Origin: Streptomyces sp. NBC_01551
Lineage (GTDB): Bacteria; Actinomycetota; Actinomycetes; Streptomycetales; Streptomycetaceae
Length of the DNA stretch: 64,000 nucleotides
Assembly (NCBI RefSeq): GCF_026339935.1
Contig: NZ_JAPEPX010000001.1
Span: 4,149,501 to 4,213,500 of the forward strand
Reading direction: 5' to 3'
Of this stretch, positions 1 to 64,000 are shown piece after piece; within the stretch, counting starts at the first letter, position 1, and each line of letters starts with the position of its first letter. The notes below the pieces were generated by a model, which did no database searches, was not told the origin of the DNA, and saw nothing but the letters and a program-made list of their open reading frames with translations. A program made the position numbers and the translations under genes.

Positions 1-635
1 TCCGTACGCGCCAGGTAGGCCTCCAGGACCTCGTCACCGAGGTCTTCCCAGCCGGACTCCGGACGGGGGACCGAGGCGAGCGTGTCCACGCGGGCGATCT
101 CCGCCGCGATCTCGGCGTCCGCCGGGGAGACGATCTGGGAGCCGTCGCCGAGGTAGACCTTGTAGCCGTTGTCCCGGGGCGGGTTGTGGCTCGCGGTCAC
201 CTCGACGCCGGCGACGGCACCCAGGTGCCGTATGGCGTACGCGAGGACGGGCGTCGGCAGCGGTCGGGGCAGGACGGCCGCGCGCAGCCCGGCGCCGGTC
301 ATGACGGCCGCGGTGTCGCGGGCGAAGTCCGCGGACTTGTAGCGCGCGTCGTAGCCGACGACGACCAGGCCGCCGGCGTGTCCCTGGGCCAGTAGGTAGG
401 CCGCCAGGCCCGCCGCCGCGCGGATGACCACGGAGCGGTTCATCCGCATCGGGCCGGCGCCGATCTCGCCGCGCAGTCCGGCCGTGCCGAACTGCAGGGT
501 GCCGGAGAAGCGCTCCGCGAGTTCGGCGGTGTCGCCGGACCCGATGAGCTCGGCGAGCTCCGCCGCCGTCTGCGGGTCCGGGTCCTCGGCCAGCCAGGCC
601 TGGGCCCGGGTGATCAGGTCGTCCTGTTCCTGCAC
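1..635 (-). CDS. Phosphomannomutase/phosphoglucomutase-family phosphohexomutase (3' part outside window)
   Basis: This gene interconverts hexose 1- and 6-phosphates in the cytoplasm. Only the N-terminal 211 residues lie in the window; the rest runs off the left edge. The conserved GTAGLRG motif lies near residue 52, and the catalytic phosphoserine loop TASHNPP has Ser149, followed by NGYKVY. I chose the GTG at 633-635 because GAGGCGG lies just upstream; no ATG fits in the 44 bp left after the PNP stop codon. It is the second gene of a likely operon behind PNP, which suggests that ribose- or deoxyribose-1-phosphate released by PNP could be a substrate (inference). The family is certain; substrate preference cannot be read. 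Confidence 0.93.
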   Translation of the reverse strand, partial: MQEQDDLITRAQAWLAEDPDPQTAAELAELIGSGDTAELAERFSGTLQFGTAGLRGEIGAGPMRMNRSVVIRAAAGLAAYLLAQGHAGGLVVVGYDARYKSADFARDTAAVMTGAGLRAAVLPRPLPTPVLAYAIRHLGAVAGVEVTASHNPPRDNGYKVYLGDGSQIVSPADAEIAAEIARVDTLASVPRPESGWEDLGDEVLEAYLART

Positions 636-679
636 TACTTCCGCCTCGTCTCTCGTACGGTGCCGGTGCGTGTCTCGCC

Positions 680-1486
680 TCAGATGCGGGCGAGGACCTG
701 GGTGAGCAGCTTGCCCATGCGCGCGGCCGAGTCGCGGCCGGCCTGGAGCACCTCTTCGTGGTTCAGCGGCTCGCCGGAGATGCCCGCCGCCAGGTTGGTG
801 ACCAGCGAGATGCCGAGCACCTCGGCGCCGGCCTCACGGGCGGCGATGGCCTCCAGCACGGTGGACATGCCGACCAGGTCGGCGCCCATGACGCGGATCA
901 TGTTGATCTCGGCCGGGGTCTCGTAGTGCGGGCCGGGGAACTGGACGTAGACGCCCTCTTCGAGGGTCTCGTCGATCTCCTTGCACATCGCGCGCAGGCG
1001 CGGCGAGTAGAGGTCGGTGAGGTCCACGAAGTTGGCGCCGACGATCGGCGAGGTCGCGGTCAGGTTGAGGTGGTCGCTGATCAGGACCGGCTGGCCGGGC
1101 TTCATGCCCTCGCGCAGACCGCCGCAGCCGTTGGTCAGCACGACGGTCTTGCAGCCGGCGGCGACGGCGGTGCGGACACCGTGGGCGACGGCGGCGACGC
1201 CGCGGCCCTCGTAGAAGTGGGTCCGGCCGAGGAAGAGCAGCGCGCGCTTGTCGCCGATCTTGTACGAGCGGATCTTGCCGCCGTGGCCCTCGACGGCCGG
1301 GGGCGGGAAGCCGGGCAGCTCGGTGACCGGGAACTCCGCCTCGGGCGCGCCCAGCGCCTCTGCGGCGGGGGCCCAGCCGGAGCCCATGACGAGGGCGACA
1401 TCGTGGGTTTCGGCGCCGGTCAGCTCACGCAGGCGGGCGGCTGCGGCGGTGGCGTCGGCGAAGGGGTCGGTAACAGATGCGTTCAC
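680..1486 (-). CDS. Purine-nucleoside phosphorylase (trimeric, NP-II type)
   Basis: This enzyme cleaves purine (deoxy)nucleosides with phosphate into a free base and (deoxy)ribose-1-phosphate in purine salvage. The 268-residue length matches trimeric PNPs. Visible motifs are the early VALVMGSG glycine loop, TNGCGGL in the middle, and VGMSTVLEA followed by [12 protein letters not shown]. An in-frame open stretch continues to 1537, but I chose the GTG at 1484-1486: homology begins there and a TACGCT hexamer sits 7 nt upstream, which would make the transcript leaderless. It is followed 44 bp later by the phosphohexomutase, so they probably form one operon. A 12-bp palindrome covers the expected -35 position. 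Confidence 0.93.
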
Positions 1487-1493
1487 GCAGACG

Positions 1494-1523
1494 AGCGTAG
1501 CCGAGCATTGCCTACGCGCGTAG
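1494..1523 (-). promoter_or_regulatory. Candidate PNP promoter with -35-overlapping palindrome
   Basis: A -10-like TACGCT (minus strand, 1494-1499) lies 7 nt before the PNP start codon. The perfect 12-bp palindrome CTACGCGCGTAG at 1512-1523 covers the position where a -35 box would fall at a 17-bp spacing. That placement is typical of a repressor operator; the regulator is unknown. Confidence 0.5.
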
Positions 1524-1628
1524 ATGGCACAGCTCACGGTGTTCGGATCGTTGCTTTGTCGTATCCGCCGAATCGTCCCCCGGGGGTGGTGCGGAACCGG
1601 GGGCCCGGTGGCGAGACCGGGTCCGGCC

Positions 1629-2066
1629 TCAGCAGGGGCGCTTGCGCAGTTCCATCACGTAGTCGTGCGGCGCGCCCGCGGATTCGGCCGCGTCGGCGAT
1701 CTCGCCGAGGTAGCGGGCCGAGGGGAGGCCGCCCTCGTAGCCGTTGAGGACGTAGCACCAGGCCGCCTCCTCGCCGTCCAGGGTGTGGACGCGGATGCGC
1801 ATGCGGCGGTAGATGTCGAGCCCGACGCCCTCCCACCGGTCCATGGAGTCCTCGTCCAGCGGCGCGATGTCGTACAGGGCGACGAAGACCTGGTGGCGCG
1901 GCGCTTCGACGATCGTCGCGAGCGCGCCCTCCCAGCCCATCTGCTCGCCGCCGAAGGTCAGCCGCCAGTCGTTGATCCAGCCCGTGCCGCGCAGCGGCGA
2001 ATGGGGTGCGCGGCGCGTCATCAGCCGCGGGTCGAGGTTGCCGGCGTACGCGGCGTAGAGCGACAT
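1629..2066 (-). CDS. Gamma-glutamylcyclotransferase-like family protein
   Basis: This 145-residue protein belongs to the gamma-glutamylcyclotransferase-like (AIG2/GGCT) fold family, whose members release 5-oxoproline from gamma-glutamyl amines or peptides. The N-terminus reads [12 protein letters not shown], matching the family's YxxYGSNL substrate loop with Ala in place of Gly. The segment [13 protein letters not shown] carries the acidic residues and WEG motif where the catalytic Glu is expected, and YVLNGYEGG lies in the C-terminal half. It is a single gene, 94 bp downstream of the PNP region on the same strand. Substrate is not predictable; Streptomyces lacks glutathione, so a classical glutathione-cycle role is unlikely. 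Confidence 0.8.
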
Positions 2067-2251
2067 GAGGTCGAGGGTACGGGAGGGGCGGGGCAGGCCG
2101 CGTGCCCGGCCGTCCGCACGGATGGCCGGACCGGGGGAGAAGCACCTTGAAGCGTGCGGGACAATGGGGCACGGAATGCATCCCCCGGGGAGACCCCCGG
2201 AAGCCCCGGCCGGGGCGGCAGCCGGCCGGGTAGACGTGAGGCGGAGTTTTC

Positions 2252-3691
2252 GTGACCCGGATCGTGATCATCGGCGGCGGACCCGGCGGGTATGAGGCGG
2301 CCCTCGTGGGGGCCCAGCTCGGCGCGGAGGTGACCGTCGTCGACTGCGACGGTCTGGGCGGGGCGTCGGTGCTCACCGACTGCGTGCCCTCCAAGACCCT
2401 CATCGCGACCGCCGAGGTGATGACCACCTTCGACTCCTCGTACGAGGAGCTGGGCATCGTCGTCGCCGACGACACCCCGCACATCGAGCAGGCCGCGCGC
2501 GTCGTCGGCGTGGACCTCGGCAAGGTCAACCGCCGCGTCAAGCGCCTCGCGCTCGCCCAGTCGCACGACATCACCGCCTCCGTCACCCGGGCCGGCGCCC
2601 GCGTCATGCGCGGCCGCGGCAAGCTCGGCGGCCCGCAGGGCATCGACGGCACCCGGGACGTGATCGTCACCGCCGCGGACGGCACGGAGACGATCCTGAC
2701 GGCCGACGCCGTGCTGATCGCGACCGGCGGCCACCCCCGCGAGATCCCGGACGCGATGCCCGACGGCGAGCGCATCCTGAACTGGACCCAGGTCTACGAC
2801 CTCGACGAGCTCCCGGAGGAGCTCATCGTCGTCGGCTCCGGCGTCACCGGCGCCGAGTTCGCCGGCGCGTACCAGGCCCTCGGCTCCCGGGTGACCCTGG
2901 TGTCCTCCCGCGACCGCGTGCTGCCCGGCGAGGACCCGGACGCCGCCGCCGTCCTGGAGGACGTCTTCCGGCGCCGCGGCATGAACGTCATCGGACGCTC
3001 GCGTGCCGAATCCGCCAAGCGGGTGGGCGACCGGGTCGAGGTCACCCTCTCCGACGGCCGCGTCATCACCGGCACCCACTGCCTGATGGCGGTCGGCGCG
3101 ATCCCGAACACCGGGAACATGAACCTGGAGGAGTCCGGGGTCCGGCTCAAGGAGTCCGGCCACATCTGGACCGACAAGGTCTCCCGCACCTCCGCCCCCG
3201 GCGTGTACGCGGCCGGAGACGTGACCGGCGTGTTCGCGCTGGCCTCCGTCGCCGCCATGCAGGGGCGCATCGCGATGTACCACTTCCTCGGCGACGCGGT
3301 GGCCCCGCTGAACCTGAAGACGGTCTCGTCGAACGTGTTCACCGACCCGGAGATCGCCACTGTCGGTTACACGCAGGCCGACGTGGACTCAGGGAAGATC
3401 GACGCCCGTGTCGTGAAGCTGCCGCTGCTGCGCAACCCGCGCGCCAAGATGCAGGGCATCCGGGACGGCTTCGTGAAGATGTTCTGCCGCCCGGGAACCG
3501 GGATCGTGGTGGGCGGCGTCGTCGTCTCGCCGCGCGCGAGCGAGCTGATCCACCCCATCTCGATCGCGGTCGACAACAACCTGACGGTCGAGCAGATCGC
3601 AAACGCGTTCACCGTGTACCCCTCCCTCTCGGGCTCGATCGCCGAGGTGGCGCGCCAGTTGCACACGCGGAAGGCCGCCGGGGAGGCCTGA
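2252..3691 (+). CDS. NAD(P)H-quinone dehydrogenase / dihydrolipoamide-dehydrogenase-like flavoprotein
   Basis: This is a 479-residue FAD-dependent pyridine nucleotide-disulfide oxidoreductase. The N-terminal Rossmann motif is IIGGGPGGYEAA; a second one, VGSGVTGAEFA, binds NAD(P)H; the FAD-associated YAAGDVTG follows. The region where lipoamide dehydrogenases carry CxxxxC reads GGASVLTDCVPSK, which retains one Cys of the pair. This matches the mycobacterial LpdA (Rv3303c)-type quinone reductases rather than true lipoamide dehydrogenases, which I know from that family. The GTG start at 2252 is preceded by GAGGCGGAG. It appears monocistronic, transcribed divergently from the cyclotransferase gene. 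Confidence 0.88.
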   Translation: MTRIVIIGGGPGGYEAALVGAQLGAEVTVVDCDGLGGASVLTDCVPSKTLIATAEVMTTFDSSYEELGIVVADDTPHIEQAARVVGVDLGKVNRRVKRLALAQSHDITASVTRAGARVMRGRGKLGGPQGIDGTRDVIVTAADGTETILTADAVLIATGGHPREIPDAMPDGERILNWTQVYDLDELPEELIVVGSGVTGAEFAGAYQALGSRVTLVSSRDRVLPGEDPDAAAVLEDVFRRRGMNVIGRSRAESAKRVGDRVEVTLSDGRVITGTHCLMAVGAIPNTGNMNLEESGVRLKESGHIWTDKVSRTSAPGVYAAGDVTGVFALASVAAMQGRIAMYHFLGDAVAPLNLKTVSSNVFTDPEIATVGYTQADVDSGKIDARVVKLPLLRNPRAKMQGIRDGFVKMFCRPGTGIVVGGVVVSPRASELIHPISIAVDNNLTVEQIANAFTVYPSLSGSIAEVARQLHTRKAAGEA

Positions 3692-3853
3692 TCCCGGGCA
3701 ACCTCCTTGCTCCGTACGGAGTTTGAGGCGGGGTCGGCTCGAATCGTGGGACGTTCACGCAGTCGTAGGACTGCGTATACCACTAGTCACCCCGCCTTAT
3801 GAACAACTTCGGTATTCCGGCGTAAAGAGCTGAAAGCAGACGGTCGTTGGGGT

Positions 3854-3866
3854 TACTGTCAGTTTC
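3854..3866 (+). promoter_or_regulatory. Candidate leaderless promoter of the DeoR-family gene
   Basis: TACTGT at 3854-3859 lies 7 nt before the GTG start at 3867, and no ribosome binding site is visible. The expected transcription start therefore coincides with the start codon. Confidence 0.45.
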
Positions 3867-4838
3867 GTGTTCGCTGCAGAACGTCGCCAATTGATCCTCG
3901 AAATGGTGCGGGCCAACGGAGCGGTATCGCTCCGGGAGCTCGCCCGCGTCGTCCAGACCTCCGAAGTGACCGTACGGCGGGACGTGCGGGCACTGGAGGC
4001 AGAAGGACTCCTCGACCGCCGGCACGGCGGTGCGGTATTGCCGGGCGGTTTCACGCGGGAGTCCGGCTTTCCGCAAAAGTCCCATCTCGCGACGGCGGAG
4101 AAGACCGCCATTGCCGATGTCGCGGCAAGTCTCGTCGAAGAGGGCGAGGCCGTGGTCGTCGGCGCCGGTACCACCACGCAGGAGCTGGCCCGCCGGCTCG
4201 CGCGGGTGCCCGGCCTGACCGTCGTCACCAACTCCCTGCTGGTCGCGCAGGCCCTGGCCCACGCCAACCGGGTGGAAGTGGTGATGACCGGCGGCACCCT
4301 GCGCGGGTCCAACTACGCGCTCGTCGGCAGCGGGGCCGAGCAGTCCCTCCAGGGGCTGCGGGTCTCGCGGGCCTTCCTGTCGGGGAGCGGTCTGACCGCC
4401 GAGCGCGGGCTGTCCACCTCGAACATGCTCTCCGCGAGCGTGGACCGGGCACTGGTGCAGGCGGCGGCGGAGGTGGTGGTGCTCGCCGATCACACGAAGC
4501 TCGGGACGGACACCATGTTCCAGACCGTGCCGACGGACGTGATGACGCGGCTGGTGACGGACGAGCCGCCGCCGCACGACGACCGGGCCGGTACGGAGTT
4601 GCAGGCGCTGGCGGACCAGGGCGTGCAGATCACCGTGGCCGGGGCCGCGGTCGCCCCTGGCGGGGACGGGCCGATGGTGGGGCGGCGGCCGCGGCGGGAG
4701 TCGCCGTTGCCGGTCCAGCGGCGGGGCGGGCCGACGGCCCAGTTGCGCAGTGCGCCCGCCGCTGCCGCTGCCGCTGCCATGCTGGAGCAGCAGGGCGCCG
4801 GTGAGCGGGCGCGCGTCGCGGACATGCGGCGCCGCTAG
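3867..4838 (+). CDS. DeoR/GlpR-family transcriptional regulator with C-terminal extension
   Basis: This DNA-binding regulator responds to a phosphorylated sugar or related metabolite. The first 60 residues form the DeoR winged helix: RRQLILEMVRANGAVSLREL and the recognition segment TSEVTVRRDVRALE. The sensor domain (about 75-235) resembles the sugar isomerase fold, with GAGTTTQELA and ADHTKLG, both typical of this family. The usual length is about 255 residues; this protein has 323, because a low-complexity Gly/Arg/Ala tail (from about residue 262) follows the last conserved block. No obvious target operon is adjacent, so autoregulation or a distant target is likely. A leaderless start is suggested by the TACTGT hexamer just upstream. 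Confidence 0.9.
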   Translation: MFAAERRQLILEMVRANGAVSLRELARVVQTSEVTVRRDVRALEAEGLLDRRHGGAVLPGGFTRESGFPQKSHLATAEKTAIADVAASLVEEGEAVVVGAGTTTQELARRLARVPGLTVVTNSLLVAQALAHANRVEVVMTGGTLRGSNYALVGSGAEQSLQGLRVSRAFLSGSGLTAERGLSTSNMLSASVDRALVQAAAEVVVLADHTKLGTDTMFQTVPTDVMTRLVTDEPPPHDDRAGTELQALADQGVQITVAGAAVAPGGDGPMVGRRPRRESPLPVQRRGGPTAQLRSAPAAAAAAAMLEQQGAGERARVADMRRR

Positions 4839-4874
4839 CCCCGCGGGGCCGGCCCCCTCCCGGGCGCTGCCCGG

Positions 4875-5023
4875 CCCCGCGCCTCAAACGCCGGCGGGGC
4901 TGAAAGACCTGGGGCTCCGCCCCAGACCCCGCGCCTCAAACGCCGGCGGGGCTGGGTGGTCCGGCGGGGCTGGGAGGCCTGGGGCTCCGCCCCCGCCCCC
5001 CGCTTCGAACGCCCGCGGGGCTG
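4875..5023. repeat. Three copies of a Streptomyces-type intergenic GC repeat
   Basis: The core CGCCTCAAACGCCGGCGGGG occurs at 4875-4902 and 4927-4954, with a diverged copy at 4996-5023. The second and third copies also share the flanking CCTGGGGCTCCGCCCC and GGGTGGTCCGG, so about 56 bp (4908-4964 and 4978-5033) is directly repeated. Such sequences recur between Streptomyces genes. No coding potential was seen. Confidence 0.75.
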
Positions 5024-5053
5024 GGTGGTCCGGCGAGGTTGGGTGCACATGAA

Positions 5054-5095
5054 AAAACGGGGTTCCCGGGGCGGTGGCCCCGGGAACCCCGTTTT
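5054..5095 (-). terminator. Rho-independent terminator of the acyl-CoA carboxylase alpha gene
   Basis: A perfect 18-bp stem (5054-5071 with 5078-5095) closes a 6-nt loop only 8 bp beyond the stop codon. The minus-strand transcript would end in a run of six T (GTTTTTTCA), an unusually canonical intrinsic terminator for this GC content. Confidence 0.9.
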
Positions 5096-5102
5096 CAGGG
5101 TG

Positions 5103-6866
5103 TCAGTCCTTGATCTCGCAGATCGTGGCGCCGGACGTGAGGCTCGCGCCGACCTCGGCGGTGAGGCCCACGATGGTGCCCGCGCGGTGCGCGTTCAGGG
5201 GCTGTTCCATCTTCATGGCCTCCAGGACCACGACCAGGTCGCCCTCGGCGACCTGCTGGCCCTCCTCGACCGCGACCTTGACGATCGTGCCCTGCATCGG
5301 CGACGCCAGCGTGTCGCCCGACGCGGCCGGGCCCGACTTCTTCGCCGCGCGGCGCTTCGGCTTGGCGCCACCCGCGGCGGCCGTACGGGCCAGGGTCATG
5401 CCGAGCGAGGACGGCAGGGAGACTTCGAGGCGCTTGCCGCCGACCTCGACGACGACCGTCTCGCGGCCCGGCTCGTCCTCCGCCTCGTCCGCGGCCGGAG
5501 CCGTGAACGCCGGGATCTCGTTGACGAACTCGGTCTCGATCCACCGGGTGTGGACCGTGAACGGGTTCCCGCCCGCGGGGGCGAACGCCGGGTCGACGAC
5601 GACCGCGCGGTGGAAGGGAACGGCCGTGGCCATGCCCTCGATCTCGAACTCGCCCAGCGCACGCGCGGCGCGCTGCAGGGCCTGCTCGCGGGTGGCGCCG
5701 GTGACGATCAGCTTGGCGAGCAGGGAGTCCCACGCCGGGCCGATGACCGAGCCGGACTCGACGCCCGCGTCGAGGCGGACGCCCGGACCCGACGGCGGGG
5801 CGAACCGGGTGACGGTGCCGGGGGCGGGCAGGAAGCCGCGGCCCGGGTCCTCGCCGTTGATGCGGAACTCGAAGGAGTGACCGCGCAGCACGGGGTCCCC
5901 GTAGCCGAGCTCCTCGCCGTCGGCGATGCGGAACATCTCGCGGACCAGGTCGATGCCGGTGACCTCTTCGGTGACCGGGTGCTCGACCTGGAGGCGGGTG
6001 TTGACCTCCAGGAAGGAGATCGTGCCGTCGGTGCCGACGAGGAACTCGACGGTGCCGGCGCCGACGTAGCCGGCTTCCTTCAGGATCGCCTTCGACGCGG
6101 CGTACAGCTCCGCGTTCTGCTCCTTCGTCAGGAACGGCGCGGGGGCCTCCTCCACCAGCTTCTGGTGGCGGCGCTGCAGCGAGCAGTCACGCGTGGAGAC
6201 GACGACCACGTTGCCGTGGGAGTCGGCCAGGCACTGGGTCTCGACGTGCCGCGGCTTGTCGAGGTAGCGCTCGACGAAGCACTCGCCGCGGCCGAACGCG
6301 GCCACGGCCTCGCGGACGGCGGAGTCGTAGAGCTCGGGCACCTCTTCGAGGGTGCGGGCGACCTTGAGGCCGCGACCGCCACCGCCGAAGGCGGCCTTGA
6401 TCGCGATGGGCAGGCCGTGCTCCTTCGCGAAGGCCACGACCTCCTCCGCACCCGAGACCGGGTCCGGGGTGCCGGCGACCAGCGGCGCGCCGGCGCGCTG
6501 CGCGATGTGACGGGCGGCGACCTTGTCGCCGAGGTCCCGGATGGCCTGCGGCGGCGGGCCGATCCAGGTCAGACCGGCGTCGAGGACGGCCTGCGCGAAC
6601 TCGGCGTTCTCCGACAGGAACCCGTACCCGGGGTGGATGGCGTCGGCACCGGAATCGGCCGCGGCCTGAAGGACCTTCGCGATGTCCAGGTAACTCGCGG
6701 CCGGGGTGTCACCGCCCAACGCGAAAGCTTCGTCGGCCGCGCGGACGTGCAGAGCGTCCCGGTCCGGATCGGCGTAGACGGCTACGCTGGCGATCCCGGC
6801 GTCCCGGCAGGCCCGGGCAACGCGGACAGCGATTTCGCCACGGTTGGCGATGAGCACCTTGCGCAC
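5103..6866 (-). CDS. accA2: Acetyl/propionyl-CoA carboxylase alpha subunit (biotin carboxylase plus biotin carrier)
   Basis: This 587-residue subunit carboxylates its own biotin with ATP and bicarbonate and hands the carboxyl group to a beta subunit, making malonyl- or methylmalonyl-CoA. The biotin carboxylase domain spans about 1-450: [13 protein letters not shown] at the N-terminus, the ATP-grasp glycine loop [11 protein letters not shown], and [15 protein letters not shown] linker leads to the C-terminal biotinyl domain with EAMKM, where Lys552 is the expected biotinylation site. The GTG at 6864-6866 follows AAGGAGGGAG; the open frame upstream to 6971 lacks homology. The partner beta and epsilon subunits lie at 8.6-10.5 kb and the biotin ligase at 10.8 kb. 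Confidence 0.95.
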
Positions 6867-7290
6867 GATGGCTCCCTCCTTGGAACAAGCTGAGTTTAGG
6901 GACAGCCCACACGGCCTTTCGACCCTTCCCCATAGGTGAGCTTGCCCACACGGAGTGTGATTCGAGAACACCTTGAGTCCGGAAAAGCCTTGTGGCGCCC
7001 CAGGTCAGGGGGATCCCCGACTGCACAGTAACCCCGTGGCCCATACGAGGTCTCTGTCCACCAGGCCAGCGGGCCGCGCCGATTCTTTGTGGAGTCCCTA
7101 CGAACGGCCCAATGATTCTTTGCCGCCGGGCCCGGGCGCGCCGTTCCCGGGGGGCGGCGCGCCGGGCGGTGCGGCGCGTCGTCCGGTAACGAAGAGGCGC
7201 CGACCCCTTGTCCACCGGATTACCGGTTAGTAGCCTCCAGGCGTCGACCGGGCTTGTGCCGTGCTTGTGCCGTGTGGGGGTGGGGGCGTC
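6867..7290. other. 424-bp divergent intergenic region with promoters and a direct repeat
   Basis: No gene is seen here. On the minus strand, TAAACT (6893-6898) is a good -10 for the carboxylase gene. The 10-mer GCCCACACGG occurs twice, at 6905-6914 and 6944-6953, 39 bp apart and both upstream of that hexamer. On the plus strand, TTGTCC (7208-7213), a 17-bp spacer and TAGCCT (7231-7236) make a good promoter for the membrane protein gene. Confidence 0.5.
7208..7236 (+). promoter_or_regulatory. Candidate sigma-70-type promoter
   Basis: TTGTCC and TAGCCT are separated by 17 bp, matching the vegetative consensus for Streptomyces (TTGACn / TAnnnT). It would drive the downstream four-helix membrane protein gene. 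Confidence 0.5.
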
Positions 7291-7755
7291 GTGCTGCTGC
7301 GCAGACTCGTGGCCGGAGTGGCCGCGATCGTGCTCGTCCTGGAAGCGGCCGTGCTCGTCTTCGTCCACATCGTCCTGGGCAGGACCACGGCGAACCAGTC
7401 GATGTCCATCGCCGGCAGTGATCCGGATGTCATGTCCAAGGCAACCTACGCGCTGGGCGCGGGCATGGGGGCCTTCCTGCTGCTGTGCGCCGTCCTGCTC
7501 GCCGTGGCCGCCGTACGGGACCTCGCGCCCGGGCGGCCCGCCCGCGTCGTGCTCATCGTCGCCACGGTCACCCACGGCGTGCTGGGCGCCCTCGCGGTCG
7601 GACCCGCCGGCTGGGGCGTCTTCGCCGCGGTGATGCTGATCTTCTGCCTGCTCGCCCTGTCCCTGACGCTCTACGCGGTCAGGGACGAGGGCCGGGGCGC
7701 GGGCGAGGGCAAGGGCGAGGGCCCGGTCGTGGAGTTCAGGCCCACAGGTCCGTGA
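7291..7755 (+). CDS. Four-helix hypothetical membrane protein
   Basis: I do not recognise this family. The 154-residue product has four hydrophobic segments: about 3-29 (begins [15 protein letters not shown]), 50-74 ([19 protein letters not shown]), 82-102 and 108-130. A short charged Gly/Glu-rich cytoplasmic tail follows. I chose the GTG at 7291 because GGGGGTGGGGG precedes it; GTG at 7261 in the same frame would add ten Gly/Cys-rich residues and is less likely. Its 3' end overlaps the convergent maf gene by 20 bp. That arrangement, and its place between carboxylase genes and maf, gives no functional clue. Confidence 0.7.
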
Positions 7756-8341
7756 TGGACACGCCCAGTTCGCCCAGCAGGGAGCGCAGCAGCGGCAGCG
7801 ACAGCCCGATGACGTTGCCGGGGTCGCCGTCGATGCCGTCGATGAACGGGGCCGACAGGCCGTCCAGGGTGAACGCGCCCGCCACGTGCAGCGGCTCGCC
7901 GCTCGCCACGTAGGCCGCCACCTCGGCGTCCGTCGGCTCGCCGAAGCGGACCGTCGTCGACGCCGTGGCCGAGACCTGACGCCCGCTCGCCGTGTCGATC
8001 ACGCAGTGCCCGGTGCGCAGTACGCCGGCCCGCCCCCGCATCGACTTCCAGCGGGCCGTGGCCTCCTCGGCGTCGGCCGGCTTGCCGAGCGCCTCGCCGT
8101 CCAGCTCCAGCACCGAGTCGCAGCCGATCACCAGGGCGCCCGAGGCCTCGTCCAGGGCCGCCACGACGGCCGCCTTGGCCTCGGCCAGCGCCAGCGCGAG
8201 TTCGGCCGGGCTGTCCGCGTTCAGGGTGTCCTCGTCGAAGTTGCTGACGATGACGTGCGGGGCCAGCCCGGCCTGCCGCAGCAGGTTCAGCCGGGCGGGG
8301 GAGGCGGAGGCGAGGACGAGGGCGCGGGGTTCGGCAGTCAT
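7736..8341 (-). CDS. maf: Maf-family nucleoside triphosphate pyrophosphatase
   Basis: Maf proteins hydrolyse non-canonical or specific NTPs (for example dTTP, UTP and modified pyrimidines) to NMP and pyrophosphate, a house-cleaning role. The diagnostic N-terminal motif [14 protein letters not shown] (family consensus LASxSPRR) is present. The FDED segment, [11 protein letters not shown], the KP-DAEEA region and the C-terminal [15 protein letters not shown] complete the fold over 201 residues. Two in-frame ATG codons exist (8350 and 8341). I chose 8341 because TACGAT (8349-8354) lies 7 nt upstream, making a leaderless transcript. It is preceded 33-42 bp upstream by mmpB on the same strand. Confidence 0.92.
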
Positions 8342-8383
8342 GGCAGTCATCGTAGGGGCGGCCGGGAAGCCGCCCGGCCGGGG

Positions 8384-8518
8384 CTAGAAGGGGCCCACGC
8401 CGAGGACGTACACCACCACGAGCATGGCGAGCGCGAGCACCACGATCAGCCGCCGGAGCATGGCCTGTACGTCGCGCATGTCCTTCGGCGGCTCGTCCTT
8501 GGGGTCTGACCAGAGCAT
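8384..8518 (-). CDS. mmpB: Small membrane protein MmpB-like (44 residues)
   Basis: This tiny protein has a polar N-terminus (MLWSDPKDEPPKDMRDVQ) and one hydrophobic helix (about residues 23-41, RLIVVLALAMLVVVYVLGVG). The sequence and its position between maf and the carboxylase epsilon gene match what I remember as the Streptomyces morphogenic membrane protein MmpB; that identification is from memory, not a search. I chose the ATG at 8516-8518 because GGATCGGAG precedes it; the open frame extends upstream to 8587 across a large palindrome and would not be a natural start. A 36-bp perfect hairpin lies 25 bp upstream. Confidence 0.75.
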   Translation of the reverse strand: MLWSDPKDEPPKDMRDVQAMLRRLIVVLALAMLVVVYVLGVGPF

Positions 8519-8542
8519 GCTCCGATCCTGGCCCCGGCGCGG

Positions 8543-8578
8543 CCGTGGCGCCTGAGTACTCGTACTCAGGCGCCACGG
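8543..8578. promoter_or_regulatory. 36-bp perfect palindrome between pccE and mmpB
   Basis: Arms of 16 bp (8543-8558 and 8563-8578) are perfectly complementary around CTCG. The inner core is TGAGTA-CTCG-TACTCA. It could terminate the pccBE transcript, although no T-run follows, or serve as an operator for mmpB, since a related TGAGTAC/ACTCA palindrome precedes another tiny membrane protein at 58.3 kb. Confidence 0.7.
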
Positions 8579-8639
8579 TGCGTTCACGCCATATTTGCCG
8601 CGCCGCCGGACCGGACCGGGCCGGGCCGACCCGACCCGG

Positions 8640-8849
8640 CTACGCGGGCCAGTACGTACGCCCCCACGCGCGCGGCCCCGGCTGCGGCAGGTGCCGCCGG
8701 GCCACCCGGGAGGGCGCCGCCCACTCGTCCGCGACCGCGGGCGCGCCCGACGGCGCCGAGGCCAGCACCGCCGCGCGCGCTTGGACCACCGCCAGTGCGG
8801 CGGCCAGCTCCTCCGGGGTCGGGTTTCCCTTGACGACCTTGATCACCAC
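8640..8849 (-). CDS. pccE: Acyl-CoA carboxylase epsilon subunit
   Basis: Epsilon subunits are small actinobacterial proteins that bind and stimulate the carboxylase beta subunit. This 69-residue product begins with the typical segment VIKVVKGNPTPEELAALAA-like (here VKGNPTPEELAAALAVV), continues with an Ala/Pro-rich linker, and ends with a C-terminal WGRTYWPA tail seen in the family. AGGAGG at 8857-8862 overlaps the stop codon of pccB, and two consecutive GTG codons (8849, 8846) follow, so translation is coupled to the beta subunit 12 bp upstream. The weak conservation of epsilon proteins is offset by this context. Confidence 0.9.
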   Translation of the reverse strand: MVIKVVKGNPTPEELAAALAVVQARAAVLASAPSGAPAVADEWAAPSRVARRHLPQPGPRAWGRTYWPA

Positions 8850-8861
8850 AGGACTGACCTC

Positions 8862-10457
8862 CTACAGGGGGATGTTGCCGTGCTTCTTCGGGGGCAGGGA
8901 CTCCCGCTTGGTGCGGAGCTGGCGCAGCCCCTTCACCACGTGCGCGCGGGTCTCGGACGGCATGGTCACCGCGTCGATGTAACCGCGCTCGGCGGCCGTG
9001 TACGGGTTGAGCAGCGCGTCCTCGTACTCGGTGATGAGCCGGGCCCGGGTCTCCTCGGCGTTGCCCGCCTCCTCCGCCTCGGCGATCGCGCGGCGGTGCA
9101 GGATGTTGACCGCGCCCTGCGCGCCCATGACGGCGATCTGCGCGGTCGGCCAGGCCAGGTTCAGGTCCGCGCCGAGGTGCTTGGAGCCCATGACGTCGTA
9201 CGCGCCGCCGAAGGCCTTGCGGGTGATGACGGTGATCAGGGGGACGGTGGCCTCGGCGTAGGCGTAGATCAGCTTCGCGCCGCGCCGGATGATTCCGTTG
9301 TACTCCTGGTCGGTGCCCGGCAGGAAGCCCGGGACGTCCACGAAGGTCAGCACCGGGATGTTGAAGGCGTCGCACGTCCGGACGAACCGGGCCGCCTTCT
9401 CGGAGGCGTTGATGTCCAGGCAGCCGGCGAACTGCATCGGCTGGTTGGCGACGATGCCCACCGGGTGGCCCTCGACGCGGCCGAAGCCGGTGAGGATGTT
9501 CGGGGCGAACAGCGCCTGCGTCTCCAGGAACTCCGCGTCGTCGAGCACGTGCTCGATCACGGTGTGCATGTCGTACGGCTGGTTCGCGCTGTCCGGGATC
9601 AGGACGTCGAGCTCGCGGTCGGTGTCGGTGACCTCGGTGTCCGCCTCCTCCGGGAAGGCGGGCGGCTCGGAGAGGTTGTTCGACGGCAGGTACGCCAGCA
9701 GGGACTTGACGTACTCGATGGCGTCCTTCTCGTCGCCGGCCATGTGGTGGGCGACGCCGGAGGTGGAGTTGTGGGTGCGGGCGCCGCCCAGCTCCTCGAA
9801 GCCCACGTCCTCGCCGGTGACCGTCTTGATGACGTCCGGGCCGGTGATGAACATGTGCGAGGTCTGGTCGACCATCACGGTGAAGTCGGTGATCGCGGGG
9901 GAGTACACCGCGCCGCCCGCGCAGGGACCCACGATCAGGCTGATCTGCGGGATGACGCCGGAGGCGTGGACGTTGCGGCGGAAGATCTCGCCGTACATGC
10001 CCAGCGCGCTGACGCCCTCCTGGATGCGGGCGCCGCCGGAGTCGTTGATGCCGACGAGGGGGCAGCCGGTCTTCAGCGCGAAGTCCATGACCTTCATGAT
10101 CTTCTGGCCGTAGACCTCGCCGAGGGCGCCGCCGAAGACGGTGAAGTCCTGCGAGAACACCGCGACCGGGCGGCCGTCGACCGTGCCGTAGCCGGTGACG
10201 ACGCCGTCGCCGTAGGGGCGGGTCTTCTCCAGCCCGAAGCTGGTGGAACGGTGCCGGGCGAACTCGTCCAGCTCGACGAACGATCCCTCGTCCAGCAGCA
10301 GGGCCACCCGCTCACGCGCCGTCAGCTTGCCCTTGGCGTGCTGCTTCTCCACCGCCCGTGCGGAGCCGGCGTGGGTGGCTTCGTCGATGCGGCGCTGCAG
10401 GTCCGCGATCTTGCCCGCGGTCGTATGCATGTCGATCGGCTCTGAGGGTTGTGACAT
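8862..10457 (-). CDS. pccB: Acetyl/propionyl-CoA carboxylase beta subunit (carboxyltransferase)
   Basis: The 531-residue beta subunit moves the carboxyl group from carboxybiotin onto propionyl- or acetyl-CoA, supplying methylmalonyl- and malonyl-CoA for fatty acid and polyketide synthesis. Both crotonase-fold halves are visible. The N-half has [19 protein letters not shown] and the oxyanion region [12 protein letters not shown] and [12 protein letters not shown]. The C-half has [10 protein letters not shown] and [14 protein letters not shown]. The residue after GARIQEG and the DIN segment of the substrate pocket resemble PccB-type enzymes, so propionyl-CoA is likely (inference). I chose the ATG at 10455-10457 with GGGAG upstream. 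It is the first gene of pccB-pccE and is divergent from birA. Confidence 0.95.
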
Positions 10458-10790
10458 CGGGGTCGCGGCTCCCTGCGTGGTGTCGTCAACTGCCTGGTCA
10501 ATTGGATGACTACTGCTGGCTACTGGTGCGTAGCGTATCGGCGGGCACGTCCCTCGACAGTGCGGCGTTTGACACACCGGAAGTGGCTTGCTTGGCCCCG
10601 CCACCTTCCCTAGGGGGTGCGTAGGGGGTGCGCCGGCCGGCGGCCGCGCCGCGCCGCGTCCACGAGGGCCGCGCGGCCCGCGCGTCGGTAGGGTTTGACG
10701 TGGACTTCAATGCCCGCTTCGCCGGAGAAGACGCGCTTGCCTCGCTTCCGTCCCGGCCCGGGGCCGGGCTTCCAGGCAAGGGGAACTTTG
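10458..10790. other. 333-bp divergent regulatory region between pccB and birA
   Basis: No gene is seen. TACGCT on the minus strand (within GATACGCTACG, about 10530-10540) is a plausible -10 for pccB. TAGGGT at 10689-10694 is a plausible -10 for birA. Other structure is a direct repeat TAGGGGGTGCG (about 10611-10631) and the palindrome GGGCCGCGCGGCCC (10666-10679). This BirA has no DNA-binding domain, so it cannot act as the repressor here. Confidence 0.4.
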
Positions 10791-11642
10791 ATGCCGTCAG
10801 ACGCTTCCGCAGGCCACTGGTCGAGCCTCGACCGGCCGCCGCTGAACGCCGCCGCGCTGCGGCGGGCCATGGTCACCGACGGGGGGCTGTGGACCTCCCT
10901 GGAGGTACTGCCCTCGACCGGGTCCACCAACAGCGATCTCGCCTCCCGGGCCGGGGACCTCCCCGGGGGAGCCGTGCTCGTCGCCGAGGAGCAGACCGCC
11001 GGGCGCGGGCGGCTGGACCGCAGCTGGGTCGCGCCGGCCCGGTCGGGGCTGTTCTTCTCCGTCCTGCTCAAGCCGGGGCCGGAGGTCCCGCAGGAGCGGT
11101 GGGGCTGGCTGACCCTGCTCGCCGGGGTCGCCACCGCGACCGGGCTCTCCCGGGCGGCGGGCGTGGACACCGCGCTCAAGTGGCCCAACGACCTGCTGGT
11201 CAGCGTGGACGGCGAGGAGCGCAAGACCGGGGGGATCCTCGCCGAGCGGGTGGGCGACGGGGTCGTCATCGGGATCGGGCTCAACGTGACGCTGAACGAC
11301 GCCGAGCTGCCGGTGCCGGAAGCCGGGTCGCTGGCCCTGGCGAAGGCCACCGTCACGGACCGGGAGCCGCTGCTGAAGGCCGTACTGCGGTCCCTGGAGC
11401 AGTGGTACGGCGACTGGCGCGCGGCCGGCGGCGACCCGGCCGCCAGCGGCCTCCAGGAGACCTACGCGGCGGGCTGCGCGACCCTCGGCCGGCACGTCCG
11501 GGCGGAGCTGCCGGGCGGGCGTCAGCTCACCGGAACGGCCGAGGCGGTCGACGCGGACGGGCGGCTCGTCATCAGGACGGCGGACGGGGAGCGGGAGGCC
11601 GTGGGCGCCGGGGACGTGGTCCACCTGCGGTCGGTGCGCTAG
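10791..11642 (+). CDS. birA: Biotin--[acetyl-CoA-carboxylase] ligase (monofunctional, class I)
   Basis: BirA forms biotinyl-5'-AMP and attaches biotin to the carrier-domain lysine, here most likely Lys552 of the alpha subunit at 5.1-6.9 kb. The 283-residue protein shows the biotin-binding segment PSTGSTNSDL, the adenylate loop GRGRLDRSW, KWPNDLL with the catalytic Lys, and GIGLNVTLN, then a C-terminal SH3-like domain. It lacks an N-terminal helix-turn-helix, so it is a class I ligase without repressor function. The ATG at 10791 is preceded by AAGGGGAA; an open frame further upstream has no homology. The gene is divergent from pccB. Confidence 0.94.
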   Translation: MPSDASAGHWSSLDRPPLNAAALRRAMVTDGGLWTSLEVLPSTGSTNSDLASRAGDLPGGAVLVAEEQTAGRGRLDRSWVAPARSGLFFSVLLKPGPEVPQERWGWLTLLAGVATATGLSRAAGVDTALKWPNDLLVSVDGEERKTGGILAERVGDGVVIGIGLNVTLNDAELPVPEAGSLALAKATVTDREPLLKAVLRSLEQWYGDWRAAGGDPAASGLQETYAAGCATLGRHVRAELPGGRQLTGTAEAVDADGRLVIRTADGEREAVGAGDVVHLRSVR

Positions 11643-11765
11643 CGCGGGCCCGGTGGCGGACTGGGGAGTGAGCTACGGCACACCTGCCGTATGGTTTAGG
11701 CGATCCCGGCCTTCCCGGTGATCACCCGGTTCGGCAGTGCGCACGGAATGGACAGGAGGCGGCCC

Positions 11766-12986
11766 TTGACCGTCGACGACCCTACGTCCAGCGCGTCCGC
11801 CGGCGGGGGCTCCGGGGCCACGGGGCCCGCCGGGCCCAGCGGCCCCACCGGCTCCGGCTCCGGTTCGGGCGGGGGCACGAGTGCCGGGACGCCGATCGGG
11901 CGGGACCAGCACACTCCCCACCACGAGGTGGACCACACCGTCCAGCCGACGGCCGACCCGCTCGCCATCCGCCTGGAGCAGCTCATCCTGGGCGCCGAGC
12001 GCCGCTACACGCCGTTCCAGGCGGCCCGCAGCGCCGGGGTCTCGATGGAGCTCGCCTCGCGCTTCTGGCGGGCGATGGGCTTCGCGGACATCGGGCAGGC
12101 CAAGGCCCTGACGGAGGCGGACGTACTGGCGCTGCGCCGCCTCGCCGGCCTGGTCGAGGCGGGGCTGCTGAGCGAACCGATGGCGGTGCAGGTGGCGCGC
12201 TCCACGGGGCAGACCACCGCCCGGTTGGCGGAATGGCAGATCGACTCCTTCCTGGAGGGCCTGACGGAGCCGCCGGAGCCGGGAATGACCCGTACGGAGG
12301 TCACGTACCCGCTCGTCGAGCTGCTGCTGCCGGAGCTGGAGGAGTTCCTCGTCTACGTGTGGCGGCGGCAGCTGGCGGCCGCCACCGGGCGGGTGGTGCA
12401 GGTCGCGGACGACGAGGAGATGGTCGACCGGCGGCTCGCGGTCGGCTTCGCGGACCTGGTGGGCTTCACCCGGCTGACGCGGCGGCTGGAGGAGGAGGAG
12501 CTCGGCGAGCTCGTCGAGGCCTTCGAGACGACGGCGGCGGACCTGGTGGCGGCGCACGGCGGCCGGCTGATCAAGACGCTCGGCGACGAGGTCCTCTACT
12601 GCGCCGACGACGCGGGCACGGCGGCGGAGATCGCGCTGCGGCTGATCGAGACCATGGAGGCCGATCCGCAGATGCCGGAGCTGCGCGTCGGGATCGCGTT
12701 CGGGACGGTGACGACCCGGATGGGCGACGTCTTCGGGACCACGGTGAACCTGGCCTCGCGGCTGACGTCGATAGCGCCGAAGGACGCGGTGCTGGTGGAC
12801 GGGGCGATGGCGGAGGAACTGGGCCGCACGGGCGCCGCGCCGGTGTCGGAGAAGGAAGCCGAGTCGGAGGAGGGCGGCGGCGCGTACCGCTTCGCGCTCC
12901 AGCCGATGTGGCAGCGGCCGGTGCGCGGGCTGGGCGTCGTGGAGCCCTGGTCGCTGACGCGGCGGAAGCCTAAGATCCCCGGGTAA
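11766..12986 (+). CDS. cya: Adenylate cyclase (class III) with MerR-like N-terminal regulatory region
   Basis: This protein makes cAMP from ATP. The low-complexity N-terminus (Ser/Gly/Pro) is followed by a helical region (about 65-135, PLAIRLEQLILGAERRYTPF and VSMELASRFWRAMGF) found in this actinobacterial cyclase type. The catalytic domain starts near residue 225. Metal-binding residues are Asp230 and Asp274. Lys270 and Asp321 sit where adenine-selecting residues are expected, and Asn328 and Arg332 are the transition-state pair, so the site is complete and ATP-specific. I chose the TTG at 11766 because AGGAGG (11754-11759) lies 6 bp upstream; the in-frame ATG at 11748 has no ribosome site. 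It corresponds, from memory, to S. coelicolor SCO4928. Confidence 0.92.
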   Translation: MTVDDPTSSASAGGGSGATGPAGPSGPTGSGSGSGGGTSAGTPIGRDQHTPHHEVDHTVQPTADPLAIRLEQLILGAERRYTPFQAARSAGVSMELASRFWRAMGFADIGQAKALTEADVLALRRLAGLVEAGLLSEPMAVQVARSTGQTTARLAEWQIDSFLEGLTEPPEPGMTRTEVTYPLVELLLPELEEFLVYVWRRQLAAATGRVVQVADDEEMVDRRLAVGFADLVGFTRLTRRLEEEELGELVEAFETTAADLVAAHGGRLIKTLGDEVLYCADDAGTAAEIALRLIETMEADPQMPELRVGIAFGTVTTRMGDVFGTTVNLASRLTSIAPKDAVLVDGAMAEELGRTGAAPVSEKEAESEEGGGAYRFALQPMWQRPVRGLGVVEPWSLTRRKPKIPG

Positions 12987-13009
12987 CGTTCGTTAACCGG
13001 GAGGGCCGC

Positions 13010-13810
13010 GTGGTGTCGGTGTCGGAGTCGGAGTTCGTATCGGTACGTCGGCACGGTGACGACGGGGTGGCCGAGCTGGTCCTGGACCGCCCCAAGGCGA
13101 TGAACGCCGTGTCGACGGAGATGGCGAGGGCCATCGGGGCGACGTGTGCCGCGCTCGCGGCGGACGCGTCGGTACGGGTGGTCGTGGTCTCGTCGACCGC
13201 CGAGCGGGCGTTCTGCGTCGGGGCGGACCTCAAGGAGCGCAACTCCCTGTCGGACGCGGAGCTGGTGGCTCAGCGGCCGACCACGCGCGGTGCGTACGGG
13301 GGCGTGCTGGAGCTGCCGATGCCGACGATCGCGGCGGTGCACGGGTTCGCGCTGGGCGGCGGCTTCGAGCTGGCGCTGGCGTGTGACGTGATCGTGGCGG
13401 ACGAGACGGCGGTGGTCGGCCTGCCGGAGGTCTCGGTCGGGGTGATCCCGGGCGGCGGCGGTACGCAGCTGCTGCCGCGACGGGTGGGCGCGGCGCGGGC
13501 GGCGGAGCTGATCTTCACGGCGCGGCGAGTCGAGGCGGCCGAGGCGCTGGCGCTGGGCCTGGTGGACTCGGTCGTCCCGCCGGGCACGGACCGCGAGGAG
13601 GCCCTCGCTCTGGCGTCCCGCATGGCGGCGAACTCCCCGGTGGGCCTTCGCGCCGCCAAGCGGGCGCTGCGCCTGGGCCACGGCATGGACCTGACGGCCG
13701 GCCTGGAGATCGAGGACGCGGCCTGGCGCACGGTCGCCTTCTCCGCCGACCGCGCGGAGGGCGTGGCCGCCTTCAACGAGAAGCGCCGCCCGCAGTGGCC
13801 GGTCGCCTGA
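13010..13810 (+). CDS. Enoyl-CoA hydratase/isomerase family protein
   Basis: This 266-residue crotonase-fold enzyme probably hydrates enoyl-CoA thioesters in fatty acid or amino acid breakdown. Motifs are the N-terminal VTLDRPxAMNA-type segment LVLDRPKAMNAVS, AFCVGADLKER, the oxyanion loop HGFALGGGFELALACD, and GLPEVSVGVIPGGGGTQLLPRRVG, which carries the Glu positions of true hydratases. Two GTG codons (13010, 13013) follow GGAGGG. It starts only 23 bp after cya and is probably cotranscribed, although the AACGTTCGTTAAC stretch between them could hold a promoter. The exact substrate is not predictable. Confidence 0.9.
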   Translation: MVSVSESEFVSVRRHGDDGVAELVLDRPKAMNAVSTEMARAIGATCAALAADASVRVVVVSSTAERAFCVGADLKERNSLSDAELVAQRPTTRGAYGGVLELPMPTIAAVHGFALGGGFELALACDVIVADETAVVGLPEVSVGVIPGGGGTQLLPRRVGAARAAELIFTARRVEAAEALALGLVDSVVPPGTDREEALALASRMAANSPVGLRAAKRALRLGHGMDLTAGLEIEDAAWRTVAFSADRAEGVAAFNEKRRPQWPVA

Positions 13811-13918
13811 CCGCTGCCCTGGCACCGGGCGGGTGAGGTGGCGGGGTGTGCCTCCGGGGAGCGGAGCCACGGACGCGGCCCCAGGGGCAAAACCGGCAAA
13901 ACTCCCTAACCTGGGGTG

Positions 13919-15031
13919 ATGGGAGTTGACGGGCGGCTGCGAGCCGTCGTGGGGCTCGCGCAGGCCATGGCGGCCGCCTGCGCGCCGAGGGACAGCGTCC
14001 GGGCGGCCGCGCGCGGGGCGCGGCTGGCCATGGACGGCTCGTTCGCCGCGATCTCCGCCTGGGAGCGCGAACGCGGCCGGCTCCGGGTGCTCGTCAACGA
14101 GGGGGAGCGGCGCATCGGGGAGGAGGAGTTCCCCGAGGACGAGTCGTACCCCGTGCACGACTTTCCCGAGATCACCGAGTTCCTGCACGAGCGCTGGGCC
14201 GGCGGCGGGGGCCCCCACGCGTGGGTGGAGAGCGCGGGTGGCGGGCGGCCCGGGCGGCGTGGTGAGGCGCTGCGCAGACGTGGGCGGGGGACCTGCGTGG
14301 TCGCGCCCATCGTGCTCAGCGGGCGGGCCTGGGGCGAGCTGTACGTCGCGCGTGACGACGGGCTGCCCGACTTCGACGAGGACGACGCCGAATTCGCCAC
14401 CGTGCTGGCCGCCGTGGTCGCCGCCGGGCTCGCGCAGAACGAGCGGCTGGAGGAGGCCCGGCGGCTGGCCTTCACCGACCCGCTGACCGGGCTCGCCAAC
14501 CGCCGCGCCGTTGACATGCGGCTCGACGAGGCCCTGGAGGAGCACCGGCGCGGCGGGGTCGTGGTGAGCCTCGTCGTCTGTGACCTGAACGGCCTCAAGA
14601 AGGTCAACGACACCCTCGGCCACGCCATGGGCGACCGGCTCCTGGAGCGGTTCGGGTCCGTGCTGAGCCTGTGCGGCGCCATGCTGCCCGGCGCGCTCGT
14701 GGCCCGGCTCGGCGGGGACGAGTTCTGCCTGGTGAGCGTCGGGCCGCCCGCCGACGAGGTGGTGCGCGTCACCGAGGAGGTGTGCCTGCGCGCCGCCGAG
14801 CTGGAGTTGGGCGAGGGTGTGGCCTGCGGGGTGGCCTCCACCGGGGACCCGATCGGACTGGTGAAGTCCTCCCGGCGGCTGTTCCGGCTGGCCGACGCCG
14901 CCCAGTACAAGGCCAAGGCCGCCCGCAGCGCGCAGCCCGTGGTCGCGGGCCGGGACACCGCCGTCGTCCGCCTGGCCGACGCCGCCCAGGAGGGGGTCGG
15001 CGAGCGGCGCCGCTTCCGCGGCCGCGCCTGA
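13919..15031 (+). CDS. GAF-GGDEF protein, probable diguanylate cyclase
   Basis: This 370-residue cytoplasmic protein probably makes cyclic di-GMP, which controls Streptomyces sporulation. A GAF-like sensory domain (about 1-185) ends in DDAEFATVLAAVVAAGLAQN. The GGDEF domain begins at LAFTDPLTGLANRRA and carries an intact active site GGDEF at residues 265-269. The inhibitory RxxD motif expected just upstream of it is absent, so product inhibition at that site is unlikely. From memory it resembles the Streptomyces protein called CdgE, but I am not certain of the name. I chose the ATG at 13919 because TAACCT (13907-13912) lies 6 nt upstream; a GTG at 13916 is the alternative. Confidence 0.9.
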   Translation: MGVDGRLRAVVGLAQAMAAACAPRDSVRAAARGARLAMDGSFAAISAWERERGRLRVLVNEGERRIGEEEFPEDESYPVHDFPEITEFLHERWAGGGGPHAWVESAGGGRPGRRGEALRRRGRGTCVVAPIVLSGRAWGELYVARDDGLPDFDEDDAEFATVLAAVVAAGLAQNERLEEARRLAFTDPLTGLANRRAVDMRLDEALEEHRRGGVVVSLVVCDLNGLKKVNDTLGHAMGDRLLERFGSVLSLCGAMLPGALVARLGGDEFCLVSVGPPADEVVRVTEEVCLRAAELELGEGVACGVASTGDPIGLVKSSRRLFRLADAAQYKAKAARSAQPVVAGRDTAVVRLADAAQEGVGERRRFRGRA

Positions 15032-15062
15032 GCTTGCTAGTGACATGAAGCGATTCAGTCCG

Positions 15063-15068
15063 TAGGGT
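15063..15068 (+). promoter_or_regulatory. Candidate leaderless -10 of hutH
   Basis: TAGGGT ends 7 nt before the hutH ATG at 15076, and no ribosome binding site is seen. The only upstream space is 44 bp after the GGDEF gene. Confidence 0.4.
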
Positions 15069-15075
15069 GCTGAAT

Positions 15076-16623
15076 ATGGATATGCACACTGTCGTGGTGG
15101 GGACGTCCGGGACCACCGCCGAGGATGTCATCGCCGTCGCCCGCGGCAACGCGCGCGTCGAGCTGTCCGGCGAGGCGCTCGACGCCCTGGCCCGCGCCCG
15201 CGAGATCGTCGACGCACTGGCCGCCAAGCCCGAGCCCGTCTACGGGGTGTCCACCGGGTTCGGCGCCCTCGCCTCCCGGCACATCAGCCCCGAGCTGCGC
15301 GCGCAGCTCCAGCGCAACATCGTCCGCTCGCACGCCGCCGGCATGGGCCCGCGCGTCGAGCGGGAGGTCGTGCGCGCCCTGATGTTCCTGCGGCTCAAGA
15401 CGGTCGCCTCCGGCCACACCGGCGTCCGGCCGTCCGTCGCCCAGACGATGGCCGCCGTACTGAACGCCGGCATCACCCCGGTCGTGCACGAGTACGGTTC
15501 GCTCGGTTGCTCCGGCGACCTCGCGCCGCTCTCCCACTGCGCGCTCGCGCTGATGGGCGAGGGCGACGCCGAGGGCCCGGACGGCGTCGTCCGCCCCGCC
15601 GGCGAGCTGCTCGCCGAGGCCGGCATCGAGCCCGTCGAGCTGCGCGAGAAGGAGGGCCTCGCCCTCCTCAACGGCACCGACGGCATGCTCGGCATGCTGG
15701 TCATGGCCCTCGCCGACCTCGACAAGCTCTACAAGTCCGCCGACATCACCGCCGCGCTGACCCTGGAGGCGCTGCTCGGGACCGAGAAGGTCCTCGCCCC
15801 CGAGCTGCACGCCATCCGCCCGCACCCCGGCCAGGGGGCCTCGGCCGCCAACATGGCCGCCGTGCTCAAGGGCTCCGGGCTCACCGGGCACTTCCAGGAG
15901 GAGTCCGCGCCGCGCGTGCAGGACGCCTACTCGGTGCGCTGCGCCCCGCAGGTCGCCGGCGCCGGTCGCGACACCATGGCGCACGCCGCCCTGGTCGCCT
16001 CGCGCGAGCTGGCCTCCGCCGTCGACAACCCGGTCGTGCTGCCGGACGGGCGCGTGGAGTCCAACGGAAACTTCCACGGCGCGCCGGTCGCGTACGTACT
16101 GGACTTCCTGGCCATCGCGGCCGCCGACCTCGGCTCGATCGCCGAGCGGCGCACCGACCGCCTGCTCGACAAGAACCGCTCGCACGGCCTGCCGCCGTTC
16201 CTCGCGGACGACGCCGGCGTGGACTCCGGTCTGATGATCGCCCAGTACACGCAGGCCGCCCTGGTCAGCGAGATGAAGCGGCTCGCGGTGCCGGCCTCCG
16301 CTGACTCGATCCCCTCCTCCGCCATGCAGGAGGACCACGTCTCCATGGGGTGGTCGGCCGCGCGCAAGCTCCGTACCGCCATCGACAACCTGACGCGGAT
16401 CATCGCCATCGAGCTGTACGCGGCCACCCGCGCCATCGAGCTGCGCCACGGGCTGACGGCGGCCCCGGCCAGCCTGGCGGCCATCGCGGCGGCCCGTGCG
16501 GCCGGTGTCGAGGGTCCCGGGCCGGATCGTTTCCTCGCCCCCGACCTGGCCGCCGCCGACGCGTTCGTCCGCTCCGGCGGCCTCGTCGCCGCGGTGGAGC
16601 CGGTGACGGGCCCGCTCGCCTAG
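15076..16623 (+). CDS. hutH: Histidine ammonia-lyase
   Basis: HutH removes ammonia from L-histidine to form urocanate, the first step of histidine use. The 515-residue length is usual. VYGVSTGFG contains the family's catalytic Tyr. The MIO cofactor segment reads GSLGCSGDLAPL, with residues Cys145-Ser146-Gly147 instead of the common Ala-Ser-Gly. Downstream are QDAYSVRCAPQ and NPVVLPDG, also part of the active site. The ATG at 15076 was chosen on homology; GTG at 15067 is possible. No other hut gene lies next to it, so it seems to be a stand-alone gene, as in other Streptomyces. Confidence 0.95.
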   Translation: MDMHTVVVGTSGTTAEDVIAVARGNARVELSGEALDALARAREIVDALAAKPEPVYGVSTGFGALASRHISPELRAQLQRNIVRSHAAGMGPRVEREVVRALMFLRLKTVASGHTGVRPSVAQTMAAVLNAGITPVVHEYGSLGCSGDLAPLSHCALALMGEGDAEGPDGVVRPAGELLAEAGIEPVELREKEGLALLNGTDGMLGMLVMALADLDKLYKSADITAALTLEALLGTEKVLAPELHAIRPHPGQGASAANMAAVLKGSGLTGHFQEESAPRVQDAYSVRCAPQVAGAGRDTMAHAALVASRELASAVDNPVVLPDGRVESNGNFHGAPVAYVLDFLAIAAADLGSIAERRTDRLLDKNRSHGLPPFLADDAGVDSGLMIAQYTQAALVSEMKRLAVPASADSIPSSAMQEDHVSMGWSAARKLRTAIDNLTRIIAIELYAATRAIELRHGLTAAPASLAAIAAARAAGVEGPGPDRFLAPDLAAADAFVRSGGLVAAVEPVTGPLA

Positions 16624-16637
16624 TCGTACCGCTGCCG

Positions 16638-16682
16638 CGAAGGGGCCGCCCCCGGGAGGAGATCCCGGGAGCGGCCCCTTCG
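16638..16682. terminator. Bidirectional terminator between hutH and the surface protein gene
   Basis: A 20-bp stem with a single mismatch (16638-16657 with 16663-16682) encloses GGAGA. It lies between convergent genes and can serve both. Confidence 0.8.
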
Positions 16683-16695
16683 TCGTGTACGGGTG

Positions 16696-17019
16696 TCAGC
16701 CGGCCTGGGAGCGGCGGCGTACCGAGAACGCCACGAACCCGGCCCCGAGTCCCAGGCAGAGCGTGCCGCCCAGCAGGTACGGGGTGGTGTCCACCCCGCC
16801 GGTGTCGGCGAGCGCGAGCGCGGGGGCGTCAGGTGTCCCGGCGTCGGAGGCCGGGGTGTCCAACGCCTGGATGATCTGGGTGGTTTGCGAGGTCTGGGCG
16901 GTTTGTGTGGTGTTCGTGTCGTCGCCGGGAGAGGTGGCGTTCGCCGAGGGGACGAACGAGAGGGCGGCGAGGAGGGTGGTCGCTCCGAGAGCGGTGAGCA
17001 GCGGTCGACGTGCGGACAC
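16696..17019 (-). CDS. Small cell-surface protein with sortase-E type LAxTG signal
   Basis: The 107-residue product has a signal peptide (SARRPLLTALGATTLLAALSF, cleavage after ANA near residue 28). A short Thr/Gln/Asp-rich mature region with repeated TQTxQT follows. The C-terminal sorting signal is LADTG, a hydrophobic helix (YLLGGTLCLGLGAGFVAFSV) and the basic tail RRRSQAG. LAxTG is the motif recognised by class E sortases, which anchor proteins such as long chaplins in Streptomyces. The GTG at 17019 follows AAGGGGGA. TAGCAT on the minus strand near 17055-17060 may be its -10. Function beyond surface attachment is unknown. Confidence 0.82.
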   Translation of the reverse strand: MSARRPLLTALGATTLLAALSFVPSANATSPGDDTNTTQTAQTSQTTQIIQALDTPASDAGTPDAPALALADTGGVDTTPYLLGGTLCLGLGAGFVAFSVRRRSQAG

Positions 17020-17126
17020 GGTGCGATCCCCCTTGGTGCAGCAGCGAATTGGCCGTGTGCGGTGATGCTAAGCAAAGGGGCGGGTCGCGGGAAAGCCGGG
17101 GGTCCCGCGGGCTTACGCTCCGTCGT

Positions 17127-17465
17127 ATGAACCCTTCTGAGACATCACGATTTGTACGACTCCAGGTGGATTTGGTGCTTGAGGTGCCTGACGCGGCGGC
17201 ACTCACCGGAGCCGCGCTGGAGCACATCAAGGGCGACGAGTTCATGCCGGACGACGAGCGCGGGCACGCCGAGTCGGCCGTTCGGCAGGACGAATCGGAG
17301 GCCCTGGCCTACCTCATCGACCCCACTGACCTGGTCGCGGGCATCCCCGGAGTGGAGCTCGTACAGGCCTCCTGGAGCAGCGAGCCCGTCGAATACGACC
17401 CCGAGTCCATGGAGTGGGACATGGACGAGGAAGATGGGGAAGAAGAGAAGACCGACAACGCCTGA
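17127..17465 (+). CDS. Acidic conserved hypothetical protein (112 residues)
   Basis: I do not recognise a named domain. The protein begins MNPSETSRFVRLQVDLVLEV and ends in a very acidic tail (WDMDEEDGEEEK). It has no signal peptide or membrane helix, so it is probably cytoplasmic. The ATG at 17127 was chosen because TACGCT (17114-17119) stands 7 nt upstream, a leaderless arrangement; the open frame upstream reaches into the neighbouring gene and lacks coding character. A strong hairpin terminator follows, so it is monocistronic and separate from the L,D-transpeptidase downstream. Confidence 0.75.
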   Translation: MNPSETSRFVRLQVDLVLEVPDAAALTGAALEHIKGDEFMPDDERGHAESAVRQDESEALAYLIDPTDLVAGIPGVELVQASWSSEPVEYDPESMEWDMDEEDGEEEKTDNA

Positions 17466-17532
17466 CCGTGGGGTGGCCCACATTCCAAGAGGATGTGGAA
17501 CCGACCCGGGTCGATCTTGCGTTGTCGAACGA

Positions 17533-17556
17533 GGCAGGGGGGTGTTCCCCCCTGCC
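17533..17556 (+). terminator. Terminator after the acidic protein gene
   Basis: GGCAGGGGGG and CCCCCCTGCC form a perfect 10-bp stem with the loop TGTT, 67 bp beyond the stop codon. Confidence 0.8.
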
Positions 17557-17619
17557 GGTGGGGGTGTCCCGCGGCGCGAGTCGGGGGATCTCGGGGTTCC
17601 GGCAACGATGGAGTGGCGT

Positions 17620-18879
17620 GTGAAGGCGGACAGCAAGCGACGGAGAAGGTCCCTGGTGGCCATATCCGCCGTGCTCGGTGGCGTACTGGTGCTCTCGGCG
17701 TGCAACGACGGGGGAGACAAGCCCGAGGGGAAGGGCGAGGCGACCGCCAAGGCCCAGGCGGAGGCCGACGCGGCGGCCGCCAAGGACGCGTCCAAGGCGA
17801 AGATAGTCATCACGCCCAAGGACGGTGCGACCAACGTCGCGCTGAACGACGGCGCCACCGTGGCCGTCACCGACGGCACGCTCACCCAGGTCGAGCTCAA
17901 GAGCTCCGAGGGCGCGGCCGTGACCGGCAAGATAGCCGCCGACGGCAAGAGCTGGAAGCCGAGCGCCGCGCTGAAGCGCTCCACGAAGTACGCCCTCTCG
18001 GCGACCGCCAAGGACGCCGAGGGCAAGGAAGCGCACGAGAACGCCTCCTTCACCACGCTCTCCCCGGAGAACACCTTCGTCGGCTCGTTCGTGCCGGAGG
18101 CCGATCAGACCGTCGGCGTGGGCATGCCGGTCTCGATCACCTTCAACAAGCCGATCAAGGACAAGAAGGCCGTCCAGGCCGCCATCAACGTCTCCTCCAG
18201 CAGCGGCCAGGAGGTCGTGGGCCACTGGTTCGGCGAGCAGCGCCTGGACTTCCGTCCGGAGGAGTACTGGAAGGCGCAGTCCACCGTCACGCTGAAGATG
18301 GAGCTCCAGGGCGTCCAGGGCGCTCCGGGCATCGCGGGCGTCCAGAACAAGACCGTCACATTCAAGATCGGCCGGAGCCAGGTCTCCACGGTCGACGCGA
18401 AGACGAAGAAGATGACCGTCACCCGGGACGGCTCGGTCCTCAAGACCATCCCGATCTCGGCGGGCTCCCCGGCGAACCCGACGTACAACGGCCAGATGGT
18501 GATCTCCGAGAAGTTCAAGGAGACCCGGATGAACGGCGCCACCGTCGGCTTCACGGACGGTGACGGCAAGGGCGAGTACGACATCAAGGACGTCCCGCAC
18601 GCGATGCGGCTGTCGAACTCCGGCACCTTCATCCACGGCAACTACTGGGGCGCCGACTCGGTGTTCGGCTCGGCCAACACCAGCCACGGCTGCGTCGGCC
18701 TGAACGACAAGCAGGGCGCGAACGACCCGAACCAGCCGGCGGCGTGGTTCTTCGACAACTCGCTCATCGGCGACGTGGTCACCGTGGTGAACTCCCCGGA
18801 CAAGACCATCAAGCCGGAGAACGGCCTCAACGGCTGGAACATGAGCTGGGCGGACTGGAAGGCCGGCTCGGCCGCCTGA
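17620..18879 (+). CDS. Lipoprotein L,D-transpeptidase (Ig-like domain plus YkuD domain)
   Basis: This enzyme makes 3-3 peptidoglycan cross-links at the outer face of the membrane. The signal sequence ends with the lipobox LSAC, so Cys28 is lipidated. A charged Ala-rich linker leads to Ig-like domains (about 60-255, with the typical VGVGMPVSITFNKPI). The YkuD catalytic domain follows with His339 in HGNYW, then His356 and the nucleophile Cys358 in SHGCVGL. I chose the GTG at 17620 because GGAG lies 6 bp upstream; ATG at 17608 would add four residues. The 419-residue length and order match the actinobacterial LdtMt2-type family. Confidence 0.94.
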   Translation: MKADSKRRRRSLVAISAVLGGVLVLSACNDGGDKPEGKGEATAKAQAEADAAAAKDASKAKIVITPKDGATNVALNDGATVAVTDGTLTQVELKSSEGAAVTGKIAADGKSWKPSAALKRSTKYALSATAKDAEGKEAHENASFTTLSPENTFVGSFVPEADQTVGVGMPVSITFNKPIKDKKAVQAAINVSSSSGQEVVGHWFGEQRLDFRPEEYWKAQSTVTLKMELQGVQGAPGIAGVQNKTVTFKIGRSQVSTVDAKTKKMTVTRDGSVLKTIPISAGSPANPTYNGQMVISEKFKETRMNGATVGFTDGDGKGEYDIKDVPHAMRLSNSGTFIHGNYWGADSVFGSANTSHGCVGLNDKQGANDPNQPAAWFFDNSLIGDVVTVVNSPDKTIKPENGLNGWNMSWADWKAGSAA

Positions 18880-18903
18880 CGCCTGACGCCTTCCGTGAGC
18901 AGC

Positions 18904-18936
18904 GACGGCGGGGACCCCTCGGGGGTCCCCGCCGTC
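18904..18936 (+). terminator. Terminator of the L,D-transpeptidase gene
   Basis: A perfect 15-bp stem (18904-18918 with 18922-18936) has a 3-nt loop and lies 24 bp after the stop codon. It sits immediately before the truncated acetyltransferase remnant, which therefore has no promoter of its own. Confidence 0.85.
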
Positions 18937-18942
18937 CGTCGT

Positions 18943-19125
18943 CGGGGCCGGGGCCTCGGGCGGGCGCTGAAGCTGCGGATGCCGGCACAGGCGCGGCTGC
19001 GCCACCCCGGGCTGCGGCACGTCGACACGACGGTGGCGGGCGAGAACACCCCGATGCGGGCGCTCAACGAGGCCCTCGGCTACCGGCGCGAGCGCGGGGC
19101 GGCGGTGTTCCAGCTCAGGCTGTGA
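18943..19125 (+). pseudogene. C-terminal remnant of a GNAT acetyltransferase
   Basis: The translation of about 60 residues begins RGRGLGRALKLRMPAQARLR and ends ENTPMRALNEALGYRRER. It matches the C-terminal half of GNAT acetyltransferases: the acetyl-CoA loop R/Q-x-x-G-x-G/A, then the N-x-x-M-x-x-x-N-x-x-x-G-Y/F motif. The N-terminal half and any start codon with a ribosome site are missing. The sequence abuts the hairpin terminator of the preceding gene. It is most simply the relic of a deleted gene. Confidence 0.75.
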
Positions 19126-19135
19126 CGAGGCCGGG

Positions 19136-20065
19136 TCAGCCGGCGGGCTGTTCCGCGGCGGCCGCAGACGCGGGACCTGCCGCCGGCGCGGAACCCGCCG
19201 TGGACGCGGGACCTGCCGTCGGCGCGGACCAGGACGCCAGCAGGCGCAGCGCATCGGCCGAGGGGGAGCCCGGCGGCGCGTGGAAGGCGACCAGGGACTG
19301 CGCCGAGCTGTCGGGCAGCGCCAGCGTCTCGAAGTCCAGGTTCAGCTCGCCCACCAGCGGGTGCCGCAGCCGCATCACCCCGCGCGTCTTGTTGTCCGCC
19401 AGCGTGTGCGCCGCCCACAGCTGCCGGAACTCCTGGCTCTTCACCGACAGTTCCCCGACCAGCGCGGACAGCTGCTCGTCCTCCGCGTTCTGACCGGCGT
19501 AGATCCGCAGGTTGCTGACCACCTGGCAGGCCCGGCACGACCAGTCCGTGTACAGCTCGACCGTCGCCGGGTCCAGGAACACCTGCCGTACGAGGTTGCG
19601 CTCCTGCGGCGGCAGCGCGCCGAAGTCCCCGAAGACCGCCGCCCCCAGCCGGTTCCAGGCGACGACGTCCTGACGCCGCCCCACCAGGTACGCCGGCACG
19701 CCGTCCATCGCGTCCAGCAGCGCCCGCAGCTCCGGGCGGACCTGCTCCTGCGGGGCGCACGGGCGGCGCCTGCGGGTGCGCGGGCTCGCCAGGTGGGTCA
19801 GGTGCGCGGACTCGGTGCCGTCCAGGCGCAGCGCCCGGGCGATCGCGTCCAGGACCTCCGCCGACACGTTCTGGCCGTGGCCCTGTTCCAGCCGCGTGTA
19901 GTACGCGACGGAGACCCCCGCCAGCTGCGCCAGCTCCTCCCGGCGCAGCCCGGGCACCCGGCGGTGGCGGCCGTAGTCCGGCAGCCCCACGTCCTCGGGG
20001 CGCAGTCGGGCGCGGCGGGTGCGGAGGAACTCGCCCAGTTCGGCTCGCTGATCACGCTGGTCCAT
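19136..20065 (-). CDS. XRE-family regulator with MmyB-like ligand-binding domain
   Basis: This 309-residue transcription factor has an N-terminal helix-turn-helix (about 10-80): FLRTRRARLRPEDVGLP, then GLRREELAQLAGVSVAYYTRLEQG. The rest is an MmyB-type domain, with VVAWNRLGAAVFGDF, YTDWSCRACQVVSNLRIYAG and FRQLWAAHTL, which binds a small hydrophobic ligand in studied members. The last 35 residues are Ala/Gly/Pro-rich. It is transcribed divergently from a zinc alcohol dehydrogenase gene, the usual arrangement in which such regulators repress the neighbouring dehydrogenase or reductase. The ATG at 20065 starts at the typical family N-terminus. Confidence 0.92.
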   Translation of the reverse strand: MDQRDQRAELGEFLRTRRARLRPEDVGLPDYGRHRRVPGLRREELAQLAGVSVAYYTRLEQGHGQNVSAEVLDAIARALRLDGTESAHLTHLASPRTRRRRPCAPQEQVRPELRALLDAMDGVPAYLVGRRQDVVAWNRLGAAVFGDFGALPPQERNLVRQVFLDPATVELYTDWSCRACQVVSNLRIYAGQNAEDEQLSALVGELSVKSQEFRQLWAAHTLADNKTRGVMRLRHPLVGELNLDFETLALPDSSAQSLVAFHAPPGSPSADALRLLASWSAPTAGPASTAGSAPAAGPASAAAAEQPAG

Positions 20066-20200
20066 GGCCCGATTATCCCCGGCCGCAGCGGGGCGGCGGT
20101 GGCTTGTTCCTGACCCCGCCAGTGGTAGGAACGCCGGTCGTAGGCAGGACAGGGGGCTGGGTGCGCCGGCCCGGCTCGGGCAACGTTCAGTGCGGCACCA

Positions 20201-20264
20201 CCGGACCGCACCAACACCGGACCGCACCAACACCGGACCACGGCACCACCGGACCACGGCGCCA
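20201..20264. repeat. Four 16-bp tandem repeats upstream of the alcohol dehydrogenase gene
   Basis: The unit CCGGACCGCACCAACA occurs twice identically (20201-20216, 20217-20232). Two variants, CCGGACCACGGCACCA and CCGGACCACGGCGCCA, follow (20233-20248, 20249-20264). The array ends 35 bp before the start codon, in the divergent control region shared with the XRE regulator. Confidence 0.85.
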
Positions 20265-20299
20265 CCGCACGATCGAACGTCACACCCCGAGGAGTTCCC

Positions 20300-21346
20300 A
20301 TGTCCGTCACCCAGGTCGCCGCCTACGCCGCCCCGGCCGCGAAGGCCCCGCTGGAGCGCGTCACCGTGCCGCGCCGGCCGGTCGGCGCGCACGACGTCCT
20401 CATCGACATCAAGTACGCCGGCATCTGCCACTCCGACATCCACCAGGTCCGCGACGGCTGGGGCGAGGGCCTGTACCCGATGGTCCCGGGCCACGAGATC
20501 GCCGGTGTCGTCGCCGAAGTCGGCCCCGAGGTAACGAGGTTCGCGGTCGGCGACCGGGTGGGCGTCGGCTGCTTCGTCGACACCTGCCGGGAGTGCGAGT
20601 ACTGCCTGGCCGGGCAGGAGCAGCACTGCGTCAAGGGCATCACCGGCACGTACAACGCGATCGACAGGAACGGCGAGCGCACGTACGGCGGTTACTCGTC
20701 GCACATCGTCGTCGACGAGAACTACACCGTCCGGATCCCCGACGGCCTCGCCCTCGACGTCGCCGCCCCGCTGCTGTGCGCGGGCATCACCCTCTACTCG
20801 CCGCTGAAGCACTGGCAGGCGGGCCCGGGCAAGAAGGTCGCGATCGTCGGCCTCGGCGGCCTCGGCCACATGGGCGTGAAGATCGCGCACGCGCTGGGCG
20901 CGGAGGTCACCGTCCTGTCGCAGACCCTGCGCAAGCGGGAGGACGGCCTGAAGCTGGGCGCCGCGCACTACTACGCCACGAACGACGAGACCACCTTCGA
21001 GAAGCTCGCCGGCAGCTTCGACCTGATCCTGTCGACGGTCTCCGCACCGCTGGACCTGGGCGCGTACCTCGGCCTGCTGCGGGTGGACGGCGCGCTCGTC
21101 AACGTCGGCGCCCCGGAGGAGCCGGTCGCGCTGAACCTGTTCTCCGTCATCACCGGCCGCAAGACCCTGGCCGGCTCGATGATCGGCGGCATCGCCGAAA
21201 CCCAGGAGATGCTCGACTTCTGCGCCGAGCACGCCTTGGGCTCGGAGATCGAACTGATCACCGCCGCCGAGATCAACACGGCCTACGACCGCGTCCTCGC
21301 CAGCGACGTCCGCTACCGCTTCGTCATCGACACCTCGACGATCTGA
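20300..21346 (+). CDS. Zinc-dependent NAD(P)-alcohol dehydrogenase (CAD/YahK-like)
   Basis: The enzyme reversibly oxidises alcohols to aldehydes. The 348-residue protein has catalytic zinc ligands in GICHSDIH and GHEIAGVV, and the structural-zinc cysteines [32 protein letters not shown] is the Rossmann nucleotide-binding loop. The residues after the loop's third strand ([11 protein letters not shown]) look like the NADP-preferring cinnamyl-alcohol-dehydrogenase subfamily (inference). GAGGAG precedes the ATG. It is divergent from the MmyB-type regulator with a 16-bp repeat array between them, and so is probably controlled by it. The natural substrate is unknown, likely an aromatic or aliphatic aldehyde. 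Confidence 0.93.
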
Positions 21347-21422
21347 GCCCCCGGGCCCACGGCCCCCGGACCCCCGCCGCCCCGTAGAGGACGGCGGTGG
21401 CCCCGGTGTCACCGGAGGCGGG

Positions 21423-22085
21423 TCAGTCGGCCTGCGCGACGCCGATGGGGCAGGAGACGCCCGTGCCGCCGATGCCGCAGTAGCCCGCGGGGTTCTTGTC
21501 GAGGTACTGCTGGTGGTAAGTCTCCGCGGGCCAGAAGGGGCGGTCGGCGGCCGGGAGGATCGCCGTGGTGATCTCCCCGTGGCCCGCGGCGGTCAGGACG
21601 CGCTGGTACGCCGCGCGGGAGGCCTCCGCCTCCGCCTGGTCGGCGGCGGAGTGGGTGTAGAGCGCCGAGCGGTACTGGGTGCCGACGTCGTTGCCCTGGC
21701 GGAAGCCCTGGGTCGGGTCGTGAGACTCCCAGAACAGCTTCAGGAGCGTGGCGTACGAGACCTGCGACGGGTCGAAGACCACGCGGACGACCTCCGTGTG
21801 GCCGGTCATGCCGGAGCAGACCTCCTCGTAGGTCGGGTTCTCGGTGAAGCCGCCCTGGTAGCCGGCCAGCGTCGTCCACACCCCGGGGGTCTGCCAGAAC
21901 TTGCGCTCCGCGCCCCAGAAACAGCCCAGGCCGAAGTCCGCGACCTGGAGGTGCGCGGGGTACGGGCCGGCGAGGGGGTTCCCCAGGACCGTGTGCGTGG
22001 CGGGCAGGTCGAACAGGGGGGTCGCGCGGCCCGTGAGGGCCTCCTCGCGGGTGGGGAGCTCGGGCGTGCGGCGGTACGAGAACAT
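21423..22085 (-). CDS. msrA: Peptide-methionine (S)-S-oxide reductase
   Basis: MsrA repairs oxidised methionine in proteins. The catalytic motif GCFWGAE carries Cys55. [34 protein letters not shown] and [21 protein letters not shown] are the conserved blocks, and the tail includes the resolving cysteines (GYCG and SCPIG). The 220-residue form with the N-terminal extension ([16 protein letters not shown]) is usual for actinobacteria. AGGAGGG lies 7 bp before the ATG. It is convergent with the alcohol dehydrogenase and follows the M48 cluster on the same strand, but a hairpin in the 72-bp gap suggests separate transcription. Confidence 0.95.
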
Positions 22086-22120
22086 GATTCCCTCCTAGTG
22101 GTACCCCGATCAACGGGAGA

Positions 22121-22148
22121 CGGCGGCCCGGGATTCCCGAGGCCGCCG
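22121..22148 (-). terminator. Hairpin between the M48-cluster gene and msrA
   Basis: CGGCGGCC (22121-22128) pairs with GGCCGCCG (22141-22148), with an inner CGGG/CCGA pairing. It lies 10 bp after the upstream gene's stop codon. Confidence 0.6.
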
Positions 22149-22157
22149 CACCGCTGG

Positions 22158-23315
22158 TCAGGCCCGCGCCGTGACCCGTACCGCCCAGTCGCGCGCGTAC
22201 ACGTACCGGGACTTCGGATTGCCCGCGTACGACCACGGCTGCGCCCCGATGTACCCGTCGATCCGGCGGAACTGCTCGACCGCCTCCGCGTCCCGGTCCT
22301 GCCAGAACAGCAGGTACGCCAGCATGTGCCGCACCCACACGGCCCGCGGGTCGTCCGGGTCGGCCGCCGCCAGGTCGGCGAGCGCCGCGTCCACGGCCCC
22401 GCGGATCTCCGGCGCCTTGTAGAACACCTCCGCCGCCAGCTCCGGGTCGTGCGTGTCCTGCTCGAAGTACGCGAGCAGCGGGAGCAGCGACAGCAGCTCA
22501 CCCGGATCGCCGGCCGCCGCCGACTCCCGCGCGAAGGACAGCGCCAGCTCGTGCGAGCCCTGCCACTTCGCGCACCAGTACTGGAGCGCGTTCGTGTGCG
22601 CCGTCAGCACCTTCGGGCCGCGTGCGACGATCTCCGCCCACAGCTTCTCGTACTCCTCGTGCGGGTACCCCAGCGCCATCCCGATCGACTGCTCGACCAT
22701 GTACGGAACCGGGTCCGCCGGGTCCGCGATCCGCTGGGCCTGCCGCGCGGCCGTCTTCGCCTTGCCCAGCAGGTCGTGGAAGATCCGGAACTGCTCGTCG
22801 GTGGTGTGCCGGGCCGCCTTGTTGCCGCGGACGTTCCACGCCACCATCACCGCCGTGTCGGCGGCGACCAGCGCCACCGACGGGTGCGAGGGCTTGGCCT
22901 CGCGCCAGGCCAGCAGCCAGCCGTCGTCCTCGGCGGCCGCCTCGGCCAGCACGCGTACGCGCTGCCAGCGCTCCTCCCAGTCCCGGCCGGCCGCCTTGAG
23001 GTAGGCCGCGCCGACCTCCCAGTCCCCGTCGGCGAGCGCCGCGAGGACGGCGGTGCGCTCCGCCGGCACGGCCGCCGGGTGGTCGGTGTCGAGCTCTGCT
23101 TCCGGTACGAAGCCCAGCGCGACCACCTCCGCCGCCCGGCGGGCCTTCTCGTCGGCCTCGACGGCGTCGGTCGCGGCCTGCGAGTCCGCGGTCCGCGCCC
23201 GCAGGTCCGCCACCTCGGCGGTCAGCCGCCGGGCCTTGCGGATGTAGTAGACGCCGCGCAGCACGTAGACGGCGCCGGCGAGCAGCAGCACGCCGAGGAT
23301 GATCAGGATGATCAC
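22158..23315 (-). CDS. Membrane-anchored helical-repeat protein, paralogue A
   Basis: I do not recognise a named family. The 385-residue product begins with one hydrophobic helix (VIILIILGVLLLAGAVYVLRG), then a coiled-coil-prone region (LTAEVADLRARTADSQAATD, about 30-60). A long helical domain follows that resembles degenerate TPR repeats. The segments YWCAKWQGSHELA, HMLAYLLFWQDRDAEAVEQF and RRIDGYIGAQPWSY recur closely in the protein at 25.1-26.2 kb. Its GTG overlaps the stop codon of the M48 protease gene (GTGA at 23312-23315), so the two are translationally coupled. The repeat domain probably faces the cytoplasm and could be a partner or substrate adaptor of the protease (inference). Confidence 0.8.
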   Translation of the reverse strand: MIILIILGVLLLAGAVYVLRGVYYIRKARRLTAEVADLRARTADSQAATDAVEADEKARRAAEVVALGFVPEAELDTDHPAAVPAERTAVLAALADGDWEVGAAYLKAAGRDWEERWQRVRVLAEAAAEDDGWLLAWREAKPSHPSVALVAADTAVMVAWNVRGNKAARHTTDEQFRIFHDLLGKAKTAARQAQRIADPADPVPYMVEQSIGMALGYPHEEYEKLWAEIVARGPKVLTAHTNALQYWCAKWQGSHELALSFARESAAAGDPGELLSLLPLLAYFEQDTHDPELAAEVFYKAPEIRGAVDAALADLAAADPDDPRAVWVRHMLAYLLFWQDRDAEAVEQFRRIDGYIGAQPWSYAGNPKSRYVYARDWAVRVTARA

Positions 23316-24919
23316 GGGGCAAGCACCAGCTTCCGCAGGGGTTCGGTGTCGGACTGGTCCGCGACGGCCGCGTCCAGGGCCTCGTCCAGCCGGTCGGTGA
23401 AATCGCCGGCCGGATAGCCCAGGGTGGCGGATCGCGACCAGGACAGCTGCCAGCGGGCGACGCCGCGCTCGATCAGTTCGCCCTCGACGAGCCGGCCCAG
23501 GGCCCTCCGTACGACCGGGCGGGCGAACTCGCGCGCCACCCGCCCGGTGGCGGCGGCGGCCTCCTCGGACTTCGGGAAGCGGTCGGCGAGCCGCCAGCGC
23601 AGGGTCGGGTCGGCGTCGATCGCGTCGAGCGCGGCGGCCAGCCCCGGGTCGGCGACGCCTTCGGCGGCGAGGGCCTCCTGGACGGCGGACGCGCGCCGGC
23701 CGGAGTGGCCGAGCATCGCCGCGTGGACCAGCTCCTCCCACGACACCCGCTCCATCGTGAGCAGCGTCGGGTTCAGCACGGCCGGCTCCAGGGCGGCCAC
23801 CGAGGCGTCGGCGTCGGCGAGCAGCTCCAGCGACGGCCGGGCGGTCCCGGGCTGCCCGGCGCGGCCGTCGTCGGGCAGGGCCTCGATGCGGGCGACGCGT
23901 TCGGCGAGCGCGGGGTGCGAGTCGTAGGGCGAGGCGGGCTCGTCCGACAGTTCGGTACGCGCCCCGTCGAGCTCGTCGTGGCGCGCGGCCAGCATCGTCC
24001 GGAAGCCCCCGAAGAACTGCCCGGCGGGCGGCATCAGTGAGGAGCCGAGCCCGATGGTGGCGTAGCAGCGCAGGTAGAAGTCGTGCGCCGCGTCGAGGGC
24101 GTTGAGCTCGCGCAGCGCGGAGGCGGTGGCGTCCCGGCCGGCGATCCGGACGGCGGCCAGGTCGGCGGCGAGCTCCTGGCGGCGGGCGCCGGAGAGGGAG
24201 GCGCGCAGGTAGAACTTGCCGTACGCCGTGTAGATCGCGGCCATGGCGCGGTACATCGCGCCCTCGCCGGTCGTGTCGATCTCCTTGGCCTTCTTGCCCT
24301 GGGCGAGGCGCTTGCCGGCCTTCTTCTCCTGCTTGGCGCGTTCCTTGGCGACCTTGTCGTCGGCGCGCTCGTGGAAGTGCGCGACGGTGCGGATCAGCTG
24401 GGCGCGGCCGCGGGCGATCAGGGGGGTGAGGCGGGTGTCGAGGTTGGCGTAGTGGCCCATCTCGTGCGCGAGCACGGCGCGCAGCTGCATCTCGTCCAGG
24501 CCGGCCATCAGGGGGAGCCCGACGTAGAGGCGGCGGGTGCCGGGCCGCAGGCCCAGCAGCCGGGCGTCCTCGCTGACGGCGGCGTTGACCTCGTCGATCA
24601 GCAGGATCTCGTCGGGGGCGCGGGTGCCGACCTGCTCGGCGATCTCGCGCACGGCCGCCCAGAGGGCGGGCTCGTGCTCGTCGGTGACGGCGATGCCCGG
24701 CAGCGGGTCGGGGTCGGGGGTGCGGAGCATGAACATGCCGCGCACGATCGGTATCGCGAGGACCACCGTGACGATGAGGACCTTGGCGGCGACGGGGCCG
24801 TGCAGCCAGGTGAAGCCGGCCCAGTCGGCGGCCGCGAGCGCCGCGAGCAGGACGAGGCCGAGCAGGTAGAAGCCGGCGAGCAGGACGAGAGCGCGCAAGG
24901 CGCGCAGGGATGCGCCCAT
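23312..24919 (-). CDS. M48-family membrane metalloprotease
   Basis: This is an integral-membrane zinc protease related to HtpX and Ste24. Two N-terminal hydrophobic helices (about 7-35 and 45-65) precede the catalytic domain. The zinc motif HEMGH spans His152-His156, preceded by LRAVLA, and a downstream ELAADLAAVRIAG segment supplies the third ligand Glu. The 535 residues exceed HtpX (about 290) because of a long C-terminal helical region. I chose the ATG at 24919 because GGGGGGA lies upstream; GTG at 24937 is possible. It sits between two paralogous membrane-anchored genes and overlaps the downstream one by 4 bp. A role in membrane protein quality control is plausible. Confidence 0.9.
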   Translation of the reverse strand: MGASLRALRALVLLAGFYLLGLVLLAALAAADWAGFTWLHGPVAAKVLIVTVVLAIPIVRGMFMLRTPDPDPLPGIAVTDEHEPALWAAVREIAEQVGTRAPDEILLIDEVNAAVSEDARLLGLRPGTRRLYVGLPLMAGLDEMQLRAVLAHEMGHYANLDTRLTPLIARGRAQLIRTVAHFHERADDKVAKERAKQEKKAGKRLAQGKKAKEIDTTGEGAMYRAMAAIYTAYGKFYLRASLSGARRQELAADLAAVRIAGRDATASALRELNALDAAHDFYLRCYATIGLGSSLMPPAGQFFGGFRTMLAARHDELDGARTELSDEPASPYDSHPALAERVARIEALPDDGRAGQPGTARPSLELLADADASVAALEPAVLNPTLLTMERVSWEELVHAAMLGHSGRRASAVQEALAAEGVADPGLAAALDAIDADPTLRWRLADRFPKSEEAAAATGRVAREFARPVVRRALGRLVEGELIERGVARWQLSWSRSATLGYPAGDFTDRLDEALDAAVADQSDTEPLRKLVLAP

Positions 24920-25106
24920 AAGTGAAGATCCCCCCACGGGATGGTGCGGTCTTTACGCGCACCTTATGACCTGCGGTTTTGCCCCGCACGAGCGGGTCGG
25001 CGCGGGCCCCCGCCCCAGCCCCGCCGCTGTCGCGGGGGCGGCGCGGGGTCGCCGTCCGAGGCGCCGGCCGCCGCGGGCCCGACCGGCGCCACTTCGACGA
25101 CAGGAC

Positions 25107-26210
25107 CTAGTGGGGCAGCGTCGCCGGGGAGCCGCCGTTGGCCTCGTAGCCCGCCACCGCGAGGGCGCGGTGGACCGCGTACATCTCCGCCGGGTCGTCG
25201 GAGAACGACCACGGCAGCGCGCCCACGTAGCCGTCCACGTGGCGCACCTGCTCCATCGCCTCCGCCCAGCGCAGCATCGGCACCAGGGCCCACAGCAGCA
25301 TGTGGCGCACGTGCGCCAGCATCGGGTCGTCCGGGCGCGCGGTGTGCACCGCGTACATCGCGCCCTCGACCGCCCGCGTCACGACCGCGCTGCCCCAGAA
25401 GTTCGTCAGGACCACCTCCGGGACGTGCTCGTACACCGCGAACAGCGGCAGCGCCGCCAGCAGCGAGCCCTGCGGGGCGCGGGCCGCGGCCGACTGCGCG
25501 AACGCGTCGGCCTTCTCCCGCGAGCCGTGCCACTTCTCGCACCAGTAGTGCAGGGCCGCCAGGTGCGCCCCCATGTGCTGCGGCGCCCGGTCGATGATCT
25601 TCGCCCAGAGCTCGTCGAACTCCGCCTCCGAGTACCCCAGCGCCCGCGCGACCGCCAGCTCCGTGATGTACGGGACCGGGTCGCCCGGCGCCAGCAGCGC
25701 CGCCTTGCGGCAGGCCTCCCGGGCCTCCTCCAGGATGATCCGGTGGTCCGCCGAACCGACGCCGCCCGAATGCCGCCAGGCCTGCTGCACCAGCAGCTCC
25801 GCGTGCACCTGCGCGCCGCCCGGGTCCTTCTCCGCCTCCAGCCGCCACGCCTTCAGCCACGGCGCGCCCGTACCCGGCTGCTCCACCAGCTCCAGCGCGG
25901 CCGCGCCGCCGAACGCCTGTACCCGCTGCCAGCGCAGCTCGCCCTGCTTCGGGGTCGCGGCCAGCAGCTGCGAGGCCGCCTGCCACTGGCCGGTCAGCCG
26001 TACGTTCTCCAAGGCGTCCATCAGGTCCTCGTCGGGCCCGGGGACCCGGACGTCGAGGTGCTCCTGGCGGACGAAACCGTAGTTCTCCGGGTCCGCCGCG
26101 TCGGCGCTGCCGGGCACGGCGAGGCGGATGCCGCCGCGTCTGCGCCGCAGAAACGGCCCGATGATGACCACGAGCATGGCCATCGCGATCAGGAACCAGA
26201 GAATCTCCAT
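25107..26210 (-). CDS. Membrane-anchored helical-repeat protein, paralogue B
   Basis: This 367-residue product starts with a single hydrophobic helix (MEILWFLIAMAMLVVIIGPF) followed by RRRR, so the body is cytoplasmic. The body is helical and TPR-like. YWCEKWHGSREKA, HMLLWALVPMLRWAEAMEQV and RHVDGYVGALPWSF align with the equivalent blocks of the protein at 22.2-23.3 kb, so the two are paralogues. No enzymatic motif is visible. It lies upstream of the M48 protease gene on the same strand, with a 187-bp gap that likely holds a second promoter (TAAGGT near 24963 on the minus strand). It is divergent from metB. Confidence 0.8.
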   Translation of the reverse strand: MEILWFLIAMAMLVVIIGPFLRRRRGGIRLAVPGSADAADPENYGFVRQEHLDVRVPGPDEDLMDALENVRLTGQWQAASQLLAATPKQGELRWQRVQAFGGAAALELVEQPGTGAPWLKAWRLEAEKDPGGAQVHAELLVQQAWRHSGGVGSADHRIILEEAREACRKAALLAPGDPVPYITELAVARALGYSEAEFDELWAKIIDRAPQHMGAHLAALHYWCEKWHGSREKADAFAQSAAARAPQGSLLAALPLFAVYEHVPEVVLTNFWGSAVVTRAVEGAMYAVHTARPDDPMLAHVRHMLLWALVPMLRWAEAMEQVRHVDGYVGALPWSFSDDPAEMYAVHRALAVAGYEANGGSPATLPH

Positions 26211-26278
26211 GGCGCCAAGCGAACCAGACGCACCCGGTCAAAGGCCAATGCCTCACTGACGGGGCATAGCATCACCCC

Positions 26279-27436
26279 ATGAGCGACGACAGCCACGAGC
26301 ACCAGAGCTTCGAGACCCGCGCGATCCACGCGGGCAATACGGCGGACCCGCTGACCGGCGCGGTCGTACCCCCGATCTACCAGGTGTCCACGTACAAGCA
26401 GGACGGCGTCGGCGGCCTGCGCGGCGGTTACGAGTACAGCCGCAGCGGCAACCCGACCCGGACCGCGCTGGAGGAGAACCTCGCGGCGCTGGAGGGCGGC
26501 CGGCGCGGCCTGGCCTTCGCGTCCGGGCTCGCCGCCGAGGACTGCCTGCTGCGTACGCTGCTCTCCCCGGGCGACCACGTGGTCATCCCGAACGACGCGT
26601 ACGGCGGCACCTTCCGACTCTTCGCCAAGGTCGTCTCGCGCTGGGGCGTCGAGTGGTCGGTCGCCGACACCTCCGACCCGGCGTCCGTGCGGGCGGCCCT
26701 CACCCCGAAGACGAAGGTCATCTGGGTCGAGACCCCGTCCAACCCGCTGCTCGGCATCACCGACATCGCCGTCGTCGCCGACATCGCGCGGTCGGCCGGC
26801 GCCAAGCTGGTCGTGGACAACACCTTCGCCTCCCCCTACCTCCAGCAGCCCCTCGCGCTCGGCGCGGACGTGGTCGTGCACTCGCTGACCAAGTACATGG
26901 GCGGCCACTCCGACGTGGTCGGCGGCGCGCTGATCGCCGCTGACGCGGCGGTGGGCGAGGAACTGGCCTACCACCAGAACGCGATGGGCGCGGTGGCCGG
27001 GCCGTTCGACTCCTGGATCGTGCTGCGCGGCATCAAGACGCTGGCCGTGCGCATGGACCGGCACTCGGAGAACGCGACGAAGGTCGCCGACATGCTGACG
27101 CGGCACCCGAAGGTCACGAAGGTCCTCTACCCGGGCCTGCCCGACCACCCGGGCCACGAGGTCGCCGCCAAGCAGATGCGTTCCTTCGGCGGCATGATCT
27201 CCTTCCAGGTCACCGGCGGCGAGGAGGCGGCGGTCGAGGTCTGCAACCGCGCCAAGCTGTTCACCCTGGGCGAGTCCCTCGGCGGCGTCGAGTCCCTCAT
27301 CGAGCACCCGGGCCGCATGACCCACGCCTCGGTGGCCGGCTCGGCCCTGGAGGTCCCGGGCGACCTGGTCCGCATCTCGGTCGGCATCGAAAACGCCGAT
27401 GACCTCCTCGCGGACCTCACCCAGGCCCTGGGCTAA
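26279..27436 (+). CDS. metB: Cystathionine gamma-synthase / gamma-lyase-type enzyme
   Basis: This PLP enzyme joins an activated homoserine and cysteine into cystathionine (or runs the reverse gamma-elimination). The 385-residue sequence has YEYSRSGNPTR, FASGLAAED, WVETPSNPLLGITDI, and the PLP lysine Lys205 in SLTKYMGGHSDVVGG, then GGVESLIEHPGRMTHAS. These blocks match Cys/Met-metabolism enzymes; in Streptomyces the homologue (from memory SCO4958) is annotated as cystathionine gamma-synthase. TAGCAT (26267-26272) lies 6 nt before the ATG, which suggests a leaderless transcript. Distinguishing synthase from lyase is not possible from motifs alone. Confidence 0.92.
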   Translation: MSDDSHEHQSFETRAIHAGNTADPLTGAVVPPIYQVSTYKQDGVGGLRGGYEYSRSGNPTRTALEENLAALEGGRRGLAFASGLAAEDCLLRTLLSPGDHVVIPNDAYGGTFRLFAKVVSRWGVEWSVADTSDPASVRAALTPKTKVIWVETPSNPLLGITDIAVVADIARSAGAKLVVDNTFASPYLQQPLALGADVVVHSLTKYMGGHSDVVGGALIAADAAVGEELAYHQNAMGAVAGPFDSWIVLRGIKTLAVRMDRHSENATKVADMLTRHPKVTKVLYPGLPDHPGHEVAAKQMRSFGGMISFQVTGGEEAAVEVCNRAKLFTLGESLGGVESLIEHPGRMTHASVAGSALEVPGDLVRISVGIENADDLLADLTQALG

Positions 27437-27445
27437 CCGGCCCCC

Positions 27446-27465
27446 GGCTCGGCTCGGCTCGGCTC
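27446..27465. repeat. GGCTC pentanucleotide tandem repeat
   Basis: Four perfect copies of GGCTC lie just after the metB stop codon, in a 150-bp convergent intergenic stretch. Replication slippage is the likely origin. Confidence 0.8.
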
Positions 27466-27568
27466 GGCCCGGTCCCGGTCCAGGCCCCGCCCCGGCTCGG
27501 GGCGGCGCCGCGGCCCGCGCCGGGACCAGGTGTGCCCGGCTTCGCCCGGTCCGGTTCCGCTGGGCCGA

Positions 27569-27589
27569 CCCCGCCCGCCTCGGGCGGGG
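27569..27589. terminator. Terminator between metB and the small membrane protein gene
   Basis: CCCCGCCCG and CGGGCGGGG form a perfect 9-bp stem with a CCT loop, abutting the minus-strand stop codon at 27590. Confidence 0.75.
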
Positions 27590-27841
27590 CTACCAGCCCT
27601 CCAGCGGCGGCGAGATGCCGCTCGGGGGGACGGTCCAGGGGTGGGTCAGCAAGGCCCATGCCGTGAAGGCGGCGACCGCCGCGAACAGCACCGCCCAGCC
27701 GAAGCGGCCCGCCGCCCGGCGGCGGCGCAGCAGGCGGTCGCCGCGCTCGGCGGCGCTCGCCGCCAGCCCGGCCGGGACCACCGGGTGCGGGCCCTCCAGC
27801 AGCTCCCTGACCTGGGTTTCCTTCCGGTCCGGCAGGCTCAT
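27590..27841 (-). CDS. Small single-pass membrane protein coupled to a sigma-like gene
   Basis: The 83-residue protein has a soluble N-terminus (MSLPDRKETQVRELLEG), a basic stretch (DRLLRRRRAAGR) and one membrane helix (about 47-66, FGWAVLFAAVAAFTAWALL). A short extracytoplasmic tail follows. Its ATG overlaps the stop codon of the upstream sigma-factor-like gene (ATGA at 27838-27841), so translation is coupled. Gene order sigma then membrane protein is the classic layout of an ECF sigma factor with its anti-sigma factor. No zinc-binding HxxxCxxC motif is seen, so an anti-sigma role is only an inference. Confidence 0.75.
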   Translation of the reverse strand: MSLPDRKETQVRELLEGPHPVVPAGLAASAAERGDRLLRRRRAAGRFGWAVLFAAVAAFTAWALLTHPWTVPPSGISPPLEGW

Positions 27842-28284
27842 GCCGCACCCCGGCCCAAGGCGCCCCGCATGGTCGACACCGCCCGGTTGCACAGCACCCG
27901 CACCCGCTCGGGCGTCAGCCCCAGCTGCGCCGCGGCGACTTCCTCCGCGACCCCCTCGTACAGCCGCAGCACCAGCACGAGCCGCTCCGGCGGGCTCAGC
28001 CGGGCGAGGACGCCCGTCCCGGCGGGGAGCCTGCGGGCGGTGCGGGCGTACGCGGCGCACAGTTCCCGGCGGGTGTCGTCGTACGGGTCGTCGCCGCGCA
28101 CCCGGCCCCAGTGCGCGTACGTACGGGCCAGCGCCCCCGCCAGGAGCCGGCGCGCGACGGGGCACTCGGCGCCCGACGCGGGGTCCGCCTCGGCGGTCAG
28201 CAGGATCGCGACGTGCAGCAGCCGCCCCGCCGCGCCCGCGACGAAGGCCTCGAACTCCGCGTAGGGCCCGGCTCGGTGGTCCAC
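27838..28284 (-). CDS. Degenerate ECF sigma-factor-like protein (SigE-like family)
   Basis: The 148-residue protein resembles short Streptomyces ECF sigma factors. The region-2-like half has FEAFVAGAAGRLLHVAILLTA, then ARRLLAGALARTYAHWGRVR and DDPYDDTRREL. The usual acidic AEDLVQ core-binding segment is replaced by ARRLLAG. Region 4 is better kept: LARLSPPERLVLVLRLYEGV followed by the helix-turn-helix AAAQLGLTPERVRVLCNRAV. It is therefore either a diverged sigma factor or a sigma-derived regulator. GTG at 28284 is the only reasonable start. The downstream overlapping gene encodes a small membrane protein that might be its partner. Confidence 0.8.
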   Translation of the reverse strand: MDHRAGPYAEFEAFVAGAAGRLLHVAILLTAEADPASGAECPVARRLLAGALARTYAHWGRVRGDDPYDDTRRELCAAYARTARRLPAGTGVLARLSPPERLVLVLRLYEGVAEEVAAAQLGLTPERVRVLCNRAVSTMRGALGRGAA

Positions 28285-28352
28285 AGCCTCATACTGCGGC
28301 CGGTGGGACCACCCGGGTCAAGAGGTCGGACGCACCCGCCTCACGACGGGTT

Positions 28353-28874
28353 TCAGGAGGCGGGCCCGGCGTCGGCGACGGCGGACATCAGCTCGGACAG
28401 CGACACGTTGAAACGGGTGAGGAGCCCGGTGAAGGACTCGCGCTCCTCCTCGCTCCAGCCGTCCGTCACACGCGCCATCAGCTCGCGCCGCGAGGACCGC
28501 ACTTCCTCCAGCCGCGCCAGCCCGCGCGGCGACAGCGCAAGCACGACGGCCCGGCCGTCCTCCGGATGCGAGGTGCGCTTGACCAGGCCGCTGTCGACCA
28601 GCGGAGCGACCTGCCGCGTCACGGTGGACGAGTCGATGCCCATCCCGCACGCGAGCGCCTTGACGCCCATCGGACCTTCCAGGTCGAGCCGGTTGAGCAG
28701 CAGGTACGCGGCGCGGTCCATCGAGTTGCGGGCCTGGCCGACCCCGCCCAGGCGGGTCTGCTCGGCCCGGCGGGCGAAGACCGCCACCTGGTGCTGGAGC
28801 GCGTCGAGGAGACCGGCTCCGGCGGGTGCTTCGGTCCGCGCGGGCAGATCGGAATTGGCCGGGTTGGAGGACAT
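28353..28874 (-). CDS. MarR-family transcriptional regulator
   Basis: The 173-residue protein is a winged-helix dimeric repressor type. RAAYLLLNRLDLEGPMGVKAL is followed by the recognition helix GIDSSTVTRQVAPLVDSGLV and the wing KRTSHPEDGRAVVLALSPRGL. Helices flanking the domain form the dimer. It is transcribed divergently from ilvA across a 204-bp gap. A palindrome at 28932-28945 lies in the promoter region on its own side, suggesting autoregulation. Targets and ligand are unknown; ilvA is a possible but unproven target. Confidence 0.92.
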   Translation of the reverse strand: MSSNPANSDLPARTEAPAGAGLLDALQHQVAVFARRAEQTRLGGVGQARNSMDRAAYLLLNRLDLEGPMGVKALACGMGIDSSTVTRQVAPLVDSGLVKRTSHPEDGRAVVLALSPRGLARLEEVRSSRRELMARVTDGWSEEERESFTGLLTRFNVSLSELMSAVADAGPAS

Positions 28875-28931
28875 GGCCGTGGGCTCTCTTCGCGTGGGTC
28901 GGACAGGGATGGGGGACAGAGTACGCGGCCG

Positions 28932-28945
28932 TACGGCGGGCCGTA
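28932..28945. promoter_or_regulatory. Candidate MarR operator
   Basis: TACGGC-GG-GCCGTA is a perfect 6-bp inverted repeat with a 2-bp spacer, 58 bp upstream of the MarR gene. TACTCT on the minus strand (about 28917-28922) is a plausible -10 just downstream of it. Confidence 0.45.
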
Positions 28946-29078
28946 TGCCTCGTACGAGAACTGGTACGGGCCCTTCAGAACCGACCGGAGGGGCGGTTCC
29001 GGCTGGCGGGATTTCGCCCCTGCCGGACCTGTCCGGACACGTCCCGCCGGGGTCCGCGCGGGCTGCGAGACTGGCCGT

Positions 29079-30311
29079 ATGAACTACCGCGTGCCCACGC
29101 CCGTCCCCCAGGTCATCCTCGACGACGTCCGGGGAGCCCAGAAGATGCTCTCGGGCGTCTCCCGGGTCACCCCGATGGAAGGCAGCCGGCACCTCTCCGC
29201 ACTCACCGGCTCCCCGGTGCACTTCAAGTGCGAGAACCTCCAGCGGACGGGTTCGTTCAAGCTGCGCGGCGCGTACGTGCGGATCGCGGGCCTGCGCCCC
29301 GAGCAGCGCGCCGCCGGCGTCGTCGCGGCCAGCGCGGGCAACCACGCGCAGGGCGTCGCTCTGGCCTCCTCGCTGCTGGGCGTGCGCTCGACGGTGTTCA
29401 TGCCCGTCGGGGCGCCGCTGCCGAAGGTGGCGGCCACGCAGGAGTACGGCGCCGAGGTCGTCATGCACGGGCAGGTCGTCGACGAGACCCTCGCGGCCGC
29501 CCAGGACTACGCCGACCGCACCGGGGCGGTGTTCATCCACCCGTTCGACCATCGCGACATCATCGCGGGCCAGGGCACCGTGGGCCTGGAGATCCTGGAG
29601 CAGTGCCCGGAGGTACGGACGATCCTGGTCGGCATCGGCGGCGGCGGGCTCGCCGCGGGAGTGGCGATCGCGGTGAAGGCGCTGCGGCCGGACGTGAAGG
29701 TCATCGGCGTCCAGGCGGCGGGCGCGGCCGCCTACCCGCCCTCGCTCAAGGTCGGGCATCCGGTCTCGATCGACAACCCGGTGACGATGGCCGACGGCAT
29801 CAAGGTCGGCCGCCCCGGCGACATCCCCTTCCAGATCATCGGCGAGCTCGTCGACGACGTCCGCACGGTCTCCGAGGACGCCCTCTCCAGCGCGCTCCTG
29901 CTCTGCCTGGAGCGGGCCAAGCTGGTCGTCGAGCCGGCCGGCTGCAGTACGGTCGCGGCCCTGCTCAGCGACCCCGGCCTGTACGGCGCCGGCCCGGTCG
30001 TCGCGGTGCTCTCCGGCGGGAACATCGACCCGCTGCTCCTCCAGCGGATCCTGCGGCACGGCATGGTGGCGGCGGGCCGCTACCTGTCGCTGCGGCTGCG
30101 CGTCGCCGACCGGCCGGGGGCCCTGGCCGGGCTGCTGGGCGTGTTGTCAGTGGTGGATGCGAACGTGTTGGACGTGAGTCACGTACGGACCGACCCGCGG
30201 CTCGGGCTCACCGAGGTGGAGGTGGAGCTGCACCTGGAGACCAAGGGCCCGGAGCACTGCGCCGAGGTCGCGCGGTCGCTGCACGGCGCGGGGTACACGG
30301 TGATGAGCTGA
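29079..30311 (+). CDS. ilvA: Threonine ammonia-lyase (PLP, with C-terminal ACT domain)
   Basis: The enzyme deaminates L-threonine to 2-oxobutanoate, feeding isoleucine and propionyl-CoA formation. Lys61 in SFKLRGA binds PLP. ASAGNHAQGVA and the phosphate loop GIGGGGLAAG are present, and PAGCSTVAAL closes the fold. A single ACT domain occupies about 330-410 (LRVADRPGALAGLLGVL). One ACT domain and 410 residues match the shorter bacterial and actinobacterial form rather than the two-ACT E. coli IlvA. The ATG at 29079 was chosen by homology; a weak GAGACT hexamer lies 6 nt upstream. It is monocistronic, with a small hairpin at 30383-30403. Confidence 0.93.
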   Translation: MNYRVPTPVPQVILDDVRGAQKMLSGVSRVTPMEGSRHLSALTGSPVHFKCENLQRTGSFKLRGAYVRIAGLRPEQRAAGVVAASAGNHAQGVALASSLLGVRSTVFMPVGAPLPKVAATQEYGAEVVMHGQVVDETLAAAQDYADRTGAVFIHPFDHRDIIAGQGTVGLEILEQCPEVRTILVGIGGGGLAAGVAIAVKALRPDVKVIGVQAAGAAAYPPSLKVGHPVSIDNPVTMADGIKVGRPGDIPFQIIGELVDDVRTVSEDALSSALLLCLERAKLVVEPAGCSTVAALLSDPGLYGAGPVVAVLSGGNIDPLLLQRILRHGMVAAGRYLSLRLRVADRPGALAGLLGVLSVVDANVLDVSHVRTDPRLGLTEVEVELHLETKGPEHCAEVARSLHGAGYTVMS

Positions 30312-30382
30312 CGTCGCCGTTTCCGTGGTGAGACGCGACATAACGCGATACGGTTTCCCCTGGCCACGGTGTCACCCGTTCG

Positions 30383-30403
30383 GCCGGGCGAGTTCTGCCC
30401 GGC
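30383..30403 (+). terminator. Possible ilvA terminator
   Basis: GCCGGGC and GCCCGGC form a 7-bp stem with the loop GAGTTCT, 72 bp after ilvA. Confidence 0.5.
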
Positions 30404-30482
30404 AATCCTAGGATTTGCGTAGCCAGCACCCGAAAAACGCGGAAACACACGGAAACACCCGATTTGCTTTGGGAGAATCCCT

Positions 30483-31501
<1,019 letters not shown>

Positions 31502-31505
<4 letters not shown>

Positions 31506-32359
31506 CCACCACGTCCCCGACCCCGGAGCTCGCCGCGCCGCGCCCGCGCGGGGGCGTCGTGCAGAGCGTCAACGACTCCCTGGTCATGGCCAAGCGGAAC
31601 CTGATCCGCATGTCCAGGATTCCCGAAATGATCATTTTCGGGGTCATTCAGCCAGTCATGTTCGTGGTGCTCTTCAGCTACGTCTTCGGCGGCTCGATCA
31701 GCGTCGACGGCAGCACCTCGCCCGCCGCCTACCGAGAGTTCCTGATGGCCGGCATCTTCGCCCAGACCGTCACCTTCGCCACGGCCGGCGCGGGCGCGGG
31801 CATCGCGGACGACATGCACAAGGGCCTGATCGACCGGTTCCGCTCGCTGCCCATGGCCCGGGGCGCGGTCCTGACCGGCCGCACCCTCGCCGACCTCGTC
31901 CAGACCACCCTCACGCTGGTCGTCCTGGCCGTGGTCGCGCTGCTCGTCGGCTGGCGCACCCACACGAGCCCCGGCGAGGTGCTGGCCGGCTTCGCCCTGC
32001 TGCTCCTGCTCGGGTACGCCTTCTCGTGGATCGGCGCACTGATCGGCCTGTCGGTGCGCACCCCGGAGGCGGCCACCTCGGGCGGGCTGATCTGGCTGTT
32101 CCCGCTGACGTTCATCTCGAACGCCTTCGTCCCCTCCGACAACATGCCGCCGTTCCTGCGCACCATCGCCGAGTGGAACCCCTTCAGCGCGACCGTCCAG
32201 GCGGCGCGGGAGCTGTTCGGCAACCTGCCGCCGGGGTACGAGGCGCCGCAGGCCTGGCCGATGCAGCACCCGATCATCGCGTCGGTGGCCTGGTCGGTGC
32301 TGATCGTCGTGGTCTTCCGGACCCTCGCGGTCCGCAAGTACCGCTCGGCGACGGCCTGA
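31502..32359 (+). CDS. ABC-2 type permease, DrrB-like
   Basis: The 285-residue protein has six hydrophobic segments: about 40-62 (IIFGVIQPVMFVVLFSYVFGG), 80-102, 124-146, 158-178, 184-202 and 256-274. It ends with the ABC-2 permease C-terminal region containing FPLTFISNAFVPSDNMP. The GTG start overlaps the ATPase stop codon (GTGA at 31502-31505), so equal production is expected. Together with the ATPase it forms a two-gene exporter operon of the DrrAB type, closed by a strong hairpin downstream. Confidence 0.93.
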
Positions 32360-32386
32360 GCCCCTCCCGCAGGCGTCGTACGCACA

Positions 32387-32426
32387 CGCGAGCCCCCGCC
32401 CGGATCGCTCCGGACGGGGGCTCGCG
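32387..32426. terminator. Bidirectional terminator between the exporter operon and greA
   Basis: An 18-bp stem with one mismatch (32387-32404 with 32409-32426) and a 4-nt loop lies between convergent genes. Three TCGTACG-type short repeats follow at about 32424-32460. Confidence 0.85.
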
Positions 32427-32483
32427 TACGTCCACTCGTACGTCTTCTCGTACGTTCTCGTGCGTCTTGTCGCGCGAGGGTGA

Positions 32484-32981
32484 TCAGCCGGTGAAGGGCT
32501 TGACGTCGAGGATCTTGACGGTGGCCTTCTTGCCGTTCGGCAGTTCGTACTCGGCGTCCTCGCCGATCTTCTTGTTCAGCACCCCGACGCCCAGCGGGGA
32601 CTGGGGGGAGTACGTCTCGAAGTCCGAGGACGCGTACTCGCGGGAGGCCAGCAGGAACTCCATGGTGTCGTCCTCGTCGCCGTCGAAGGCGATCTTGACG
32701 AGCGTGCCCGGAGCCACCACGCCGTCGGAGGCGGGCGCCGTCCCGACCTTGGCGTTCTCCAGGAGCTGCGTCAGCTGCCGGACCCGGAGCTCCTGCTTGC
32801 CCTGCTCCTCCTTGGCCGCGTGGTACCCGCCGTTCTCGCGCAGGTCGCCCTCCTCGCGGGCGGCCGCGATCTTGGCGGCGATCTCCGTGCGTGCGGGACC
32901 AGAGAGGTAGTCCAGCTCGGCCTTCAGCTGGTCGTACGCCGCCTGGGTCAGCCAGGTGACGCTCTCGCTCGTCTGGGTCAC
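32484..32981 (-). CDS. greA: Transcription elongation factor GreA
   Basis: GreA rescues backtracked RNA polymerase by stimulating cleavage of the nascent transcript. The N-terminal coiled coil (about 8-80) carries the active tip REEGDLRENGGYHAAKEEQ with the acidic pair that coordinates magnesium. The C-terminal domain (about 85-160) includes SPQSPLGVGVLNKKIGED and the closing VKILDVKPF. Length (165) is normal for actinobacteria. GTG at 32981 is the start. It is a single gene bounded by the terminator downstream. Confidence 0.96.
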   Translation of the reverse strand: MTQTSESVTWLTQAAYDQLKAELDYLSGPARTEIAAKIAAAREEGDLRENGGYHAAKEEQGKQELRVRQLTQLLENAKVGTAPASDGVVAPGTLVKIAFDGDEDDTMEFLLASREYASSDFETYSPQSPLGVGVLNKKIGEDAEYELPNGKKATVKILDVKPFTG

Positions 32982-33203
32982 GGGTGCTCCTCGTCGGTAC
33001 AGGGGACTACAAAGCCGCCAGCGGCGGGCGAAACCACGAGCCTAACAATTCGGGAAGAAAAGGGGGAGGACACCATGTGTATGAAGTGTGTCATTGCGCC
33101 CCGTGCGGCCTTGTGGGGTCGATGGGGCTCCGGGATGGCGGCGGTGCGGCGCCCGGCGTGGCGGCCGGGGTGCGGGGTCGCTCCGCGGGGTCAGCCCGTG
33201 CCG

Positions 33204-33623
33204 TCAGCCCGTGGAGGTCGTGGCCGCCGGCTGGCAGCCGACCAGTTCGATCATCGTGGCGCGGCCGGTGGTCTTCAGCGTGACCATCTCGTCGACGCGG
33301 CTCTCGCGCTGGGCGAAGGTGTAGTCCGCGCGGCCCACCTCGCCGTGGCCCTTGTCCTGGGAGATCAGGGTGCAGACACCGGTGACCGAGGCTTCCTTGC
33401 GGACCTCCAGGTGCACCTTCACCTCGGAGTCCGAGACGACCTGAAACTTGATCACCTCGGCGCTGACGCTCTGGCCGCCGACGTAGTCCCAGCCGATCCA
33501 GCCGACCATGCCCAGCAGGCCCACGCCCAGCACCGAGCCGACGACCTTGAGCTTGCGGTCGGCGCGTTCGTCCGCCGACCGGCCGTAGCGGCCCTCGGGG
33601 AGTCCCTCGCGCACCGAGCTCAT
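33204..33623 (-). CDS. DUF4307 membrane protein
   Basis: The 139-residue product has a short cytoplasmic N-terminus (MSSVREGLPEGRYGRSADER), one membrane helix (about 30-50, VVGSVLGVGLLGMVGWIGWDY) and an extracytoplasmic beta-rich domain. The latter (VIKFQVVSDSEVKVHLEVRK, then CTLISQDKGHGEVGR and two cysteines) fits DUF4307. I chose the ATG at 33623 because AAGGAACG lies upstream; ATG at 33638 would add five residues. The family is found beside greA and mca in actinobacteria, which is the arrangement here. No function is established to my knowledge. Confidence 0.85.
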   Translation of the reverse strand: MSSVREGLPEGRYGRSADERADRKLKVVGSVLGVGLLGMVGWIGWDYVGGQSVSAEVIKFQVVSDSEVKVHLEVRKEASVTGVCTLISQDKGHGEVGRADYTFAQRESRVDEMVTLKTTGRATMIELVGCQPAATTSTG

Positions 33624-33708
33624 GATCGTTCCTTCCATGGAATTTTCCGTCCCCCGATTCGGTCAGTATAGAAACCGCCCACGCTGACGAATCACAGAGG
33701 ATCCTGTC

Positions 33709-34596
33709 TTGACCGAGCAGCTTCGACTGATGGCCGTCCACGCCCACCCCGACGACGAGTCGAGCAAGGGCGCGGCCACCATGGCCAAGTACGTGTCCGA
33801 GGGGATGCCCGTGCTGGTGGTGACCTGCACCGGCGGCGAGCGCGGCTCGATCCTCAACCCCAAGCTCCAGGGTGACAAGTACATCGAGGAGAACATCCAC
33901 GAGGTGCGCGCCAAGGAGATGGACGAGGCGCGCGAGATCCTCGGCATCGAGCAGGAATGGCTCGGCTACGTCGACTCGGGCCTCCCCGAGGGCGACCCGC
34001 TGCCCCCGCTGCCCGACGGCTGCTTCGCCCTCGCCGACGTGGACGAGGCCGCGGGCCGGCTGGTGAAGAAGATCCGCGCGTTCAAGCCGCAGGTCATCAC
34101 CACGTACGACGAGAACGGCGGGTACCCGCACCCCGACCACATCATGACCCACAAGATCTCGATGGTGGCGTTCGACGGGGCGGCCGACACCGAGAAGTAC
34201 CCGGAGGCCGAGTTCGGCCCGGCGCACCAGCCGCAGAAGCTGTACTACAACCAGGGCTTCAACAAGCCGCGCACCGTCGCCCTGCACGAGGCGCTGCTCG
34301 CCCGCGGCATGGAGTCCCCCTACGGGGAGTGGCTGGAGCGCTGGAAGGAGTTCGAGCGCACCGAGCGGAACCTGACCACGCACGTGCCCTGCGCCGACTT
34401 CTTCGAGATCCGTGACAAGGCGCTCATCGCGCACGCCACGCAGATCGACCCGGACGGCGGCTGGTTCCGCGTTCCCATGGAGATCCAGAAGGAGGTCTGG
34501 CCGACGGAGGAGTACGAGCTGGCGAAGTCGCTCGTCGACACTTCCCTCCCCGAGTCCGACCTCTTCGAGGGCATCCGGGAGAATGCGGAAGCATGA
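33709..34596 (+). CDS. mca: Mycothiol S-conjugate amidase
   Basis: Mca cleaves mycothiol conjugates of electrophiles, releasing a mercapturic acid for export and recycling GlcN-inositol. The 295-residue zinc enzyme of the LmbE-like deacetylase fold has the metal motif AHPDDES and the second ligand segment HPDHIMTH. TYDENGGYPHPDH is characteristic of Mca and MshB. Length and the tail SDLFEGIRE favour Mca over MshB. The TTG start at 33709 follows AGAGG, and translation before it has no homology. It overlaps the following small gene by 4 bp and is divergent from the DUF4307 gene. Confidence 0.95.
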   Translation: MTEQLRLMAVHAHPDDESSKGAATMAKYVSEGMPVLVVTCTGGERGSILNPKLQGDKYIEENIHEVRAKEMDEAREILGIEQEWLGYVDSGLPEGDPLPPLPDGCFALADVDEAAGRLVKKIRAFKPQVITTYDENGGYPHPDHIMTHKISMVAFDGAADTEKYPEAEFGPAHQPQKLYYNQGFNKPRTVALHEALLARGMESPYGEWLERWKEFERTERNLTTHVPCADFFEIRDKALIAHATQIDPDGGWFRVPMEIQKEVWPTEEYELAKSLVDTSLPESDLFEGIRENAEA

Positions 34597-34817
34597 GCGC
34601 TACGCAGGCAGCACTGAACGAGCTCCTTCCGCTGGCGGGTGACACCTTCGACAAGAACAAGGTGACCCCCGGAATCCTGGGGTTCCTCGTGTTCGCGGCC
34701 CTCGCCCTCGGGGTGTGGGGCCTGATGAAGTCGATGAGCCGGCACATGGGGCGGGTCGACTTCCAGGAGGCCCCGGAGCCGGGCACCGCCGGCCCCACGC
34801 CCGACCGGGCCCCGTAG
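34593..34817 (+). CDS. Small single-pass membrane protein coupled to mca
   Basis: The 74-residue product has a polar N-terminus (MSATQAALNELLPLAGDTFD), one helix (about 26-46, PGILGFLVFAALALGVWGLM) and a polar cytoplasmic-type tail (GRVDFQEAPEPG). Its ATG overlaps the mca stop codon (ATGA at 34593-34596), so it is made from the same message. No family name is known to me; I believe similar small proteins follow mca in other Streptomyces. The pairing hints at a membrane link of mycothiol detoxification, which is only an inference. Confidence 0.8.
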   Translation: MSATQAALNELLPLAGDTFDKNKVTPGILGFLVFAALALGVWGLMKSMSRHMGRVDFQEAPEPGTAGPTPDRAP

Positions 34818-34982
34818 GACCGCCCCACACGCGACCGCCGCCCGTCCCTCCGGGGGCGGGGCGGCCGCTTCCGCGCGCGACCGGTCGCGTGCGCGGCCGG
34901 GACGGAACCCACTCGGCCCGGCAGCGTCTGCGCCGCGCGGCGGAGGCTCTGGTGTGCCCGGCAGCGCGGGCGCGCGCGGAGG

Positions 34983-35043
34983 CGCCTCAGGTCGGGTGCC
35001 CGGGGTACCCGTATGTCCTCGGGGGCCTCAGGTCGGGGTGCCC
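34983..35043. repeat. Direct repeat duplicating the 3' end of the STAND gene
   Basis: CGCCTCAGGTCGGGTGCCC (34983-35001) and GGCCTCAGGTCGGGGTGCCC (35024-35043) are near-identical, 41 bp apart. The second copy contains the stop codon and last three codons of the gene, so the first is a duplicated gene end. Confidence 0.7.
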
Positions 35044-38000
35044 ATGGTTTCTCGTGCGCGCAGGTCCGGGACCATGCCCAGGCGCCATGCCTGCCAGGTC
35101 TCCGCCGGGTCCACGCCCCGGGCCAGGATCACCGCGTACGCCTCCAGGCAGTCCTCCAGCCGCGCGTCCCGCGCCGGGTGCGGGGCCGCCGCCAGCCGGG
35201 CCATCTCCGCCCGCGCCTCCTCCGGCGCCGCCGGCAGCGTGTACGGCAGCAGCGTGCAGCGCAGGAAGCGCGCCCAGTCCTCCCCGCGCCGGTCCCCGTA
35301 CGAGATGAACAGCCGCACCGCCTCCTCGCACAGGTCCAGCGCCTGCGGCACCCGGCTGTTGCCCGCGTCCACCACCGCCAGCTCCAGGCAGGTCCACGCC
35401 TCGCCGTGCGCCAGCCCGATCCGCCGGAAGTCGGCCCGGGCGTCCACCAGCAGCTGCCGCGCGAACCCCGAGTTCTTCAGGTTGCCCGTCTGAGCCGCCC
35501 GCTGGTCACGGGTCACCCGGCCCGAGTGGTGGCGGGCGTGCGCCAGCCCGTACACGTCCCGCATCCGCGAGAACATCGTCCGCGCCCGCTCCAGCTCCCG
35601 CACCGCCGGATCCAGCTCGCCGCCCTCCTCCAGCGCCTGCCCGAGGTAGTACAGCGTCCACGCCTCCCCGCGCGCGTCCTCCGCCTCCCGGTGCCGGGCC
35701 AGCGCCTCCCGGAGCCGCTCCACCGCGAGACCCGGCTCCCCGTCCAGTACCCGGGCCCGGCCCAGCTGCGTCAGCGCCCACGCCTCGCCTCGGTCGTCGC
35801 GCGTGCGCCCGTACAGCTCCAGGGCGAGCCGCAGCCCCGCCTCCGCCCGCTCCACGTCGCCCGTGCGCAGGTACACCTGGCCGAGCTGGAAATGCGCCCA
35901 GGCCTCGCCGTGCACGCTCTCGCTCTCCCGGTGCAGCGCCAGCGACCGCTCCAGCAGCGTGACCGCCTCCCCGAGCCGCCCCCGGTCCCGCTCCACCGCC
36001 CCGAGCGCGTGCAACCCCCACGCCCGGTCGCCCGCCAGCTCCTCCGGCTCCTGCAGGACCAGGGCCTCGCGGATCCGGGACGCCGCCTCCGCCAGCTGCC
36101 CCTGGTGGTGCAGCGTGATCCCGAGCGAGATCAGCGCCATGCCCGCGCCCGCGTCCTGGTGCGCCTCGCGGTACTGGTCCACCACCGAGGTCAGCGTGGT
36201 GCGGGCCTTGTCCAGCTCGCCCAGCTGGCGCGCCGCGATGCCGGTGCGCCACTGCACCGAGCGCGCCAGCCGGCCCTGGTCCACCGCCCGCGTCAGCTCG
36301 TTGATCTCGCCGAGCCGGTACAGGTCCCCGCGCAGCAGGCAGAAGTCGCAGAGCGCGCCCAGCAGGTCCAGCACCGCCTGCTGGTCGACGCCCTCCGAGT
36401 GCCGCAGGGCCGCCGTGATGAAGCTGGACTCGTCGTCCAGCCAGCGCAACGCCGCGTCCAGGGAGGCGAAGCCGTGGCCCCCGAACTGATTCGACCGGGT
36501 CGACATCTTCCCGTCGACCATCCGGATCACCGAGTCCGCGAGCTGCGCGTAGTTCCGTATCAGCCGCTCGTGCGCGGCCGCGGCCTGCGCCCGGTCCTCG
36601 TCGGCCGCGAGCCGCGCCGCCGCGTACGCGCGCACCGCGTCGTGCATCCGGAACCGCTCCCCGCGTACGTGGTCCAGCAGGCCCGCCTGTGCCAGCTCGC
36701 GCAGCAGCCGCCCGGCCTCCACCCGGTCCGCGTCGATCAGCGCCGCCGCCGCCGACGGACCGAGCGAGGCCCGGCCGGCCAGGGTGAGCCGGCGCAGCAG
36801 ACGGCGCCGCTCCTCGGGCAGGTGCGCGTACGCCAGGGCGAGCGCCCGCCGCACGGGGTCGCCGGTCGTGTCCCCGGCCTCGGCTCGGGCCGCTTCCCCC
36901 GCGTGAGCCGCTTCCCCCGCGTGAGCCGCTTGCGCCGCGTGCGCCGCTTCCTCCGCTTCCGCCTCTTCGCCCGCGCCCTTCGCGCCGAGCGGCGCCAGCA
37001 CGCGCAGGGCCAGCGGGAGCCCGGCGCCCAGCGCGAGGAGCCGGTCGAGGGTGCGGTCCTCGTCCTCGTACGGGGCCAGGCCCGCCTCCTGCGCCACCGA
37101 CAGCACCAGCTCAGCCGCCTCCGCCTCGGCCAGCCGCGGCACCGGCAACTGGTGCACCCAGGCCGACAGTCCCGCCGGGAGCTCCAGCGGCTCCCGCGCC
37201 GTCACCAGCACCAGGCTGTCCGAGCGCTCCGGCACGAGGATCCGTAGCTGCGCCGCGTCGACCGCGTCCTCCACCACCACCGTCACCGGCTGGCCCTGGA
37301 GGTGCTGGTGGTACAGCTCGGCCAGCCGCCGGACCTGCTGCTCCGCCGAGGCCCCCTCGCGGAACAGCAGCTGCTCGCGCGGCGCCCCCAGCCGGTTCAG
37401 CAGGTGCAGCAGTGCCTCCCGCGTCGACAACGGGGCCTCCCCGCCCGGGGAGCCGCCGCGCAGGTCCACCACGCAGGCGCCCCGGAACTGGTCCCGCAGG
37501 CCGTGCGCCGCCCGCAGCGCGAGCGCGGTGCGGCCCACCCCGGGCTCGCCGTGCAGCACCACCACGACCGGCCGGGTCTCGGTACTGGCCCGGGCCGCCC
37601 GCACCCACTGCTCGATCCGGGTCAGCTCGCTGCGGCGCCCGGTGAACGTGCTCTCCGTGAGCGGGAGTTGCCCGAAGGACTGCTCCAGCGTGCCGCGCCG
37701 GCGCGCCTGAGCGCTGCGGTCGGTGCGGCGGGGTTGCGCAGCCGCCGGGCGCGGCGCCCGCGCGGCCGCCGTCACGGCGCGCTGCTGCTCCAGGAACGGC
37801 CGGATGCCGCGCACCTCCAGCGCCGTCAGCCACTGGAGCCTCAACTGCTCCGGGCCGCCCGGCCGGCCGAGGGCTCCGGCCCGCCGGTTCGCGGCCGGCA
37901 GGTGCAGGGCCGTCACCTTCGCCACCGTCGTGGCCGCCCCCGCGACGCCCACGACGGCTCCGGTGGCCAGCGCCGCGCCCGCCGCCACGCCGAACGCGAG

Positions 38001-38297
38001 GTCGGCGCCGAGGGCGGTGGCCGCCGCGACGGCCGTCACCAGCAGGGCCGTGGACGTGTTGCCGCGCCGGAACGCCTCGCCGAGGGACTCGTCACCGGCG
38101 CCCGCCTCGTCGAGGGCCCGTACGTAGGCCTCGTACTCGGCGGCGGCGCTCGTCGCCAGCCCGTCCAGCGCCTCCCGGCCCCGCGCCAGCAGCGCCGCTC
38201 TGTCGAGCGGCGTCCCCGCTCCCGCCGCCCGCCGCGCCTCTTCCTCCACGGCCCGCTCCAACAGCCGCTCGGCCTCACCGCGATGGCTGTCCCGCAT
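35028..38297 (-). CDS. Large STAND/NB-ARC-type NTPase with TPR domain and N-terminal membrane hairpin
   Basis: This 1089-residue protein has a charged N-terminus, two hydrophobic helices (about 83-130), a linker, then an NB-ARC-like domain from about 225. The P-loop reads GEPGVGRTAL (about 250-259): the canonical Lys is Arg. Walker B is also weak (VTVVVEDAVDA). A winged-helix region (HLPEERRRLLRRLTLAGRASL, RFRMHDAVRAYAAARL) follows the NTPase, then about ten TPR repeats (for example AWGLHALGAVERDRGRLGEA). An Ala/Glu linker is built from an 18-bp tandem repeat. AGGAGG (38304-38309) lies 6 bp before ATG 38297, which is preferred over the ATG at 38303. It is divergent from a metallopeptidase gene. 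Function is unknown; related proteins are signalling switches. Confidence 0.88.
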   Translation of the reverse strand: MRDSHRGEAERLLERAVEEEARRAAGAGTPLDRAALLARGREALDGLATSAAAEYEAYVRALDEAGAGDESLGEAFRRGNTSTALLVTAVAAATALGADLAFGVAAGAALATGAVVGVAGAATTVAKVTALHLPAANRRAGALGRPGGPEQLRLQWLTALEVRGIRPFLEQQRAVTAAARAPRPAAAQPRRTDRSAQARRRGTLEQSFGQLPLTESTFTGRRSELTRIEQWVRAARASTETRPVVVVLHGEPGVGRTALALRAAHGLRDQFRGACVVDLRGGSPGGEAPLSTREALLHLLNRLGAPREQLLFREGASAEQQVRRLAELYHQHLQGQPVTVVVEDAVDAAQLRILVPERSDSLVLVTAREPLELPAGLSAWVHQLPVPRLAEAEAAELVLSVAQEAGLAPYEDEDRTLDRLLALGAGLPLALRVLAPLGAKGAGEEAEAEEAAHAAQAAHAGEAAHAGEAARAEAGDTTGDPVRRALALAYAHLPEERRRLLRRLTLAGRASLGPSAAAALIDADRVEAGRLLRELAQAGLLDHVRGERFRMHDAVRAYAAARLAADEDRAQAAAAHERLIRNYAQLADSVIRMVDGKMSTRSNQFGGHGFASLDAALRWLDDESSFITAALRHSEGVDQQAVLDLLGALCDFCLLRGDLYRLGEINELTRAVDQGRLARSVQWRTGIAARQLGELDKARTTLTSVVDQYREAHQDAGAGMALISLGITLHHQGQLAEAASRIREALVLQEPEELAGDRAWGLHALGAVERDRGRLGEAVTLLERSLALHRESESVHGEAWAHFQLGQVYLRTGDVERAEAGLRLALELYGRTRDDRGEAWALTQLGRARVLDGEPGLAVERLREALARHREAEDARGEAWTLYYLGQALEEGGELDPAVRELERARTMFSRMRDVYGLAHARHHSGRVTRDQRAAQTGNLKNSGFARQLLVDARADFRRIGLAHGEAWTCLELAVVDAGNSRVPQALDLCEEAVRLFISYGDRRGEDWARFLRCTLLPYTLPAAPEEARAEMARLAAAPHPARDARLEDCLEAYAVILARGVDPAETWQAWRLGMVPDLRARETMGTPT
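36889..36942. repeat. 18-bp tandem repeat inside the STAND gene
   Basis: GCCGCTTCCCCCGCGTGA occurs at 36889-36906 and 36907-36924, with a diverged copy at 36925-36942. It encodes a repeated Ala-His-Ala-Gly-Glu-Ala linker in frame between the NTPase and the winged helix. Confidence 0.85.
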
Positions 38298-38450
38298 CGG
38301 CATCCTCCTGAGAGAGCTCCGGCAACGTGCGCCAAGTGTCCGCCGGGACGTGCGCGAAGGCGAGAGAATCTGAGGTAGTTCAGAGGGAGCGCTCCAAATC
38401 TGCCAAGTTTCGCCGCTCGAACAGGAGTTGTGCCGTTCTAGGCTGAGCCG

Positions 38451-39203
38451 ATGAGCCGACGACGGGGAACCCTGGCACTGTGCGCGGCGGCACTGTGCGC
38501 GGCGGCGCTGCTGCCGGTGACGGGCTGCGAACGGCAGCCGCCCGCACGGGGCTTCACCGTGGCGTACGAGGAACCGGCCGCCGCCGACCGCGGCAGCGCC
38601 CGCGCGCTGCGGGAACGGCGTGTCGTGGAGTCCGCCGCCACCGAGCTGAACGGGTACCTCGACCTGCCGTACGAGGTCACCCTCCTCGGCCGCTCCTGCG
38701 CGGGCGAGGGCTCCGGGTACGACCCCGGGGCCCGGCTGATCGAGCTCTGCTACGAGGACCTCACCGAGCAGCGGGAGCTGTTCGAGACGGCCGGCCGCCG
38801 CCCGGCCGAGGAGGAGGCGGCCGCGGTGATGACCGAGACCGTCTTCCACGAGGCCGGCCACGCGCTGGCCGACGCGCTGGACCTGCGCTTCGACGCCGAC
38901 CGCGCCGAGGAGGACGCCGCCGACGCGTTCGCCGCCCTGATGCTGATCCGCGAAGGCCCGCCCGGCGAGCGCACCCTCCTCACCGCCGCCCGGGCGTACG
39001 AACTCGCGGCCGCGCGCCCCGACCCGGACCCCGGCCCCGACGAACACGCCCCGCCCGCCGCCCGCGCCGCCGCCCACCTGTGCCGCCTCCACGCGGCATC
39101 CCCCGCCCGCCACCCGGCCGCCCCCACCGCCCAGCCCTGCCCCGACACCTGGACCCGAGCCCTGACGCCGCTCCTCCGGCGCCCGCACCGGGGGAGCGCA
39201 TAG
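38451..39203 (+). CDS. DUF4344-like lipoprotein metallopeptidase
   Basis: The 250-residue product is an exported zinc protease candidate. The signal sequence ends with the lipobox VTGC (Cys26). The metal motif is HEAGHALAD, with the downstream acidic segment EEDAADAFAALML supplying the third ligand; this arrangement fits DUF4344. The C-terminus is Pro/Ala/His-rich and less conserved. TAGGCT (38439-38444) lies 6 nt before the ATG, suggesting a leaderless transcript. It is divergent from the STAND NTPase gene, and its stop codon overlaps the candidate -10 of the next gene. Substrate unknown. Confidence 0.82.
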   Translation: MSRRRGTLALCAAALCAAALLPVTGCERQPPARGFTVAYEEPAAADRGSARALRERRVVESAATELNGYLDLPYEVTLLGRSCAGEGSGYDPGARLIELCYEDLTEQRELFETAGRRPAEEEAAAVMTETVFHEAGHALADALDLRFDADRAEEDAADAFAALMLIREGPPGERTLLTAARAYELAAARPDPDPGPDEHAPPAARAAAHLCRLHAASPARHPAAPTAQPCPDTWTRALTPLLRRPHRGSA

Positions 39204-39206
39204 ATT
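39201..39206 (+). promoter_or_regulatory. Candidate leaderless -10 of the thioredoxin-domain gene
   Basis: TAGATT ends 6 nt before the ATG at 39213. Its TAG is also the stop codon of the preceding gene. Confidence 0.5.
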
Positions 39207-39212
39207 GGCACC

Positions 39213-41267
39213 ATGCCGAACCGCCTCGCGAACGAGACCTCGCCGTATCTGCTCCAGCACGCCGACAATCCGGTCGACTGGTGGCCCTGGTCGCCCGAGG
39301 CGTTCGCGGAGGCACGGGAGCGGGGCGTCCCCGTCCTGCTCAGCGTGGGCTACAGCAGCTGCCACTGGTGCCACGTCATGGCGCACGAGTCCTTCGAGGA
39401 CGAGCCGGCCGCCGCGTACATGAACGAGCACTTCGTCAACATCAAGGTGGACCGCGAAGAGCGACCCGACGTGGACGCGGTCTACATGGAGGCCGTGCAA
39501 GCGGCGACCGGTCAGGGCGGCTGGCCCATGACCGTGTTCCTCACCGCCGACGCCGAGCCCTTCTACTTCGGCACCTACTTCCCGCCCGAGCCCCGGCACG
39601 GGATGCCCTCCTTCACGCAGGTCCTCGAAGGCGTGCGCACCGCCTGGGAGGGCCGCCCCGAGGAGGTCGCGGAGGTCGCGCAGCGGATCACGAGGGACCT
39701 GGCCGGGCGTCAGCTGGACTACGGCAAGGCCGGCACCCCCGGCCCGGAGGAGCTCGCGCGGGCGCTGCTCGGGCTGACCCGCGATTACGACGCCACGCGC
39801 GGCGGATTCGGCGGCGCGCCCAAGTTCCCGCCGTCCATGGTGCTGGAGTTCCTGCTGCGCCACCACGCCCGGACCGGGGCCGAGGGCGCGCTCCAGATGG
39901 CCGCCGACACCTGTGAGGCCATGGCCCGGGGCGGGATCTACGACCAGCTCGGCGGCGGCTTCGCCCGGTACGCGGTCGACCGGGAGTGGGTCGTGCCCCA
40001 CTTCGAGAAGATGCTCTACGACAACGCCCTGCTCTGCCGCGTCTACGCGCACCTGTGGCGGGCCACCGGGTCGGAGATGGCGCGGCGGGTCGCGTTGGAG
40101 ACCGCCGATTTCATGGTGCGGGAACTGCGCACCCGGGAGGGCGGGTTCGCGTCCGCGCTCGATGCGGACAGCGAGGACCCGGAGACCGGGAAGCACGTCG
40201 AGGGGGCGTACTACGCCTGGACGCCCGCCCAGCTGCGCGAGGTGCTCGGGGAGGCGGACGGGGAGCTGGCCGTCGCCTGTTTCGGGGTCACCGAGGAGGG
40301 CACCTTCGAGCACGGCACCTCCGTACTCCAGCTGCCCCAGGACGGGCCGGCGGCGGACGCGGAGCGGATGGCGTCCATCCGGGCGCGGCTGCTCGCGGAG
40401 CGGGACCGGCGGCCCGCGCCCGGGCGGGACGACAAGGTCGTGGCCGCCTGGAACGGGCTGGCCGTCGCGGCGCTCGCGGAGTGCGGGGCGTACTTCGAGC
40501 GCCCGGATCTGATCGAGCGGGCGACCGAGGCGGCGGACCTGCTGGTCCGGGTGCACATGGACGGGCGGGCGCGGCTGGCGCGGACCAGCAAGGACGGCCA
40601 GGCCGGCGCCAACGCCGGGGTGCTGGAGGACTACGGCGACGTCGCCGACGGGTTCCTCGCGCTGGCGGCCGTCACGGGCGAGGGGGTCTGGCTGGAGTTC
40701 GCCGGGTTCCTCGTGGACCTGGTGCTGGACCAGTTCCGGGCCGAGGACGGCTCCCTCTACGACACCGCGCACGACGCGGAGCGGCTCATCCGGCGCCCCC
40801 AGGACCCCACCGACACGGCGGCGCCCTCCGGCTGGACGGCCGCCGCCGGGGCGTTGCTCTCGTACGCCGCGCACACCGGCTCGGAGGCGCACCGTACGGC
40901 GGCCGAGCAGGCGCTCGGGGTGGTGCACGCGCTCGGGCCGCGTGCCCCGCGCTTCATCGGGCACGGGCTGGCGGTGGCGGAGGCGCTGCTGGACGGTCCG
41001 CGCGAGGTGGCGGTCGTCGGCCACCCGGACGACCCGGCGCGGGCGGCGCTGCACCGCACGGCGTTGCTGGGGACGGCTCCTGGGGCGGTTGTGGCGGCCG
41101 GACTGCCGCGTGCGGCGGACGGGAGCGGTGGGGAGTTCCCCCTCCTGGCCGAGCGCACACTCGTACGCGACCTTCCTACGGCGTATGTGTGTCGACATTT
41201 CGTCTGCGCGCGGCCTACGACAGATCCGGTCGAGCTCGCGGATCAGTTGGGTACGGTTCGTCCCTGA
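39213..41267 (+). CDS. Thioredoxin-domain protein of the YyaL/SSP411 (DUF255) family
   Basis: The 684-residue cytoplasmic protein begins with the hallmark [22 protein letters not shown] thioredoxin-like domain (about 20-170) has CHWCH in place of the usual CxxC, then [13 protein letters not shown] and [10 protein letters not shown]. The rest is a six-hairpin (alpha/alpha)6 domain resembling N-acylglucosamine 2-epimerases, with KMLYDNALL and [21 protein letters not shown]. The family is widespread but its reaction is not firmly established. Length and order are complete. No ribosome site is seen; a leaderless start is likely. Confidence 0.92.
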
Positions 41268-41305
41268 AGGGACGGGAGTACCGTCAATTCCGTTTCTTCC
41301 CAAGG

Positions 41306-41326
41306 GCGTTAAGAAACGCGATTTTT
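41306..41326 (+). terminator. AT-rich hairpin with T-run after the thioredoxin-domain gene
   Basis: GCGTT and AACGC pair around AAGA (41306-41319), followed by TTTTT (41322-41326). The stem is short but the T-run is rare in this genome. Confidence 0.45.
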
Positions 41327-41360
41327 ATCCAGTCAGTGTCCCACCGTCACCTTCCCTGCC

Positions 41361-41366
41361 TAGTCT
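41361..41366 (+). promoter_or_regulatory. Possible -10 of the glycan operon
   Basis: TAGTCT is the best -10-like hexamer in the 198-bp upstream region and would give a leader of about 93 nt. No convincing -35 was found. Confidence 0.3.
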
Positions 41367-41465
41367 CGTGGCTTCGGGAGACACCGAGATCGCGCACTGG
41401 GGGGTGCGCGCGTACGGCAATCGGGGGCGGCGGGCCGGGGGGCCCGTGATCCGTCTCCGGGGGGA

Positions 41466-42866
41466 TTGACGATCGCCGCCTGGGGTTGCGGCATGTCTGT
41501 GGGGGACAGTTTGTACACATCTGTGTTCATTTCTGCCGTTTCGCTGGCACTTTTCTGGATGGCCGCGTTCACCCTCTGGTGGCAGATGCACGCGTGGCGC
41601 ACACCCGAGACGCTCGCCTCGACCCGGTTCGACCACCCCGACGGGGAAGGCCGCCTGGCGTTCTCCCTGCTCCTGCCGGCCCGCCACGAACAGGCGGTCC
41701 TGGAGCACACCATCGACCGGCTGCTCGAATCGAGCCACACCGACTACGAGATCATCGTCATCGTCGGCCACGACGACCCCGAGACGGCCGCCGTCGCCGA
41801 GCGCGCCGCCGCCCGGGCACCGCACCGGGTGCGGGTCGTCACCGACCACCACGAGACGAAGAACAAGCCGAAGGCCCTCAACACCGCCCTCCCGCATTGC
41901 CGGGGCGACATCGTCGGCGTCTTCGACGCCGAGGACCAGGTCCACCCCGAGCTGCTCACCCACGTCGACCACGCCTTCCGCGCCACCGGAGCCGACGTGG
42001 TCCAGGGCGGCGTCCAGCTCATCAACTTCCACTCCAGCTGGTACAGCCTGCGCAACTGCCTGGAGTACTTCTTCTGGTTCCGCTCCCGGCTGCACCTGCA
42101 CGCCGAGAAGGGGTTCATCCCGCTCGGCGGCAACACCGTCTTCGTCCGCACCGACGTGCTGCGCGAGGCCGACGGCTGGGACCCGAACTGCCTCGCCGAG
42201 GACTGCGACCTCGGGGTGCGGCTGTCGTCCGTCGGCAAGAAGGTGGTCGTCGCCTACGACTCCGACATGGTCACCCGCGAGGAGACGCCGGGCTCGCTGA
42301 TGAGCCTGCTCAAGCAGCGCACCCGGTGGAACCAGGGCTTCCTACAGGTCTACCGCAAGAAGGACTGGCAGCAGCTGCCCGGCCGCGGCCAGCGCTGGCT
42401 GGCCCGCTACACGCTGATGACGCCGTTCATGCAGGCGGCCTCCGGCGTGATCATCCCGCTGAACTTCGCCATCGCGCTCCTCCTCGACGTCCCCGTCGGG
42501 ATCGCGATCATCACCTTCCTGCCCATGATCACGGCGCTGGTGACCTTCGTCTTCGAGATCGTCGGCCTGCACGACTTCGGCCGCCAGTACGGCCTGCGCG
42601 TGCGGTTCGTCCACTACGTCAAGCTGGTCGTCGGCGGCCCGTTCTACCAGGTGATGCTCGCGGGCGCCGCCATCCGCGCGGTCTGGCGCGAGCAGCGCGG
42701 CCAGAGCGAGTGGGAACTCACCAGCCACACCGGAGCCCACCTCACCCACGCGGAGCCGGCTCCCGCCCTCGCCGGGGCCGCCACCGCCGCCGCCCACACC
42801 CGAGCCGGAGCCGGCGCCACCGCCCTCGCCACCGACACCACGATCCGAGAGGACCGACACCAGTGA
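41466..42866 (+). CDS. Processive family-2 glycosyltransferase (cellulose-synthase-like)
   Basis: This membrane enzyme probably polymerises a surface polysaccharide from a nucleotide sugar. One N-terminal helix (about 18-40) precedes the GT-A domain: FSLLLPARHEQ, DAEDQ (the DxD-type site near residue 157), EDCDLGVRL and the QxxRW motif as KQRTRWNQGFLQ. Four further hydrophobic segments follow (for example MQAASGVIIPLNFAIALLL). The D,D,D,QxxRW set defines processive synthases of the CslA/BcsA/NodC group. The TTG at 41466 follows CCGGGGGGA; ATG at 41493 is the alternative. Its stop overlaps the next gene (GTGA). It heads a four-gene operon that ends in a GlxA-like oxidase. Confidence 0.88.
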   Translation: MTIAAWGCGMSVGDSLYTSVFISAVSLALFWMAAFTLWWQMHAWRTPETLASTRFDHPDGEGRLAFSLLLPARHEQAVLEHTIDRLLESSHTDYEIIVIVGHDDPETAAVAERAAARAPHRVRVVTDHHETKNKPKALNTALPHCRGDIVGVFDAEDQVHPELLTHVDHAFRATGADVVQGGVQLINFHSSWYSLRNCLEYFFWFRSRLHLHAEKGFIPLGGNTVFVRTDVLREADGWDPNCLAEDCDLGVRLSSVGKKVVVAYDSDMVTREETPGSLMSLLKQRTRWNQGFLQVYRKKDWQQLPGRGQRWLARYTLMTPFMQAASGVIIPLNFAIALLLDVPVGIAIITFLPMITALVTFVFEIVGLHDFGRQYGLRVRFVHYVKLVVGGPFYQVMLAGAAIRAVWREQRGQSEWELTSHTGAHLTHAEPAPALAGAATAAAHTRAGAGATALATDTTIREDRHQ

Positions 42867-44530
42867 CCGCCACCCTGCCCACGGCCACTGATCCCCAGTC
42901 CGGTGCGACCGTCAACCTGCTCCCCGTCCGGCGCGCCCCCGGCGGACTCGGCGTCCGTCCGCCCGCCCCGGCCCGCCCGCTCGTGCGCTTCCGCTCCTCC
43001 CGCCCCGACCTGCTGCTGTGCGGCGTCCTGCTGCTCGCGATCGTCCTCGTCCAGGGCTGGAACATCACCAACTTCCCGACCCTGAGCGACGACGAGGGTA
43101 CGTACCTCGCCCAGGCCTGGGCCGTCCAGCAGGGCGACGGCCTCGCCCACTACACGTACTGGTACGACCACCCGCCGCTCGGCTGGATACAGATAGCCGG
43201 CCTCACCTACCTGCCGTCCCTCTTCGTGCCCGAGTCGATGACCGTCGCGCCGATGCGGTTCTCGATGCTCGCCGTCTCCGCCGCGAGCGCCGTGCTGATC
43301 TACGTACTCGCGCGCCGGCTGTGGCTGCCGCGCTGGGCCGCCGGGCTCGCGATGGCGCTGTTCGGGCTCTCGCCGCTCTCCGTCGTCCTCCAGCGGGAGA
43401 TCTTCCTCGACAACCTCGCCGTGATGTGGATGCTGCTGGCCTTCTGCTGGGCCGCGTCCCCGAGCCGGCACCTGTGGCACCTCTTCGCCTCGGGACTGGC
43501 GGCCGCCACCGCCGTCCTGACCAAGGAGACGATGCTGGTGGTGCTCCCGGCGCTGCTGGTGACGATGTGGCGTCACAGTCACCGCGACACCCGGAAGTTC
43601 GCCATCACCGGAGCCGTCACCGCCTGCGCGCTCATCGGCCTGTCGTACCCGCTCTACGCCCTGCTCAACAGCGAGCTGCTGCCCGGCGCCGGACACGTCT
43701 CGCTGATCGACGGCATCACCTACCAGATGAGCCGCCCCGGCTCCGGCTTCATCCTCACCCCCGGCACCGGCTCCCACGGCGTCTTCACCTCCTGGCTCTA
43801 CTACGACACCGTCCTGCCGCTCGGCGGGCTGGCCGGCGCCGTCCTGCTGCTGGTCACGCACCGCTGGTCCGTCACCGCCCGCGCGCTCGCCGGACCCGCG
43901 CTCGCCGCCGTGATCCTCGCCCTCGTGGCGATGCGGCCCTCCGGCTACCTCCCGGCGATGTACGTGATCCAGGCCCTGCCCTTCCTCGCCCTCGTCCTCG
44001 CCGGCGGAGCCGCCAGCGTCACGCACGCCGTGCTGCGCCGCCGCCGGCGGCCCGGGGAGGGCAAGGCGCTCGTCGCCGGCCGCTGGGCGCTGATCGGCCT
44101 CCTCGCCGCGAGCGCCGCGCTGTACGTCCTCCCGCGCTGGTACGAGGGCAACCGCACCGCGCTCACCGTCGACGCCAACGCCCCCTACCGGCAGGCCGCG
44201 GCCTGGCTCGGCAGCGAGGTCGACGACCCGGCCCGCACCCGTGTCCTCGTCGACGACGCGCTCTGGCTGGACGCCGTCCACCACGGCTTCGAGCCCGGCC
44301 CCGGCGCCATCTGGTTCTACAAGGCCGACCTCGACCCGGCCGTCACGCAGACCCTGCCGCGCGGCTGGCGGGACATCGACTACGTCGTCTCCTCGCCCAC
44401 CGTGCGCCGCGACGCGGTGGACCTGCCCAACGTGAAGGCCGCGCTGGAGCACTCGACCGTCGTCGCCGTCTTCGGCACCGGCGAGGACCGCATCGAGATA
44501 CGCCGGACCGACCGCGAGAGTGGGAGCTGA
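42863..44530 (+). CDS. ArnT/PMT-like membrane glycosyltransferase (GT-C fold, family 39/83-like)
   Basis: The 555-residue multi-pass protein transfers a sugar from a polyprenyl-phosphate donor at the outer face of the membrane. The first extracytoplasmic loop has the acidic pair DDEGTYLAQAW, matching the DDE-type catalytic site of GT-C enzymes. WYDHPPLGWIQIAGLTYLP and QREIFLDNLAVMWMLLAF are other family-typical segments. About ten membrane helices can be drawn, followed by a soluble C-terminal domain (about 440-555). The GTG start overlaps the preceding stop codon, and the downstream enzyme could make its polyprenyl-phosphate donor. The acceptor may be the polymer or a protein. Confidence 0.87.
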   Translation: MTATLPTATDPQSGATVNLLPVRRAPGGLGVRPPAPARPLVRFRSSRPDLLLCGVLLLAIVLVQGWNITNFPTLSDDEGTYLAQAWAVQQGDGLAHYTYWYDHPPLGWIQIAGLTYLPSLFVPESMTVAPMRFSMLAVSAASAVLIYVLARRLWLPRWAAGLAMALFGLSPLSVVLQREIFLDNLAVMWMLLAFCWAASPSRHLWHLFASGLAAATAVLTKETMLVVLPALLVTMWRHSHRDTRKFAITGAVTACALIGLSYPLYALLNSELLPGAGHVSLIDGITYQMSRPGSGFILTPGTGSHGVFTSWLYYDTVLPLGGLAGAVLLLVTHRWSVTARALAGPALAAVILALVAMRPSGYLPAMYVIQALPFLALVLAGGAASVTHAVLRRRRRPGEGKALVAGRWALIGLLAASAALYVLPRWYEGNRTALTVDANAPYRQAAAWLGSEVDDPARTRVLVDDALWLDAVHHGFEPGPGAIWFYKADLDPAVTQTLPRGWRDIDYVVSSPTVRRDAVDLPNVKAALEHSTVVAVFGTGEDRIEIRRTDRESGS

Positions 44531-44536
44531 GCCAGC

Positions 44537-45760
44537 GTGAGCGAAGACCTGTGGACCCCGCATGCCCCGGTGGATCCGGAGCTGACCGCTCCGGCCCGGC
44601 TGGGATCGACCGGCCTGGACGCGACGGAGGTTCCCGCCCCGGGCAGCGTCACCCTCATCATCCCCACCTTCAACGAGGCCGCCAACGTGGGGGAGTTGCT
44701 GCGCCGGCTGGCCGGCTCGCTCCCCGCTCACCTGCCCTGCGAGGTGCTGTTCGTCGACGACTCCACCGACGACACCCCGGCCGTCATCGAGAAGGCGGCC
44801 TCCGCGTGCCCCTTCCCGGTCGCGGTCCTGCACCGCGACACCCCCGAGGGCGGCCTCGGCGGAGCCGTCGTCGAGGGGATCCGCCGGGCGGCCGGCGACT
44901 GGATCGTCGTCATGGACGCCGACCTCCAGCACCCGCCCCACCTGGTCCCCGAACTCGTCGGCGAGGGCGAGCGCACCGGCGCCGACCTCGTCGTCGCCTC
45001 CCGCTACATCCCCGGCGGCAGCCGCGCCGGACTCGCCGGGAGCTACCGCGTCGCCGTCTCGCGCGGCGCGACCTGGCTCACCAAGGGGCTCTTCCCGCGC
45101 GCCCTGCGCGGCATCAGCGACCCGATGAGCGGCTTCTTCGCGATGCGCCGCTCCGTCGTCACCGCCGACGCCCTCAAACCCCTCGGCTACAAGATCCTGC
45201 TGGAGCTGGCGGTGCGCTGCCGCCCCGCCGAGGTCGCCGAGGTCCCGTTCGTCTTCCAGGACCGGTACGCGGGCGAGTCCAAGTCCACCGCCCGCGAAGG
45301 GCTGCGCTTCCTGACCCACCTCGCGGCGCTGCGCTCCGCGTCCCCGGTCGCCCGGATGATCGGCTTCGGGCTGATCGGGCTCTCCGGCTTCGTCCCCAAC
45401 CTGGCCGGGCTGTGGCTGCTCACGCACGCCGGGATGCACTACCTGCCGGCCGAGATCGTCGCCAACCAGGCCGGGGTGCTCTGGAACTTCGTCCTCATCG
45501 AGACGCTCCTGTTCCGCGACCGCCGCCGGCACCGCCACTGGGCCGACCGGATCGGCCGCTTCGTGCTGCTCGCCAATGCCGACCTGCTGCTGCGGATCCC
45601 GCTGATCGCGGTGTTCGTCGCCGAGTTCGGCATGGCGGTGCTGCCCGCCACCGCCCTCGCGCTCGTCACCACCTTCGTCCTGCGGTTCGCGGCCACCGAG
45701 GCGCTCGTCTACCTCCCGCGCTCGCCGCGCCGGACGTCACGGCGTACGGCCGGGAGCTGA
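44537..45760 (+). CDS. Polyprenol-phosphate glycosyltransferase (DPM1-like) fused to a GtrA membrane domain
   Basis: The GT-A half (about 38-260) loads a sugar onto polyprenyl phosphate: LIIPTFNEAANVGELL, VDDSTDDTPAV, DADLQHPPHLVPEL and DPMSGFFAMRRSVV are the dolichol-phosphate-mannose-synthase signatures. The C-terminal 130 residues form a GtrA-like four-helix domain (ARMIGFGLIGLSGFVPN, FVLIETLLFRDRR), which is thought to flip the product across the membrane. This fusion suits a supplier for the GT-C enzyme encoded just upstream (6-bp gap). The start is GTG at 44537; the preceding GGGAG serves as its ribosome site. Confidence 0.9.
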   Translation: MSEDLWTPHAPVDPELTAPARLGSTGLDATEVPAPGSVTLIIPTFNEAANVGELLRRLAGSLPAHLPCEVLFVDDSTDDTPAVIEKAASACPFPVAVLHRDTPEGGLGGAVVEGIRRAAGDWIVVMDADLQHPPHLVPELVGEGERTGADLVVASRYIPGGSRAGLAGSYRVAVSRGATWLTKGLFPRALRGISDPMSGFFAMRRSVVTADALKPLGYKILLELAVRCRPAEVAEVPFVFQDRYAGESKSTAREGLRFLTHLAALRSASPVARMIGFGLIGLSGFVPNLAGLWLLTHAGMHYLPAEIVANQAGVLWNFVLIETLLFRDRRRHRHWADRIGRFVLLANADLLLRIPLIAVFVAEFGMAVLPATALALVTTFVLRFAATEALVYLPRSPRRTSRRTAGS

Positions 45761-45798
45761 ACCCGGGCCGTACCGGCACCACAGAAGGGAACATGTCC

Positions 45799-48228
45799 AT
45801 GCGCCTGAACGAACGGCGACCGGCGGGGCGGCGGGCCGCCCTGCTGGCCGTCGGGGCGATGACCGCGGGCCTGCTGCTCACCGCACCGCAGCAGGCCACG
45901 GCCGGACCGCCCAATCTGCTCAGCAACCCCGGCTTCGAGACCGCCGGCGCGGCCGGCTCCGACATGCCGTCCTGCTGGTCCAAATCCGGCTGGGGCGACA
46001 ACGACTTCACCTTCGCCACCGTCGCCGACGCCCACACCGGCACCAAGGCCATGAAGGTCTCGCTGACGCGCCGCGTCGACGGCGACCGCAAGGCCCTCGT
46101 CACCGAGAACACCGCCTGCGCGCCGACCGTGGTGCCGGGCAAGCAGTACGACCTGTCCGCCTGGTACAAGTCGAACACCCCGGACGTGTCGGTGACCGTC
46201 TTCCGCCACGACACCGCGGCGGGCTGGCAGTACTGGACCGACCTGCAGAACCCGCCGGTCAGCGCGGCCTGGGCGCGCACGGAGGTCCGTACGCCCGCCG
46301 TGCCGCCCAACACCGACAAGATCGCGTGGGGGCTGTCGGTCTACGGCGTGGGAACGCTCACCACCGACGACTACGCGCTGGAGGAGGTCGGGGCGGTTCC
46401 GCCGCAGCCCGGCTGCACCGGCACGCCACAGGAGTGCGCCACGGGCAAGTGGGAGGTGATCCCCGCCAAGAACCCGGTGCGCTCGATGCACGCCGTCGTG
46501 CTCAAGAACGGCAAGGTGCTGCTGATCGCCGGCTCGGGCAACGACATCGCCCAGTTCAACGCGGGCACCTTCACCTCCGCCGTGTACGACCCGGCGAACG
46601 GCTCGTTCAAGACGATCCCGACGCCCGTCGACATGTTCTGCTCGGGCCACGTGCAGCTGGCCGACGGCCGGGTGCTCGTGATGAGCGGCAACAAGGGCTA
46701 TCCGTCCGCCGACGGGAAGATCGGCTACCAGGGCCTGAAGGACAGTTACGTCTTCGACCCGGCGACCGAGAAGTACACCAGGACGAACGACATGAACGGC
46801 GGGCACTGGTACCCGTCCGCGACGGTCCTCGGCAACGGCGACGTGATCTCCTTCGGCGGCCTGAAGGAGGACTCGACCGGCAATGTGACCGCGGAGAAGT
46901 TCTCGGCGGCGCAGGGCAAGTGGCTGCCGATGAACGAGGTCAACCAGACCTGGTCGTACTGGGGCCTGTACCCCTCGATGATCCTGATGCAGGACGGCCG
47001 GCTGTTCTACTCGGGCAGCCACACCTTCGGCAACGGGACGCAGGGCAGCGGCGCGTCGATCTACGACTACGGCGCCAACACCATCACGGACGTGCCCGGG
47101 CTGCGCAAGAAGGACGAGCGCGACGAGTCCGCCAGCGTGCTGCTGCCCCCGGCACAGGACCAGCGGGTCCTGACCATCGGCGGCGGCAACAACGAGACCA
47201 ACCCGGCGGCGAACCGGCTCACCGAGCTGATCGACCTGAAGGCGCCCAGCCCCGCCTACACCGCCGGACCCGACCTCCCGCAGGGCCTGGTCGACGTCGG
47301 CGGCGTCAAGCGGCCGCAGACCGGCGCCGAGGGCAAGATGTACGTGTCCGCCGTCCTGCTCCCGGACGGCAAGGTGCTGGAGACCGGCGGCGGGCTGCAC
47401 GACCGGGCCGACCCGGTGTACGAGGCCTCGTTCTTCGACCCGGTGACCAACACGTACAAGGCCGGGCTGCCGGCGGACCCGATCCCGCGGACGTACCACT
47501 CGGGCGCGTTCCTGCTGCCCGACGGCCGGGTCATGACGGTCGGCGACAACCCGGGCAACGGCACGTACAACCACAACGTGTCGATCTACACCCCGCCGTA
47601 CCTGTTCAAGGGCGCCCGCCCGAAGCTCACCTCGGTGATCGACACGGAGTGGGTCTACGGAGACACCCAGCGGATCACCGTCGACCGCCCGATCGTCAAG
47701 GCGGAGCTGATCCGGCCGGCGGCGGTCACGCACTCCTCGGACCCGAACCAGCGGTTCGTGGACCTTCCGATGACGGTCGTCAACAACACCACCATCGACC
47801 TCAACGTCACCAGCAACCCCAACCTGGCCCCGCCCGGCTGGTACATGCTCTTCGGCGTCGACGCGAACGGCATCCCGTCCGTCGCGACCTGGGTCCACCT
47901 CGGCGGGCCGGCGGCGCTGGCGAAGACCGCCGCCGGCGGCGAGCAGCCCTCGCCGCACGTCCACGACTTCGCGGACGCCCTGAAGGCGGCCCCGAAGACC
48001 AACCCGGCGAAGCGGGACTCCGTGCCCGTCGCGCCCAGCGTGGCCGGCTGCGACCGCCACTACGGCTCGGTCAACCTCTGCGTCCCGACGAACTTCCCGG
48101 CGGAGGTGAAGAACACGACCAGGGCCCGCTGCGACTGGCTGGCCTCCCACAAGTACCCGAAGCGCATGAAGGTCAACGGAAGCGACCCGCTGCGCCTCGA
48201 CCCGGACCGCGACGGGTACGCCTGCTGA
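45799..48228 (+). CDS. Secreted galactose-oxidase-like copper-radical oxidase with CBM-like and Excalibur domains
   Basis: The 809-residue exported protein has a signal peptide (about 1-36), a galactose-binding-like domain (about 38-195, NLLSNPGFETAG) and a seven-bladed Kelch oxidase domain with a DUF1929 C-terminal part. By comparison with fungal galactose oxidase and GlxA, the radical site is intact: Cys281 (DMFCSG) and Tyr338 (HWYPSAT) form the thioether cofactor, Trp337 is next to it, Tyr566 and His567 (RTYHSG) and His645 (VTHSSD) bind copper. An Excalibur motif (DPDRDGYAC, 801-809) closes the protein, with paired cysteines. The ATG at 45799 was chosen because AAGGGA lies 8 bp upstream; ATG at 45793 is too close. 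It is the last gene of the glycan operon. Confidence 0.9.
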   Translation: MRLNERRPAGRRAALLAVGAMTAGLLLTAPQQATAGPPNLLSNPGFETAGAAGSDMPSCWSKSGWGDNDFTFATVADAHTGTKAMKVSLTRRVDGDRKALVTENTACAPTVVPGKQYDLSAWYKSNTPDVSVTVFRHDTAAGWQYWTDLQNPPVSAAWARTEVRTPAVPPNTDKIAWGLSVYGVGTLTTDDYALEEVGAVPPQPGCTGTPQECATGKWEVIPAKNPVRSMHAVVLKNGKVLLIAGSGNDIAQFNAGTFTSAVYDPANGSFKTIPTPVDMFCSGHVQLADGRVLVMSGNKGYPSADGKIGYQGLKDSYVFDPATEKYTRTNDMNGGHWYPSATVLGNGDVISFGGLKEDSTGNVTAEKFSAAQGKWLPMNEVNQTWSYWGLYPSMILMQDGRLFYSGSHTFGNGTQGSGASIYDYGANTITDVPGLRKKDERDESASVLLPPAQDQRVLTIGGGNNETNPAANRLTELIDLKAPSPAYTAGPDLPQGLVDVGGVKRPQTGAEGKMYVSAVLLPDGKVLETGGGLHDRADPVYEASFFDPVTNTYKAGLPADPIPRTYHSGAFLLPDGRVMTVGDNPGNGTYNHNVSIYTPPYLFKGARPKLTSVIDTEWVYGDTQRITVDRPIVKAELIRPAAVTHSSDPNQRFVDLPMTVVNNTTIDLNVTSNPNLAPPGWYMLFGVDANGIPSVATWVHLGGPAALAKTAAGGEQPSPHVHDFADALKAAPKTNPAKRDSVPVAPSVAGCDRHYGSVNLCVPTNFPAEVKNTTRARCDWLASHKYPKRMKVNGSDPLRLDPDRDGYAC

Positions 48229-48258
48229 CGGGCGTACGCACCTGACGGCCGTCGCAGG

Positions 48259-48301
48259 ACGGTGCCCCGGCGGTGGGCGTCCCCCACCGCCGGGGCACCG
48301 T
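48259..48301. terminator. Bidirectional terminator after the glycan operon
   Basis: A perfect 19-bp stem (48259-48277 with 48283-48301) with a 5-nt loop lies between the oxidase gene and the convergent hemolysin III gene. Confidence 0.9.
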
Positions 48302-48323
48302 CATGCCCGGCCGCCGTCGGCCG

Positions 48324-48995
48324 CTAGTGCTGGTACGCGGCGAGCGAGATGCCGACGTAGTGCGCGACGAAGGCGGCGAGGGTCAGCGAGTGGAACACCT
48401 CGTGGAAGCCGAAGAAGCGCGGGGAGGGGTTCGGGCGCTTCATCCCGTAGATGACGCCGCCCACGCTGTAGAGCAGACCGCCGACGACCACCAGCACCAG
48501 CACCGCGATCCCGCCGGTCCGCAGGAAGTCGGGCAGGAAGAAGACGGCCGCCCAGCCCATCGCTATGTAGCACGGGGTGTACAGCCAGCGCGGGGCGCCG
48601 ACCCAGAAGACGCGGAACGCTATGCCGGCCGCGGCCGCGATCCACACCGCCCACAGCAGCGTCCGCCCGGTGGACGGCGGCAGCAGCAGGACGGTCAGCG
48701 GGGTGTACGTCCCCGCGATGATCAGGAAGATGTTGGCGTGGTCGAGGCGGCGCAGGATCGCCTCGCCGCGCGGCCCCCAGGTCCCCCGGTGGTACACCGC
48801 GCTGACGCCGAAGAGCAGGCAGGCCGTGAGGATGTAGACCCCGCAGGCCACCCGGGCGCGGGTCGAGTCGGTGAACGCCATCAGCACCAGGCCCGCGACC
48901 ACCACGGCGGGAAACATCCCCGTGTGCAGCCAGCCGCGCATCAACGGCTTGGTCTCCGGTCCCGGCACGGCCAACGCGGCGGCATCAGAAGTCAT
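48324..48995 (-). CDS. Hemolysin III / PAQR-family membrane protein
   Basis: The 223-residue protein has seven membrane helices and the conserved PAQR polar residues: SAVYHRGTW near helix 2, LDHANIFLIIAGTYTP, and HEVFHSLTLAAFVAHYVG at the C-terminus. These Ser/Asp/His residues form a zinc site in the family, seen in ceramidase-like receptors. Bacterial members are called hemolysin III, but haemolysis is not a reliable function. I chose the ATG at 48995 because TAGCAT (49003-49008) lies 7 nt upstream, leaving the ATG at 49004 inside the promoter. A palindrome overlaps that promoter. Confidence 0.9.
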   Translation of the reverse strand: MTSDAAALAVPGPETKPLMRGWLHTGMFPAVVVAGLVLMAFTDSTRARVACGVYILTACLLFGVSAVYHRGTWGPRGEAILRRLDHANIFLIIAGTYTPLTVLLLPPSTGRTLLWAVWIAAAAGIAFRVFWVGAPRWLYTPCYIAMGWAAVFFLPDFLRTGGIAVLVLVVVGGLLYSVGGVIYGMKRPNPSPRFFGFHEVFHSLTLAAFVAHYVGISLAAYQH

Positions 48996-49002
48996 GGCCG
49001 CC

Positions 49003-49025
49003 ATGCTACCTACGGGTCCGTAGGT
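49003..49025 (-). promoter_or_regulatory. Hemolysin III promoter with overlapping palindrome
   Basis: TAGCAT (minus strand, 49003-49008) is the -10. ACCTACGG-GT-CCGTAGGT (49008-49025) is a perfect 8-bp inverted repeat filling the spacer between -10 and -35. That position implies tight repression, for example by a TetR-type factor. Confidence 0.55.
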
Positions 49026-49215
49026 TTCCGTTAGTCCTCTTTACGGAAGATTGACGGGAGTGGCGATGCTCACGTGAGAGGCCCTCTGGACATATGCGCA
49101 CATGCACCGGATGATCAGATGAGTGCGGTCGGCACCGGATGAGCGGAGCGCGAAGCGTCCGGGTCGCAGCCCCCACGGGGCAAACACCAAACAAACCCCT
49201 CAACAAGGAGCAATC

Positions 49216-51051
49216 GTGGCGCGCGACAACGCGGCTCCCACCACCGTCCCGACGAGCCACCAGGAGCTGGTCTCCTGGGTCGACGAGATCGCAGCCCTCA
49301 CCCAGCCGGACCGCGTCGTCTGGTGCGACGGCTCGGAAGCCGAGTACGAGGCCCTGTGCGAGGAGCTCGTCTCGAAGGGCACGTTCAAGAAGCTCGACCC
49401 GGCGAAGCGCCCCAACTCGTACTACGCCGCCTCCGACCCGTCCGACGTCGCGCGCGTCGAGGACCGGACCTTCATCTGCTCCGAGAAGGAGGAGGACGCG
49501 GGCCCGACCAACCACTGGAAGGCCCCTTCCGAGATGAAGGAGCTCTTCGCGGGCGAGCAGGGCATCTTCCGCGGCTCCATGAAGGGCCGGACGATGTACG
49601 TCGTCCCGTTCTGCATGGGCCCCCTCGGCTCCGAGCTCTCCGCGATCGGCGTCGAGATCACCGACTCCGCCTACGTCGCGGTCGCCATGCGCACCATGAC
49701 CCGCATGGGCAAGCCCGTCCTCGACGAGCTCGGCACCGACGGGTTCTTCGTCAAGGCCGTCCACACCCTCGGCGCTCCGCTCGCCGAGGGCCAGGCCGAC
49801 GTGCCGTGGCCCTGCAACACCACCAAGTACATCTCGCACTTCCCCGAGACCCGCGAGATCTGGTCCTACGGATCCGGCTACGGCGGCAACGCCCTCCTCG
49901 GCAAGAAGTGCTACGCGCTGCGCATCGCCTCCGTCATGGCGCGCGACGAGGGCTGGCTCGCCGAGCACATGCTGATCCTCAAGCTCACCCCGCCGCAGGG
50001 TGAGGCCGAGGCCCCCAAGTACATCGCCGCCGCGTTCCCGAGCGCCTGCGGCAAGACGAACCTGGCCATGCTGGAGCCCACGATCCCCGGCTGGACGGTC
50101 GAGACCATCGGCGACGACATCGCCTGGATGCGCTTCGGCGAGGACGGTCGCCTGTACGCGATCAACCCCGAGGCCGGCTTCTTCGGCGTGGCCCCCGGCA
50201 CCGGCGAGCACACCAACGCCAACGCCATGAAGACCATGTACGCGAACACCGTCTTCACCAACGTCGCGCTCACCCCGGACGGCTCCGACGTCTGGTGGGA
50301 GGGCATGACCGAGGAGCCCCCGGCCGAGCTCATCGACTGGAAGGGCAACCGCTGGACCCCGGAGTCCGAGACCCCGGCGGCCCACCCCAACGCCCGCTTC
50401 GCCGTCCCGGCGTCCCAGTGCCCGACGATCGCCCCCGAGTGGGAGGACCCCAAGGGCGTCCCGGTCTCCGCGATCCTCTTCGGCGGCCGCCGCGCCTCCG
50501 CCGTCCCGCTGGTCACCGAGTCCTTCGACTGGAACCACGGCGTCTTCATCGGCTCGAACATCGCCTCCGAGAAGACCGCCGCCGCCGAGGGCAAGGTCGG
50601 CGAGCTGCGCCGCGACCCGTTCGCCATGCTGCCGTTCTGCGGCTACAACATGGGCGACTACATGGGCCACTGGATCGACGTCGCCAAGGGCAAGGACCAG
50701 GCCAAGCTCCCGAAGATCTACTACGTGAACTGGTTCCGCAAGAACGACGCGGGCAAGTTCGTGTGGCCCGGCTTCGGCGAGAACAGCCGCGTCCTGAAGT
50801 GGATCGTCGAGCGCCTCGACGGCACCGCCGAGGGCGTCGAGACCCCCATCGGCATCCTCCCGACCGTCGCGTCCCTGGACACCGACGGCCTGGACCTGCC
50901 GGCCGAGGACCTCGACTTCCTGCTCACCGTCGACAAGGAGATCTGGCGCGACGAGGCCGCCCTGGTCCCCGAGCACCTGAACACCTACGGCGACCACACT
51001 CCCAAGGAGCTGTGGGACCAGTACCACGCGCTCGTCGAGCGCCTGGGCTGA
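49216..51051 (+). CDS. pckG: Phosphoenolpyruvate carboxykinase (GTP)
   Basis: PckG converts oxaloacetate and GTP to phosphoenolpyruvate, the entry to gluconeogenesis. The 611-residue protein has the kinase P-loop [25 protein letters not shown] for the metal site, the GTP-form substrate region [24 protein letters not shown] (here [14 protein letters not shown]), and [15 protein letters not shown]. Its reactive-loop cysteine lies in SACGKT. The GTG at 49216 follows AAGGAG at 49205-49210. It is monocistronic; a 7-bp hairpin (51059-51078) just after the stop is a weak terminator candidate. From memory the S. coelicolor homologue is SCO4979. Confidence 0.96.
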
Positions 51052-51142
51052 GCCCGACGCCCGGACTCCGCTCCGGGCCCCTGAACGTGGGAGCCCCCGA
51101 CCAAGCGGTTCCCACCGCAGCACCGGCCAAAGTCAATACCTG

Positions 51143-51760
51143 TCAGGAGTGTTGTCCGCGCTCCTCCAGGTAGGTCGTGTGCGTCTGCTGACGGCGGGCC
51201 TCTGCTTCGCGGAGGTCCGCCGTCAGGCGTTCCGCCTCCTCGTACAGCACGTCCAGCTGCCGCTCCAGATGCCGCTCGGGCGACTCCCCGCCCGGCGTGA
51301 TCCGGTTCCACCAGCGCGCCCGGTTGTACGTGTCCGCGCACTCCGGCACGTCCAGCCGGATCGCCCGAGACAGCGCGTACACCGTCTCCGGCTCGGTGGC
51401 CAGCACCTCCGCCACCCAGCCCGGCTCCAGCAGTGCCCCGTACAGCTCCAGCAGCTCCGCCAGCCGCCCCGCGGCCGCCGTCGGCAGCTCCACCTCCGCC
51501 AGGTACTCCCGGAGCTGCCCGAACTGCTCCCGCACCCGGCCCAGTTGCGTCTGCGGATCGTCGAAGTCCGGCGGGGCCACCCGCTCCGGCGGAGCGATCA
51601 GCGCGCCCGCGCCGTACAGGCCCGCCACCACGACCGGCCAGTACGTGCCGGCCACCCCGGTGACGGTCAGGCCCAGCCCGGCCACGCCACAGGCGCAGCC
51701 GGCCAGGTTCTTCTTCGATTCCAGATAGCCGAGCAGCCTGTTGGCTCTACTGGTAGCCAC
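51143..51760 (-). CDS. Membrane-associated hypothetical protein of the TelA operon
   Basis: I do not recognise a named family. The 205-residue product has two short hydrophobic stretches near the N-terminus (about 19-57, CACGVAGLGLTVTGVAGTYW and VVVAGLYGAGALI), then a soluble, helical and partly coiled-coil region (HLERQLDVLYEEAERLTADL near the end). Its GTG lies 14 bp inside the 3' end of the VWA gene, so it is translationally coupled and the fourth gene of the operon. The order suggests that it assembles with the TelA and VWA proteins at the membrane. Confidence 0.78.
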   Translation of the reverse strand: MATSRANRLLGYLESKKNLAGCACGVAGLGLTVTGVAGTYWPVVVAGLYGAGALIAPPERVAPPDFDDPQTQLGRVREQFGQLREYLAEVELPTAAAGRLAELLELYGALLEPGWVAEVLATEPETVYALSRAIRLDVPECADTYNRARWWNRITPGGESPERHLERQLDVLYEEAERLTADLREAEARRQQTHTTYLEERGQHS

Positions 51761-53366
51761 GGATCTCCTCGAAGGCTCCGTCCAGCGAACCGTTGCCGTC
51801 CGTCGCGTCGAACAGGCGCCCGCCGGTCAGATCGGTGATGTGCGTGAGCTCCTTGCGGTCCGAATCCCCGAACAGCACCGCGAAGACCGGGGTGTGCTTC
51901 TGCCCCTGCGGCAGCGAGGCGTAGAAGGAGTCGAAGTCCTTCACCTTGTCGCCGCTCTGCCCGTCCGTCATCAGCACGATCGAGGTGAACGCGTCCGCGT
52001 CGCCCTTGCCCAGGTGCTCGTACGCCGCCTTCAGGCTGCCGTACACGGCCGTACCGCCCTCCGGCCGCAGCGACTTCACGTCACCGCGGATCGCTTCCAG
52101 CGCCGGCCCCGGATCGCCGGGCTCGACGACGTGCGTCAGCACCTTCTTCACCTGGTCGCCGAAGGGCAGCAGCGTCACCTCCTCGCGGTCCCGGAACCGC
52201 TGCCCGGTGCCCGAACCATCCGTGCCCGTCAGCTCCGTGAGCGCCGACTTCAGCCGCCCGATGCGGTTCTCCTCCGCCATCGAGCCCGAGGTGTCCAGCA
52301 CGTACACCGTGCGCGAGGGCCGCCGCAGCTCGTTCTCGTACGAGGCCAGCAGCCCGTCCGCGACCGACCGGGTGCCGGGGAACGGCAGCTCGCGCCGCTT
52401 CTGCGCGTCCAGCCCGGCCGCCGGCATGACCCCGGCCGCCACCGGCCGCCGCAGGGTCTGCTCCGTGATCGCCTTCTGCGCGTCCGCGCCGCGCAGGTAC
52501 TCCGTCAGCGCCCGGCCCGACTCGCGCGCCCCGGCCGGGGCCGAGGTCAGCAGCGTCAGCGGATAGTGCGCCGTGACCACGCCGTCCTTCGGGCGGACCA
52601 CCGTCAAGTCCGTCTTCGCGTCCCGGTTCAAGGACAGCAGTACCGACTCGTAGTTCACCAGCGCGTCCACGTCCCCGCGCTTGGTGTACGCCGTCGCCAG
52701 CCAGCCCGAGGAACCCGAGGTCAGCTTCTGGCCGGCGAAGAACTCCTTCAGCTTGGGCTGCGCGGTCTTCACGTCCGCCTGCGTCAGCGCCGCCTGCGCG
52801 CCCGACAGTCCCGAGGCCACCGAGACCAGCGCCGAGAAACCGGAGTTGGAGCGCACCGGATCCGTCATCCCGTACGTCAGCTTCCCGGCGGCGACCGCCT
52901 CGTGCACCGCTGACCAGGTCACCTCCCCGGGCGTCCAGCCCAGCCGCGCCAGCGCCTGCGGCTTCACGCCGATCGCCACCGGCGAGGACATCACCGGGGT
53001 CTCCGAGCTCAGCTTCCCGGCCGCCTCGGGCCGCAGCCGCAAGTAGTCGTTGGAGGACAGCCAGATCGCGTCGTACTTCCCGTCGGCCTTCCCCGAGGCG
53101 ACCTGCTCGACCGCGTCCAGCGTCCCCGACGAGGTCAGCTCCACCGTCACCCCGGTGGCCGCCTTCGCCGCCTTCAGCACCGGCTCCATGTCCGAGAGCT
53201 CGCTGGAGGCCAGCACCCGCAGCTTGCCCTCCTGGTACTTCGACTCCGCGGGCTTCGCCTTCCCGCCGTCGGCGTCGGAGGTACAGGCCGTGGCCCCCAG
53301 CAAGGTCGCGGCCAGCGTGAGCGCCACCGCGAGTCGTCCGCGCACCAGCGCGCCACGGATGCTCAT
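51747..53366 (-). CDS. Lipoprotein with solute-binding domain and von Willebrand A domain
   Basis: The 539-residue exported lipoprotein has a signal peptide ending in the lipobox ATAC (Cys28). A type-2 periplasmic-binding fold follows (about 45-330): LRVLASSELSDMEPVLKAA, DAIWLSSNDYLRL, TDPVRSNSGFSALVSVA. A VWA domain begins near residue 350, with the intact metal-binding MIDAS DTSGSM (Asp358-Met363), a Thr in the second loop and TDG in the third. The two folds in one chain are unusual. Its ATG overlaps the TelA stop codon (ATGA at 53363-53366). It probably senses a ligand outside the cell and relays to TelA-associated partners (inference). Confidence 0.9.
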   Translation of the reverse strand: MSIRGALVRGRLAVALTLAATLLGATACTSDADGGKAKPAESKYQEGKLRVLASSELSDMEPVLKAAKAATGVTVELTSSGTLDAVEQVASGKADGKYDAIWLSSNDYLRLRPEAAGKLSSETPVMSSPVAIGVKPQALARLGWTPGEVTWSAVHEAVAAGKLTYGMTDPVRSNSGFSALVSVASGLSGAQAALTQADVKTAQPKLKEFFAGQKLTSGSSGWLATAYTKRGDVDALVNYESVLLSLNRDAKTDLTVVRPKDGVVTAHYPLTLLTSAPAGARESGRALTEYLRGADAQKAITEQTLRRPVAAGVMPAAGLDAQKRRELPFPGTRSVADGLLASYENELRRPSRTVYVLDTSGSMAEENRIGRLKSALTELTGTDGSGTGQRFRDREEVTLLPFGDQVKKVLTHVVEPGDPGPALEAIRGDVKSLRPEGGTAVYGSLKAAYEHLGKGDADAFTSIVLMTDGQSGDKVKDFDSFYASLPQGQKHTPVFAVLFGDSDRKELTHITDLTGGRLFDATDGNGSLDGAFEEIRGYQ

Positions 53367-54550
53367 CGCTCGCCGCCTTCCAGGGCGCCGGCCGTACGGG
53401 TCCGGGCCAGGTACGCCGAGGCGCTGCGCAGCTCCCCGGTCAAGGACTCCACCGTCGCGGCCATGTTCTCGGTGGCCTGCACCTTGAACGTGTCGATCGC
53501 GTCCAGCGTCTCGTAGATCTGTGCGAAAGCCGTCCGCAGCGTCTCCGCGCCCACCGCCGGATCGGCGGCGATCCGCTGGATCTCCCCGCTCTGCGTGGAC
53601 AGCATCTGCGCGTTGCCCCGGATCAGGTCCTCGGTGGTGCCCTTCAAGGCGTTGACCTGCTCGACCACCTTGCGCTGACTGTCGAGCGCCGAGGCCAGCA
53701 TCACCGCGATCCGCAGCGCCGACACCGTCGTGGTGGCGGCCCGCTCCACGCCCTTGATCAGCTCGTCGTTGTTGCGCCGGACCACGTCCATCGCCAGGTA
53801 GCCCTGCGCGCACACGGCCAGCTGAGTCAGCAGGTCCTGGTGCTTCTGGCGGACCGGGAACAGCACGTCCGCCCGCAGCGCGTCCGCCTGCTGCGGATCG
53901 GAGCGCTCCGCCTCGGCGACGCGCTGCTCGACGGCCCCGTCCAGGGCCTCCGTGAGCACCGCGTACTCCTGGAGCTTGCCCATGGTCTCCCACAGCCGCG
54001 CCCGCTCGGTGTGCAGCGCCGCGTTGTCGCGGCGCAGCTCGTCCTGGCCGCCGCGCAGCGCGCCGACGATCCGGTTGAGGGTGGCCTGCGAGGAGGCGTA
54101 CTTGGCCACGTGGTCGCGGAACTTGTTGCCGCCGGGCAGCTTCGCCAGCAGCCTGCGCGCCCCCTTCGCGGGCGTGTCCCGCGGATCGAGGTCCTCGACG
54201 GTGCGGCGCAGCTCCACCAGCGAACCCGCGACGCGGGCCTGCGCGTCGCCGCCGCCGTCCGAGCCCAGGGAGCGCACGGCCCGCTCCAGCATCCGGTTGG
54301 ACTGCTGCGCGGCGCCCCGGATGTCCGCCGAGCCGAGCCCGGTGATCTCGCCGATGCGGGTGGCGAACTCGGGCGAGCGGGCGTCGATCCCGGCGAGCGA
54401 GCCGACGTACTCCCCGGCCCGGCGGGCCATCTCCTCGCGCACGCCGTCCTGCAGCGGGACCAGACCCGAGGCCTGCTCCCGCTTGACGGGGGCGACGGGC
54501 TCGGGAGCGGTGAGGACGAGCGGGGTGTCTTCGGGTGGTGTCAGTGACAT
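53363..54550 (-). CDS. TelA-family toxic-anion resistance protein
   Basis: The 395-residue cytoplasmic protein belongs to the TelA/KlaA family (PF05816), found in tellurite, antibiotic and bacteriocin resistance. LRRTVEDLDPRDTPAKGARRLLAKLPGGNK-type sequence, RIVGALRGGQDELRRDNAAL and LNALKGTTEDLIRGNAQML are the family blocks, and the middle is a long coiled coil. The first 25 residues are Pro-rich. It is the second gene of a four-gene operon, 12 bp after the upstream solute-binding gene. TelA proteins were linked by others to chemical-stress systems with VWA partners; here a VWA protein is indeed the next gene. Confidence 0.9.
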   Translation of the reverse strand: MSLTPPEDTPLVLTAPEPVAPVKREQASGLVPLQDGVREEMARRAGEYVGSLAGIDARSPEFATRIGEITGLGSADIRGAAQQSNRMLERAVRSLGSDGGGDAQARVAGSLVELRRTVEDLDPRDTPAKGARRLLAKLPGGNKFRDHVAKYASSQATLNRIVGALRGGQDELRRDNAALHTERARLWETMGKLQEYAVLTEALDGAVEQRVAEAERSDPQQADALRADVLFPVRQKHQDLLTQLAVCAQGYLAMDVVRRNNDELIKGVERAATTTVSALRIAVMLASALDSQRKVVEQVNALKGTTEDLIRGNAQMLSTQSGEIQRIAADPAVGAETLRTAFAQIYETLDAIDTFKVQATENMAATVESLTGELRSASAYLARTRTAGALEGGER

Positions 54551-54562
54551 GGTGTGGTCCCC

Positions 54563-55675
54563 CTACTCCTTGGCGCGCGCTGCCAGCGCCATCAGGATCT
54601 TGACGGTGGGAGCGCCGACCTGGCGGATGCCGGTCAGCCCCGGGTTGAGGTAGGCGGCGTGCGGGGCGGTCGCCGCGGTGAACTCCGCGACGCCCTCCTG
54701 CGGGCGGAACCCGTGACGGATCGCCAGCTCGCGCAGCTTCGGGTCGGTGGCCAGCAGGCTGCCGAGCTCCTTGGCGTCGTCGCTGATCGGCACGAAGGTG
54801 TGCGGGGAGTTCACGGTGGTGTCGGGGTAGAGCACCACCATGTTCTCGGCGTCCCCGTGTCCTTGCTTCTGCAGCAGCAGCGAGGCCACCTGGGACTCGT
54901 AGGCCAGGATGAGCGGTTCGCCGCTGCCGCTGATGAAGGCCCGGAAGGGGTCGTCGGTGCTCGGCTCCAGGGCGCCCTGCACGGAGATCAGCTTGCGCAT
55001 CAGGGGCAGCGTGCGGTCGATGCCGGCGTCGTCGGAGACGACGTTCAGGTTGTTGGCCACGTTGGAGGTCGCGGCGAGGAACAGCGCGCCCGAGTTCGAG
55101 GTCGCCGGGTCGGTGGTCTTGATGAACATCCGGCCCGTCAGCTCGGGGAAGGGCTCGCTGCCCCTCAGCTGCTGCCAGTTGCGGTCCTCGCCGGCGGCCT
55201 TCAGGTACGGGTCCATCAGGAGGGTGCCGGAGTTCTTGCCGGTCATCCGGGCGAGACCGTTGTCGGTCAGCACCTTGGCCGCGTTCGGCCGGGCGATCAC
55301 GACGAGCGGCGAGAAGAAGGGCTTCGCGACCTGCGCGCCCTTGACCCCGGCCGCCGCCTCGATCTCCTTGGCGGGCTCACTGCTGCTGGGGAAGGCGAAG
55401 TCGAACTCCTTGAGGGCGAGCTGGTCCATCGCCCAGGAGCCCGAGGTCTCCGTCTTCACGGTGTAGCCCTTGTCCGCAAGGGCCTTGACCACGTCGGGAT
55501 CGCGGAAGTACTCCGACTTCTCCGATCCGATGACGCCGCGCACGGTCTTCGTTGCCGTGCCCTCTGAGCCTTCGCCCCCCATGACGATGACGGCGATCAC
55601 GCCGCCGATCAGGAGGACCGCCAGAGCGATTCCTAGGATGCGTCTCACGGGTGCAGCGTGCTCGCGGAAACCCAC
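54563..55675 (-). CDS. Membrane-anchored solute-binding-like protein
   Basis: The 370-residue protein has a single N-terminal hydrophobic helix without a lipobox (PVRRILGIALAVLLIGGVIAV). A type-2 solute-binding fold follows: RGVIGSEKSEYFRDPDVVKAL, FDFAFPSSSEPAKEI, TSNSGALFLAATSNVANNL, ISGSGEPLILAYESQV. The helix likely tethers it outside the membrane. The related fold in the downstream VWA lipoprotein suggests shared ligand chemistry. GTG at 55675 starts the first gene of the operon; the gap to TelA is 12 bp. No ABC permease is nearby, so it is probably a sensor rather than an importer. Confidence 0.87.
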   Translation of the reverse strand: MGFREHAAPVRRILGIALAVLLIGGVIAVIVMGGEGSEGTATKTVRGVIGSEKSEYFRDPDVVKALADKGYTVKTETSGSWAMDQLALKEFDFAFPSSSEPAKEIEAAAGVKGAQVAKPFFSPLVVIARPNAAKVLTDNGLARMTGKNSGTLLMDPYLKAAGEDRNWQQLRGSEPFPELTGRMFIKTTDPATSNSGALFLAATSNVANNLNVVSDDAGIDRTLPLMRKLISVQGALEPSTDDPFRAFISGSGEPLILAYESQVASLLLQKQGHGDAENMVVLYPDTTVNSPHTFVPISDDAKELGSLLATDPKLRELAIRHGFRPQEGVAEFTAATAPHAAYLNPGLTGIRQVGAPTVKILMALAARAKE

Positions 55676-55786
55676 ATTCCGCGATGAGTTGAATGAACGT
55701 CAGGTGTCCAGGCGGTCCCACTTCGAAATGCTGTGTGAGTCCGTGGGTGCTGGTGGGCGGGGCGGGAGGCCGGGAGGATCGTCGCC

Positions 55787-56218
55787 ATGGGCGTGAGCGC
55801 GTTGAAATGGCAGGGCTGGCTGGTCGGGCTGGTGGTCCTGGCCGGGCTGCTGGTGTTCGCCCCGCTGGGGCTGTACGTGTGGGCCAGCGGCGATCCGGCG
55901 TCGCCGCCGGCCCCGGCGGTGGCGGAATCGGTACGGGTCACCGGGTGCCGAATCGATCCCGCAAGCCGCCGCGTGGTGGCCGGGGTCGAGGCGACGGGCC
56001 GGGGCTCCTACGTCGTCACGGTGGAATTCCGCGACCGGGCGGAGGCGACACCGGGAAGCCGGTCGGCGCAGTCCCTGGTGAAGATCCCGGGCGTCACCCC
56101 GCACAACCCGGAACACGCGGAAGCCATCGGCCCGGTCTGGCCCCCGGCCACGACCCCGTGGTGCGGGGTGGCCCATGTCGGCGTGGCCGACGACGCCCCG
56201 GAGCCGGGCGGGGGGTGA
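55787..56218 (+). CDS. Hypothetical membrane-anchored protein
   Basis: I do not recognise the family. The 143-residue product has one N-terminal helix (about 8-34, WQGWLVGLVVLAGLLVFAPLGLYVW) without a clear cleavage site, so the rest is outside the cell. That part is beta-rich (VRVTGCRIDPASRRVVAGVEA, YVVTVEFRD) and ends Pro-rich. Two cysteines are spaced to form a disulfide. It is divergent from the TelA operon with a 111-bp gap and may share its regulation. The ATG at 55787 begins the hydrophobic segment sensibly. Confidence 0.7.
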   Translation: MGVSALKWQGWLVGLVVLAGLLVFAPLGLYVWASGDPASPPAPAVAESVRVTGCRIDPASRRVVAGVEATGRGSYVVTVEFRDRAEATPGSRSAQSLVKIPGVTPHNPEHAEAIGPVWPPATTPWCGVAHVGVADDAPEPGGG

Positions 56219-56309
56219 GGGCGCGGGGCCGGTGCCGCGGAGCACAGGGGCGCTGGGGCGCAGCCCCGCGGGCGGGTCGCGTTCAGCGTCCCCGCAGGGG
56301 TAATGGCAC

Positions 56310-56340
56310 CCGGTCCGGAGCCTCCGCGGCCCCGGACCGG
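56310..56340. terminator. Hairpin between convergent genes
   Basis: CCGGTCCGG (56310-56318) pairs with CCGGACCGG (56332-56340) around a 13-nt loop. It is located just before the minus-strand gene's stop codon. Confidence 0.55.
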
Positions 56341-56345
56341 GGCCG

Positions 56346-56750
56346 TCAGTGGGCGCCTGCCAGGCCGACGGAGTCGAGGGCGGCGGCGTGCGCGTCCATC
56401 CGCTCGGCGGCGAGGATCGCGGCGGTGGTGTCGGCCCGGGACGCGGCGACGAGCAGCGCGCGGGCGGCGAGGTCGTGCGCCCGCTGGTGCAGGGCGGCGG
56501 TGTCCCCGGTGGGGGCGTGCGGAACCCGGACGGGCTGCGCCCCGCGCAGCCGCGCCACCTGGCCGGCGATCCGCTCGGCGCTCTCGTCGAGCCCGAGCTC
56601 GTCGGTGACGGCGAGGAGGGCCGCCAGGTGCCCGGCGAGCTGGATGTCCAGCGCTTCGCCGCGGCTGCGGTGGGGGTAGTCGTCGTGGCGGTCGCCGTGG
56701 CCGGTGCCCATACGGTGGACGACCGACTTGGTGCGGATCGGCTCGTACAT
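56346..56750 (-). CDS. SCO4983-family conserved hypothetical protein
   Basis: The 134-residue protein begins MYEPIRTKSVVHRMGTGHGD and has an all-helical body: LDIQLAGHLAALLAVTDELGL, ERIAGQVARLRG, LHQRAHDLAARALLVAASR. From memory it matches the Streptomyces family named after SCO4983, which sits next to the alaA-like gene as here. No membrane helix, signal or catalytic motif is present. The body is built mainly of Ala-rich amphipathic helices, so it may form a bundle or bind another protein. AGGAGG lies 7 bp before the ATG. Its role is unknown. Confidence 0.8.
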   Translation of the reverse strand: MYEPIRTKSVVHRMGTGHGDRHDDYPHRSRGEALDIQLAGHLAALLAVTDELGLDESAERIAGQVARLRGAQPVRVPHAPTGDTAALHQRAHDLAARALLVAASRADTTAAILAAERMDAHAAALDSVGLAGAH

Positions 56751-56880
56751 GAGGGGGCCTCCTGCGTGGTCAGGAGGCCATCCTACATTGGATCCGTTCT
56801 AAAGTTGAGTTCCATCCGGATGTGAGACGACAGCTGCCTCACTGTGGCCGAGTGGCTACGGGTAACCGTGCGTAACCGGT

Positions 56881-58092
56881 TTACATCTGGCCGTAGCCGT
56901 CGAGGAAGTTGCCGATCCGCGTCACCGCGTCGGCCAGGTCCTTGGCGTTCGGCAGCGTCACGATCCGGAAGTGGTCGGGGTCGGGCCAGTTGAAGCCCGT
57001 ACCGTGCACGACCATGATCTTCTCTTCCCGCAGCAGGTCGAGGACCATCTGCCGGTCGTCCTTGATCTTGTAGACGGACGGGTCCAGCTTCGGGAACAGG
57101 TACAGCGCGCCCTTCGGCTTCACGCAGGTGATGCCGGGGATCTGCGTCAGCAGGTCGTACGCCGTGTCGCGCTGCTCCATCAGCCGCCCGCCCGGGAGCA
57201 CCAGGTCGTTGATCGACTGCCGGCCGCCGAGGGCGGTGGCGACGGCGTGCTGCGAGGGCATGTTGGCGCACAGCCGCATGTTCGCCAGGATCGTCAGGCC
57301 CTCGATGTACGACGAGGCGTGCTTCTTGGGGCCGCAGACCGCCATCCAGCCGGCCCGGTAGCCGGCGACGCGGTAGTTCTTGGAGAGCCCGTTGAAGGTG
57401 AGCGTCAGCAGGTCCGGCGCGATCGCGGCGGTGTTCGTGTGCGTGGCGCCGTCGTAGAGGATCCGGTCGTAGATCTCGTCCGAGCAGACGATCAGGTTGT
57501 GGCGGCGCGCGATGTCGGTCAGCCCGCGCAGCATCTCGTCGTCGTAGACGGCGCCGGTCGGGTTGTTCGGGTTGATGATCACGATCGCGCGCGTGCGGTC
57601 GGTGACCTTGCGCTCGATGTCGGCGAGGTCCGGCATCCAGTCGGACTGCTCGTCGCACCGGTAGTGCACGGCGGTCCCGCCGGCGAGGCTGACGGAGGCG
57701 GTCCACAGGGGGTAGTCCGGCGCGGGGACGAGCACCTCGTCGCCGTCGTCGAGCAGCGCCTGCATCGACATCTGGATCAGCTCGGAGACTCCGTTGCCGA
57801 GGTAGATGTCCTCGACGTCCAGCTCGATGCCCTTGGTCTGGTAGTGCTGCATGACCGCGCGGCGCGCGGAGAGCAGCCCCTTCGCGTCCCCGTAGCCGTG
57901 GGCGTTGCCCAGGTTGCGGAGCATGTCCTCAAGGATCTCCGGCGGGCACTCGAAGCCGAAGGCCGCGGGGTTGCCGGTGTTGAGCTTGAGGATGCGATGA
58001 CCTGCCGCTTCGAGCCGCATCGCCTCTTCGAGGACGGGTCCGCGGATCTCGTAGCAGACATTGGCGAGTTTCGTTGACTGGATCACCTGCAT
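56881..58092 (-). CDS. alaA: Glutamate-pyruvate (alanine) aminotransferase
   Basis: The 403-residue PLP enzyme makes alanine from pyruvate and glutamate. It is close to E. coli AlaA through its length: YEIRGPVLEEAMRLEAAGH, LKLNTGNPAAFGF, YLGNGVSELIQMSMQALL, PAPDYPLWTASVSL, NPNNPTGAVY and the PLP lysine Lys238 in NGLSKNYRVAGYRAGW. The C-terminal HFRIVTLPNAKDLADA also agrees. The ATG at 58090-58092 is the family's normal start (MQVIQSTKLANV). It is monocistronic. From memory the S. coelicolor equivalent is SCO4984. Confidence 0.93.
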   Translation of the reverse strand: MQVIQSTKLANVCYEIRGPVLEEAMRLEAAGHRILKLNTGNPAAFGFECPPEILEDMLRNLGNAHGYGDAKGLLSARRAVMQHYQTKGIELDVEDIYLGNGVSELIQMSMQALLDDGDEVLVPAPDYPLWTASVSLAGGTAVHYRCDEQSDWMPDLADIERKVTDRTRAIVIINPNNPTGAVYDDEMLRGLTDIARRHNLIVCSDEIYDRILYDGATHTNTAAIAPDLLTLTFNGLSKNYRVAGYRAGWMAVCGPKKHASSYIEGLTILANMRLCANMPSQHAVATALGGRQSINDLVLPGGRLMEQRDTAYDLLTQIPGITCVKPKGALYLFPKLDPSVYKIKDDRQMVLDLLREEKIMVVHGTGFNWPDPDHFRIVTLPNAKDLADAVTRIGNFLDGYGQM

Positions 58093-58322
58093 GACGGGAG
58101 CTTACGGGCCCTGCCGGGGCCCCGCAGCGAATTCCGGGCCGCAGACCAAGGCCGGTATGCCCCATTTCGCGCGATGCGGAGGCGGCGGGCTGGCGGGCCC
58201 TTGGAAAAGACGGCCGGGGCGGTGTGTGGGCCTGCGGAATGGGTGGGTCGGGAACTGAAAGGGCGGCCGTGTTGCGCTCGTCACCTTGGGTGCCGCGCCT
58301 GCCCGAGTGCGCCGCGTGCCGC

Positions 58323-58355
58323 TTGAGTACGCCGCATGAGTACGGGCACTCATGC
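58323..58355 (+). promoter_or_regulatory. Palindrome and half-site upstream of a 48-residue membrane protein gene
   Basis: GCATGAGT-ACGGGC-ACTCATGC (58334-58355) is a perfect 8-bp inverted repeat, preceded by the half-site TTGAGTAC (58323-58330). It is centred about 43 bp before the start codon, in the -35 region relative to GAGGCT (58375-58380). It resembles the core of the palindrome at 8.55 kb. Confidence 0.55.
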
Positions 58356-58387
58356 GCCCGGGCGCCTCCCCGGCGAGGCTTGCCCAC

Positions 58388-58534
58388 ATGAGCCAGGACC
58401 AATGGAAGCCGACTGGCTACCGCCGCCGTACCGAGCGGGTGGGAACGGTGATCGTGGCGGTCGCGGGCGCGCTCCTCGCGGCGGGCGGACTGCTGATGGG
58501 GTCCGTGCTGGTGGCGCTGGCGTCGGCCAACTAA
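58388..58534 (+). CDS. Small single-pass membrane protein (48 residues)
   Basis: The product has a basic N-terminus (MSQDQWKPTGYRRRTERV) and one Ala/Gly/Val-rich helix (about 19-46, GTVIVAVAGALLAAGGLLMG). No family name is known to me. I chose the ATG at 58388 because homologous-looking sequence starts there and GAGGCT lies 7 nt upstream, a possible leaderless promoter. It is followed 10 bp later by another small gene, so they may be cotranscribed. The upstream palindrome is similar to one before mmpB. Confidence 0.65.
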   Translation: MSQDQWKPTGYRRRTERVGTVIVAVAGALLAAGGLLMGSVLVALASAN

Positions 58535-58544
58535 GGGGTAGGCA

Positions 58545-58790
58545 GTGAAGTTCGTAGTCGGTGACATGGCGATCACCACGGTGGGCATGGACGGCGACGA
58601 CCGGGCGATCGAATTCCGGGTGACGGCGGAGTCCGAGCCGGAGGGTATGACCCGCCCGGCCCACTTCGCGATCCACCGCGACCACGAGGCGGGCTGGGAG
58701 GCGGCCCGCCTGACGGTAGACCCCGACTCGGGCGGCATTCCGGTGGCGGCGGTGGAGTGGGCGGTGGAATTCGCGCGGGAGTATTTGTAG
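58545..58790 (+). CDS. Small conserved hypothetical protein (81 residues)
   Basis: The protein starts with GTG at 58545 after AAGGGG. It is soluble, acidic and alpha/beta-like: KFVVGDMAITTVGMDGDDRAI, then PAHFAIHRDHEAGWEAARL, and a C-terminal helix AAVEWAVEFAREYL. I do not recognise a family. Codon use is typical of the genome and the gene is tightly spaced behind the 48-residue membrane protein, which supports it being real. It ends directly before the long inverted repeat. Confidence 0.7.
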   Translation: MKFVVGDMAITTVGMDGDDRAIEFRVTAESEPEGMTRPAHFAIHRDHEAGWEAARLTVDPDSGGIPVAAVEWAVEFAREYL

Positions 58791-58807
58791 GGGGCGGGGG
58801 GCGGGTC

Positions 58808-59260
58808 GGGGTTTTCGCGGGTCGGGAGCGGGCGGTCGGGCGGGGTCGGCTTGTCCGGTATCCACGTCGGACGGGATGGAACAGGGTTGGGGACTTCCCG
58901 CCAGTCTCACTGTCCTTCCGGTTCGGTCCGGCCCGTCAAGGGCGCTCACTGCGTTCGCGTCGCTTCGCGATGGCCTTCGGCCACCCTTGACCGACCGGCC
59001 CGAACCGGAATGCCAAAGACTGTCGGGAACCCCCCAAAGAAACGGTCAGGGGGACCATGCCCACCTCTCGGGAGCGAGGCGCCTGAACGGGGGCCCTGCC
59101 TCCCGGCAACGCCGCCCTCCGGGCGGAACCCCCTCCGGACCCGCCCCCAGCCGCATCCAAGTACCAAAGGGGGGCCAGGCGCGTCGGATCGCTACGCGCT
59201 CCGCTCGGCTTGGCGTCTGCGGCCCGCCTGTGGCTGTTCATAAGCCGCCCCAGATCGCTA
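58808..59260 (+). repeat. Left arm of a long inverted repeat
   Basis: This arm is the reverse complement of 59633-60086. By eye there are only about ten differences in the first 340 bp, then identity falls. Shared landmarks are GGATGGAACAGGGTTGGGGA, GGAATGCCAAAGACTGTC and GGGACCATGCCCACCTCTC. It includes an inner hairpin bounded by GTCAAGGG and CCCTTGAC. Confidence 0.9.
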
Positions 59261-59316
59261 CGTGCTCCTCGCCTCACGCGTGTGCGGCCCGTCTGTGGTC
59301 GGACATAGGCCGCCCG
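59187..59316 (+). repeat. Two 65-bp direct repeats nested at the inner end of the left arm
   Basis: Unit 1 (59187-59251) and unit 2 (59252-59316) both start GATCGCTACG, contain TGCGGCCC and CTGTGG, and end in a GCCGCCC segment. Only unit 1 is inside the main arm. Confidence 0.8.
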
Positions 59317-59632
59317 AGATGTGAATGGGCGGTCGCGGTGGGCGTCTGCGGTTTGACGGTGCTCGATATGGCCTGCTGGTGGCCGATGGGGCTGTCGGCG
59401 GGGTGTGGTGGGGTGCCAGGAGCACGATTTCGTCTTTTCGTGCAGGTTGGAGGGCATCGAGCCTTCGGAAGGCCAGAAAGTGTCCGTATTGAGGCGGTTT
59501 GGGGGCTGTCTGTGGTGTGGAATTGGTCCTGACTGCAATGCAGGTTGATTTCCTCGCCTTTTCGCTCCGAAAGGCCTCCATCTCCGCCCATCAGCCCACG
59601 ACGACCTGCGGTCGCGGGCCGGTCCGCGCTGT

Positions 59633-60086
59633 GTAGCGATCGTGGGCGGCTTATGTCCGGCCACAGACGGGCCGCAGACGCGTGAGGCGAGGAGCGCGTA
59701 GCGATCTGACGCGCCCTGCCCTTCCTTGTCATTTGGGTGCGGCTGGGGGTGGGTTCGGAGGGGGTTCCGCCCGGAGGGCGGCGTTGCCGGGAGGCAGGGC
59801 TCCCGGCCAGGCGCCTCGCTCCCGAGAGGTGGGCATGGTCCCCCCTGACCGTTTCTTTGGGGGGTTCCCGACAGTCTTTGGCATTCCGGTTCGGGCCGGT
59901 CGGTCAAGGGTGGCCGAAGGCCATCGCGGAGCGACGCGAACGCAGTGAGCGCCCTTGACGGGCCGGACCGAACCGGAAGGACAGTGAGACTGGCGGGAAG
60001 TCCCCAACCCTGTTCCATCCCGCCCGACCTGGATACCGGACAAGCCGACCCCGCCCGACCGCCCGCTCCCGACCCGCGAAAACCCC
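59633..60086 (-). repeat. Right arm of the long inverted repeat
   Basis: This arm matches the left arm in reverse orientation. Its inner end holds a third 65-bp unit (59642-59706, inverted) preceded by the first 9 bp of a fourth unit. It ends 87 bp before the macro-domain gene. Confidence 0.9.
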
Positions 60087-60172
60087 GCCCCCACCACCCC
60101 CCGCCCCCTTCCCCCGCTACCTGGCCGGAAAAGCGCAAGACCGCACCCCCGGGGCCGGTCAGAATGGGGCGG

Positions 60173-60649
60173 GTGAAGCCACTCAAGATCATCGCGGGGG
60201 ATGCGACCTGTCCCCAGGCCAAGGGGCCGAAGATCATCGCTCATGTCTGCAACGACATCGGCGGCTGGGGCAAGGGCTTCGTTCTGGCGGTCTCGAAGCG
60301 TTGGCCCGAGCCCGAGGCGCGGTACCGGGAGTGGCATCGGGGGCGCAGCGGCAACGACTTCGGGCTGGGCGCGGTCCAGCTGGTGCAGGTCAAGCCGGAC
60401 GTGTGGGTGGCCAACATGGTCGGCCAGCGTGGCACCCGTACCGGCAGCAGCGGGCCGCCGATCCGCTACGACGCGATCGAGCGCTGCCTGGCGGCCCTCG
60501 CCGAGCACGCCGTCGAGCTGGGCGCGTCGGTCCACATGCCGCGCATCGGCTGCGGGCTCGCCGGGGGCAAGTGGTCTCGTGTCGAACCGTTGATCACCGC
60601 CGCGCTGTGCGCGCGGGACGTGGATGTCACGGTCTACGAGGTCACGTGA
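60173..60649 (+). CDS. Macro-domain protein (ADP-ribose or ADP-ribosyl hydrolase type)
   Basis: The 158-residue protein is a single macro domain. It starts LKIIAGDAT, continues with IIAHVCNDIGGWGKGFVLAV (the ADP-ribose adenine and distal ribose loops) and has HMPRIGCGLAGGKWSRVEPLI, with the family glycine loop. The HVCNDIGGWGKGF version resembles the ALC1-like/Poa1p subgroup that removes ADP-ribose or its 1''-phosphate. The start is probably the GTG at 60173, since CAGAAT lies 7 nt upstream; ATG at 60164 adds three residues. It lies between the long inverted repeat and a convergent DUF6083 gene that overlaps it by 8 bp. Confidence 0.88.
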   Translation: MKPLKIIAGDATCPQAKGPKIIAHVCNDIGGWGKGFVLAVSKRWPEPEARYREWHRGRSGNDFGLGAVQLVQVKPDVWVANMVGQRGTRTGSSGPPIRYDAIERCLAALAEHAVELGASVHMPRIGCGLAGGKWSRVEPLITAALCARDVDVTVYEVT

Positions 60650-61052
60650 GCCGCCCCAGGCGGGCCGCGCCGTGCCGCCACAGGCGCAGCAGGTACGGGG
60701 CCTGCGGCGGCGCGCCCAGCGGGCACACGGCGAAGTGGGTGATCCGGCAGGTGTCGTCGGGGGCGGCGCGGCCGAGGTTCACGGCGGTGCCGTCGCCGGC
60801 GATGTGCCAGCGCTGACCGGCCGGGACCAGGTGGTGCGGCACGTCGCCGGGCTGTATCAGGACCCACCTTCCCTGCGTCGTCCGGTGCCAGTGCGCGGGA
60901 TCGCCGCAGGCCCGGCAGGTGGCCGGGCGGCCCGCGCGGACGTCGGCCTTGCCGATGCCCGCGAGGGCGTCGGCAAGCACGTGCCCCAGCAGCACCGGTC
61001 CTTCCGGCTGCGCCGGGCTTCGAACCGCTGACATCGCCGACATCGCCGACAT
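60642..61052 (-). CDS. DUF6083-domain protein
   Basis: The 136-residue protein carries a zinc-ribbon-like segment TCRACGDPAHWHRT, then VLIQPGDVPHHLVPAGQRWHI, AGDGTAVNLG and DTCRITHFAVCP. These blocks match my memory of DUF6083, a Streptomyces-rich family of unknown role. The ATG at 61052 is preceded by AGGGGGGAG. The first nine codons consist of three ATG-TCG/TCA-G motifs (MSAMSAMSA), giving two more in-frame ATGs at 61043 and 61034. It is convergent with the macro-domain gene and shares 8 bp with it. Confidence 0.8.
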   Translation of the reverse strand: MSAMSAMSAVRSPAQPEGPVLLGHVLADALAGIGKADVRAGRPATCRACGDPAHWHRTTQGRWVLIQPGDVPHHLVPAGQRWHIAGDGTAVNLGRAAPDDTCRITHFAVCPLGAPPQAPYLLRLWRHGAARLGRLT

Positions 61053-61335
61053 GGTCGGGCTCCCCCCTGGTTCCCCTGATCCCCCGATCCCCTGCCCAAG
61101 GGGGATACTTGCGGATGCTCCTACCCATTCGGCCGGTTGGCGGAACATCCGTCACACCGGGGGGTGATGGCCCGGGGCCCGCCCGGCGCCGCGTCAGGGG
61201 GCGAGCAGGCCCACCGCGAGGGCGCCGCCGAGCAGCACGCCGATGTGGGTGCCGAGCCGATCGGAGCCGGCCGAGCCCGAGTCGGTCCGGCCCGGTCCCC
61301 GTGGGGGCCGGGCCGGCAGCAGGTTCCGGTCGGTG

Positions 61336-61521
61336 CTACGGGAGGTAGCGCTCGATGACCTCCGGGCCCTCCTTCTCGATCAGCTGGCGTGCCTTCTGGA
61401 TCCGCTCCGGAGTCGGGTCCGCGCCGGTCGCCATCACGAGGTCCTCGGGGTCGTACGGCCGCTCGCCGCCCGTGAAGAGCTTCGCCGGCCGGCTGGGCTG
61501 CTGGTCCGATTCAGTGTCCAT
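61336..61521 (-). CDS. Small conserved actinobacterial protein (61 residues)
   Basis: The product reads as a polar 61-residue protein with a Pro-rich start and two motifs: PAKLFTGGERPYDPEDLVMATG and TPERIQKARQLIEKEGPEVIE. The second half is one or two helices. No family name is known to me, but the spacing and AGGGAG ribosome site (in GGAGGGAG, upstream of the ATG at 61521) support a real gene. It precedes a YdcF-family gene on the same strand but is read away from it; the downstream 200 bp contain no gene with a start codon. Confidence 0.7.
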   Translation of the reverse strand: MDTESDQQPSRPAKLFTGGERPYDPEDLVMATGADPTPERIQKARQLIEKEGPEVIERYLP

Positions 61522-61643
61522 CGCGTACTCCCTCCAGTTGCCCCCTGGCCCCCATCCTCCGGCGGCATCGCCATGAACGCACGCCGGTCCGCCGTCGGCT
61601 GCGCTCCGTTCGGCCGCCGTCACCTTGCGTATCCGTCACCGCC

Positions 61644-62651
61644 TCAGGTGGCGACGGCCACCAGCGCCGTCAGGGCCGCGATCGCCGCGCAGATGCTCAG
61701 GTTGACCGCCCGGTGCTCCCAGAACACCGCGACGAACTCGCGGATCGTGGCGCTCGGCCAGAAGTACGTCGCCGTCGGCGAGCCCAGCACCTGGCCGTTG
61801 ACCCCGGCCTTGCGGGCCGTCATCGCCGCCCGGAAGGCGTGGAAGTTGTTGGTGACGACCACGCAGCGGTACCCGGGGTTCTCCTGCTCCATGAGCGCCC
61901 GGCTGAAGCGGAGGTTCTCCTCCGTGGTGCGGGAGCGGTCCTCCAGTCGTACGTGATCCCGCGGAACGCCCTGCGCCAGCAGCCAGTCGGCCATCGCCCG
62001 GGCCTCGGGGACCCGCTCGTCCGCCCCCTGCCCGCCCGAGGCCAGCAGCAGCGGCGCCGGGCCGCCGCGGGCCAGCTGGGCGGCGTGGATCCGGCGGCCC
62101 TTGTCCAGTCGGGAGGCCAGCAGCGGCGGCACCCGCTCGCCGCCGATGAGGCCGGAGCCGAGCATCACCACGTAGTCGACGTTCCCGCGCACCTTGATCC
62201 GGCCGTAGAGGTAGGCGTAGGCGAGGAAGCAGACGAAGAGGAAGGACACGTATCCGGCGAGCAGCACCAGGCCCACCACCAGCGAGTCCACGAGGTGCGA
62301 GCCCCGGTCGGTGACCGTGACGACCAGCGCGGTCAGCGCGAGGATCGCCACTCCTGCCGCGAGGGACAGCAGGTTGGCCGGGCTGCGGCCCTCCTTGCGG
62401 ACCATCGTCAGGCCGTTGCCGATCAGGAAGACGCCGAGCGCGAGGGTGCCGAGCGTCGGCACGAGGAACACCAGCAGGATCGCGATCGTGTCGAGCGGCC
62501 ACGGCAGTGCGGGGAGCAGGAACAGCACGCCTGCCGAGGCGAATATGAGCGTCAGCCCGAGGAGGACGGCGTTCTGGAAGCGCCTGCGGTCCGCCCGCGC
62601 GCTCACACAGAAGAGGAAGAAGAAGAGCGCTGCGGGGACGAAGGCGATCAT
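61644..62651 (-). CDS. YdcF/SanA-family (DUF218) membrane protein
   Basis: The 335-residue protein has five membrane helices in its first 150 residues (ALFFFLFCVSA, AVLLGLTLIFASAGVLFLLP, LVFLVPTLGTLALGVFLIG, VAILALTALVV, VVGLVLLAGYVSFLFVC). A DUF218 domain follows: VDYVVMLGSGLIGGERVPPLL, PLLLASGGQGADERV, LEDRSRTTEENLRFSR and VVVTNNFHAFRA. A C-terminal helix closes it. YdcF-type domains act in envelope processes and may bind nucleotides. The start at 62651 has TACCAT (62659-62664) 7 nt upstream, so the transcript may be leaderless; ATG 62660 is inside that promoter. Confidence 0.9.
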   Translation of the reverse strand: MIAFVPAALFFFLFCVSARADRRRFQNAVLLGLTLIFASAGVLFLLPALPWPLDTIAILLVFLVPTLGTLALGVFLIGNGLTMVRKEGRSPANLLSLAAGVAILALTALVVTVTDRGSHLVDSLVVGLVLLAGYVSFLFVCFLAYAYLYGRIKVRGNVDYVVMLGSGLIGGERVPPLLASRLDKGRRIHAAQLARGGPAPLLLASGGQGADERVPEARAMADWLLAQGVPRDHVRLEDRSRTTEENLRFSRALMEQENPGYRCVVVTNNFHAFRAAMTARKAGVNGQVLGSPTATYFWPSATIREFVAVFWEHRAVNLSICAAIAALTALVAVAT

Positions 62652-62682
62652 GGCGCCCATGGTAGGCGGGCCGGGTGCTCCC

Positions 62683-64000
62683 TCAGCGGCCGTCGTGCGG
62701 CGTGCGCCGGACGGAGCGGCCGGCCAGGACGTCGGTGCGGCGGCCGTCGCGCATGACGAAGCGGCCGTCGATCAGGACGTACGGGATGCCGGCCGGGAGC
62801 ACGCGCGGGTTCTCGTACGTGGCGCCGGCGGCGACGGTCTGCGGGTCGAAGAGGACGAGGTCGGCGCGGTGGCCCTCGCGGACCAGGCCCCGGTCGGGCA
62901 GCCGCAGCCGGGCCGCCGGGCGGCCGGAGAGGTGGGCCACGCACTCCTCCAGGGACAGCACGCCCAGTTCGCGGACGTAGTGGCCGAGGTAGTGCGGGAA
63001 GGTGCCGTACGCGCGCGGGTGCGGCTTCGCGCCGCGCAGGATGCCGTCCGAGCCGCCGGTGTGGACGGGGTGGCGCATGATCGCCCGGACGTTCTCCTCG
63101 TGGCCGACGTGCTGGAGGACCGTCGGGCCCAGCCGGTCCCCGAGCAGCAGCCGCCGGGCGCTCTCCCAGCCGTCGAGGCGGGTGCCGACGTACGCCCCGT
63201 ACGCGGGGTCCGTGGTCCCCGAGACTTCGATGGCCGACCAGTCGACCGGCACCCCGTGGCAGCCGTCGGCGCCGGTGACCTCCAGGGCGTGCCGGATCCG
63301 CTCGGCCTCGGCGTCGTCGCGCAGCCGGGCCAGGACGGCGTCCGGCCCGCCCTCGTTCGCCCAGCTGGGCAGCAGTGCGACGAGGGTGGTGCACCCCGGG
63401 GTGTACGGGTAGGAGTCGAGGCTGATGTCGGCGCCGGCGGCGAGGGCGTCGTCGAGGAGGGCGAGGAGCTCGCCCGCGCGGCCCTGGTTCTCGCCGAAGT
63501 TCATCGTGGCGTGCGCGAGGTGGAGCGCGCAGCCGGCCTCGCGGGCCAGGGCGACCATCTCGGCGTAGGCGCCGAGCGCGCCGCGCCCGTACGAGCGGTG
63601 GTGCGGGCAGTAGTAGCCGCCGTACCGCGCCACCACCCGGCACAGCTCGGTCAGTTCGGCCCCGGAGGCGTACATGCCGGGGGTGTAGGTGAGCCCCGAG
63701 GACATGCCGACGGCGCCCTGCGCGAGTCCGTCGGCGACCAGCCGCCGCATCCGGTCGAGCTCGGCCGGGGTCACGGGGCGGTCGTCCCAGCCGAGGGCGT
63801 ACGCGCGGACGGTGCCCTGGGGGACGAGGTACGCGGCGTTGACGGCGATGCCGGTGCGGTCGAGCCGGTCCAGGTAGCCGGCCACGTCCCGCCAGGTGAA
63901 CTCCACGTCGTCGCCGGGGCCGTTCCAGCCGGCGATGGCGGCCCGCACCTCGGTGAGCGTGCGGTCGTCGACGGGGGCGTACGAGAGCCCGTCCTGGCCG
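62683..64000 (-). CDS. N-acyl-D-amino-acid deacylase family hydrolase (5' part outside window)
   Basis: The 439 residues seen belong to the amidohydrolase-superfamily D-aminoacylases, which remove acyl groups from D-amino acids. GMSSGLTYTPGMYAS, YYCPHHRSYG, ALHLAHATMNFGENQG, TVLQHVGHEENVRAIMRHP and SDGILRGAKPHPRAYGTFP carry the typical metal and substrate residues. The C-terminus returns to the small beta domain (DLVLFDPQTV, ENPRVLPAGIPYVLIDG). The N-terminal metal-binding HxH lies beyond the right edge. It ends 31 bp after the YdcF start region on the same strand and so is a separate upstream gene. Confidence 0.92.
   Translation of the reverse strand, partial: GQDGLSYAPVDDRTLTEVRAAIAGWNGPGDDVEFTWRDVAGYLDRLDRTGIAVNAAYLVPQGTVRAYALGWDDRPVTPAELDRMRRLVADGLAQGAVGMSSGLTYTPGMYASGAELTELCRVVARYGGYYCPHHRSYGRGALGAYAEMVALAREAGCALHLAHATMNFGENQGRAGELLALLDDALAAGADISLDSYPYTPGCTTLVALLPSWANEGGPDAVLARLRDDAEAERIRHALEVTGADGCHGVPVDWSAIEVSGTTDPAYGAYVGTRLDGWESARRLLLGDRLGPTVLQHVGHEENVRAIMRHPVHTGGSDGILRGAKPHPRAYGTFPHYLGHYVRELGVLSLEECVAHLSGRPAARLRLPDRGLVREGHRADLVLFDPQTVAAGATYENPRVLPAGIPYVLIDGRFVMRDGRRTDVLAGRSVRRTPHDGR

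Follow-up and report, generated by a model that had tools for sequence, protein, structure and literature searches.

A candidate surface-glycan operon of Streptomyces combining a GT2 synthase and a GT-C transferase with a predicted radical copper oxidase

Introduction

Streptomyces encode a known gene pair, cslA-glxA, that makes a glycan at the hyphal tip. In this system, cslA-glxA(-cslZ) (SCO2836-2837; PMC11022532, PMC3543389), a GT2 membrane synthase is encoded together with a radical copper oxidase that is secreted or located at the surface, a combination that the locus described here resembles. SCO2837 is reported as the only putative galactose oxidase of S. coelicolor, and extra cslA-glxA copies were reported in three species (Liman 2013, PMC3543389). 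The cited part of PMC4736821 describes the maturation of GlxA by the sco-PCuAC-copCD-dtpA operon in S. lividans, and that of PMC7300013 presents two extracellular glycans, of CslA and of MatAB, as the characterised key elements of Streptomyces pellets. In another group of systems, outlined in the part of PMC8035078 cited here, a kit made of a polyprenol-phosphate glycosyltransferase, GtrA and a GT-C enzyme adds sugars to wall polymers from the outside.

Here, we analyse four genes (G1 to G4) of Streptomyces sp. NBC_01551, encoded in a window (i.e., the whole stretch of DNA that was analysed) of 64,000 nucleotides. We propose, with a probability that we put at roughly 45%, that they form a dedicated cell-surface glycan system expressed as one transcription unit and combining synthesis, outer-face sugar addition and oxidation. 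The original prediction knew of no description of such a combined operon, and we found none in the open-licence literature that was searched.

Results

Organisation of the locus

The four genes are co-directional and lie where the original prediction had placed them (Table 1). The enzyme families that it named hold in Pfam scans of G1-G4. The 4-bp overlap that it described between G1 and G2 is present, but its wording that the genes abut is loose for G3 and G4, which are 32 nt apart in the window (the G2/G3 gap is 6 nt). The operon is flanked by yyaL upstream of G1 and by a convergent HlyIII gene downstream of G4 (Pfam), with no neighbour of the cslZ endoglucanase type.

Table 1. Features of the operon and of its flanking regions, in window positions.
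Feature	Position	Strand	Description and basis
Conserved non-coding block (TTCAC ... TAnTCTC)	41346..41367	+	Between yyaL and G1; 79 upstream regions aligned
G1	41493..42866	+	Membrane GT2 glycan synthase; DAED, ED, QRTRW motifs; PcManGT/BcsA/hyaluronan-synthase fold; Pfam, model
G2	42863..44530	+	GT-C (PMT/ArnT-like) glycosyltransferase; catalytic-type DE at residues 77-78; Pfam, model, alignment
G3	44537..45760	+	Predicted polyprenol-phosphate glycosyltransferase (DPMS-like GT2) with C-terminal GtrA; Pfam, PfDPMS match
G3 GtrA domain	about 45365-45709		PF04138
G4	45793..48228	+	Predicted secreted radical copper oxidase (AA5-type); Pfam, GlxA alignment
G4 N-terminal CBM4_9-like domain	45913..46230	+	Weak match, 19.1 bits, below cut-off 25.9
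G4 galactose-oxidase-type E-set domain	47617..47898	+	PF09118
G4 C-terminal Cys-containing domain	48022..48225	+	Ends LDxDxDGxAC; alignment to GlxA
20-bp perfect hairpin	48258..48302	+	Between G4 and convergent hlyIII; fold z = -6.0

The conserved block upstream of G1 is a possible promoter region, and no sigma-70 consensus promoter was found upstream of the gene. The hairpin is probably a terminator common to G4 and hlyIII; it was not among the matches of a terminator pattern scan, and an Rfam scan of the window at gathering scores gave no match. Separately, a conserved GAAAC/T-run block 3' of yyaL contains, in the window sequence, a weak 5-bp terminator-like stem.

Co-occurrence and linkage

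G4 is carried by 70 of the 199 Streptomyces genomes, about one third. G1, G2 and G4 occur together in 69 genomes, are all missing in 128 and are found in part in 2, both of them fragmented assemblies of more than 1,000 contigs (Fisher 1e-51, uncorrected for phylogeny). The homologues are not scattered, in line with the conserved co-occurrence that the original prediction had asked to see. The underlying 70/70/70 tally omits genomes with only weak matches to paralogues (7 genomes in the case of G1, and these together with G198 in the case of G2), and G198, a fragment at a contig end, was left out of the paralogue count.

Gene order is also conserved. Among the 83 loci with four intact models, 76 are arranged G1-G2-G3-G4 on one strand, 2 as G4-G1-G2-G3, and 5 have mixed strands. 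In the 69 distinct loci with the order of the window, the G1/G2 overlap is exactly 4 bp long in 65; G2 and G3 overlap by 4 bp in 50 and are at most 6 nt apart in all; G3 and G4 are at most 60 nt apart in 61 (start codons were picked by script as the nearest to the homologous start). The locus sets contain repeats (one genome present as named and unnamed copies, and the window's own locus), the distinct proteins being 126/145 for G1, 149/167 for G2, 116/138 for G3 and 118/133 for G4.

Linkage is kept when the loci are rearranged. An inversion places G3-G1 divergent from G2-G4, and the inverted loci form one clade with support 1.0 in the G1, G2 and G4 trees. The order G4-G1-G2-G3 keeps the genes together too, including in Streptomycetaceae other than Streptomyces, and a relocated locus (L117) has 4-bp overlaps at both G1/G2 and G2/G4. 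These analyses confirm that the four genes are a real operon-type unit, beyond chance, and they are presumably co-transcribed as one unit. That they are mere neighbours with no common function is hardly credible: the overlaps, the co-occurrence and the linkage kept after rearrangement contradict it for G1-G2-G4, and it is arguable for G3.

A linked G3 is missing in 17 genomes, 16 of which have none elsewhere in the genome, and in 14 of the 56 tips of a tree in which two G3-less genomes were entered twice and L146 (partial G3 match) was scored as G3-positive. G3 is accessory to the set and often absent. The four-gene unit originally described is supported, but its "load" gene is not a necessary member. 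As for oxidation, 9 of the 22 non-Streptomyces loci have G1-G2 without G4, and it is therefore not intrinsic to the pathway.

We also searched for G4-like oxidases in a draw of 346 genomes across the phylum, which gave matches at E<=1e-30 in 14 non-Streptomyces genomes. We took 16 loci from 13 of them and omitted G207, in which the match spans the N-terminal part only. No G1 or G2 of the operon's family lies beside the oxidase at E<=1e-4 in these actinobacterial loci, except for a weak G1 match to a CslA-like gene in L177; this absence is weak in 6 of the 16 because those loci are shorter than 10 kb. A G3-like gene is present in L182 and, weakly, in L177. Deep conservation across actinobacteria was therefore rejected, and the G1-G2-G4 combination looks like an assembly of Streptomycetaceae, not a wider one.

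Glycosyltransferases of the operon

The start of G1 is uncertain. Its reading frame is open from TTG 41466, the original choice, and ATG 41493 is the alternative that we prefer; similarity starts at this ATG (residue 10) or downstream of it in 49 of 78 alignments to named loci, and upstream of it in 29. G1 matches PF13641 (145 bits), and the motifs of processive GT2 enzymes (DAED, ED, QxxRW) are invariant in 146/146 sequences (126 distinct sequences among 145 loci).

G1 could be a non-processive enzyme, akin to ceramide glucosyltransferase or PcManGT, whose product, a short or lipid-linked saccharide, would be extended by G2 at the outer face and oxidised by G4. This would fit its profile match to ceramide glucosyltransferase, its match to PF13506/GT21 (shared by CslA), its few TM helices (3 by hydropathy, about 4 read from the model) and the position of PcManGT, titled a mannosyltransferase, at the top of both fold and profile searches. 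Yet BcsA and hyaluronan synthase tie with PcManGT over more residues in the fold comparison (the three match over 337-384 residues), and in the profile search cellulose synthase (E 4e-12) outranks ceramide glucosyltransferase (E 4e-5). We regard the assembly of a glycolipid or oligosaccharide as improbable. Because TM helices are few and PcManGT is tied with BcsA and hyaluronan synthase, we can only infer that G1 is processive.

G2 matches PF02366 (41.3 bits, cut-off 22.7), and its model has a GT-C fold, closest to ArnT by Foldseek and to PMT/OST/ArnT by VIA-align; a PDB sequence search gave no match. G3 combines a glycosyltransferase domain (PF00535, 107 bits; E=8e-61 with PfDPMS 5mlz) with a fused GtrA domain (57.7 bits, cut-off 26.1). 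By fold, G2 resembles protein O-mannosyltransferases no less than it does ArnT, and a protein acceptor is therefore possible: G2, fed by G3, would be an outer-face protein O-glycosyltransferase, G1 would extend a glycan or lipid precursor, and G4 would oxidise the sugar of the glycoprotein. This scheme deserves attention but is in our view unlikely, given that the QxxRW synthase motif set is complete in G1, that no other member of the operon is as well conserved by identity in the genus searches, and that the paralogues (G1'-G2') lie near a cellulase.

A predicted oxidase distinct from GlxA

G4 has an E-set domain (87.5 bits, cut-off 25) and a Kelch match (PF07250, 38.2 bits, cut-off 37.5). 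Its hydrophobic N-terminal segment (residues 15-33) was read by eye as a signal peptide. Residues C283, W339, Y340, Y568, H569 and H647 are invariant in 134/134 sequences; we take them, by analogy with galactose oxidase and GlxA, to be the Cys-Tyr cofactor pair, the second Tyr, the two His and the stacking Trp. G4 is thus predicted from its sequence to be an AA5-type radical copper oxidase with all radical-copper residues.

The original prediction saw in the locus a cslA-glxA pair to which two genes had been added. An expanded or duplicated copy of this hyphal-tip cellulose pair would account for the pairing of a GT2 synthase with a copper-radical oxidase, which has the same Cys-Tyr, Tyr, His, His, Trp set in GlxA and G4, and there is the precedent of the extra copies in three species (PMC3543389). 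It is nevertheless very improbable. G1 is 22% identical to CslA (301 aa, 45 bits) and G4 31% identical to GlxA. On the GlxA model (NCBIfam NF052501), G4 scores 403 bits for a cut-off of 800, and G1 is not CslA, so the locus is not the ordinary cslA-glxA misread. CslA is ~200 aa longer than G1, and CslA and CslA2 have PF03552 (Cellulose_synt), which G1 lacks. About 110 residues of GlxA form an insert that is missing in G4, whereas G4 has the CBM-like N-terminal and Cys-containing C-terminal domains that GlxA lacks. PilZ was discarded as a feature separating CslA from G1, the Pfam scan showing none in CslA either.

The neighbourhoods differ as well: the cslA-glxA loci L124-L127 have no match to G2 or G3, and a GH6 gene lies by glxA in L124 and L126 (Pfam) but none adjoins G1-G4 in the window. 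Closer duplicates of the pair exist as separate loci (L126 and L127, the former with the GH6 neighbour), which encode their own CslA2 and a GlxA2-type oxidase scoring ~1065 bits on the GlxA model. We therefore rejected a recent cslA-glxA duplication as the origin of the operon, and the GlxA2-type loci are also a better fit than G1-G4 for the extra copies of Liman 2013. Finally, 59 of the 70 genomes with G4 have a separate, stronger match to the GlxA model, which indicates distinct systems; the other 11 have none above the level of G4. Searches of the window's own genome returned no canonical GlxA or CslA, though the genome has the sco-PCuAC-copCD-dtpA operon. Its retention is weak evidence for the proposed glycan system, because loss of DtpA also lowers cytochrome oxidase activity, according to the cited part of PMC4736821.

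Variable partners of G1-G2

The conserved core is G1-G2, and the partner gene varies. In 7 loci, the pair is found with a second GT-C and a lectin-like protein of ~1,350 aa (type E) with features of propeller, choice-of-anchor and legume-lectin-like domains, for which a PDB sequence search gave no match. In the paralogous G1'-G2' loci (L188-L197), the partners are an Ig-like membrane protein, which gave a weak Ig match and nothing more in the PDB sequence search, and a GH5 cellulase, at most about 5 kb from G1'-G2' in 9/9 genomes. This cellulase hints at a beta-glucan-like product for the paralogous family. One may tentatively see in G1-G2 a modular glycan core of Streptomycetaceae with an exchangeable outer-face effector. 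In lineages without cslA-glxA, among them the strain analysed here, the oxidase form would then have taken on the oxidised surface glycan and would be the client of the Sco/DtpA copper pathway; we regard this as doubtful.

Discussion

In the proposed surface-glycan system, G1 would use a nucleotide sugar on the inner side of the membrane to polymerise or extend a glycan. G3 would load a second sugar onto polyprenyl phosphate, its GtrA domain helping to move it to the outer face, and G2 would transfer this lipid-linked sugar onto the emerging product of G1. In loci devoid of G3, another polyprenol-phosphate sugar of the cell would have to supply G2. Secreted G4 would then convert C6 primary hydroxyls of the glycan into aldehydes, through which the glycan could become cross-linked or anchored. 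We infer the substrates, the processivity, the use of the G1 product as acceptor by G2, and the role of oxidation.

The 70 of 199 Streptomyces genomes with G4 thus carry a further surface-glycan candidate, and 11 of these 70 are the ones with no GlxA-model match above the level of G4. This provides testable routes to ask which surface glycan such strains make, whether copper-radical oxidation of bacterial glycans is a strategy of general use, and what explains the presence of an outer-face glycosyltransferase gene beside that of a synthase. Clumping of the mycelium is, in addition, of importance in industrial fermentation.

The closest relatives of the operon each share part of its composition. 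The GlxA2-type loci and the G1'-G2'-Ig-GH5 loci share the genus and the logic of a synthase plus an outer-face component, but G1' and G2' are about 41% and 30% identical to G1 and G2, and the stretch fetched around them contains no copper oxidase. The galactose oxidase of fungi and the AA5 enzymes of bacteria (1gof, 4unm) have in common with G4 the Kelch propeller, the E-set and all copper-radical ligands, whereas G4 adds its two terminal domains and sits in a glycan-synthesis operon. Multi-component transmembrane glycosylation, as presented in the part of PMC8035078 cited here, uses the same kit as G3 (GT-A and GtrA) and G2 (GT-C). Unlike in the systems described there, the genes for G2 and G3 accompany those for a GT2 synthase and a copper oxidase, GtrA is a fused domain, and the GT-A/GtrA gene may be missing while the rest is kept.

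Genetic organisation of the four-gene set

The original prediction of a four-gene operon was borne out: genes for a membrane GT2 synthase (G1), a GT-C enzyme (G2), a polyprenol-phosphate glycosyltransferase with a GtrA domain (G3) and a radical copper oxidase (G4) follow one another on the forward strand, the first two overlapping. We favoured the ATG over the TTG as the start of G1 because 49 of 78 alignments to the named loci start there or later (29 start before it). The downstream neighbour, hlyIII (Pfam), is convergent with G4, and the hairpin between them was not listed by a simple terminator scan, which requires a T-run. A sigma-70 consensus was looked for upstream of G1 and none was found. 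The block after yyaL has a weak 5-bp terminator-like stem and a T-run in the window, and the alignment of 79 loci shows conservation of its GAAAC and TTT portions. The Cys-containing C-terminal domain of G4 has no Pfam match and ends in a DxDxDGxAC motif, which we take to resemble a calcium loop. In four other loci (L108, L109, L144, L145), a gene of ~240 aa that the window lacks stands between G4 and hlyIII, accompanied in three of them by an MFS-like gene (named by eye).

Features of the four-gene set and its flanks
Feature	Position	Strand	Remarks
Four-gene set G1-G4	41493-48228	+	ORFs and Pfam
yyaL end	41267		upstream of G1
Terminator-like block	41306-41330		after yyaL
Conserved non-coding block TTCAC ... 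TAnTCTC	41346-41367		upstream of G1; alignment of 79 upstream regions
G1, membrane GT2	start ATG 41493 preferred		ORF open from TTG 41466
G2, GT-C enzyme	start GTG 42863		4-bp overlap with G1
G3, DPMS-like glycosyltransferase with GtrA domain	start GTG 44537
G4, radical copper oxidase	start ATG 45793		N-terminus signal-peptide-like
G4 C-terminal domain	48022-48225
Perfect 20-bp hairpin	48258-48302		between G4 and hlyIII; fold, z -6.0

Conservation of active sites and proposed function

The active-site residues are kept across alignments that include repeated sequences: DAED, ED and QxxRW of G1 in 146/146, the DE pair of G2 in all but 2 of 168 (these have a gap at the site), the DxDxQH residues of G3 each in at least 137 of 139, and all six radical-copper residues of G4, placed by alignment to GlxA, in 134/134. 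Most likely, G1 would synthesise a glycan at the inner face, G2 would add a second sugar at the outer face from a polyprenol-phosphate donor usually made by G3, and G4 would oxidise. The resemblance of G2 to PMT speaks for a rival reading, protein glycosylation, and that of G1 to PcManGT and, weakly, to ceramide glucosyltransferase for another, glycolipid or oligosaccharide assembly; we prefer synthesis, decoration and oxidation of a glycan. No description of the G1-G4 operon was found by title or start of abstract among the papers that searches of an open-licence PMC library brought up (subscription journals lie mostly outside it).

Co-occurrence and arrangement

The suggested check on co-occurrence came out in favour of a unit. 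A single draw of 199 Streptomyces genomes contains 70 with strong G1, 70 with strong G2 and 70 with G4; all three occur together in 69 and none in 128 (Fisher p ~1e-51, phylogeny ignored). Two fragmented assemblies hold partial sets: G073 (1140 contigs) has G1 and G2 on different contigs, without G4, and G152 (1040 contigs) has G4, accompanied by a fragment of G2 in L118, the stretch fetched from it. Among the best 80 named loci by G2 (511 of 525 pattern matches encode a relative), G1 is found in 78, G3 in 78 (counting partial copies at contig ends in L019, L020 and L031) and G4 in 76. The misses of G1 (L016, L042) and G4 (L019, L020, L031, L034) lie at contig ends; those of G3 (L035, L052) are real absences. 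The order is that of the window in 76 of 83 loci having all four models. Across 69 distinct loci with this order, G1 and G2 overlap by 4 bp in 65, G2 and G3 do so in 50 and are never more than 6 nt apart, and G3 and G4 are at most 60 nt apart in 61. In Actinomycetota outside Streptomyces, L168-L183 carry G4-like copper oxidases without adjoining G1 or G2, and L177 has a CslA-like gene ~3 kb from the oxidase.

G3 is accessory to the G1-G2-G4 set. A linked G3 is absent from 14 of 56 tips of the G2 tree (12 genomes, two counted twice), a distribution that needs 6 parsimony changes. We searched 22 genomes, 17 without linked G3 and 5 G3-bearing controls; 16 of the 17 had no copy elsewhere at E<=1e-30, and G634 alone showed an unlinked one. 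Where G3 is absent, G2 would therefore need another polyprenol-phosphate sugar, or G3 may be merely a booster.

With REARRANGEMENT as a coupling test, arrangement differs among loci and linkage stays. Type A has the order G1>G2>G3>G4, type B G1>G2>G4 without G3, and type D G4>G1>G2>G3; type C lies at the yyaL/hlyIII/PEPCK site, with G3 and G1 inverted relative to G2 and G4, and lacks G3 in two of nine loci (L108, L241). In each of the G1, G2 and G4 trees the type-C loci fall into one clade (support 1.0), despite coming from two genera. The type-B locus L117 lies away from yyaL and PEPCK, with 4-bp overlaps at both G1/G2 and G2/G4. In a 200-genome family draw (E<=1e-60), all 22 non-Streptomyces loci were fetched: two of type A, seven of B, two of C, two of D, seven of a further type E and two that were neither.

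An exchangeable partner around G1-G2

Of more interest is that the outer-face partner of a conserved GT2/GT-C core can be exchanged. All seven type-E loci (L228-L232, L234, L235) have a large protein, G1-G2 and a second GT-C in succession; the large protein (~1,350 aa, secreted-looking) precedes G1-G2 and stands in for the copper oxidase beside them. Three copies were scanned for domains: choice-of-anchor/ASH-type repeats score far over the cut-off, the Lectin_leg-like PF03388 is over it by total score in 3/3, a BamB-like propeller in 2/3 and the L-type lectin model in 0/3. No full G4 was found in the seven type-E genomes (best matches up to 232 bits), and the same search gave at least 966 bits in nine genomes with linked G4. 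In G721, where G1-G2 has a lectin-like partner, the best match, a 156-residue stretch (G721:C3:7745398-7745865), is 69% identical to G4 residues 557-712 and is perhaps the remnant of a lost G4.

A paralogous pair, G1'-G2' (~41%/30% identical to G1/G2), occurs in nine Streptomyces genomes, with an Ig-like membrane protein and a GH5 cellulase in 9/9; Pfam scans of four copies bear out the GH5 assignment. A subtilase is also nearby, and no copper oxidase was found in the fetched stretches (L188-L197); G097 and G177 have both systems. The GH5 hints at a beta-glucan-like product, though only on the analogy of the GH6 that adjoins cslA-glxA.

Comparison with cslA-glxA

The original prediction took the locus for the cslA-glxA pair expanded by two genes. 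The conserved unit of four named families stood; the reading as an expanded cslA-glxA pair was not supported, G1 being 22% identical to CslA and G4 31% to GlxA. GlxA exceeds the curated cut-off in 157 of 199 Streptomyces genomes. Among the 70 genomes with G4, 59 have a GlxA-model match stronger than the G4 level, and in 11 (G000, G016, G020, G030, G038, G039, G042, G054, G111, G157, G173) the best match is only at that level (1e-85 to 1e-89). In the window's own genome (G000; 98.6% complete, 28 contigs, an assembly gap being possible), G4 is the single E-set oxidase and CslA was not found, the best match being G1 at 20 bits. Elsewhere, L126 and L127 hold a second copy of cslA-glxA that includes a CslA of its own and, in L126, has a GH6 neighbour; Liman 2013 probably refers to this copy in reporting an extra one. 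The window's genome keeps, without glxA, the sco-PCuAC-copCD-dtpA operon (L245, G000:C1:3134000-3147000), the set responsible for GlxA maturation in S. lividans according to PMC4736821.
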